Source of the DNA: Gammaproteobacteria bacterium
GTDB taxonomy: Bacteria > Pseudomonadota > Gammaproteobacteria > S012-40
Assembly: GCA_029884425.1 (NCBI GenBank)
Contig: JAOUHV010000030.1
Location: 1 to 36,286 of the forward strand
Reading direction: 5' to 3'
Length of the DNA stretch: 36,286 nucleotides
Made by a program: the position numbers and the translations under genes
Notes under the pieces: generated by a model
What the model saw: only the letters and a program-made list of their open reading frames with translations
What the model was told of the DNA's origin: nothing
Database searches by the model: none
In this document: piece by piece, positions 1 through 36,286 of the stretch
Position numbering within the stretch: position 1 is the first letter of the stretch
Layout of the letters: each line of letters opens with the position of its first letter

Positions 1-2431
1 TAATTTCTGCGACACGGGTACGCACCAGCGTACCGCCATCGCTGATCAGCATGATCTCGTCACCGTCCGCCACCAGCGTTGCACCAACAACACTGCCATT
101 ACGCTCAGAGGTCTGGATAGCGATAACACCCTGACCACCGCGACCATGTGCAGGATAATCTTCCATTGGCGTGCGCTTGCCGTAACCATTTTCGGTCGCG
201 GTCAGCACGGTGCCTTCTTCACAAATGATCAGCGAAATTACCTTCGCCTCACCCAGCAATTTGATACCACGCACACCGGCGGCGGTACGGCCCATGGCAC
301 GCACGTTGGACTCGTTGAAACGAATCGCCTTGCCGTTGCTGCTAAACAGCATCACATCGCGTTGACCATCGGTAATGTCGACACCAACCAGTTGGTCGCC
401 CTCGTTCAGATCGATAGCGATAATGCCGGAGCTGCGTGGACGAGAGAAGTCCATCAGCGAGGTTTTCTTCACCACGCCTTGCGAGGTCGCGAAGAAAATG
501 TAGGCATCTTCGGTGTATTCGCGAATCGGCAAAATGGTGTTGATGCGCTCGTTTTCTTCCAGCGGCAGCAAATTCACGATTGGGCGACCACGTGAAGTAC
601 GGCTGGCTTGCGGTACCTGATACACCTTCAACCAGTAAACTTTGCCACGGCTGGAGAAGCACAGCATGGTGTCATGCGCGCTGGTAATAAACAGTTTGTC
701 GATGAAGTCTTCATCTTTGGTCGCCGCCGCCGCCTTACCGCGACCACCACGACGCTGCGCCTGATACACATCCAGCGGCTGGCTCTTGACGTACCCTTCG
801 TGGGACAGCGTCACCACCATGGGCTCGTCGCTGATCAGATCTTCAATACTCAAATCTTCATGCGAGGCACGAATTTCGGTACGACGTGGGTTGCTGTATT
901 GCTCTTTGATCAACAACAGTTCGTCACGAATCACTTCCATCAGACGCGTAGGATTCAACAAAATCTCCAGCAGCTCGGCGATGTTAACCAGAATTTCCTT
1001 GTACTCGCTGAGGATCTTGTCTTGCTCCAGACCAGTCAAACGATGCAGACGCATGTCCAAAATCGCCTGGGCTTGGGCTTCGGACAAACGATAACCATCA
1101 GCCTGCATGCCAAACTGTGGCTCCAGATCATCAGGACGTGATGCATCCGCACCCGCGCCGGCCAGCATATCCAGCACAGCACCTGGCTGCCAGACGGTGG
1201 AAATCAAACCAGCCTTGGCTTCTGCAGGACTGGGCGATGCCTTGATCAACTGGATCACTGGATCAATGTTGGTCAGCGCAACCGCCAAACCTTCCAAAAT
1301 GTGCGCACGCGCACGCGCCTTGCGCAATTCAAAAATAGTACGACGCGTCACCACTTCGCGGCGGTGACGAATGAACGCTTCCAGCATCTGCTTGATGTTG
1401 AGCAGACGTGGCTGGCCGTCGAGCAGCGCCACCATGTTGATGCCGAACACGTTCTGCATCTGGGTGTGCTGGTAGAGATTGTTCAGCACTACGTCGGGCA
1501 TTTCGCCACGACGCAGTTCGATCACCATACGCATACCGTCTTTGTCAGACTCGTCGCGCAGTTCAGTGATGCCTTCGATTTTCTTTTCTTTGACCAGTTC
1601 AGCGATTTTTTCCAGCAAACGCGCTTTGTTCACCTGATACGGCAGTTCAGTGATGATCAAGCGCTGCTTGCTGCCTTCCTCGCCTTCCACCTCGTGACGG
1701 GCACGCACATAGATGCGGCCCTTGCCGGTCAGATAGGCTTCGCGAATGCCGCGTGCGCCGTTGATGATACCGGCGGTGGGAAAATCGGGGCCGGGAATAA
1801 TGTTAATCAGCTCGAGAATATCCAGCTCGGGATTTTCAATCAGGGCCAAACAGCCATTGATGACTTCGGCCAGATTGTGGGGTGGAATATTGGTCGCGAT
1901 GCCCACCGCAATACCGGCAGCACCGTTAATCAGCAGGTTGGGCAGCTTGGCCGGCAATACGGCCGGTTCGTGTTCGGATTCGTCATAGTTAGGGACGAAA
2001 TCGACGGTTTCCTTGTCCAGATCAGCGAGCAGCTCGTGCGCGATCTTGGCCATGCGCACCTCGGTGTAACGCATTGCTGCTGGCGCATCGCCATCCACCG
2101 AACCAAAGTTACCCTGACCATCCACCAGCATCTGGCGCATGGAAAACGGCTGCGCCATACGCACGATGGCGTCGTACACCGCAGAGTCACCGTGCGGGTG
2201 GTATTTACCGATCACGTCACCCACCACGCGCGCGGATTTTTTGTAGGGCTTATTCCAATCATTGCCCAGTTCACTCATGGCATACAGTACGCGGCGGTGA
2301 ACCGGTTTGAGACCATCACGTACATCAGGCAGAGCACGTCCCACGATTACGCTCATGGCGTACTCCATGTAGGAGGCTCTCATCTCATCTTCGATATTGA
2401 CGGGAAGAACTTCTTTTGCAAATGATTCCAT
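1..2431 (-). CDS. gyrA: DNA gyrase subunit A, C-terminal end beyond window
   Basis: The minus strand reads open from an ATG at 2431 to the window edge, about 810 codons, so roughly the last 60 residues of a normal GyrA are missing. The start reads [18 protein letters not shown], followed by the family hallmarks [21 protein letters not shown]. The quinolone-resistance region reads [17 protein letters not shown], with Ser and Asp at the positions equivalent to E. coli 83 and 87, so no classical resistance substitution. The catalytic tyrosine lies in RYTEVRM. Near the window edge, [16 protein letters not shown] belongs to the C-terminal pinwheel DNA-wrapping domain. GyrA pairs with GyrB to introduce negative supercoils. 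A terminator lies between it and mtnA, so it probably has its own promoter. Large plus-strand open frames across it are shadows. Confidence 0.97.
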
Positions 2432-2547
2432 ATTAAACAGCCGTTTAGTGTGGCCTAAAGCCAGTGAGCCTCGGTCAAATCAGGTGCTCGATTGTAACAC
2501 AGGACGCGCCAATACTGCATATGAGCCGGGCAATAAGTATAAGGAAT

Positions 2548-2588
2548 AAAAAGGCCCCGCGAACCGTCAAATCCGCGAGGCCATTTTT
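2548..2588 (-). terminator. rho-independent terminator after mtnA
   Basis: On the minus strand GGCCTCGCG (2574-2582) pairs with CGCGGGGCC (2553-2561), with one G-U pair, followed by a T-run (complement of 2548-2552). It sits 19 bases beyond the mtnA stop and before gyrA, so it separates the two transcripts. Confidence 0.8.
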
Positions 2589-2606
2589 GTACAAAATGCA
2601 GCCGCC

Positions 2607-3644
2607 CTAGCCCATCAACTTGGCCATTTTTTCCGCATTGGGGCGTTCAACCACACCCAATTCGGTGACGATCACGTCCACCAACTCGGCCGGTGTCACA
2701 TCAAACGCAGGGTTCCAGGCGCTGGCGCCCTCAGCAGCCACACGCTGACCATTCAGACCCAATACTTCTTCCAGACCGCGCTGCTCAATGGGGATGTCGT
2801 CACCATGGCGGATGCTCATGTCCACGGTAGAGCTGGGCGCCACCACCATGAATTTCACCCCGTGATGACGTGCCAGCACCGCCAGTCCATAGGTGCCGAT
2901 TTTGTTGGCCACATCACCATTGGCGGCGATACGGTCGGAACCGACAATCACCCACTGGATCTGACCAGTTTTCATCAGGTGCGCGGCTGCACCTTCGCAC
3001 TGCAGCGTCACCGGAATACCATCTTCCAGCAGTTCCCAGGCTGTCAGGCGCGAGCCCTGCAGCCAGGGACGGGTCTCATCAGCAAACACCTTGCTGATAC
3101 GCTTTTGGGTCCAGGCGGAACGAATCACGCCCAGCGCGGTACCGTAACCTGCGGTCGCCAACGCACCGGCATTACAGTGGGTCAACACGCCGGAGCCGGG
3201 CTCGATAAACGCCGCGCCCAAATCACCCATTTTGTAGTTGGCCGCCAGATCCTCCTCGTGAATGGCAATCGCTTCCGCTTCCAAGGCAGCCACCGCATCG
3301 GTGCTCAGGCTATCAAGCTTTCTGCCCATCCGATCCAGTGCCCAGAACAGATTCACCGCCGTGGGACGGGATTCGGCCAGCACCTTGATGTCCGCCTTGA
3401 TCGCCGCCTTCCAGTCACCACCGGCAGCGACGCGCTGGCGTGCAGACAACACCACACCGTAAGCCGCCGCCACACCAATGGCCGGCGCACCGCGCACCAC
3501 CATGTCGGTAATCGCCCGGGCGGTGGTTACGGCGTCGCGATAAGTCAGGTAAACCTTCTCTCGCGGCAAAATGCGCTGATCCAACAACTCCAGGGAGTCA
3601 CCCTTCCACACCACGGCACGGGTGTTATCAATCTGAGACGCCAT
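2607..3644 (-). CDS. mtnA: S-methyl-5-thioribose-1-phosphate isomerase
   Basis: 345 residues, full length for MtnA. It converts methylthioribose 1-phosphate to methylthioribulose 1-phosphate in the cytoplasmic methionine salvage pathway. Family motifs are present: [13 protein letters not shown] (51-63), [18 protein letters not shown] with the putative catalytic Cys157, and [18 protein letters not shown] with the putative catalytic Asp237. The ATG at 3644 is preceded by GGAGG at good spacing. It is divergent from the MTA/SAH deaminase gene 92 bases away, whose product feeds the same pathway through methylthioinosine and a phosphorylase not seen here. No mtnB, mtnC or mtnD enzymes of the later salvage steps are in the window, so the pathway may continue elsewhere or end early. 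eIF2B-like paralogues are the only realistic alternative and the active-site motifs argue against them. Confidence 0.95.
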
Positions 3645-3736
3645 TTATCCTCCAAATCACTGCGCAAGCGCGGCTAAACATGTAAACTGCAACAATTTCC
3701 GTATTATACCGGTTAGCTGAAGCAAAAAGGACAGAA

Positions 3737-5068
3737 ATGCAGACCGTCGACACCGTGATCAACGCCCGCTGGGTGATCCCCGTCAGGCCCGACAACACCA
3801 TTCTGGAAAATCACAGCGTCGTCATTCACGACGGCGCCATCGTTGCCATTCTTCCCAGTCTCGCTGCAGCCCAGCAATATGACGCGACAACCTTGCACAG
3901 CCTGACCGAACACGCGCTGATTCCCGGCCTGATCAACACTCACACCCACGCCAGCATGAACCTGCTCAAGGGTTTCGCCGACGATTTGCCGTTGATGGAC
4001 TGGCTGCAAAACCACATCTGGCCCGCCGAAGCCGCCAACGTCAGTCCCGAATTTGTCTACGACGGCACCCAACTGGCCGTGGCCGAGTCGTTTCGCGCCG
4101 GTGTTACCTGTCTGAATGAAATGTATTTCTTCCCCTATCAGGCAGCACAGGCCGCCAGCGATGCGGGAATGCGGATGTGCGTCGGCCTGATTCTGATCGA
4201 CTTCCCCACCGCATGGGCAGCAGGCCCGGACGACTATCTCGCCAAGGGCGTCAATGTCCATGATGCGTTTCGCCACAATCCGCTGATCACAACCGCGCTG
4301 GCCCCTCATGCGCCGTACACAGTGTCAGATGCTCCGCTGCGCCGGGCGCTGACCCTGGCCGAGCAACTGGACATCCCGATCCACATGCACATTCACGAAA
4401 CCGCATTTGAAGTTGCCGAGGCCGAACAAAAAACCGGCAAGCGCCCGCTGGCGCGCCTCAAGGAACTGGGGCTACTCGGCCCACGATTGATGGCCGTGCA
4501 CATGACCCAGCTCACCGACCAGGAAATTACCGATCTGGCCAACTACGGCGTGCATGTCATTCACAATCCGCAATCCAATATGAAGCTGGCCAGTGGCATC
4601 TGTCCCACCGTCAAACTGCTGGAAGCCGGCGTCAATGTCGCGCTGGGCACCGACGGTTGCGCCTCCAACAACGACCTGGACATGCTCAACGAAATGCAAA
4701 GTGCCGCGCTGATCGCCAAGGTCGCCAGCGGTAATGCGGCCGCACTGCCTGCCCACACGGCGCTACGCATGGCCACCCTCAACGGCGCCAAGGCGCTGGG
4801 ACTGGAGGCTGTGACCGGTTCGCTGGAAGTGGGCAAAGCCGCCGACATCACCGCCATTGACCTCTCGGCACTGGAAACCCAACCGGTTTATAATCCCATT
4901 TCGCAAATCGTTTATGCCGCAGGTCGCCATCAGGTCTCGGATGTTTGGGTCGACGGTCGCCAGGTGCTCAAGCAGCACCAGCTCACCACCCTGAACGAAG
5001 AACAACTGCGACGTAAAGCCCAACGCTGGGCACAAAAAATCCAACAAAGCAGGAAAGCATCATCATGA
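3737..5068 (+). CDS. mtaD: 5-methylthioadenosine / S-adenosylhomocysteine deaminase
   Basis: 443 residues, amidohydrolase superfamily (TRZ/ATZ group). Metal-site motifs are intact: [11 protein letters not shown] (His69 and His71), [18 protein letters not shown] (His216/218/220 region), [12 protein letters not shown] and [15 protein letters not shown] (Asp306). In Pseudomonas the orthologue deaminates methylthioadenosine to methylthioinosine, which a phosphorylase splits to methylthioribose 1-phosphate, the MtnA substrate. The divergent mtnA next door supports this role. The ATG at 3737 has an AAGGACA ribosome site, and a TATTAT -10-like hexamer lies at 3702-3707. It is the first gene of a seven-gene operon and its stop overlaps the ubiG start by four bases. 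Guanine or chlorohydrolase activity cannot be excluded from sequence alone. Confidence 0.9.
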
Positions 5069-5781
5069 ACACTGCCGCACACGCCAATGTCGACCAGCAC
5101 GAAGTCGCCAAATTCGAGGAAATCGCCTACCGCTGGTGGGACACCGAAAGCGAATTCAAACCCCTGCACGACATCAATCCGCTGCGCCTGAACTACATCG
5201 ACCGTCACGCCCAGATCAGCGGCAAAAAAGTGCTGGACGTGGGCTGCGGTGGCGGCATTCTCAGCGAATCCATGGCAGCACGCGCTGCCCAGGTCACTGG
5301 CATCGACATGGGTGCCACCCCACTGGAAGTCGCTCGCCTGCATCTGCTGGAATCCGGCCTGAGCGTTGACTACCAACAAATCACCGTCGAAGAATTTGCC
5401 GAGCGCCATGCCGGTGAATTTGATGTGGTCACCTGCATGGAAATGCTCGAACACGTCCCCGATCCCGAATCGGTAGTGCGCGCCTGCATCAAACTGATCA
5501 AACCCGGCGGCAAGGTTTTCCTCTCTACCCTCAATCGCAACCCCAAGGCTTACGCACTGGCGATTCTGGGCGCGGAATACCTGATGGGCATGTTGCCCAA
5601 AGGTACCCACGACTACAAAAAATTCATCAAGCCCTCAGAGCTGGGCGGCTGGATGCGCCGTAACGGCCTGACCATCGCCGACCTGAGCGGCATGAGCTAC
5701 AACCCACTGAGCAAAAACTACTCGCTGGGCAAGGACATCGACGTCAACTATCTCACCTACGGCATCAAGGAAACCGACTAA
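5065..5781 (+). CDS. ubiG: Ubiquinone biosynthesis O-methyltransferase
   Basis: 238 residues, class I SAM-dependent methyltransferase, the usual UbiG length. UbiG performs both O-methylations in ubiquinone synthesis (2-polyprenyl-6-hydroxyphenol and 3-demethylubiquinol). Visible features are the N-terminal [20 protein letters not shown] and NPLRLNYID signatures, SAM motif [24 protein letters not shown], and the post-II stretch [20 protein letters not shown]. The ATG at 5065 lies inside the preceding stop (ATGA), implying translational coupling. The mupP-like gene begins one base after its stop. The UbiG-MupP neighbourhood is conserved in Pseudomonas. Confidence 0.96.
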
Positions 5782-5782
5782 C

Positions 5783-6445
5783 TTGTCCATCCAAGCAGTT
5801 CTTTTCGACCTCGACGGCACCCTGGCCGACACTGCGCCCGATCTGGCCTATGCGCTGAACGAAACCCTCAAGGCCCGCGGTCATCAACCGCTGCCGTTTG
5901 AAGCCATCCGCCCGGTGGTTTCCCACGGTGGCATCGCCATGATTCGGCTGGGTTTTGACATCGGTCCCGGCGATGCGGACTACGACGCAGTGCGCGAACA
6001 GTTTCTCAATATTTACCTGCACAACATCGCCCGCCATACCACCTTGTTCGCCGGGATGAATGAACTGTTGGCCGAGCTGGAAAGCCGCGCCATCAAATGG
6101 GGCGTGGTCACCAACAAGCCCGGCTGGCTGACAGATCCGCTGATGGCGGCGCTGGGCCTGACACCACGCGCTGCCGCCATCGTCAGCGGCGATACCTGCG
6201 CCAAAAGCAAACCCCATCCCGAACCCATGTACCATGCCTGCAACCTGGTCGGTGTCGCTGCCGAACACTGCGTCTACGTCGGCGATGCCGAGCGTGACAT
6301 CGCCGCCGGTCGCGCCGCCAACATGCGCACCCTGGCCGCCACCTTCGGCTATCTGCTACCCGACGATGACCCGCACAGCTGGCAAGCCGACGCCCTGATC
6401 GATCATCCCCAACAAGTGCTGGACTACCTGGAGAAATGGACCTGA
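5783..6445 (+). CDS. mupP: HAD phosphatase, probable N-acetylmuramic acid 6-phosphate phosphatase
   Basis: 220 residues, HAD superfamily of the phosphoglycolate phosphatase type. Motif I is LFDLDGTLADT, motif II lies in GVVTNKPG, motif III in KSKPHPEP and motif IV in YVGDAERDI, so all four catalytic motifs are intact. In Pseudomonas the protein in this position after ubiG is MupP, which removes phosphate from MurNAc-6-P in the MurU cell-wall recycling route. Synteny favours MupP over Gph, which has almost the same sequence signature. The start is a TTG at 5783, one base after the ubiG stop. No ATG exists upstream of motif I in this frame, so a weak start and re-initiation from ubiG are likely. 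AmgK and MurU, the partner enzymes, are not in the window. Confidence 0.82.
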   Translation: MSIQAVLFDLDGTLADTAPDLAYALNETLKARGHQPLPFEAIRPVVSHGGIAMIRLGFDIGPGDADYDAVREQFLNIYLHNIARHTTLFAGMNELLAELESRAIKWGVVTNKPGWLTDPLMAALGLTPRAAAIVSGDTCAKSKPHPEPMYHACNLVGVAAEHCVYVGDAERDIAAGRAANMRTLAATFGYLLPDDDPHSWQADALIDHPQQVLDYLEKWT

Positions 6446-7725
6446 TGGAACTGCTGCTTCCCATCGCAATGCTGCTGGCCGGTCTGGTGGCAGGCTTTGC
6501 CATCGCCGCGCTGATGAAACAGAAAACCATCGCCGCCCAAGAAAAAACCAACATTGAACTGCAGGCCAAACTGAGCAATGTCGAAGCTGTGCATGCCGAG
6601 CGCCTGGCGACGGTAAAACAGTCGCACGAACAACTCAGCCAGCAATTTCAAAATCTGGCCTCGCAGGCGTTGGCGCGCAACAACGAACAGTTCCTCAAAC
6701 TGGCCGAGCAAAATCTGAAATCCTTTCAGGTGCAATCCCAGGGTGATCTGGAGAAAAAAGAACAAGCCATCGAAAATCTGGTGCGCCCCATTCGCGAAGC
6801 GCTGGAAAAAACCCAGCAGCACATTCACCAGGCTGAAAAAGAGCGCAAGGAATCCTACGGCGCCCTTAACCAGCATTTGCAAAATCTCAATCTCAGCCAG
6901 CAAGCGCTGCAGGGCGAAACGCGCAATCTGGTCAACGCCCTGCGCCGCCCCGAAGTCCGTGGTCAATGGGGCGAGATGACCCTCAAGCGCCTGGCCGAAC
7001 TAGCCGGCATGGTGGAATACTGCGACTTTTTCGAACAGACCACGATCAACACTGAGGATGGTCGCCTGCGACCAGACATGATCGTGCGCCTGCCCGGCGG
7101 CCGCGACATTGTGGTCGACATCAAAACCCCGCTGGATGCTTATCTGTCAGCGATGGAAGCCAGCGACGACAACCAGCGTCAAATCGAACTGCAACGACAT
7201 GCACGCCATGTGCGTGATCGTGTCAAAGAACTTTCCAGCAAGGCGTACTGGAACCAGTTCAAGAACTCGCCGGATTTTGTGGTGCTGTTCATTCCCGGCG
7301 AACAGTTCCTCGGCGCCGCGCTGGATGTGGATCGCAACCTGCTCGAAGATGCGATGAAAAACAAAGTCATCCTCTCCACCCCCACCAGTTTTGTCGCGCT
7401 GATGCGTGCCGTGGCCTATGGCTGGCGTCAGGAAGCGCTGGCAGAAAACGCCGAACAGATTCGCGCGCTGGGTGAAGAGTTGTACAGCCGTCTGGCCACC
7501 TTCGGCGAACACCTGAACAAAGTCGGTAAATCGCTGGAACAAAGCGTCGGCCACTACAACAAAGCCGTCAGTTCATTCGACAGCCGCGTACTGCCGGGCG
7601 CACGCAAATTCACTGAACTGGGCATTGCCGAGAAAAAAGTCATGGCCGATAGCGCCCAGGTGGAAACCCTGCCACGCCAGGTCAGCAGCCTGGAACTGGA
7701 CACCTCGCTGGAGCAGGATAAATGA
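6445..7725 (+). CDS. rmuC: DNA recombination protein RmuC homologue
   Basis: About 426 residues. An N-terminal membrane helix (ELLLPIAMLLAGLVAGFAIAAL) is followed by a long Gln/Glu/Lys-rich coiled coil (about 30-170) and then the RmuC nuclease-like domain, with LRRPEVRGQWGEMTLKR, DIVVDIKTPLDAYL, FVVLFIPGEQFL and STPTSFVALMRAV. RmuC limits recombination at inverted repeats in E. coli; its exact biochemistry is poorly known. I chose ATG 6445 because it overlaps the previous stop as TGATG and leaves GGAG at 6430-6433 with 11 bases of spacing. An ATG at 6436 is the alternative, with only 2 bases of spacing. The gene belongs to the overlapping operon. Confidence 0.92.
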   Translation: MELLLPIAMLLAGLVAGFAIAALMKQKTIAAQEKTNIELQAKLSNVEAVHAERLATVKQSHEQLSQQFQNLASQALARNNEQFLKLAEQNLKSFQVQSQGDLEKKEQAIENLVRPIREALEKTQQHIHQAEKERKESYGALNQHLQNLNLSQQALQGETRNLVNALRRPEVRGQWGEMTLKRLAELAGMVEYCDFFEQTTINTEDGRLRPDMIVRLPGGRDIVVDIKTPLDAYLSAMEASDDNQRQIELQRHARHVRDRVKELSSKAYWNQFKNSPDFVVLFIPGEQFLGAALDVDRNLLEDAMKNKVILSTPTSFVALMRAVAYGWRQEALAENAEQIRALGEELYSRLATFGEHLNKVGKSLEQSVGHYNKAVSSFDSRVLPGARKFTELGIAEKKVMADSAQVETLPRQVSSLELDTSLEQDK

Positions 7726-8615
7726 CGCCGGAATTGGCCGCTGCCTACGCCCATTGTCAGCAAATTGCCAACAACCACTACGAAAATTTTCCGGTCGCCT
7801 CCAAACTGCTGCCGGCGCACATGCGGCGCCCGTTTGCAGCGGTGTATGCCTACTCTCGCCATGTGGATGACCTGGCCGATGAAGGTGACGCCAGCGCACA
7901 GCAACGTTTCGAGGCACTGGACGACTACGGTCAGCAACTGGACCGCGCCATTGCCGGTCACGGCACCGATGACAAGATTCTGCTCGCCAATGTCGACGTC
8001 ATCCGCCAGCACAATATTCCGATTGCGCTCTACCACGACCTGATCACAGCCTTCAAACAGGACGTGCAGCAAAAACGCTACACCAGCCACGCCGACGTGC
8101 TGCAATACTGCCGCTATTCTGCCAATCCGGTGGGACGGATATTGCTGCATCTGGCCGGCGAAGCCAGCGAACAAAATCTGCGCGACTCCGATGATGTCTG
8201 CAGCGCGCTGCAACTGATCAATTTTTTGCAGGACATGCAGCAGGACTTTCACGAGCTGGGACGCATTTACCTGCCACAGTCAGACATGGACGAACTGGGG
8301 GTCACCGAACATCACCTGCGCAATGCGGTTTCCGATCAAGCCATGCGCGCCCTGTTCAAGCGCGAAGTCGCCCGTGCCGAAACCCTCATTCTGCGCGGAG
8401 CCAGCCTGGGCTGGCGGCTGAAGGGGCGTTTTGGACTGGAAATTCGATTGATCATTGGCGGCGGATTGCGTATTCTGCATCGTTTGAAGCAGTTGGAAAC
8501 GGATGTTTTTGAACGCCCTCGTCTCCGTAAATGGGACGGGCTGTGGATGCTCTGGTTTGCGCTCCGTCGCCAAGCACCAGCTGCAACTGTGAATACTAAA
8601 CTTGAAACTTCATGA
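7722..8615 (+). CDS. hpnC: Squalene synthase HpnC (hydroxysqualene synthase)
   Basis: 297 residues, trans-isoprenyl diphosphate synthase fold (squalene/phytoene synthase family). The two Asp-rich motifs are YSRHVDDLADE and LINFLQDMQQDF, followed by GRIYLPQSDMDELGV. In the three-enzyme bacterial route HpnD makes presqualene diphosphate from farnesyl diphosphate, HpnC converts it to hydroxysqualene, and HpnE reduces that to squalene. Adjacency to hpnD and hpnE in the order C-D-E decides the name over phytoene synthase. The ATG at 7722 overlaps the rmuC stop by four bases. The C-terminus after about residue 285 is low-conservation sequence. Confidence 0.93.
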   Translation: MTPELAAAYAHCQQIANNHYENFPVASKLLPAHMRRPFAAVYAYSRHVDDLADEGDASAQQRFEALDDYGQQLDRAIAGHGTDDKILLANVDVIRQHNIPIALYHDLITAFKQDVQQKRYTSHADVLQYCRYSANPVGRILLHLAGEASEQNLRDSDDVCSALQLINFLQDMQQDFHELGRIYLPQSDMDELGVTEHHLRNAVSDQAMRALFKREVARAETLILRGASLGWRLKGRFGLEIRLIIGGGLRILHRLKQLETDVFERPRLRKWDGLWMLWFALRRQAPAATVNTKLETS

Positions 8616-9484
8616 CACCTGACGACTATTGTGCCGACAAGGCCGCGAAAAGCGGTTCCAGTTTTTATTACGCCTTTCGCTTTTTACCGGATCAACAGCG
8701 CCGCGCCATCACCGCACTTTACGCATTCTGCCGCGAAGTGGATGATGTGGTCGACGAATGTTCGGATGAAAATATTGCCCGCACCAAACTTGCCTGGTGG
8801 CGCGAAGAAGTCAAGGCGCTGTTTCACGGCAGCCCCAAGCATCCGGTCACTCAAGCACTGCAGGAACAGATCAAGCATTTCAATCTGGCCGAAGAATATT
8901 TCATGGAAATCATCGACGGCATGGAAATGGATCTGGACTATGACGCCTATCCGACTTTCACCGAGCTGTCGCTGTACTGCTATCGCGTTGCCAGTGTGGT
9001 GGGATTGCTGTCAGCAGAAATTTTTGGCTATCAGGACAGACAAACCCTGAAATACGCCCACGATCTGGGCATGGCATTTCAGTTGACCAACATTTGCCGC
9101 GACGTAGCCGAAGATGCACAGCGCGGTCGCGTGTACATTCCGCAGGATGAATTAAAGAATTTCTCGGTCAGCAACGAAGAACTGTTACAACACACCACTT
9201 CGGAAAATTTTGCTGCCTTGATGAAATTTCAGGTCGAACGCGCCAAGCGTTACTACACCAAAGCCTTTGAGAAACTGCCCGACACTGATCGCTACCATCA
9301 ACGCAGCGGTTTGATCATGGCAAAAATTTATCAGGCCACCTTGGCCGAAATTGAACAAGACGGCTATCGCGTGCTCGAACACCGCATCAAGCTCACACCA
9401 CTGCGTAAATTGTGGATTGCCTGGAACGCGGCGCGGCACGAGAAAAAACGTCACAAATCCCAACAACGCCAAGCTGCTGCATGA
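8612..9484 (+). CDS. hpnD: Presqualene diphosphate synthase HpnD
   Basis: 290 residues, squalene/phytoene synthase family. It starts DDYCADKAAKSGSSFYYAF, typical of HpnD. The first Asp-rich motif is FCREVDDVVDE and the second is QLTNICRDVAEDAQRGR, followed by VYIPQDEL. It condenses two farnesyl diphosphates to presqualene diphosphate, the substrate of HpnC. It overlaps hpnC and hpnE by four bases each (ATGA), so the three are almost certainly co-translated. The tail is Lys/Arg/His-rich (HEKKRHKSQQRQ), possibly favouring membrane contact. Confidence 0.94.
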   Translation: MTPDDYCADKAAKSGSSFYYAFRFLPDQQRRAITALYAFCREVDDVVDECSDENIARTKLAWWREEVKALFHGSPKHPVTQALQEQIKHFNLAEEYFMEIIDGMEMDLDYDAYPTFTELSLYCYRVASVVGLLSAEIFGYQDRQTLKYAHDLGMAFQLTNICRDVAEDAQRGRVYIPQDELKNFSVSNEELLQHTTSENFAALMKFQVERAKRYYTKAFEKLPDTDRYHQRSGLIMAKIYQATLAEIEQDGYRVLEHRIKLTPLRKLWIAWNAARHEKKRHKSQQRQAAA

Positions 9485-10803
9485 GTACAATTGTTATCGG
9501 TGGTGGTTGGTCTGGATTAGCCGCAGCGGTCACGCTGGCCGCCAACGACATTCCTGTTACCCTGATTGAATCTGCAAAACAACTGGGCGGTCGCGCCCGT
9601 TGCGCACCCTTTGGCGACGACACCGTCGACAACGGTCAGCACATTCTGATCGGTGCCTACCGGCAAACATTATCGCTGCTGGAACTCATCGGCGTTGATG
9701 TTGACACTGCCCTGCAGCGCCAATCCTTATCGTTGGACTTGCGCTCCCCCAAGGGCAACAACCTGCATTTAAAAACGCCGGAATTGCCGGCACCGCTGCA
9801 TCTATTGTTCGGTTTAATGACCGCTCAGGGATTGTCACTGCAAGAACGCGCCCTGGCATTGAAATTTTGTACTCACTTGGCATTTACCCGTTTTCGTCTC
9901 GATGAAGATGTCAGCTTGCATGCGCTGCTCATCCGTCATCGGCAAAATGGTCGACTGACCAAAATGCTGTGGGAACCGTTGTGTTTGGCAACGCTGAATA
10001 CACCAATCACCAAAGCGTCAGCGCAACTTTTTTTGAAAGTGCTGCATGACACTTTCAACTATCAGCGCCAGCACAGCGACCTGATCATTCCCAAAATATC
10101 GCTGGGCAAATTATTTCCCGAGCCGGCGATGGAGTTTATTGAATCACGCGGTGGCCTGGTGATGCTCAAGACCCGAGCCATTGGCTTGCGGGTGGATAAC
10201 GGCCGTATCAGCGGCGTTCACACCGAAGGCGAAACCATTCCGTGCAATCACCTCATTCTGGCCACCAGCCCCCTGGGCACCAAACGCCTGCTGGATGATT
10301 TACCGCCGATGGCGAGCATATGCCATCGCCTGGCACAATTTGAATACGAACCGATCACGACAATTTATTTGCGCTATCCAAAGACAGTCAAACTGAGCAG
10401 TCCCATGATCGGCCTGGTCGATACTCACAGCCAGTGGCTGTTCGATCGCAGCTTTGCCGGTCAACCCGGATTAATCGCCGTCATCATCAGTGCCAGCAGC
10501 GAATTGATCACCCAGGGCAAAGATGCCATCATCAAAACCGTGGTGGCTGAAATTGCCGCCCTGTACCCGGACTGGCCGGCACCGCTGGACGTACAACTGA
10601 TCACCGAAAAACGCGCGACCTTCGTCAGCAGCGTCAACATTGATAAAACCCGTCCAGTCAACAAAACCCTGCTGCCCGGTTGCTGGCTGGCAGGCGATTT
10701 TACCGACACCGGCTATCCGGCCACGCTCGAAGGCGCTGTCATCAGCGGACAGCGTGCGGCCCAAGGTGTGAGACAGGAAATCCTGCGCGGCCTGCGCGAG
10801 TAA
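9481..10803 (+). CDS. hpnE: Hydroxysqualene dehydroxylase HpnE
   Basis: 440 residues from the ATG at 9481, which overlaps the hpnD stop as ATGA and places the FAD-binding motif TIVIGGGWSGLAAAVTLAAN at the very N-terminus. An upstream extension to 9412 lies inside hpnD and is unlikely. It is an FAD-dependent amine oxidase/desaturase-like enzyme. The C-terminal flavin motif reads LAGDFTDTGYPATLEGAVISG. It reduces hydroxysqualene to squalene, completing HpnCDE. It is the last gene of the operon. No squalene-hopene cyclase follows, so the fate of the squalene (hopanoids or C30 carotenoids) is decided by genes elsewhere. Confidence 0.93.
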   Translation: MSTIVIGGGWSGLAAAVTLAANDIPVTLIESAKQLGGRARCAPFGDDTVDNGQHILIGAYRQTLSLLELIGVDVDTALQRQSLSLDLRSPKGNNLHLKTPELPAPLHLLFGLMTAQGLSLQERALALKFCTHLAFTRFRLDEDVSLHALLIRHRQNGRLTKMLWEPLCLATLNTPITKASAQLFLKVLHDTFNYQRQHSDLIIPKISLGKLFPEPAMEFIESRGGLVMLKTRAIGLRVDNGRISGVHTEGETIPCNHLILATSPLGTKRLLDDLPPMASICHRLAQFEYEPITTIYLRYPKTVKLSSPMIGLVDTHSQWLFDRSFAGQPGLIAVIISASSELITQGKDAIIKTVVAEIAALYPDWPAPLDVQLITEKRATFVSSVNIDKTRPVNKTLLPGCWLAGDFTDTGYPATLEGAVISGQRAAQGVRQEILRGLRE

Positions 10804-10899
10804 TCCCCCCTCCGCAGTCGGGCTGGCCTGACAGGTGTTTTCCGCCAGCTCCTACGCTAGAATGCGCGCAATTTCGTGTATCGCATTCAGGAGTTCGTT

Positions 10900-11418
10900 G
10901 TGAAGTTGTTCTATAAATCCATCTGCCTGGCACTGGCAGGTATCGCCATGCTATTTAGCCTGCCCGCTCAGGCCCAACAAAATCAGGTCCACTTTGGCGG
11001 TGGTATCAGCAGCAATACGCTGGACGTGCCCTATCACCGCACGGCAACCGGCTATCAGTTTTTCGGCGGTCTGCAATTGAGTAATGGCGGCGCGAGAAGC
11101 AAAACCAACGTCCTGCTCGAACTGGGCTACATGGACAGCGGCTGGTTCGATTACTACCACCCCTATCCCTATAAGTACTACCCCTACTACTACAACGTCC
11201 GCTTCTCCGGCCTGTGGAGCACTGCAGTCATGCAATTCCAGCTAGCGCCCAAATGGGATTTTATCGCCAGACTCGGCGCGGATTTCGGTGAAGCGGATGG
11301 CTTGATGGCAGGCATCGGCATTGAGTACGGCATCGACCGCAATCTGGCAGTGCGCTTTGAATATGTTCAACGCGATCCTTACGATTCTGCCCAGCTGAAT
11401 TTGGTTTACTACCACTAA
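10900..11418 (+). CDS. Small outer-membrane beta-barrel protein, unknown function
   Basis: 172 residues. A clear Sec signal peptide (KLFYKSICLALAGIAMLF...AQA) is followed by alternating hydrophobic/polar strands and a C-terminal strand ending LNLVYYH, typical of small OmpA/OmpX-type barrels. A striking Tyr/Pro-rich loop lies at about residues 85-102 (YYHPYPYKYYPYYYN). The start chosen is GTG 10900, with CAGGAG six bases upstream. A GTG at 10876 would add eight residues before the signal peptide. A TAGAAT -10-like hexamer lies at 10858-10863, so it may have its own promoter after the hpn operon. No specific family is recognised. Confidence 0.75.
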   Translation: MKLFYKSICLALAGIAMLFSLPAQAQQNQVHFGGGISSNTLDVPYHRTATGYQFFGGLQLSNGGARSKTNVLLELGYMDSGWFDYYHPYPYKYYPYYYNVRFSGLWSTAVMQFQLAPKWDFIARLGADFGEADGLMAGIGIEYGIDRNLAVRFEYVQRDPYDSAQLNLVYYH

Positions 11419-11591
11419 TCGCTGTCAGACTGCTTGCGATGCGCTGGAGCCACTCACCTTATTGGTAATCCTATCACTCTGTTTCTGGAAAAATTTCTCG
11501 GGGCAGACCATTGTCTGCTCATTTATGGCTCGGCATTTCTTGGCATCGAATCTTCTGAACTACGTCTGTGACAACAACGATAAATCACATA

Positions 11592-12494
11592 TCATTTTTT
11601 GCTTTCAAAAATGCTAGGGAAGTCCAATTGTCTTTCCTGCGCCCTCTGACTAGGTATCTTTGCCAAAAATGCATCATCCAGAAAAGTCAAAAACTGTGAC
11701 CGCACTCCCTCTCTCATCATTGAATCAATGTGCTTTCCTCGCTCAATTTCCCAAAATTCCTTTGGAAAGCCTGCCGCATTAAACAATCGCTTCCCATGAT
11801 GAATCGGAATAACACGATCCTGATTTCCATGAATAATCAATATGGGGATAGAAGCAAGCGAGTGTAGCGCATCAACCGGACTGTAATCGGCCGTAAAAGC
11901 CAACGACAGTGGCCACTGAAATGGCCAGGTCAGCCAGACATCTGCGATTTTCTCACGGGCAATCTCGCGAAAGCCGGAAAAACAACTGTCCACAACAACC
12001 GCTTTAATACGCTCTTTATGCTGAAATTTGGCAACTGCGTTCAACGTAATTGCACACCCCAAGCTTTGACCAAACACAACAATATCCGTCGACTTTGACT
12101 CAGCAACATAATCAAGAACAGTCATAGCATCGAGAATTAACCCCTCAACACTAGGCGTTCCCTGAGAACGTCCATATCCTCGATAGTCAAAAATAAATAC
12201 CTCAAATCCCTGAGCTGGCAGCCAATAGATACTGGCGATGTGCGTAGTAATGTTTTCAGCGTTACCATGAAAAAAAACAACACTCCCCTTTTTATCCCCC
12301 TGCGCATGTAAATGCCAGCCATGCAATCTAAAATCATCAGGTGTTGTCAGATAGATATCATCATGCAGAATACCAAAACGAGAAGGCGTTAAAACTTCAT
12401 CCTGCGTAGGATGAAAAAACAACCCACTACATCCACACAAAATCGAAAAAACTGGCAATATCAGTGCCAGGAAACATCTTCTGCAATTTCCCAA
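11592..12494 (-). CDS. Alpha/beta hydrolase lipoprotein (BEM46/YfhR-like)
   Basis: 300 residues. The N-terminus has a hydrophobic segment ending in the lipobox-like ILCGCSGLF, so it is probably a lipoprotein. The hydrolase fold shows VVFFHGNAENI (oxyanion loop), VFIFDYRGYGRSQG, the nucleophile elbow VVFGQSLGCAI, a late Asp in IHGNQDRVIPIHHG and His in ERGKHIDSM, so the catalytic triad is complete. The substrate is unknown; relatives include YfhR and eukaryotic BEM46/ABHD13. The start is TTG at 12494, supported by GGAG six bases upstream. An ATG-initiated version would lose the signal sequence. Its codon use is more AT-rich than the operon to the left. It is transcribed away from the DUF3015 genes. 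Confidence 0.85.
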   Translation of the reverse strand: MGNCRRCFLALILPVFSILCGCSGLFFHPTQDEVLTPSRFGILHDDIYLTTPDDFRLHGWHLHAQGDKKGSVVFFHGNAENITTHIASIYWLPAQGFEVFIFDYRGYGRSQGTPSVEGLILDAMTVLDYVAESKSTDIVVFGQSLGCAITLNAVAKFQHKERIKAVVVDSCFSGFREIAREKIADVWLTWPFQWPLSLAFTADYSPVDALHSLASIPILIIHGNQDRVIPIHHGKRLFNAAGFPKEFWEIERGKHIDSMMREGVRSQFLTFLDDAFLAKIPSQRAQERQLDFPSIFESKK

Positions 12495-12513
12495 TTTTTT
12501 CTCCAGAAATCAA

Positions 12514-12543
12514 TTGACAACCCGAAATAGAGAGAGTTACAAA
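12514..12543 (+). promoter_or_regulatory. Probable sigma-70 promoter for the DUF3015 genes
   Basis: TTGACA at 12514-12519 is a perfect -35 hexamer; TACAAA at 12538-12543 is an 18-base-spaced -10 candidate matching four of six positions. It lies about 45 bases ahead of the first DUF3015 start and diverges from the hydrolase gene. Confidence 0.45.
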
Positions 12544-12585
12544 TGTAACCTCGTTTCTTCGAATATAAAAGCCTAGGAGGCAAAT

Positions 12586-13068
12586 ATGAAAAGAGCACTA
12601 ATCTCGGGCCTGTTACTCTCCGTAGTTGCATTGCCGGTTATGGCAGGCAATGAGGGCCCTGGTTGTGGTTTGGGCAACCAAATCTGGAAAGGAAAATCTG
12701 GTTTAATGGCTCACATCAGCGCTGGCACCACTAACAGCTCTTTTTCCAACCAAGCATTTGGTATCACTTCCGGCACATTGGGATGTAACCAAAATGCGGT
12801 TGCCAGCAATGAATTGGAGAAAAAAGTATTTGTTGCCTCCAACATTGATGACCTGGCCCAAGACATTGCTCAAGGAAATGGCCAGCATCTTTCCTCTCTG
12901 GCAGCTCTGATGGGTATCGAAGAACAAGACAAAGATGCCTTCTTCTCTCTCACTCAAAGCAACTTTGAAAATATCTTTAACTCTGAAGAGCCAACATACA
13001 AAGAAGTTCTCGCGGCTCTGGATAGCACAATGGCAACTGATCAGCGTTTTGCCCATTACGTGCGCTAA
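12586..13068 (+). CDS. DUF3015 family periplasmic protein (copy 1)
   Basis: 160 residues with a Sec signal peptide (KRALISGLLLSVVALPVMAG) and the DUF3015 signature GPGCGLGNQIWKGKSG near the mature N-terminus, followed by FGITSGTLGCNQNAV with a second Cys. The family is exported and of unknown function. The start at 12586 has an AGGAGG site eight bases upstream. A paralogue follows 54 bases downstream, and the DUF4105 gene after that is probably part of the same functional set. The two mature proteins share the layout GCGLG, TSGT.GC, EQDK, SLTQ and a C-terminal AALD.AMA.D helix. Confidence 0.88.
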   Translation: MKRALISGLLLSVVALPVMAGNEGPGCGLGNQIWKGKSGLMAHISAGTTNSSFSNQAFGITSGTLGCNQNAVASNELEKKVFVASNIDDLAQDIAQGNGQHLSSLAALMGIEEQDKDAFFSLTQSNFENIFNSEEPTYKEVLAALDSTMATDQRFAHYVR

Positions 13069-13122
13069 CTGGTCTCGTTCCGGGTCAATTCATTTAATCA
13101 ATAGAGAACAAGGAATCTACGT

Positions 13123-13611
13123 ATGCTGAAAAAAACAGTTCTAGCGTTGGGAATTTGTCTTGTATTACCTCTATCTGCTGCCCATGCCGCCAATGACGGC
13201 GCCGGCTGCGGTTTAGGCAAAGTTATCCTGGGAGGAAAATCAGGCGCAGGTGTGAATGTTGGCGCCAGCATCCTGAATTCAATCTATGGTAACCAAACTT
13301 TTGCCATGACATCAGGCACCAGCGGTTGTGATACCTCCACCGTGGTACAAAATGACAATAAGCAACGCGAGGAGTTTGTTGCTTCCAATATGGATAATTT
13401 GTCGGTGGATGCGGCACAAGGTCAGGGCAATTACTTGGCTTCTCTAGCTCATATCATGGCTATCCAAGAGCAGGACAAAGGCACGTTCTATTCTCTGACT
13501 CAGGCTCGCTATGAAGATCTGTTTGTGAAATCAGAAAAGCCCGCCGAAGTACTAGCCGCTCTGGATCTGGCTATGGCCTCCGATAGTCAATTGGCAAAAT
13601 ACATTCAGTAA
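13123..13611 (+). CDS. DUF3015 family periplasmic protein (copy 2)
   Basis: 162 residues, a tandem paralogue of the preceding gene. The signal peptide is LKKTVLALGICLVLPLSAAHA and the mature start is NDGAGCGLGKVILGGKSG. The second Cys lies in MTSGTSGCDTSTV. The C-terminal half matches copy 1 closely (MAIQEQDKGTFYSLTQ and VLAALDLAMASD). The start has an AAGGAATC site upstream. A strong hairpin follows the stop, so the two DUF3015 genes form one transcript with possible read-through into the DUF4105 gene. Function unknown. Confidence 0.88.
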   Translation: MLKKTVLALGICLVLPLSAAHAANDGAGCGLGKVILGGKSGAGVNVGASILNSIYGNQTFAMTSGTSGCDTSTVVQNDNKQREEFVASNMDNLSVDAAQGQGNYLASLAHIMAIQEQDKGTFYSLTQARYEDLFVKSEKPAEVLAALDLAMASDSQLAKYIQ

Positions 13612-13622
13612 ACACGCAGCAC

Positions 13623-13654
13623 CCCCGGCAGCATCCGCCTGCCGGGGATTCTTT
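13623..13654 (+). terminator. Hairpin terminator or attenuator after DUF3015 copy 2
   Basis: CCCCGGCAG (13623-13631) and CTGCCGGGG (13639-13647) form a perfect nine-pair stem with a seven-base loop, followed by a weak T-rich stretch (ATTCTTT). The weak tail may permit read-through to the DUF4105 gene, whose start is at 13692. Confidence 0.65.
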
Positions 13655-13691
13655 CCCAAAACATAAAAACAATTAGTGATGTGCTCCCAAC

Positions 13692-15674
13692 GTGGCCAGG
13701 TTTAATATTTTTTTTCTAGCATTCTGTTTTTCCCTGCTTTTACCCCAATACGGTCTAGCCCAATCCAAAGTCGACACCCTGATAGAGCAAGGTGAGTATG
13801 ATGCGTCGGTCTCGCTTGCTATCAATTCCCAAGACCACTATCTCGCAGAAATCGTTCAACAATCACGCTCCAACCGCCTGGCTGAACATCCTATCTGGCT
13901 GACTCTGATTCACTATAAAAAGAATTTTTTCGGTCACTATGAAAGCCAAGTGGATAGTCGTGACTTCTTTTTTTCAGAGAACGGTAAAACTGCCCCTCAG
14001 GCAGAGTTAGAAGCAACCCTTGCAGCATTTTTTTCGAATAGAAAGCTGGAGCCTGTCCAGCTTAGTGCTCAGTGTCGATTTATTGCCAGGTTTCACTGGC
14101 TGGGAAAACAGCTGAAATTTGATACTTCACGCTTACCCAAAGAAGCGTGTGATGATTTTGACTTGTTCGTCCGCGTGCTATCTGCGGAAAAACTTACCGT
14201 AGTCTTCCCCACTACCCACCCAAACAGCCCATCCTCGATGTTTGGTCATACCCTACTTCGTGTCGACAAAAAGGGGCAGACTCAGCAAACAAAGATGCTC
14301 AACTACAGCATCAATTACGCTGCCCAGGTAGATCCCAATGTTAACGGCTTTTCCTACTCGCTACTTGGCCTGTCCGGCGGATTCCCTGGGAAATTCAGCG
14401 TCGTACCGTATTACACGAAGCTACGTGAATATGCGCAAATGGAAAATCGTGACGTATGGGAATACACACTCAATATTTCTCAGGATGAAATTTCATTTAT
14501 CCTTATGCATGTTTATGAGCTTGCCCCCAGCTATTTCGACTATTACTTTTTCACTGAGAACTGCTCATACCATTTGCTATCTCTGCTGGATGTCAGCTTT
14601 GCCGAAAATCGCCTGACAGATAACTTCAACGGTTGGACCATCCCCGTTGACACCTTGCGCTTGCTGCGGGAAAAAGGTCTCGTGACCGATGTTCAATACA
14701 ATGCTTCTCATGGCCGCATCATTCGGGCAAAACAACAAACCATGAATGATGAAGACATTGAACTCACCATGCGGGCCTATAAAACAGGCTTTGAGAATAT
14801 CCAACCGCAATTAACCGCACTCAGTGAAGAAAGACAGATTCAAGTTTTGGACTTGCTGAATGACTACTATCGCTATAAGAAATTAAAAAACTCGGATGAC
14901 AGCGCCACCCAGTTAAATAAACAGGAACGTCAAATTCTTCTGGCCCGCAGCAAAATAAAATTGGCTAGCCAGACACCAGATATTCCACCGCCATCCATTC
15001 ACCCAGACCTTGGCCATAACTCACAGAGACTGTCCATCGGGGCCTCTCGATTGATGGGAAATAACGGCGTATCCCTGAGCTGGCGACCTGCCTACCATGA
15101 CCTGCTTGATCCCAGTGCTGGTTTCGTTTCCAACTCAGCACTTCAATTCATGAATCTGCAATTAAACTATGACGACGCGACGAAGCAACTGGATTTAAAT
15201 AACACAACCATTTTAGAAATACTTTCCATCGAACCTCGAGATCGCTTTTTTCATGATACTTCCTGGCATCTCGCCTTGGGGTGGGACAACAACCCCGAGC
15301 CTGGTATAGAAAATTTGAGCTACTTCCGGGGCGGTGCTGGTTTGGCATTTGCCTTGGGAGAAAACAGACAGTCTGTGCTCTACGGTCTCCTGGAAGGTTC
15401 TCTGGCACACAGTCTGGACTTGAAAGACGAATATCGCTTTGCACCACTGCTTCGGGCTGGTTTTATCAGCGAACCCATCAACTGCTGGCGTTTGCACTCC
15501 TACGCTGAATCACAACAGGGAATCATTGGTGAAGAACAACGCCTTGACACTTTCGTAGTGCAGCAAAGTATTGCTCTATCCAGAAATCTTTCATTCCGAC
15601 TTAATGCTGAGCGTCATCAGAAAAATGACTTAACATGGCATGAGTTTGCTGCCGAACTACATGTCTACTATTAG
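13692..15674 (+). CDS. DUF4105 (Lnb_N-type) periplasmic protein with C-terminal barrel-like region
   Basis: 660 residues. It has an N-terminal signal peptide (RFNIFFLAFCFSLLLPQYGLAQ). The DUF4105 domain, about 150-310, contains SPSSMFGHTLLRVD (His186) and FTENCSYHLLSLLD (Cys291, His294), the arrangement of a papain-like Cys/His active site. This domain was renamed Lnb_N after the lyso-lipoprotein N-acyltransferase Lnb of Gram-positive bacteria. The C-terminal third (about 445-660) is rich in amphipathic strands and ends in aromatic residues (AELHVYY), like an outer-membrane barrel. It starts at GTG 13692; no ATG is available upstream in frame. Gammaproteobacteria already have Lnt, so acyltransfer is only a possibility. 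Linked to DUF3015 genes. Confidence 0.85.
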   Translation: MARFNIFFLAFCFSLLLPQYGLAQSKVDTLIEQGEYDASVSLAINSQDHYLAEIVQQSRSNRLAEHPIWLTLIHYKKNFFGHYESQVDSRDFFFSENGKTAPQAELEATLAAFFSNRKLEPVQLSAQCRFIARFHWLGKQLKFDTSRLPKEACDDFDLFVRVLSAEKLTVVFPTTHPNSPSSMFGHTLLRVDKKGQTQQTKMLNYSINYAAQVDPNVNGFSYSLLGLSGGFPGKFSVVPYYTKLREYAQMENRDVWEYTLNISQDEISFILMHVYELAPSYFDYYFFTENCSYHLLSLLDVSFAENRLTDNFNGWTIPVDTLRLLREKGLVTDVQYNASHGRIIRAKQQTMNDEDIELTMRAYKTGFENIQPQLTALSEERQIQVLDLLNDYYRYKKLKNSDDSATQLNKQERQILLARSKIKLASQTPDIPPPSIHPDLGHNSQRLSIGASRLMGNNGVSLSWRPAYHDLLDPSAGFVSNSALQFMNLQLNYDDATKQLDLNNTTILEILSIEPRDRFFHDTSWHLALGWDNNPEPGIENLSYFRGGAGLAFALGENRQSVLYGLLEGSLAHSLDLKDEYRFAPLLRAGFISEPINCWRLHSYAESQQGIIGEEQRLDTFVVQQSIALSRNLSFRLNAERHQKNDLTWHEFAAELHVYY

Positions 15675-15705
15675 CTAAGTCACCACACTCCCCACCCAGG
15701 CTTTC

Positions 15706-15735
15706 TTGACCGGTCAGCTTGGGTTTTGCTATTGT
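15706..15735 (+). promoter_or_regulatory. Relic promoter of the truncated paralogue
   Basis: TTGACC (15706-15711), 18-base spacer, TATTGT (15730-15735). The same arrangement stands before the intact gene at 21149, and the sequence between TATTGT and the ATG is nearly the same in both copies. Confidence 0.55.
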
Positions 15736-15776
15736 CCCACCAAATCATTCAGGCATCACCATCAAGGATTTTTCAC

Positions 15777-15812
15777 ATGAGCAGCGCCTCTTTTCGCAAA
15801 GAACTGGGGTAA
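15777..15812 (+). pseudogene. 5' stub of a paralogue of the V4R-like gene at 21149
   Basis: Eleven codons (MSSASFRKELG) and then a stop created at the junction with mobile-element sequence. The intact gene at 21149 begins MSSTSFRKELG. The 5' flanks also match: TATTGTCCCACC, a similar untranslated leader, and the same promoter spacing. The rest of this copy is absent from the window. This is the remnant of a duplicated gene destroyed by insertion and deletion. Confidence 0.8.
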
Positions 15813-16232
15813 TCCCCCCGAAAAAAGATGGTGCTCAAAAATAGAATTTCCCAATATATTAAAGCAAAGGAGAATCTACGATGAAGAAGTCCCGATTTAC
15901 CGAAAGCCAGATCATTGTCTTCCTCAATGAATCTGAAACTTGGGTATTAATTACGGAGTTTTACCGTACACACGAGACCTTTTATAACTGTCTGGAGAAG
16001 TACGGTGGAATGGATTCTTCATTAATGAAGAGCATGAAAAAACTGGAATACGTGAACCGCCGACTCAAGAAGATGCATGCCGCATTACGCCTAAAATCCC
16101 AGGTCATTCAGGAGGCTTTGAAAAAAGTGGTGATCCCATCTAAGCGCAAGGAGATGGCGCAACGTGTGCTGAAGGAAAAAGCGATGTCGATTCGGTTCGC
16201 CTGTGAAATGTTTGGCATTAGTGAAACCGAGA
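15810..16232 (+). mobile_element. IS3-family element fragment
   Basis: The segment begins where the stub gene loses similarity and ends where an IS256-like terminus starts. It carries the leader, OrfA and the first codons of OrfB of an IS3-type element. The right end and most of OrfB are missing, so it cannot move by itself. The exact left inverted repeat was not identified. Confidence 0.7.
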
Positions 16233-16252
16233 CTGTAGATAAAACTGTGTAA
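15881..16252 (+). pseudogene. Degenerate IS3-family transposase OrfA plus OrfB start
   Basis: 123 codons beginning MKKSRFTESQIIVFLNE, the classic IS3 OrfA helix-turn-helix start. The middle keeps KYGGMDSSLMKSMKKLE and NRRLKKMHAALRLKSQ (leucine-zipper region). After IQEALKK the same frame runs into MAQRVLKEKAMSIRFACEMFGISET, which is normally the start of OrfB, reached by programmed frameshifting in active elements. Similarity stops at FGISET and the last seven codons come from the next element. The catalytic DDE domain is absent, so the gene is dead. A good AAAGGAG site still precedes the ATG. Confidence 0.85.
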
Positions 16253-16522
16253 CTGCCTATTATTACCCTCTACTGGAAAGGATAGGCAAACAGGAACAAG
16301 AAAGAAATCGAAGCCTTGGCACGGGAAGCAGCTAAAGGCATCAAAACCGAGCAAGACCTCAATGACTTTCGGCGAATGATGACCAAGATCACCGTCGAAG
16401 CCGCCCTCAATGCCGAGATGGATGAGCATCTTGGTTATGACAGGCATGAGAAGTCCAGCTCAGATAACAGCCGTAATGGGTATGGCAGTAAGACCGTTAA
16501 AACCGAAGATGGTCAGTTCAAG
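16233..16522 (+). mobile_element. IS256-family element, left-end fragment
   Basis: Begins around GACTGTAGATAAAACTGTGT, a terminus of the IS256 type, directly inside the IS3 OrfB codons, and includes the N-terminal transposase region. It is cut at about 16522, where TGTAGTGGT begins. No right end is present. Confidence 0.7.
16295..16522 (+). pseudogene. IS256-family transposase, N-terminal fragment
   Basis: The frame reads NKKEIEALAREAAKGIKTEQ, DLNDFRRMMTKITVEAALNA, EMDEHLGYDRHEKSS and NGYGSKTVKTEDGQFK, the conserved N-terminus of IS256/Mutator transposases. The expected ATG just before AAC at 16295 is AGG, so the start codon appears lost. The frame continues to a stop at 16546, but residues after GQFK are foreign. 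About 80 of roughly 400 residues remain, without the DDE catalytic domain. Confidence 0.85.
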
Positions 16523-16560
16523 TGTAGTGGTTCCGACTTAATCTAAATAAAATATAGCTA
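16523..16560. mobile_element. Possible third IS terminus
   Basis: TGTAGTGGTTCCGACTTAAT begins exactly where the IS256 transposase similarity ends. Its first nine bases equal the start of the IS left end at 36161. It may be the end of an element whose body has been deleted. Nine bases is weak evidence by itself; the coincidence with the breakpoint is what makes it worth recording. Confidence 0.35.
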
Positions 16561-16591
16561 CCCCGGGTGCATAACTTTCTAATCCGGATGT

Positions 16592-16978
16592 CTATCTCGC
16601 CACTTTTCTCTCTAGATCAGATAATGCCTGAGATGCGAAATAGCGAACGATGTAATCCTCATCATTACAAGCAACGGTCAGTGCTGATTTCGCAATTGCG
16701 GCCAGAGGTTTGACGACACCTAGTGCTGCTGCTGCGTATCGACGAACACAATCGCAATGGTCTTTTAGTGCAATAGCAAACGATTCGGCCACTTCAGGTT
16801 GACCTACACCAATTCGGCTAAGAGTACGCACTGCATAACAGCGCACTTCATCATCCCTGTCCTGCATTGCCAGCAATACAAGAGGAATTGCCAATGAGCC
16901 AGATTCTGCCAATTCATCAATGAGATGACAGAGATCTTCTGTTGTACCAAGTGCAGATAACTCACGAAACTCTTTCAC
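16592..16978 (-). CDS. HEAT-repeat protein
   Basis: 128 residues from a GTG at 16978, chosen because AGGAG lies six bases upstream; an ATG at 17026 would add 16 residues without a ribosome site. The protein consists of about three HEAT-like helical pairs with the hallmark D..VR..A...L pattern: DDEVRCYAVRTLSRIG, CDCVRRYAAAALGVV and DYIVRYFASQALSDL. HEAT arrays bind partner proteins or, in PBS-lyase relatives, assist chromophore attachment. No partner is evident. It lies between the IS graveyard and the two-component locus and may be part of the acquired segment. Confidence 0.8.
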   Translation of the reverse strand: MKEFRELSALGTTEDLCHLIDELAESGSLAIPLVLLAMQDRDDEVRCYAVRTLSRIGVGQPEVAESFAIALKDHCDCVRRYAAAALGVVKPLAAIAKSALTVACNDEDYIVRYFASQALSDLERKVAR

Positions 16979-17137
16979 GTTCAACTCCTGTAGATTCAAA
17001 TTCACCACCGGCAATAGTGGCCTCACATGTGAACAAGTCTACTCATAACGTGTTTCTGTTGCGTTTCCACACCGGACACATTTGTATCAATTGTTTCAAA
17101 AAACAGCCAGACCCTCCCCCTTATTTTTACTCCCCCC

Positions 17138-17169
17138 AAAAAAAGCGGCCTGTTGTTACAGGCCGCTTT
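17138..17169 (-). terminator. Strong terminator after the hybrid kinase
   Basis: AAAGCGGCCTGT (17142-17153) pairs perfectly with ACAGGCCGCTTT (17158-17169) around a four-base loop. On the minus strand the stem is followed by seven T (complement of 17138-17144). It ends the regulator-kinase transcript. Confidence 0.92.
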
Positions 17170-17193
17170 GTAGAGTTCTATATCGCCAATGCC

Positions 17194-20034
17194 TCAGGCC
17201 GAGGCCAGCTCTAACCGTTTTTCTAGCAGAGACGCCAAACAGCGCTTCACGTCGGCTGGAACAAATGGTTTTTCAATCACTGGTGCATCCATCTCAGTCA
17301 AGAAGCGAGCAATATTGGGACTCAGCGCATCACCGGTTACAAAAATAACCCGCGAAGCCATCGCCGGATATTGGGCAACAATCCTCCGATAAAGCCCCTC
17401 TCCATCCAATCCGGGCATGCGCAAGTCACTAATAATGGCATCGTAGTGATGATGAGAAATCAGGCCCAACGCAGACCAACCGTTTTCTGCATAATCGATG
17501 TGCGTCTTGTCATTGGCGAGAATATCGCCAAGCATGGAACTGATCTCCGGCTCATCATCGACAATCAACAGCCGAACATGTCCTGACGACACAACGTCCA
17601 CATTCGACACTACCGGCACATCCTCATCGTAGGCAATTTCAGCAATGGGCAATGCCACCGTAAATAAGGCGCCTCCTAACGTCGAACTCCCTACGTTAAT
17701 TTCACCACCATGGGCCTGGACAATACCAAGACTGATAGGCAGACCAACCCCGGTACCCACCCCCATCGGCTTGGTCGTGAAATAAGGTTCAAAAATACGG
17801 GAGCGAATCACCTCCGGCACGCCAGGGCCGCCGTCGGCCACACAAACATGAATCTGCGATCCCGCACGATGAGTACTGATCTCAAGTCGGCGGGGATAAG
17901 CTGTCTCTACAAGTGCCTGCTGCGCATTAACTATCAGATTGAGGAATACTTGATGGAGCTGATCAGCCGCAGCAGAAACCAAGGGCAAATCCGGAGTTAG
18001 CGCAACCTTCAAATCAATACCGCTGGTCTTCAACGCGTGCTGCTCAATATCAATCGCCATCATCACCAAATCATTGATCTGAACCGGGCGCTGGTCCTGA
18101 TCTTTCTGACGCGCCATCGCCAAAAAGGTACGAACAATGCGAACGCACCGCTCAGCTGCCTCTCGAATTTTGGTAATCGACTTGATGTTCTGCGTCTCAC
18201 TCAACTGCTCTTCGAGCATGATGGAGCGACCAACCACCACGGCAAGCGGATTATTAAGTTCGTGGGCAACATTGGCCAACAACGAGCCCATAGCATTGAG
18301 TTTTTCACTCTGGTGAAGAAGATCCCGTTGACGCCGTAACTCCTGCTCCGACTGTTTACGCTCAGTCAGGTCAACGATAAATGCGGTAATAATCAGGTCT
18401 TCACCTCGTCGAGAGGCCACAATGTTAAGCTCTACCGGAAACTCGCTGCCATCAACACGCATAGCGCTTAGTTCGACACGCTGACCAAGAATTTTTCCCT
18501 GCTGGCTCCGACAAAAGCGACTAAAACCTTGGCGATGTGCTTCACGCAGATGAGGAGGAATAATCAGATCCGTCATATTTTTGCCAAGAACGTCCTCAGC
18601 TCGATAACCAAAACATCTCTCGGCTTCTGGGTTGAATTCAATGATTTCGCAGCGCGTGTTTGCCGAAATAATGCACACAGGCGCGGCCTCGATAATGCCC
18701 GATTTCAGATGCTCGCTCTCCTCCAATTGGCGAAGGTGATGACTGGAGTTACGGAATGCACTATCGATGATCTTGGTTAGTGGCTGCCATAATTCGGGCA
18801 ATTTCGGCTGTGAAAAGTCATCCTTGTCAGCAACCTTATGAATATAACCAACCAGGGAAATGGCTGGACTAATAAACAATCGGCGCAACAGCCAGAGTGC
18901 GCCCAGGAAGGAGATGATGATCAAGAACAGGGTGGCTAAGTACGGAACCAATCGCGGCAATATCTGCCAAAAGAGATCGCCATCATCCACCGCATAAACC
19001 AAGGTCCAGGGAGTGCCACTGACTGGAAGCGCCAATAGATGGTGCCCATCTAAACTCTGGAACTCACCGCCATGATCACTGAGAATGACACGAGCCTCGC
19101 TGCTATCCAGCCAAGGAACCTGTTTCGTAAGTTCGATCAGTTTCTGTGGCGCCTCCGCCTCACCACTATCGGCAATAACCTGCCCTCCCTTGCTAATGAG
19201 CCAAAGTCGACCTGCTCGCAGATTAATATGGGACACAAAGTCATTGAACACCTCGAGCAGAATATCCGTACCGATAAGTCCGATGTATTTGCCATCGACA
19301 TAAACCGGTGCAACATGGGAAACCATCAACCCCTTGCCACCTGCATCGACATAAGGCTCGGACCAATGCGGCTCCCCCGTTGGATTGATAGCAGGATCAC
19401 TGTTTAATGCGATTTCGTATTTGAAATAATCTTCGACAAGAGCGCTGATCGAGGAATAGTTTTGCGCCAAAACCAAATCCGTCATCTGTACCCATGGGTA
19501 GATAGCGAGCAGATTCTTGTTACTCGAAAAAAAGTAACTCCAGACCAGCTGAGGATTAGTCTGATGACCCTCGCGCATGGAGGATGTCAGGTGAAAAATT
19601 CGCTCCAGTTCCTTTTCACTACCCCCACTCTGAAAATAGTCGGGCTTCGCAAGTATTTGCGGCGTAATACTCCTAAGGTTTGGATCCTCCGACGCAGACA
19701 TCGCAAAACCGCTGGGCGCACCGTTCACATTGGCAGATTTAAACAACTGCCGCTGTTGTTGCCAGTTATAGAGAACATAATCGTTCATGAACCGCTGCTT
19801 CAGACGAGCAACGTGATTTTCTGCCAGCTCGCCCGCAGTTGATGCCGAATGACCATAGATGTCCACATCGCTGGCTAGCTCCGCCAACAACTGCTGCTGA
19901 GCCTTGTTGTAGCTTTGGCTGGTCAATACCAAACAAGCCAGTAGCATCAACAGAGAACCACCAATCAAAATTTTCTGATAGCGTTTTGACAAGAGTATTA
20001 ACGTGGAGTTTTCCACTTTTTCTTCGGGCAACAT
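17194..20034 (-). CDS. Hybrid sensor histidine kinase (dCACHE-PAS-HisKA-HATPase-REC)
   Basis: 946 residues. It has TM1 at about 21-40, a periplasmic double-CACHE-like region (about 45-355, with HVAPVYVDGKYIGLIGTD), TM2 at 362-385, a linker, a PAS domain at about 440-560 (EIIEFNPEAERCFGY, VDGSEFPVEL), HisKA with ANVAHELNNPLAVVVG (His591), HATPase (NLIVNAQQAL, VADGGPGVP, GTGVGLPISLG) and a C-terminal receiver (LIVDDEPE, phospho-acceptor Asp870 in ISDLRMPG, K in IEKP). The CACHE region implies sensing of a small periplasmic ligand. Its start lies six bases after the stop of the OmpR-type regulator, so they form one operon. No Hpt domain is visible, so the receiver may modulate the kinase itself. 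Confidence 0.93.
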   Translation of the reverse strand: MLPEEKVENSTLILLSKRYQKILIGGSLLMLLACLVLTSQSYNKAQQQLLAELASDVDIYGHSASTAGELAENHVARLKQRFMNDYVLYNWQQQRQLFKSANVNGAPSGFAMSASEDPNLRSITPQILAKPDYFQSGGSEKELERIFHLTSSMREGHQTNPQLVWSYFFSSNKNLLAIYPWVQMTDLVLAQNYSSISALVEDYFKYEIALNSDPAINPTGEPHWSEPYVDAGGKGLMVSHVAPVYVDGKYIGLIGTDILLEVFNDFVSHINLRAGRLWLISKGGQVIADSGEAEAPQKLIELTKQVPWLDSSEARVILSDHGGEFQSLDGHHLLALPVSGTPWTLVYAVDDGDLFWQILPRLVPYLATLFLIIISFLGALWLLRRLFISPAISLVGYIHKVADKDDFSQPKLPELWQPLTKIIDSAFRNSSHHLRQLEESEHLKSGIIEAAPVCIISANTRCEIIEFNPEAERCFGYRAEDVLGKNMTDLIIPPHLREAHRQGFSRFCRSQQGKILGQRVELSAMRVDGSEFPVELNIVASRRGEDLIITAFIVDLTERKQSEQELRRQRDLLHQSEKLNAMGSLLANVAHELNNPLAVVVGRSIMLEEQLSETQNIKSITKIREAAERCVRIVRTFLAMARQKDQDQRPVQINDLVMMAIDIEQHALKTSGIDLKVALTPDLPLVSAAADQLHQVFLNLIVNAQQALVETAYPRRLEISTHRAGSQIHVCVADGGPGVPEVIRSRIFEPYFTTKPMGVGTGVGLPISLGIVQAHGGEINVGSSTLGGALFTVALPIAEIAYDEDVPVVSNVDVVSSGHVRLLIVDDEPEISSMLGDILANDKTHIDYAENGWSALGLISHHHYDAIISDLRMPGLDGEGLYRRIVAQYPAMASRVIFVTGDALSPNIARFLTEMDAPVIEKPFVPADVKRCLASLLEKRLELASA

Positions 20035-20040
20035 TGAAAA

Positions 20041-20763
20041 TCACTCTTCGCAAACAAAAAGGTATCCGGCGTTTCTAATAGTTTTAATCACTTGGGGCTT
20101 ACTAGGATCGGGCTCGATCTTTTTCCGCAACCGGGTAATGCGGATATCAATACTGCGATCAAACGGATCCCAGTCGCGATGTTGTGTGAGGTTAAGCAGG
20201 CGCTCGCGAGAGAGTGCTTTATTGGGATTTTCGGCAAACGCTTTTAGCGTGTCATATTCGCTACTGGTGATAGTGATCTCTTCGCTTTCCAACGTGGTCA
20301 GACGATGACGCTCCAGATCAAGCAAACAGAGACCAAAACGTACAATATTTTTGTCTTTGGCCTGTTTCTGAGCAACAGCAGAAGATACATCAGCTTGACC
20401 ACGACGTAATACACTTTTCACTCGAGCCAGGAGCTCTCGTGGATCAAACGGTTTAACAACATAATCATCTGCGCCAATTTCAAGTCCCAGCACTTTATCC
20501 ATCGTTTCACCTGCTGCAGTCAGCATGATAATACCGATGTTGTAGTGTTCTCGTAGATGCCTAGCCAGACTCAAACCATCCTCCCCCGGCATCCTCACGT
20601 CGAGTAATGCCAGATCAACAGAATGTTGACTTATGATCTCGCGCGCCTGTGCGGCACTGGCTGCACTGTGAATAACATACCCATGCCCTTGCAGATACTC
20701 CTCCAGCATCTCACGCACGCCGGATTCGTCATCAGTAATTAGTATACGTTTTGGATTGTTCAT
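20041..20763 (-). CDS. OmpR/PhoB-family response regulator
   Basis: 240 residues from ATG 20763 (MNNPKRILITDDESG); a TTG at 20772 would add three. The receiver domain at 1-120 has DD at 11-12, phospho-acceptor Asp55 in LALLDVRMPGEDG, Thr in MLTAAGE and Lys in YVVKPFDPRELL. The C-terminal winged helix at about 145-235 has SSEYDTLKAFAENPNKALSR, RDWDPFDRSIDIRITRLRKK and IKTIRNAGYLF. It binds DNA to control target promoters after phosphorylation by the kinase immediately downstream. It is the first gene of the operon. No target operator was identified. Confidence 0.95.
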   Translation of the reverse strand: MNNPKRILITDDESGVREMLEEYLQGHGYVIHSAASAAQAREIISQHSVDLALLDVRMPGEDGLSLARHLREHYNIGIIMLTAAGETMDKVLGLEIGADDYVVKPFDPRELLARVKSVLRRGQADVSSAVAQKQAKDKNIVRFGLCLLDLERHRLTTLESEEITITSSEYDTLKAFAENPNKALSRERLLNLTQHRDWDPFDRSIDIRITRLRKKIEPDPSKPQVIKTIRNAGYLFVCEE

Positions 20764-21148
20764 GGCCGTCAAATCACCATGGTCATTGCAGAAGACCGAC
20801 CGTTTTCATTTTGTACAAAGTCCACACTTTCTCCCACCTTCCCACCGGTTTACGCTGGCAGAACCTCACCAGCCCAGAACGTTTGGCTGCCGCCATTGTA
20901 GCAAAAAACGGCTTGCCGACTTTTGATACTACAAGTTCCATTCCCAGGAAAACTGTCCTGCCAAAGCAAAAGTTTGAAGCATTTACCCAAATCCTCCCAA
21001 ACACAACACCTTGAAGCCCCCCTCCGGCCGGTCCAGGCTACCCCAACCACCTCCTGCCCGATTATGTCCCGACATTTCTTGACTGTTTTGCTCCGCGCTT
21101 GGTATTGTCCCACCGAATTATTCAAGTATTACTACCAAGGACTTTCAC
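20764..21148. other. Intergenic region between divergent genes
   Basis: 385 bases with no convincing gene. It holds the promoter of the V4R-like gene at its right end (21079-21108) and presumably the minus-strand promoter of the regulator-kinase operon at its left end, where no clear hexamer pair was found. Short open frames here have no recognisable protein character. Confidence 0.6.
21079..21108 (+). promoter_or_regulatory. Sigma-70-like promoter of the V4R-like gene
   Basis: TTGACT (21079-21084), 18-base spacer, TATTGT (21103-21108). The same hexamers and spacer length are preserved in the truncated duplicate at 15706-15735 although the spacer sequences differ, which supports function by conservation. 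Confidence 0.6.
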
Positions 21149-21619
21149 ATGAGCAGCACCTCGTTTCGCAAAGAACTGGGAGATTTCAACAGCATTGTTT
21201 GCTTTCGCTCCATTGTCACTGGTCTGGAAACCATCATGGGCAAAGATGCGGCCAGAGGTAATTTAATCCGCGCCGGGCGCCTGCGCGGCATCCAGGTCGC
21301 CAAGGATCTGGGTCTTAGCCAAACCAGCATGGACATGCAGGAGTGGGTGAAGCTGGTAGCCAATGTGTTGGGGAAAAATGGCACCCGCCTGTGCAGACTG
21401 GAGCGAATTGAAACCATCGACCAAGGGTACCGCGCCTATCTGACCGAAACCATTTGTTCTGCTGGTGAAGAAAGCGGCTCGGATCAGTTGCTGTCGTTTA
21501 CTCTGGGCGCTGTTCAGGGCGCGATTGAGGAAGCCACCGGTCATCGCCTGCATGGCGTGCAGGTCGGCAGCGTGCTGCGCGGCGACGAGTATGACATCGT
21601 CGATTTTGAAATTCGTTAA
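21149..21619 (+). CDS. V4R-like small protein, function unknown
   Basis: 156 residues, soluble, no signal peptide. The C-terminal half (TETICSAGEESGSDQLLSFT, then LGAVQGAIEEATGHRLHGVQ and VLRGDEYDIVDFEI) resembles the end of 4-vinyl-reductase (V4R)-type small-ligand domains: a Gly-rich helix, then a strand pair ending in F-E. Canonical metal-binding Cys residues of V4R are not obvious; Cys100 and two others are present. I cannot assign a ligand. The gene stands alone between a promoter and a strong terminator. A second copy once existed at 15777. A close family of similar proteins in cyanobacteria is my recollection, not something shown here. Confidence 0.6.
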   Translation: MSSTSFRKELGDFNSIVCFRSIVTGLETIMGKDAARGNLIRAGRLRGIQVAKDLGLSQTSMDMQEWVKLVANVLGKNGTRLCRLERIETIDQGYRAYLTETICSAGEESGSDQLLSFTLGAVQGAIEEATGHRLHGVQVGSVLRGDEYDIVDFEIR

Positions 21620-21631
21620 ATTTCGAGCAAC

Positions 21632-21661
21632 AAAAAAGGCAGGAATCATCCTGCCTTTTTG
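21632..21661. terminator. Bidirectional terminator between convergent genes
   Basis: AGGCAGGA (21637-21644), loop ATCA, TCCTGCCT (21649-21656), flanked by an A-run on the left and a T-run on the right. It serves the V4R-like gene on plus and can serve the DUF2058 gene on minus, though it overlaps that gene's end closely. Confidence 0.88.
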
Positions 21662-21663
21662 CT

Positions 21664-22212
21664 TTACCACATCAGATCATCAGGGATCTGGTAGTTCGCG
21701 TAAGGATCGTCGTCCTGTTTCTCTTCGTGCTGGACAGAGTCACAATACAAAACACAGCCCTCATCTCGCTGGCGGATTTTTTCCGCAATCACTGTCGGCA
21801 CCAGCTCAACACGCTGATCCAGTTTGACGATGGCCAATTGTCCCTTGGCTAGCTGCGCCTGGAAGGTGGCGGTCACGTAGACTCGATCAACTTTTCCGCC
21901 ATTGTTGAAATTATAGGCCACGTCGCCGTCGCGATTTTTGATGCGATGCTGTTCGATCAGTTGGCGAATTTGCGCAGCGATGGCCCGGCGCTCGATCTCC
22001 GCCTTTTGCTGACGGTTCAATTCGCGATCCCTGGCCTCCTTTTCGGCCTGGGCCTGTTGCGCCAACAAGGCCGCCTCACTCAACTGTGGCGCTTTGTTCT
22101 TGCCTTTGTCCGCCTGCTTGCGTGACTGGTGCTTCTCGCGGCTGATCTGCTTCGCTTTGTTGGTGTCAACCAAGCCGCTTTTTTTCAGCTGATCAAATAA
22201 TGAACCGGCCAT
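21664..22212 (-). CDS. DUF2058 family protein (YaiL-like)
   Basis: 182 residues from ATG 22212, preceded by AGGAG five bases upstream; a GTG at 22218 is inside that site. The N-terminus AGSLFDQLKKSGLVDTNKAKQ and the following very basic Lys/Gln/Arg helix are characteristic of DUF2058, annotated in some genomes as nucleoprotein/polynucleotide-associated enzyme. Then come a long charged coiled coil (about 25-105) and a small globular end (VAYNFNNGGKVDRVYVTATF, then LVPTVIAEKIRQRD). The basic character suggests RNA or DNA contact, but the function is unproven. Single-gene transcript between two terminators. Confidence 0.85.
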   Translation of the reverse strand: MAGSLFDQLKKSGLVDTNKAKQISREKHQSRKQADKGKNKAPQLSEAALLAQQAQAEKEARDRELNRQQKAEIERRAIAAQIRQLIEQHRIKNRDGDVAYNFNNGGKVDRVYVTATFQAQLAKGQLAIVKLDQRVELVPTVIAEKIRQRDEGCVLYCDSVQHEEKQDDDPYANYQIPDDLMW

Positions 22213-22274
22213 GGGCACTCCTGAGTCTGTTCGTAGAAATAGGCGCTATTTTACCCCATTCCCGGGCAGAAACG

Positions 22275-22303
22275 AAAAAGGCCGACGTAATGTCGGCCTT
22301 TTT
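22275..22303 (-). terminator. Terminator after the delta-carbonic anhydrase gene
   Basis: Seven GC-rich pairs GGCCGAC/GTCGGCC (22280-22286, 22292-22298) extended by five A-T pairs, loop GTAAT. On minus the stem ends in a T-run. It lies 19 bases past the stop of the carbonic anhydrase-like gene. Confidence 0.9.
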
Positions 22304-22321
22304 GCCAGTGTCTGCTAAATC

Positions 22322-23173
22322 TTATTTGATTTCAGACAGCAGCTTTGGATTGGTTACCAGCTTTCTTACACCGTGAGCGTGATCTTCTTTGAAGTCATTC
22401 GCTTTACACCACTCGCCAACACTGTTGATGTCGACTTTAGCGCACTGTGGGCGAACGCTCCAGGTAACCTGCAGTGGAGAGCAGGACTGCTCGGAGTACT
22501 TAGGACCAGTGGTTGAACCCAGGAACTCAACAGGCTTGCCAGTACCCGTCGGCAGAGCCTTTGGCTGGTGGTAGCCCTTAACAACGTTACCGTCGTAGTC
22601 CAGTTCGTTGAAGTTCAGTGCACTCTTGTCATTAACCAGCGTGAACACCTGAGTTTCTACACGCAGGTTGGGGTTTGCACAGCTGTCAGACAAGCAAGAA
22701 CCCAGACCGGCGCCTGGTTTAACGTCACATGAAGAGTGTACCCAGTGAACTTCGATGGTGTCGCCAGGCTTCAGCTCGCCGTGCGCACCTTTACAAATGG
22801 CGTCTTTGGTAGGAGCCATTTCTTCTTTGCTCAGCTCTTTGCTGATACCGCACTGGTAACCACTTTCATAACCGTGACCGTCGCCTTCGCCAGCATAGAT
22901 GGCAAATGCTTTGGATTTGTGCTCGGCATTTTTGTGGAAGTGGATGTTACACAGATTCATTTCGCTGGATTTTGGCGCAAGAGAAAAAACGCGCTTGTTT
23001 TCACCGGCAATGCTGTCGATGTCGCGAGGAGTTTGTGGACCAAAACCCACGCACGCTTCACCGCTCGCAGCGTGAGCGTCATGCCCCCCATGACCCTCCG
23101 CAGCAAATGAATTCATCGCAACCATGCCCAGTGCCAAGGCAACGCCAGTACGGGCAATACTTCCTAGTTTCAT
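22322..23173 (-). CDS. Exported delta-class carbonic anhydrase-like protein
   Basis: 283 residues with a Sec signal peptide (KLGSIARTGVALALGMVAMNSFA) and a His-rich mature start (EGHGGHDAHA). The core motif MNLCNIHFHKNAEHKSKAF carries Cys75, His78, His80 and His85, matching the HxH...H zinc-ligand pattern of delta-class carbonic anhydrases known from diatoms such as Thalassiosira. IEVHWVHSSCDV adds two more His and a Cys. Nine or more Cys suggest disulfides, consistent with a periplasmic enzyme. The likely role is CO2/bicarbonate interconversion at the cell surface. The class assignment is from motif recognition only. The ATG at 23173 has AGGGGGA upstream. A 22-base palindrome lies just upstream. 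Confidence 0.8.
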   Translation of the reverse strand: MKLGSIARTGVALALGMVAMNSFAAEGHGGHDAHAASGEACVGFGPQTPRDIDSIAGENKRVFSLAPKSSEMNLCNIHFHKNAEHKSKAFAIYAGEGDGHGYESGYQCGISKELSKEEMAPTKDAICKGAHGELKPGDTIEVHWVHSSCDVKPGAGLGSCLSDSCANPNLRVETQVFTLVNDKSALNFNELDYDGNVVKGYHQPKALPTGTGKPVEFLGSTTGPKYSEQSCSPLQVTWSVRPQCAKVDINSVGEWCKANDFKEDHAHGVRKLVTNPKLLSEIK

Positions 23174-23223
23174 CGGGATCCCCCTAATTATTGTGTTTAA
23201 GTATCGAACCTATCCAAATTTTC

Positions 23224-23245
23224 TTGGTCAAACTCGTTTGATCAA
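23224..23245. promoter_or_regulatory. Operator-like palindrome upstream of the carbonic anhydrase gene
   Basis: TTGGTCAAAC and GTTTGATCAA are inverted arms of ten bases with one mismatch, separated by two bases (TC). The site is 51-72 bases ahead of the carbonic anhydrase start in an AT-rich intergenic region. The two-base centre is too tight for a useful RNA hairpin, so a dimeric regulator site is more likely. The binding protein is unknown. Confidence 0.45.
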
Positions 23246-23380
23246 AAAAATGATTCCATAATATAGAGTAACGTTTATAGCGCATCGTGTTGCGCGTGTC
23301 TAACTGTTATTACGATTTTATAAAGGCAAATTGACAAGCTAAAACTAATGCTTAACCACACTAGTGACATAAACTCGACG

Positions 23381-25342
23381 CTACCTACCCGAACTCAATT
23401 TTGGTACGGTAAACCAAAACAGGGTTCCTTCCGTTGGAGCACTTTCGACACCAATTTGCCCGCCATTCATGTGGACAAATTCGCTGCAAAGTATTAATCC
23501 CAGCCCCGTGCCGACCTCGTTTTCAGTTCCAGGTAGCGACACCGGCTTGGTGTCTGCTCTAAACAGCGATTGCTGCACCGCCGGTGATATCCCGACACCA
23601 CTGTCCTTTACCTGGATACGCCAATGGTCCTCCTGCTCATTGATCGTCACGCATATATCGCCCCCAGCAAACGAATATTTAATCGCATTCCCTAATAGAT
23701 TGCGTATAACCAAACTGATCATTTTTCGATCAGCATATACATTGGCAGATAACACCCCATCCCGGGTCAACGTTATACCCTTGGCCGCTGCTTGCGAACC
23801 CAAAAAGCCAAACACCTCCGTCACAATTTCCGTCACATCAAACCACTGAGGCTGACAACGAAGATCGCCACGCTGCGTTCGTGCCCACATAAACAGCTGA
23901 TCTAAAAAGTCTGAAGTAGTCCGCACCGTAGTACGTACGGTTTCCAGAGTGTCATCGGTCATGTCCTTGCTGGAAATGACCAAGGTGGAAAACAAGGTGT
24001 TTAAGCCCCCAATGGGGCCTTTCAAATCATGGCCGACAATCGATAAAAATTTGTCCTTGGTGGCATTGGCCTGCTTCAATTCGATCGTACGCAACTGAAC
24101 CTGTTGTTCAAGATCCTCCGCATACCGCGAAGTCGTTTCCAGCAATTTGTTTTTTGCGCTTTCCGCCTCAACGCGCGCAATGCGCAAACGATCCGCCAAG
24201 GCAAGCGACAGCAGCACTGCATCCACCAGCATGCCAAAATCAACCGCGTGATAAGTGAAAAACGTAAATGGTATGAAGCCTAATACCGTCAATGCCGTCA
24301 CAAATGAACCGATAAATCCCGCCAGGGCGGCGGTAAGAAAATACCGCGCGGCGGCATTTCCCTGAAACAGCGAAATCCATCCCAGCACCAACGCTGTCGG
24401 CGTATACAACACCACCCAAATGATGGAGGTTTGTACCTGTAAGCTGTACCCACCCACCATAGGCGTGAGTAAAAACGATAGTACCGCCAACACGGCAATG
24501 ATTTTAACGGCACGAAATCCCTGTGGCATTTTTTCCCGCAGTTGCAAAAACTGCGTACAAAAATACAAACCTGAAAAAACAAAAATATAAATAAAAATAG
24601 CGTGCGCCCAATTACCCCAAACAGGCGAATCAGGCCATAGCAGCGCGTAGGTGTAACCGTTGTAGGTGGAATGCATGACCAGAAAGCTAAACAGATAGCC
24701 TGAATACGCCGCGTAGACACTTTCCCGTACAGAAAAAAACAGCACCAGGTTATACAGCAGCAAAGCCGCAATTGCGCCATACACCACGCCGATGTACAGG
24801 CGCTGATCCGCATCTGCCGCGTGAAATGCGCCAGGCTCCCACAGCTCAAGATTAACCACGTAGGGGTCCACCGTCTGAGTACGGATGATCAGCCTGCTCG
24901 TCCCCGATGGAATATCCAGTTGAAAATTAATTTTATGGTGCGAAATGGCTCGAGATGAAAACGGGAGCGTATCCCCCCCGTGTATCTGTATCAGTTTGCC
25001 CAACGGTGACTGGTAGTAGATCGAGACCTTGTCCAGCCAGGTCGGATCAACCACCAACAAACGGCGCAGCACATGCGGTTGCGGATTATGCAGTAAAACA
25101 CCAAACCAGTGAGCGGCATCGCTAAATCCAAAATTCGCCGTCGACTGTTTCAACTCAGCTCGTGAAGCGAACTCGGACACAACATCGGCTGCAGTCAGAT
25201 TCTGGGTTTTGTCCTCCAGCATCCATGCCTTGGGCAATACATCGACAAAATCCCCCGAAACATCAACAATCGATTCAGCGGATGCGGCAATGGAGAACAC
25301 AAACAAACCAACACACAGCGCGGCACGCGCACACCACCTCAA
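23381..25342 (-). CDS. 7TMR-DISM sensor histidine kinase
   Basis: 653 residues. The signal peptide (1-22) is followed by a periplasmic jelly-roll 7TMR-DISMED2-type domain (about 30-165, with DAAHWFGVLLHNPQPH and LIIRTQTVDPYVVNLELWEP), seven membrane helices (about 183-385), a coiled coil (385-428), HisKA with FLSIVGHDLKGPIGGL (His438) and a HATPase with NLLGNAIKYSF, VKDSGVGIS and GTGLGLILCSEFVHMNGG. The extracellular domain probably binds a carbohydrate or similar ligand. No response regulator is adjacent, so it is an orphan kinase. It lies downstream of no obvious operon partner; the antiporter gene upstream is separated by about 80 bases. Confidence 0.93.
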   Translation of the reverse strand: MRWCARAALCVGLFVFSIAASAESIVDVSGDFVDVLPKAWMLEDKTQNLTAADVVSEFASRAELKQSTANFGFSDAAHWFGVLLHNPQPHVLRRLLVVDPTWLDKVSIYYQSPLGKLIQIHGGDTLPFSSRAISHHKINFQLDIPSGTSRLIIRTQTVDPYVVNLELWEPGAFHAADADQRLYIGVVYGAIAALLLYNLVLFFSVRESVYAAYSGYLFSFLVMHSTYNGYTYALLWPDSPVWGNWAHAIFIYIFVFSGLYFCTQFLQLREKMPQGFRAVKIIAVLAVLSFLLTPMVGGYSLQVQTSIIWVVLYTPTALVLGWISLFQGNAAARYFLTAALAGFIGSFVTALTVLGFIPFTFFTYHAVDFGMLVDAVLLSLALADRLRIARVEAESAKNKLLETTSRYAEDLEQQVQLRTIELKQANATKDKFLSIVGHDLKGPIGGLNTLFSTLVISSKDMTDDTLETVRTTVRTTSDFLDQLFMWARTQRGDLRCQPQWFDVTEIVTEVFGFLGSQAAAKGITLTRDGVLSANVYADRKMISLVIRNLLGNAIKYSFAGGDICVTINEQEDHWRIQVKDSGVGISPAVQQSLFRADTKPVSLPGTENEVGTGLGLILCSEFVHMNGGQIGVESAPTEGTLFWFTVPKLSSGR

Positions 25343-25422
25343 ATCAATTCACTCCTTTGTTTTGATCACCCACTCAGATCTGCGCCCGATTCTTTGCCAC
25401 GCACAACATCTATGCCCTTGGT

Positions 25423-26622
25423 CTAGGGAGCCCCGTACTTTGCGTAAGCCCACTTCATGACCAATGGTGGCAACAAGGTGGTCAATGCAATCACAATGAC
25501 CATGCCTGTGTAGATTTCGTTGTTAAAAATTCCGCCTGCCCGTCCCAACTCAGCAAAAATCAAACCGACTTCACCCCGTGGCACCATGGCCATCCCCACA
25601 AAACCACGCATTTTCCAGGAATCCTGGATAAACAAGGTCCCCATCAACTTACCCAATACTGCTACCCCAAAAAACAGCACGGCAAAACTCCAGATGAATG
25701 GCGAAGACCAATCAATTTCCCGAAAATTAAGCGACAAACCAATCGTGACAAAAAAGATCGGTGTAAACAGATGGATGATCGGCTTCATCTGGGTTTCAAT
25801 ACGATGGGCAAACTCTTCTGAATTCCGCAGCGCCATACCAAAGGGCAGGAAAAACCGGCGCGAAAGCGCCAATCCAGCGGCAAAGCCGCCCAGCAGTTCA
25901 GGCGCACCTATCGCATGTGCCAGCCAGGCGAAAAAAAGCACCAACGACACCATGGTAGTGGGAATCAAGCCGGGAATTGTGCTTACCGCATCGACCCGAC
26001 GAATCAAATGCGACATTAACTTGGCCGCCACCGGTGCCAAGATGAAGAAAGCCCCCACAAACAGCATGACCTTACCAACACTGCCAAGGCTCACACCACC
26101 ATCCACCGAGAATTCGTACAAAATAGCGAGCAAAATCACACCCAGCACGTCGTCGATCACTGCCGCGCCGAGCACGACTTGACCCTCAGTCTCTTGCTGA
26201 CGTTTTAAATCGCTCAACACCCGAATAGTAATGCCGATACTGGTCGCCGTAAGCGTGCCGCCAATAAACAAAGACACCAACAACGACAATTCGAACAGCC
26301 AGAAACTAAGCGAAAATCCCAGCACAAACGGCGCAACAAAACCGCCAAAGGCCACAATCACCGCCTTGCGTCCAGCATGAGCCAAACGTCGAACATCGGT
26401 TTCCAGGCCCACTTCGAACAGCAACAAGATAATGCCGATTTCCGCCAGCAACTTGATGACCTGATCCGGTTCCAGCCAGCCAAACAAGCTGGGCCCCAAA
26501 GCCACACCGGCGAGCAATTCGCCAATTACCGACGGCGATTTCATCCGCACGGCGATTTCAGCGAAAATCCGCGCGGTAATCAAAATAGTCAGAAGATGAA
26601 GAAAAAAGGTATGCGTTTCCAT
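25423..26622 (-). CDS. Kef-type monovalent cation:proton antiporter
   Basis: 399 residues from ATG 26622 (METHTFFLHLLTILITARIF), with AGGGGAG just upstream; a longer frame to 26715 would put about 30 odd polar residues before the first membrane helix. About 12 hydrophobic helices make a Na_H_Exchanger (CPA2) domain, with SPSVIGELLAGVALGPSLFG, LLLFEVGLETD, the functional AAVIDDVLGVILL Asp-Asp pair, and MVPRGEVGLIFAELGR. There are no RCK/TrkA domains, unlike KefB/C. It exchanges K+ or Na+ for H+ across the inner membrane. Confidence 0.92.
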   Translation of the reverse strand: METHTFFLHLLTILITARIFAEIAVRMKSPSVIGELLAGVALGPSLFGWLEPDQVIKLLAEIGIILLLFEVGLETDVRRLAHAGRKAVIVAFGGFVAPFVLGFSLSFWLFELSLLVSLFIGGTLTATSIGITIRVLSDLKRQQETEGQVVLGAAVIDDVLGVILLAILYEFSVDGGVSLGSVGKVMLFVGAFFILAPVAAKLMSHLIRRVDAVSTIPGLIPTTMVSLVLFFAWLAHAIGAPELLGGFAAGLALSRRFFLPFGMALRNSEEFAHRIETQMKPIIHLFTPIFFVTIGLSLNFREIDWSSPFIWSFAVLFFGVAVLGKLMGTLFIQDSWKMRGFVGMAMVPRGEVGLIFAELGRAGGIFNNEIYTGMVIVIALTTLLPPLVMKWAYAKYGAP

Positions 26623-26767
26623 ATGCTCCCCTACTCGACTCACGTTTCCAGGGTTGAACCAATGGTTACATCCAGCGCAACATACAGCTTTAGCATACCC
26701 AAGGAGGCGGAACAAAAATAGCTAATTCCCCCCCATTTCAGCAGTAAACACTGTCTGCTATGGCAGG

Positions 26768-27697
26768 CTATTGCAAATAAACATTATCAATGTAGAGCTG
26801 CAGTGCGGACTGCTCGGGCGAAACGAAAAAATAAAGATAACGAACCGCTGTCCAATCAAACGTCCTGCTTTGCACCCGCTGATCCAACTCCGCCATATCC
26901 ATGGAAATATCATTCCAGCCCGGTTGCAGTTTCAGCCCTATATTCACCCGCTGCGCATACTCCGGCGAGCGCCGCTGATCATCAATGCGCATCCCAATTC
27001 CAGCCGACTGAGCACCGGCAAGGTAAATGGAAAAATTCAGCCGCTGATACGCAGACCAATCACGGTCACCGGCTTCATAGCGTACGCCACTCCAAACCTT
27101 GGGCAGGGTTTGCAGCAACAGTGAATAACTGCCGTGCCTGGATTGATCAGCCGATTGGATAGCAATCGCTCGTTGATCTCCCTGCCGCCCATAGGCCCGC
27201 CACAAATGCAGATCCAGCGAGCTTTCAAAATCTCCCAGTATCGGTGCCTGCTGCCAGCGCCAAACCAACGAATACACTCCCTGCAATGCCGACCAGCCCG
27301 GCACAATGACCACGACCAACAGCATCACAACAAGAGCCGCACGTTGTCCCCCACGAACTCGAGTGGACCACGCTTGCCACAACCACCAAACACCCACACC
27401 CAGCAAACCAAATTGCACATCAACCCAACTTGCAGTGCGTCCAACCATGGGCTGTATTATTTCAACCGCAAAAATAATCAGAACACAAATCAGCGGCACA
27501 AAACGCTTTGCATGCGTCACATGAAATCGGCACAACAAGGCATAACAGGAAAACGACAGGATAAAAAATGCAAAAAGATGCGCGTAATCCTGCAGATCAT
27601 GCCAAACCTGGCTATCAGCACGCTCGGCAAACGGCCAGAAAAACCCGACCACCAACACCAGCGGCCACCAGAAGTACCATCGCATTATCAGCGTCAT
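26768..27697 (-). CDS. VanZ-family membrane protein fused to a jelly-roll domain
   Basis: 309 residues from ATG 27697. A longer frame to 27757 would start inside the idh terminator and is rejected. The N-terminal half has four to five membrane helices with the VanZ pattern (LQDYAHLFAFFILSFSCYAL, FAVEIIQPMVGRTASWVDVQ, FGLLGVGVWW). After the last helix (about 130-155) the C-terminal 150 residues look like an extracytoplasmic carbohydrate-binding jelly roll: QRLNFSIYLAGAQSAGIGMR, LQPGWNDISMDM, AVRYLYFFVSPEQSALQLYI and a final DNVYLQ. Such a combination suggests recognition of envelope polysaccharide, but the function is not established. Confidence 0.82.
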   Translation of the reverse strand: MTLIMRWYFWWPLVLVVGFFWPFAERADSQVWHDLQDYAHLFAFFILSFSCYALLCRFHVTHAKRFVPLICVLIIFAVEIIQPMVGRTASWVDVQFGLLGVGVWWLWQAWSTRVRGGQRAALVVMLLVVVIVPGWSALQGVYSLVWRWQQAPILGDFESSLDLHLWRAYGRQGDQRAIAIQSADQSRHGSYSLLLQTLPKVWSGVRYEAGDRDWSAYQRLNFSIYLAGAQSAGIGMRIDDQRRSPEYAQRVNIGLKLQPGWNDISMDMAELDQRVQSRTFDWTAVRYLYFFVSPEQSALQLYIDNVYLQ

Positions 27698-27734
27698 TCC
27701 ATTCACCCTGATCACCTGCCAACACATCTCGCAT

Positions 27735-27766
27735 AAAAAAGGCCCGGCGAAATACATCGCCAGGCC
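27735..27766 (-). terminator. Terminator of the isocitrate dehydrogenase gene
   Basis: On minus GGCCTGGCGA (27757-27766) pairs with TCGCCGGGCC (27741-27750, one wobble pair), followed by six T (complement of 27735-27740). It stands 24 bases past the idh stop. Confidence 0.92.
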
Positions 27767-27790
27767 CCGTCGATTTTTAGCTCACCGGAT

Positions 27791-30037
<2,247 letters not shown>

Positions 30038-30144
30038 CTATCGGGACTCCACATCGGGCTGTGGCGCGATGACGTGTTGGCTATTCTACCTCAGAAGGGT
30101 GGGAACTTCTAAAGTCTTGCCTGCTCACAAATCATACAAATCGT

Positions 30145-30156
30145 CCCCCCCCCCCC
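30145..30156. repeat. C12 homopolymer tract
   Basis: Twelve consecutive C on the plus strand, between the isocitrate dehydrogenase start (30016) and the terminator of the stator-like operon (30178-30205). Such tracts are slippage-prone, and this one lies within the likely idh promoter or leader region. Length may also be a sequencing or assembly uncertainty. Confidence 0.85.
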
Positions 30157-30171
30157 TTAAGGTGCCGTCCA

Positions 30172-30205
30172 AAAATAAAGGTTGGGGGCGTTAACGCCCC
30201 CAACC
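30172..30205 (-). terminator. Terminator of the stator-like operon
   Basis: GGTTGGGGGCG (30180-30190), TTAA loop, CGCCCCCAACC (30195-30205): a perfect 11-pair stem. On minus it is followed by TTTATTTTTGG. It stands 27 bases past the MotA-like stop. Confidence 0.88.
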
Positions 30206-30231
30206 CTATTTGTCCAACCCACAACATCGCC

Positions 30232-31305
30232 TCAACCAGGCCCCTCATCGTCCTCATCCTCATCATCGTCCCTCCTGGCATCAAAGGCTGTTTCAGCCAG
30301 AAAGCCGGTGTAATCCGTACTGCGACGCCCTTGCCGATTGGGGAAACGATCCCGTTCGTGGTTGTACAAAATTTCCAGACTCATTTTGTAGCGGTTGAAT
30401 GCCTGCTGGTAGCGCTCCGCATCCGGAAACAGTGTATTGATATAGTCGATGGCCAATGACACCGGCAGACCAACCAACGAGCTGGCAATCGCCACCGCCG
30501 CGCCACCCTTCAAATCACCGCCTGAGCTCATCGCCAGATAGAATCCCGCAAACGTTCCGATGATGCCCACAAGAATGATCATGAACGGCACACGATTGAG
30601 CACGGCAATAACACTTTCCATGCTGAAAATTTTAAAGACAGTACCGTAGTACGGGTTATTGTCCAACGCGATGTGGGCAATGATTTCGTATTCCGGCGCT
30701 TGCGTGTAATCATTGTCGGAGACTTCATTGACCGTAAGTTCGATCATGTTTTGCACGCCGTCCTGGATACTGAACAACCGCTCAAAAAACGATCCCTTCT
30801 CCGGCTTCTCCGCAATTTTCTTCTCAACTAAAATATTTTCAGTTTCGCGAATAATCTTGCTGGCACGGCCTTCAAGTTCCTTGGCCTCAATCTTCAATCG
30901 TTCAGCTTCCTTGATCCTCGCCCGCAAAACCGGCATATAGGCACTGTCCTTGGTATACATGGACACCGGAACTTTCATCGCGATCTTGGCTACTTTTGGA
31001 TCAAAGTTAGCCGACATGGCAATTTCTGCCTGCTCCCTGAAGCTGTTGGCAAACGTTATCTTTCTCAGACTTTTCTGGGATTTTTTCTTGTATTCAAATA
31101 CCGAATAATAAAATGCCAGGCAGAACTTATTGAGCGCACTGATTTTGTAATGCACCCCAAACTTGAAAATCGTAAAGATGACAAACAACGCCAGTATGCC
31201 GACGACAAAGACATTACCGATCATCTCGTTAGTTAGCGCGATGCCGCTTGCGTAAAATCCGCCAAGCACCAACGACACTATCGATAACAAAAATAGATAT
31301 ATCAT
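30232..31305 (-). CDS. MotA/TolQ/ExbB-like channel protein, ZorA-like
   Basis: 357 residues. Predicted membrane helices are at about 3-23, 27-50, 239-260 and 268-291. The last pair, PFMIILVGIIGTFAGFYLAM and GGAAVAIASSLVGLPVSLAI, has the Gly/Ala/Ser-rich pattern of the MotA/TolQ/ExbB pore, and the 190-residue cytoplasmic loop between helices 2 and 3 is MotA-like. The tail ends in an acidic run (RRDDDEDEDDEGPG). With the MotB/ExbD-like protein encoded 33 bases upstream it should form an ion-driven stator complex in the inner membrane. The ATG at 31305 has a GAGGT site. It lacks the very long cytoplasmic tail of Zorya ZorA, and no ZorC/D/E-like genes are nearby. It was not recognised as any named member of the superfamily. 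Confidence 0.82.
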   Translation of the reverse strand: MIYLFLLSIVSLVLGGFYASGIALTNEMIGNVFVVGILALFVIFTIFKFGVHYKISALNKFCLAFYYSVFEYKKKSQKSLRKITFANSFREQAEIAMSANFDPKVAKIAMKVPVSMYTKDSAYMPVLRARIKEAERLKIEAKELEGRASKIIRETENILVEKKIAEKPEKGSFFERLFSIQDGVQNMIELTVNEVSDNDYTQAPEYEIIAHIALDNNPYYGTVFKIFSMESVIAVLNRVPFMIILVGIIGTFAGFYLAMSSGGDLKGGAAVAIASSLVGLPVSLAIDYINTLFPDAERYQQAFNRYKMSLEILYNHERDRFPNRQGRRSTDYTGFLAETAFDARRDDDEDEDDEGPG

Positions 31306-31338
31306 ATCAACCTCGCTAACCAGCTAGATGCTGCCCAC

Positions 31339-34062
31339 CTACTGTTCCATGTTCATCTGGAACTGCAGCACCGCTGCCTGCTCCTGACTGCAATCATATT
31401 CCACACAATCTGCTTTCTTCCCCACCAGATTTGCTGGCACCGGTTTCGCGTTCAAGAAACCCTGCGCAGACACACCCATGCTGGCTTTAAGCTCTTCGCG
31501 ATACGCAAAGTCCTTCATTGATGGATCATTGAAAATAAAGTTGTACATCGCCATTGCCCGCTCGTTACTCAGCTTGACGTTAAATTTTCGCGCATCTTCG
31601 GTATGAGCAGACTTGTCATTTATGTCAATGTAGCGGCCTTTGTAAATGGGAGAGGTCAATCCGGTTATTTTCAATACACCAACCTGCTTGGCGGCCTCTT
31701 TGTTGCTATAAATACTCTTGGCATATTTTGGAATCATCACCCTCAAGACAGCTTTCATCTCGTCGGTTAGCTCACTGGTTCCCAATTTGAAATAGGATTC
31801 CTGAAAGTGCATTTTCACCTGCCCCGTGCGGCTATCAATTTCGACGGATGAACTATTAAATCCCTTAAAGTTATCCTTCAGCTGGGTAACAATTTTTTCC
31901 TTGGCTTCTTTGGCTTTGAGGAAATCATCAAGCTCGCCTTTGAGCTTGTCCGACTTCGCTTTTTCGTCTCCCAGTTTTTGCTGGAACTTTTCATTCGCAG
32001 TCGCCAATGCCTGCTGCTTCTCACTTTCCAGCTTAGACTTGTTCTTGGCCAGATTTTCAGCAAAGGCCAATTGCGCATCACGCAGTTCTTTTTCAACCTC
32101 GGCTTGCATATCGCGCAAAGCCTTCGCATGATCTTGGCGAGCCCGGTCAAGGGCAGTTTTCTTGGCTGCGGTAGCTTCGGCTTGTTTGGACTGCAAAGCC
32201 TGCTCATACTCGCGCTGCGCTTCAGCCAGTGTTTCTTTGGTTTGCTGACTCAGCGCTTCCTTCTGCGCACGCAGCGCCTGCGAATACGAAGCCTGGGCCT
32301 TGGCTAGCTCGGCTTTGGTTTTATTTGATAACTCTGTTTGTTTTGACGTCAATGCGTCTTCATAGGCGGCCTGAGCCTGCTCAAGCTCTGTACGCCGCTG
32401 GGACTCCAGTGCAGCTCGCTGCGCAGCCAAAGCGTTCATGTGTTGTTGCTTGGCCTGCTCCAGCTCTTTTTGCTTGCTCGCCGTCATTTCATTTTGCTTG
32501 GTCTTCAACGCATCTTCATATTCTGTTTGCGCTTTCGCCAGCTGCTTTTGAGTTTCATCCAGGATGCGTTGCTTTTGCGATTCAAGTGCCTGCTTCTGAG
32601 CCAGAATAGCCTGGTTATGAGCTTGCTGGGCTTTAGCCAATTCCTGCTTTGCCTGGCTGGCTAGCTTGCTTTGATTGCTTGCCAGTGCCTTCTCATATTC
32701 CGATTTGGCCTGCTGCAGCTCTTTGCGTTTTTTCTCTTCAATTTCATTTCGCTGCGCAACCAGCGCGTTCTCACGCTCCTGCGCCACTCGATCCAGGGCT
32801 TGCTGCTTTTCCTCTTCCAGGCGACGCTGCTGATCTTGAATCTTCTGCTCTGACTCGATTTTCAATTGCTGCAGTGCAAGTTGTTTTTCCGAATCCAACG
32901 CACTTTTTTGCGAGGCCAGCGCCACTTCGTAGGCTTGCTTGGCCTGTTTGACTGCGTCCTGTTTTGCCTGAATCAAGCTTTTTTCATTTTTCTTCAATGA
33001 TTCCTGATATTCCTGCTCCGCCGTCAGCAACTGTTGGCGACGCTGCTCCTCCATTGCATTTTTCTGTTCGATTAATGACTTTGAGTATTCCCGCTGCGCC
33101 GTTTCTAGCGCCTGGCGCTTCTCGTCTGCCAGCGATGATTGCTGCTTGCTGAGGGCATCAACGTAGTCTTTTTGGGCCTGCTCAAGCTCTATTTTGCGCT
33201 GAGACTCCATAGCCGTGCGCTGTGCCAGTAACGCCTGACTGTATTCTGTATTGGCCTGCTGCAGTGCTTGTTCTTTTTCCTTATAAAGACTGGATGTTTT
33301 TGACTTGATTGCCTCGTCAAACTCAACCTTGGCCTTTTCAAGTTCCCGCAGCTTCTGCGCCTCCATCACCGTCTTCTGGTTGGTAAGAGCCACGGCATAA
33401 TCCTGCTCGAGCTGGGCGATTTCCTGTTTCTTTTGATTGGCCAACTCGGTTTCTTGCGCCGTCAGCGCCAGATCAAGCTGCTCCATGGCCAGCTTTAGCT
33501 CCTTGCGCTTCTGATTTTCAAGCCGTGTGTGCTGTTCAACCAACTGCTGGTTATACCGCTCAGTGGCATTCGCCAATTCCCGCTGTTTTTGTTCTTCAAA
33601 AACCTTTTCCCGTTCAGCGATGGTCTGCTCGTACTCTTTCTTGGCTTCATCTAAATCTTGCTGGCGTTTCTGTTCCAATTCCTTCTGTTTTTGCTCATGC
33701 TTGTCTTCAATATCAACCACCAGGTTTTCGTACTCATTGGTGACCTTGGATTGTTCCGTTGCCAGCATTTGGGCAAACTTCGCCAACAGCTGTTTGGCCT
33801 GTTCCTCCTGGCGTTGTTTTATGGCCTCCATGGTGATGTTAGATGCCTTGGCCCGCTCAATTCGTCTTTCCGATTCCTCCCGTTCAAATTCAACCTTGGC
33901 TTCGTATTGCTGAATTTTTTCGCTGGTTTCCTGTTGAACCGTCACAATTTCTTCATGGGAATAGAGCATAAATACCAATGCCAAAACCGCGAACAGGTCG
34001 ATCATTGGCACCAACGCTTCCGCAGTTTGTGATTTTTGTTCGGTTTTGGCTTCAGAAAGCAT
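31339..34062 (-). CDS. MotB/ExbD-like protein with giant coiled-coil repeat rod and OmpA-like C-terminus
   Basis: 907 residues from ATG 34062; a GTG at 34134 would give 931. Neither has a good ribosome site, but the ATG leaves a MotB-like short N-tail. A single membrane helix LVPMIDLFAVLALVFMLY (about 17-34) contains a Pro and an Asp (Asp22), matching the ion-binding helix of ExbD/TolR/MotB. Then follows a charged helix and, at 136-684, about 21 tandem 26-residue coiled-coil repeats of pattern ELxxAxxxYxxAL. The C-terminal region (about 736-907) resembles OmpA/MotB peptidoglycan-binding domains (FKLGTSELTDEMKAVL, VLKITGLTSPIY, LSNERAMAMYNFIF), but the usual TD is TSP. It is the first gene of an operon with the MotA-like gene. 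TolA-like rods are a partial analogy. Confidence 0.82.
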   Translation of the reverse strand: MLSEAKTEQKSQTAEALVPMIDLFAVLALVFMLYSHEEIVTVQQETSEKIQQYEAKVEFEREESERRIERAKASNITMEAIKQRQEEQAKQLLAKFAQMLATEQSKVTNEYENLVVDIEDKHEQKQKELEQKRQQDLDEAKKEYEQTIAEREKVFEEQKQRELANATERYNQQLVEQHTRLENQKRKELKLAMEQLDLALTAQETELANQKKQEIAQLEQDYAVALTNQKTVMEAQKLRELEKAKVEFDEAIKSKTSSLYKEKEQALQQANTEYSQALLAQRTAMESQRKIELEQAQKDYVDALSKQQSSLADEKRQALETAQREYSKSLIEQKNAMEEQRRQQLLTAEQEYQESLKKNEKSLIQAKQDAVKQAKQAYEVALASQKSALDSEKQLALQQLKIESEQKIQDQQRRLEEEKQQALDRVAQERENALVAQRNEIEEKKRKELQQAKSEYEKALASNQSKLASQAKQELAKAQQAHNQAILAQKQALESQKQRILDETQKQLAKAQTEYEDALKTKQNEMTASKQKELEQAKQQHMNALAAQRAALESQRRTELEQAQAAYEDALTSKQTELSNKTKAELAKAQASYSQALRAQKEALSQQTKETLAEAQREYEQALQSKQAEATAAKKTALDRARQDHAKALRDMQAEVEKELRDAQLAFAENLAKNKSKLESEKQQALATANEKFQQKLGDEKAKSDKLKGELDDFLKAKEAKEKIVTQLKDNFKGFNSSSVEIDSRTGQVKMHFQESYFKLGTSELTDEMKAVLRVMIPKYAKSIYSNKEAAKQVGVLKITGLTSPIYKGRYIDINDKSAHTEDARKFNVKLSNERAMAMYNFIFNDPSMKDFAYREELKASMGVSAQGFLNAKPVPANLVGKKADCVEYDCSQEQAAVLQFQMNMEQ
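32011..33657 (-). repeat. About 21 tandem 78-bp (26-codon) coding repeats
   Basis: Reading the protein, units such as ELEQAQAAYEDALTSKQTEL and ELAKAQASYSQALRAQKEAL recur every 26 residues. Fourteen units run without interruption, then a seven-residue insertion (ILDETQK), five more units, a 22-residue unit, and one last full unit. Hydrophobic positions are spaced 3-4-4-3-4-4-4, i.e. an 11 plus 15 pattern rather than plain heptads. Units differ enough in DNA to show the array is old. Confidence 0.88.
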
Positions 34063-34115
34063 AACTATGTCACTGTGGTAGAAGTAACGCTCTTTTGTGA
34101 GTAAACGACCAAGAA

Positions 34116-34123
34116 GGGGGGGG
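34116..34123. repeat. G8 homopolymer tract near the rod-protein start
   Basis: Eight G on plus (C8 on the coding strand). It lies between the two possible starts of the rod protein: inside the coding region if GTG 34134 is used, in the leader if ATG 34062 is used. Confidence 0.8.
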
Positions 34124-34134
34124 AGACCTGTCAC

Positions 34135-34414
34135 TCAGGATCATCAGCAAAATACCCTTGCCTTCCCTGTAGTTAGCGACTGCTATTTGGAAAAACTTTG
34201 CGCTTTTTTGAACACAGTCTATGTGACAAACGTCTATTTTTTAGGCGGAACTTAGCAGAACAGCCCGCATCTCGAAGAAAGGGGAAAAAAAGTGACTACA
34301 GAAATTTCAAGTGGGCGGAACAGTATCCAGCTGCCAAACATGCTACATCTTTCCAGATGATCTTAGCATCAGCCGCTGGTAGCTAACTCCACAAAAGGAC
34401 AACTGACAAAAAGC
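34135..34414. other. Intergenic region upstream of the rod-protein gene
   Basis: About 280 bases without a recognisable gene. It should contain the promoter of the stator-like operon on minus, but no convincing hexamer pair was found. A 62-codon plus-strand open frame here has no protein-like features. Confidence 0.5.
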
Positions 34415-34450
34415 AAAAAGGCCGGCAGGGAAACCCCACCAGCCTTTTTT
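34415..34450 (-). terminator. Terminator of the small lipoprotein gene
   Basis: An imperfect hairpin (AAAAAGGC ... GCCTTTTTT outer arms, GGG/CCC inner arms) with A- and T-runs on either side, 17 bases past the lipoprotein stop. It can work in both directions. Confidence 0.7.
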
Positions 34451-34466
34451 GTGTAACGCTAAACTC

Positions 34467-34691
34467 TTAGTGAGCAGCAGCAGGAGCAGCAGCGTCAGCA
34501 GGAGCAGCTTCAGCAGCTGCGTCAACTGGAGCAGCTTCTTCAACTGGAGCAACGTCAGTAGCTACTGCTTCAGCAGCAGGAGCAGTAGTTTCAGCAACTG
34601 GAGCTGCTGCTTCAGAAGCAGCTTCTTCAGACTTGGAGCAACCAGCCAACAGAGCAACCAGAACGATCATACCAGCAATAGAAATACGCAT
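34467..34691 (-). CDS. Small Ala/Glu-rich lipoprotein
   Basis: 74 residues. The signal sequence RISIAGMIVLVALLAGC ends in a textbook lipobox (LAGC, Cys18). The mature part is SKSEE followed by about 50 residues made almost only of Ala, Glu, Pro, Val, Thr and Asp, an acidic disordered or extended stretch ending in AAAH. It begins at ATG 34691 after GAGGT. Low-complexity lipoproteins like this are common and of unknown role; linking the outer membrane to periplasmic partners is possible but not shown. Its own terminator follows. Confidence 0.75.
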   Translation of the reverse strand: MRISIAGMIVLVALLAGCSKSEEAASEAAAPVAETTAPAAEAVATDVAPVEEAAPVDAAAEAAPADAAAPAAAH

Positions 34692-34954
34692 GTTTATTAC
34701 CTCAAAAGTAAAATAAAAAGTAAGTATTACAAAACCTTTGCTCTAATTTTTAGGAGGGACCAGAGCGAGGCATATATTATGCTGTTTTTTGAAAAAAGCC
34801 ATAGCCTATTCATCAGACAGGCATAAATATTTTTTTTCGTCCCCGAATGGAAATTGGAATCAGTTTATGTTATCGGGGATGGCAAATCAAGTCGACTGCG
34901 TGTTTTATAGCCAAATTCGCCAAATTCATTGCGTGATTCTAGTCATCGACGCAC

Positions 34955-34984
34955 AAAAAAACCCCGGTATCGCTACCGAGGTTT
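34955..34984 (-). terminator. Terminator of the PEP-CTERM gene
   Basis: On minus AACCTCGGTA pairs with TACCGGGGTT (one wobble) around a four-base loop, followed by seven T (complement of 34955-34961). It lies about 55 bases past the stop. Confidence 0.9.
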
Positions 34985-35037
34985 CCTGCTGGTTACGGCC
35001 CAAAGCCTGCTGTACGCAAGCCTAGCGCGTAGAGCGC

Positions 35038-35616
35038 TTACGCCTTACGACGACGCGCTACAACCAGACCGAACAGACCTACACCCAACAGTGCCAGCAC
35101 GCCAGGAGCGGGAACTTCACGCTCGCCAACCACGCCCCACAGTTTGATGTTGGACAGACCGCCGCCGCCACTCTTCTGCAGCTTAGCCAAATCCCAAGTA
35201 CCTGAAGTACTGTCGTCCTTCAGCAACCAAACCCAATAGTCTGGATCGCCACCACCTTGACCAACGTGCATGCTGATAGCACCCTTGGTGAAGTGATTCC
35301 AGAAGCTAGGATCAATCGCCCAAGTACCGCTCGCAGGAATGCTGCCCCAGTTGTTACCAGTAGCAGTGAAGTAGCCATTAGTACCGTTACCGGTCAACTC
35401 ACCCGCTTTGGTCCAGGTATCACCGTAGATGCTACCAACTAGAGAAGCATCTGGATTAGCACTTGAACCGTAGGCACACTGCGCAGCATCAACCAAAGTT
35501 GCTATGCGGTCAGGTGCACCACAGGTATTGCCAGCAACAGGATTTGCCATCACAACGCCTGAAGCAGTCATGGCCAGAGCCACTACAACTGCCTTAGAAA
35601 TCATGCTCGTTTTCAT
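35038..35616 (-). CDS. PEP-CTERM sorting-domain protein
   Basis: 192 residues. The signal peptide is KTSMISKAVVVALAMTASGVVMA. The mature domain is Gly/Ser/Asn/Trp-rich, with two Cys near its start (NTCGAPDR and AAQCAYG). The C-terminus reads VPAPGVLALLGVGLFGLVVA followed by RRRKA: the PEP-type motif (here PAP), a membrane helix and a basic tail that make up the exosortase sorting signal. The protein is expected to be cleaved by an exosortase (EpsH/XrtA type, not in this window) and delivered to the surface or exopolysaccharide matrix. A near-consensus sigma-54 promoter stands upstream. Function beyond that is unknown. Confidence 0.92.
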   Translation of the reverse strand: MKTSMISKAVVVALAMTASGVVMANPVAGNTCGAPDRIATLVDAAQCAYGSSANPDASLVGSIYGDTWTKAGELTGNGTNGYFTATGNNWGSIPASGTWAIDPSFWNHFTKGAISMHVGQGGGDPDYWVWLLKDDSTSGTWDLAKLQKSGGGGLSNIKLWGVVGEREVPAPGVLALLGVGLFGLVVARRRKA

Positions 35617-35639
35617 ATATTTCAGAGTCCTTCAACATT

Positions 35640-35654
35640 GCGGGACCACCCCGC
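35640..35654. other. Small hairpin in the PEP-CTERM leader
   Basis: GCGGG (35640-35644) and CCCGC (35650-35654) form a five-pair stem with a five-base loop, inside the predicted 5' untranslated region. It may affect translation; nothing more can be said. Confidence 0.35.
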
Positions 35655-35667
35655 CTGTTCGATAGAT

Positions 35668-35683
35668 AGCAGGAACCGGGCCA
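35668..35683 (-). promoter_or_regulatory. Sigma-54 (-24/-12) promoter of the PEP-CTERM gene
   Basis: On minus: TGGCCCGGTTCCTGCT. GG and GC are ten bases apart, and 9-10 of the 12 defined consensus positions (TGGCACGNNNNTTGCA/T) match. The start site would be about 40 bases ahead of the ATG. In Zoogloea, PEP-CTERM genes are controlled by RpoN with the PrsK/PrsR two-component system, which fits. Confidence 0.7.
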
Positions 35684-36160
35684 CTTTTTTTATTTGTTTA
35701 TTTTCAAACAGTTACACTTCAACACCAAATGATAGAAACCCATCCATGTAAAATTTCCTGACAACATTATCCTTGACAGGCATCGCAGCGGTAGTAACCA
35801 TTAGCACACGCTACAACTGTTGGCTTATTGAGACATTATTATAGATTTCAATAAGCTAGCCGTTTTTTCGCCAACGCCCAACGGATGTGCTGTTGCACAG
35901 AAAGGCTCAGTAAAGAACAGCGACACGGAGAAGTCTCATGATAAACAATATGTTATAAAAACAGGCCGCCAACAAAAAGCCCGCCTCTGGATTCACTGCC
36001 AGCAATCTAGCCAGCAACGAACCGGTAATAGTAGGTTGGTAGAATCACTCTAGTACCAGTCGTTTTTTCGCCGTAAACTTGGCTGGCTCTGCATAACCGA
36101 TCGACGGAGTCAGTCTGTATTAGTTATGTAATTAAATTGCCTATCTCCCCACTGATAAAC
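35684..36160. other. Gene-poor region between the PEP-CTERM promoter and an IS element
   Basis: About 480 bases without a confident gene. Contents: an eight-base inverted repeat CTTATTGA/TCAATAAG at about 35824-35855; a 12-base direct repeat CGTTTTTTCGCC at 35861 and 36061; and on minus at 35767-35835 a short Cys-rich open stretch ending in GYYRCDACQG and a stop, with no start codon. The sequence may be eroded by IS activity. Confidence 0.5.
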
Positions 36161-36286
36161 TGTAGTGGTCTAATAAAACCGGACACCATTTTAGGTGGTA
36201 AAATTGCCACCCTGAACGAGGTGTTCCATGAAAAAACAGCGTCGAACCTTTACGACAGAATTTAAGCATGATGCCGCTGCCCTGGT
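36161..36286 (+). mobile_element. Left end of an IS3-family element, cut by window edge
   Basis: TGTAGTGGTCTAATAAAACC at 36161 looks like a left inverted repeat (TG start, followed by GGACACC), 67 bases before a transposase start. The spacing and layout fit an IS3-family left end. The remainder is outside the window. Confidence 0.75.
36228..36286 (+). CDS. IS3-family transposase OrfA, 5' part only
   Basis: Nineteen codons are visible: MKKQRRTFTTEFKHDAAALV, the typical start of the IS3 OrfA helix-turn-helix (compare MKK.RR.F..EFK..A..L). The gene runs out of the window. It is a different IS3 subtype from the fragment at 15881, which begins MKKSRFTESQI. Confidence 0.85.
   Translation, partial: MKKQRRTFTTEFKHDAAAL

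Follow-up and report, generated by a model that had tools for sequence, protein, structure and literature searches.

A stand-alone ZorAB-related gene pair with a long coiled-coil rod: a probable new type of envelope motor that transmits force

What is to be made of a two-gene locus that specifies a candidate ion-driven membrane motor and builds into its axle subunit a rod that looks longer than the gap between the two membranes? The question is raised by a 36,286-nt stretch of DNA (the window; contig JAOUHV010000030.1 of assembly GCA_029884425.1, forward strand) from a Gammaproteobacteria bacterium of lineage S012-40. A first-pass annotation had described two co-directional genes, 33 bases apart, and both open reading frames are indeed present (Table 1). 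The rod gene (B subunit) is transcribed first and the channel gene (A subunit) second; relatives of the rod gene share the start at ATG 34062 (907 aa, beginning MLSEAK...) rather than the one at GTG 34134. The genes are a single unit, flanked by two strong terminator-like sites.

Table 1. Features of the rod-channel unit, listed in the direction of transcription (window coordinates)
Feature	Coordinates	Strand	Description
Strong terminator-like hairpin, directly upstream of unit	34415..34449	-	16 pairs, T-rich tail
Rod gene (B subunit)	31339..34062	-	907 aa from ATG 34062; longest ORF from GTG 34134; relatives in ~30 genomes
Membrane helix of B	33958..34017	-	Invariant Asp22 (VPMIDLFAVLALVFMLY), Asp codon 33997-33999; 22 full-length relatives
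Rod, residues 35-723	31894..33960	-	Right-handed-type coiled coil, period 3.71, 26/52-residue repeat (sequence statistics and predicted helix)
C-terminal OmpA/ZorB-type domain of B	31342..31893	-	Cys886 and Cys891 invariant; GLTS 801-804; LSxxR 831-835
Channel gene (A subunit)	30232..31305	-	357 aa, four membrane helices
Large cytoplasmic loop of A, helices 2-3	30598..31149	-	~180 aa, helical (hydropathy, model)
Helices 3-4 of A	30433..30627	-	Invariant GIIGTFAGF and S275/S276; MotA/TolQ/ExbB/ZorA-type ion-path motif
Strong terminator-like hairpin, directly after channel gene	30178..30207	-	13 pairs, T-rich tail

The hydropathy of 24 aligned A proteins yields four membrane segments, the second and third separated by a large loop, bearing out the MotA/TolQ-type architecture originally read into the 357-residue protein; Thr251, Ser275, Ser276 and GIIGTFAGF are invariant in this alignment. 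A lack of any MotA/ExbB profile match had been named beforehand as evidence against the assignment, and it is literally what the single channel protein returns: zero matches in Pfam and NCBIfam, PF01618 included, and zero in the PDB by phmmer. The family nevertheless reaches the ZorA models, and PF01618 by way of a cousin: 17 of 24 relatives touch a ZorA2 model (best 8.6e-4), and while PF01618 matches one member of 24, at 0.25, the window protein shows homology, at 6.6e-16, with a cousin whose PF01618 score is 24.7 bits (cut-off 22.9). The family profile finds only weak matches in the PDB (ZorA 8vvn at 0.066, amid unrelated ones); profile-profile comparison by hhalign gives probabilities of 93% for ZorA, 10.5% for MotA and 5.8% for TolQ/ExbB. 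The predicted model is poor (pLDDT 59), with helices present, and its top structural neighbours, ZorA, ExbB and TolQ, score at a Z of about 9, which is the chance range for helical bundles. Past helix 4 the window protein continues for ~65 residues, and all 24 members for at most about 120.

The B subunit carries a membrane helix of the ExbD/TolR/MotB type, as had been proposed, with an Asp that is invariant in 22 full-length relatives. The OmpA/MotB-like end that was also part of the original description is now backed from several sides: the domain matches the PADLOC ZorB1 model at 6.6e-19, aligns with ZorB by hhalign (probability 98, E 1.5e-13), retrieves ZorB 8vvi from the PDB by profile (8.5e-4) and has the 8vvi ZorB chains as its sole significant Foldseek matches (E 1.4e-4), with Pfam OmpA matching 23 of 24 family members weakly (best 0.0031). 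The window protein scores 24.4 bits on NCBIfam ZorB2, below the equivalog cut-off of 400 bits. The residues with which ZorB binds peptidoglycan are known from experiment (PMC11890865); B keeps the Ser of GHTS and the Leu and Arg of LSxxR, and replaces the His (by Leu or Met) and the C-terminal Arg pair. Because only half of these residues are kept, wall anchoring by the end domain may be absent. The only two Cys of B are both invariant and both lie within this domain.

All these parts are found again in ~30 independent genomes, and in all 26 relatives whose flanking DNA is long enough to tell, the rod gene precedes the channel gene, so that the search for such pairs elsewhere that the first-pass annotation had called for has found them. 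A and B distances are correlated (r 0.96). The hosts are sparsely spread gammaproteobacteria, among them marine-sediment and symbiont hosts; layout and Cys pair are shared by a cousin clade, and both clades occur in one genus of marine gammaproteobacteria. No conserved neighbours of the pair emerged among the relatives examined, and its chromosomal context changes. Matches of neighbours to 'mads' models were discarded as a system, since they arise from at most three of 90 flanking genes, and the neighbour matching ZorB models is most likely an OmpA-domain protein (L019:5795-6802) that lies beside one locus only. That the pair stands alone, away from any defence island, is supported: neither conserved neighbours nor effectors were found.

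By profile, profile-profile and fold comparison ZorAB (8qyd, 8vvi, 8vvn) is the nearest known system for both subunits. B shares with ZorB the Asp helix and the OmpA-type end with the T-S of GHTS and LSxxR; A shares with ZorA the GxxGTFxG motif and the conserved Ser pair. The earlier phrase 'Zorya-like core without its effectors' describes the ancestry best, since ZorA and ZorB are nearest on every test. In contrast to ZorB, B has other residues in place of the GHTS His and C-terminal Arg pair, carries an additional C-x4-C and has a rod of 313-689 residues across the family, against 0 to ~100; a true ZorB1 (L074) has a coil of ~100 residues at the matching position. Since A lacks the long cytoplasmic C-terminal tail of ZorA, the gene order is B-A and not A-B as in Zorya, and no ZorC/D/E-type gene was found nearby, the pair, judged by these sequence features, is not a Zorya system.

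Could it nonetheless serve anti-phage defence as the core, both sensor and motor, of a Zorya-type system with effectors that are encoded elsewhere or escape recognition? The rod would then sense the disturbance of the wall by phage and switch the motor on. The ancestry just described would suit such a role, as would the patchy spread (five of 369 sampled genomes of the class) and the shifting chromosomal context, both of which fit a defence gene. We consider it unlikely: no ZorC/D/E-type gene occurs among 90 flanking ORFs of the family, no relative turned up in viral, phage or plasmid collections, and the cousin pair of genus g228 occupies a stable housekeeping site. The genome-wide effector search, which covered ZorE and ZorC1, gave no match of either model in the host genome, and the positive controls (E. 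coli for ZorE, genome G071 for ZorC) worked; the ZorC1 model PDLC00614, which had no positive control, had been replaced by PDLC00622, which matches in G071. Moreover, the missing ZorA tail is required for Zorya defence (PMC11890865).

The rod of the window protein is 689 uninterrupted residues, with no Pro, no Cys and two Gly (both within the last 30 residues), and would span ~102 nm as one straight helix; a long rod had been recognised correctly at the outset and underestimated at over 550 residues and about 80 nm. Its description as a repeat rod is upheld at the protein level: when the sequence is shifted by 26 or by 52 residues its self-identity is 0.25-0.26, compared with 0.105 +/- 0.012 for shuffled sequences; its hydrophobic power is 46 at a period of 3.709, against a maximum of 10.3 across 500 shuffles. 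No tandem repeat was found in the DNA of the rod gene; the protein repeat is therefore old, and recent tandem duplication is ruled out as its origin. Throughout the family the hydrophobic period is ~3.71, implying a right-handed coiled coil as the predicted fold, and of the 12 different rod length differences nine fall on an 11-residue ladder (P about 8e-4, assuming independence), so that changes in length mostly preserve the register. The b2 peripheral stalk of ATP synthase is likewise a right-handed coil, with 11/15-residue repeats (PMC6131620), on an ion-driven rotary machine, but its sequence is unrelated and the rod, presumably periplasmic, is several times longer. The cousin-clade rods have a period of 3.54, that is, left-handed; coil handedness is therefore not a general requirement, and the right-handed coil was dropped as an essential conserved trait. 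Folding back of the rod was judged unlikely, more than 600 residues passing without Pro, and without Gly until the last 30; gaps in the AlphaFold helix (249-268, 389-396, 460-472, 553-611) were rejected as hinges, since pLDDT there is mostly <50 and helix breakers are absent.

On which side of the membrane does the rod lie? Acidic residues follow the membrane helix in every member, and both Cys are in the end domain, which points to the periplasm. An inverted B would instead place the rod in the cytoplasm, in the manner of the ZorA tails that it resembles in length, and the charge bias is weak at the N-terminus of the window protein, which has no net positive charge; we give this topology hardly any credence, since every characterised B subunit known to us is N-in, and an OmpA-type domain with a conserved Cys pair, as well as the acidic residues, suits the periplasm.

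The nearest known periplasmic shaft is the helical domain of TolA, of 110-335 residues and already longer than the gammaproteobacterial periplasm (PMC12204202). Taken with the ZorB1 coil, it qualifies the original claim that no known pair has such a rod, which stands in scale and fails in kind. It also raises the prospect of a Tol-like envelope stabiliser, acting at division or outer-membrane detachment, in which the rod would do TolA's job and the OmpA-type end that of Pal, both as part of the motor's B subunit. The Asp helix of B is of ExbD/TolR type, the E/K/A/Q-rich rod helix is like TolA domain II, the two-gene unit needs no partner, and the host encodes its own TolQR separately. Yet the rod here belongs to the axle subunit and is one to two times the longest TolA domain II; B has neither a TolA/TonB target domain nor a TolR/ExbD periplasmic domain; no tol or ton gene context was found around the pair, TolB, Pal and TolA linkage included; A is closer to ZorA than to TolQ; and the pair is missing from most gammaproteobacteria. 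We regard this role as fairly unlikely. MotAB/PomAB shares the four-helix A with its large cytoplasmic loop and the Asp helix and OmpA-type end of B, but profile-profile probabilities are only 10.5% and 1.4%, and a long coiled coil takes the place of the glycine-rich plug-linker. A surface-locomotion or gliding motor, its shaft moving along the wall, would make use of a long wall-directed shaft and accord with marine-sediment and symbiont hosts; it is very doubtful, flagellar-type MotAB sets being already present in the host and genes for an adhesin, track or outer-membrane partner not having been found nearby.

The reading that we favour, with somewhat better than even confidence, is that the pair is a self-contained ion-driven envelope motor from the ZorAB branch of the MotA/TolQ/ExbB superfamily, its axle extended as a periplasmic shaft. 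By analogy with solved relatives, five A subunits would encircle the membrane helices of two B subunits (A5B2), and ions passing a site formed by Asp22, Thr251 and Ser275-276 would turn or strain A against B. With a cytoplasmic N-terminus of B and a periplasmic rod, the rod would form a parallel two-stranded shaft through which torque or tension reaches an envelope target at a distance well in excess of the periplasm's width; the shaft would probably run along the wall, transmitting force there, or provide excess reach, as is thought for TolA. Because a cytoplasmic tail and linked effector genes are both absent, the output is more likely to be the shaft (envelope force or sensing of wall tension) than a cytoplasmic effector.

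In all characterised 5:2 motors known to us, the action either stays inside the periplasmic span or is exerted on a cytoplasmic tail, and we know of none that exerts force through such a periplasmic shaft; the pair is probably a new type of envelope motor that transmits force. More tentatively, and at rather less than even confidence, we propose that the two clades make up an undescribed motor family, ion-driven and stand-alone, that left or predates phage defence and acts along the wall through a periplasmic shaft of 50-100 nm. A stiff axle-shaft longer than the periplasm would force a rethinking of how such engines are coupled to the envelope; a branch in which every known effector is missing offers a useful point of comparison for the recruitment of the ZorAB core to defence; and a unit of only two genes makes these ideas directly testable.

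The rod gene and the channel gene behind it look like a single transcription unit, because strong terminator-like hairpins flank the two on both sides (see the table). A longer GTG start of the rod gene, at 34134, was not found in relatives. The small lipoprotein ORF upstream is ended by a strong terminator-like hairpin; the downstream neighbours of the channel gene are a monomeric isocitrate dehydrogenase and a VanZ-like protein.

Features of the rod-motor locus and of compared loci (window coordinates unless a locus is named)
Feature	Position	Strand	Remarks
Rod gene (B)	34062 (ATG) to 31339	-	ORF; start common to relatives
Channel gene (A)	31305-30232	-	33 bases 3' of rod gene
Strong terminator-like hairpin	34449-34415	-	directly upstream of rod gene
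Strong terminator-like hairpin	30207-30178	-	directly downstream of channel gene
74-residue Ala/Glu-rich lipoprotein ORF (MRISIAGMIVLVALLAGCSKSEEAAS...)	34467-34691	-	adjoins rod gene upstream
PEP-CTERM surface protein with signal peptide	35038-35616	-	upstream, near motor genes
Cousin pair	L069:4410-7771 and L118-L121		period 3.54; conserved C-x4-C
Zorya type I genes of L074			ZorA1, ZorB1 with ~100-residue coil, ZorC1-like
Zorya type II genes of L074			ZorA2, ZorB2

The channel protein, A, has four membrane segments by family hydropathy, with a loop of ~180 residues separating helices 2 and 3; its invariant positions (n=24 relatives) include GIIGTFAGF of the third helix and S275-S276 of the fourth. 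As a single sequence A finds no match in Pfam, NCBIfam or PDB sequences. A ZorA2 model is matched by 17 of 24 family members (best 8.6e-4), and hhalign places the family with ZorA (93%) rather than with the host's MotA (10.5%) or TolQ/ExbB (5.8%), these being single comparisons of small profiles. The chain of homology is closed by a protein of a second, cousin clade, which the A-family profile matches at 6.6e-16 and which itself scores above the PF01618 cut-off. The predicted model of A is weak (pLDDT 59); the first 25 rows of its structural comparison are all ZorA, ExbB, TolQ or PomA, at a Z near 9 that is by itself unconvincing for a helical bundle.

The end domain of the rod protein, B, points the same way: it matches PADLOC ZorB1 at 6.6e-19, hhalign gives ZorB 98% versus MotB 1.4%, and ZorB (8vvi) is the sole significant Foldseek match. 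Of the ZorB residues shown to bind peptidoglycan (PMC11890865), the B family retains Ser in the GHTS motif and both Leu and Arg in LSxxR, but the His is replaced by Leu or Met and the C-terminal Arg pair is gone. The only cysteines of B, C886 and C891, are invariant, which suggests a disulphide; this, and the acidic stretch that follows the membrane helix in all members, point to the periplasm.

In B, a short N-terminus and a helix, VPMIDLFAVLALVFMLY, with invariant Asp22, are followed by 689 residues, predicted to be helical, with no Pro, no Cys and two Gly. Their hydrophobic period is 3.709 (power 46, against a maximum of 10.3 in shuffles), and pooling the rods of 22 relatives gives a peak at 3.712 and little power at 3.5; analysed individually, the shortest rods show no peak above shuffles. 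Right-handed coiled coils, such as those in rotary ATPase stalks (PMC6131620), are recognised by 26/7 turns (11 plus 15 residues). Rods of relatives span 313 to 689 residues, or 46-102 nm if straight. Length differences between close relatives cluster at 7, 11, 15, 18, 22, 29, 37 and 44, which are whole helical turns; an 11-residue ladder fits 9 of 12 distinct differences (P about 8e-4 if independent). Length thus drifts while register is kept, and the rod is therefore a structural element rather than a fixed ruler.

Relatives comprise 28 loci in named genomes and further members from a separate search. The pair is encoded, rod first, in all 26 with a long enough contig; the broken or truncated rod genes of two loci, L027 (7205-8960) and L039 (4505-5800), are probably assembly errors, with decay as the alternative. 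Pairwise distances of A and B correlate (r 0.96), as though the two evolve in step, although shared ancestry alone could give this value. Carriers are gammaproteobacterial genomes, mainly from uncultured marine bacteria; among them are an Olavius symbiont, Woeseiaceae and Pseudohongiella. A single record bears the title Myxococcales and another Burkholderiales. An even sample of the class yields 5 carriers in 369, two being distant matches, and the genus g228 yields strong matches in 16 of 31 genomes. No neighbour gene is shared among the relatives' loci, and the window type does not stay at one chromosomal site. The cousin pair, also present in at least 21 of the 31 g228 genomes (A ~299 residues, B 767-973), resembles the window type in gene order, rod and C-x4-C, but its rod period makes it left-handed. 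It occupies a conserved site between metabolic genes, adjoining Na/Pi-cotransporter-like and phosphonate-type ABC transporter genes (names read by eye).

The window pair is a ZorAB-branch motor core but no Zorya system, because three defining features are absent: A has no ZorA-type tail, no Zorya effectors accompany it (none among 90 flanking genes of relatives), and the Zorya equivalog score is not reached. What distinguishes it is the prolongation of the B axle into a shaft longer than the periplasm is usually taken to be. Precedents in kind are the short coil in ZorB1 of L074 and TolA domain II, which at 110-335 residues is, according to PMC12204202, longer than the gammaproteobacterial periplasm. 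L074 (G071:C259:22000-38000) is an island with Zorya type I and type II genes in tandem. Elsewhere, short-tailed ZorA2-like proteins (331-405 residues; L071:7465-9383, L072:6486-8198, L073:1585-3264) adjoin ZorB2-like proteins and a third gene, and are possible compact Zorya II variants.

A literature search, mostly without reach into subscription papers, found none describing such a rod-motor pair. The host already has three MotAB/PomAB-like pairs (contigs C5, C11 and C33), TolQR and ExbB proteins, and the rod pair is thus an extra motor. It would work like other 5:2 motors; because A is tailless and no effector genes travel along, its output most likely passes through the B shaft to the envelope. 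The pair may stabilise the envelope, sense the wall, act in defence or drive movement.
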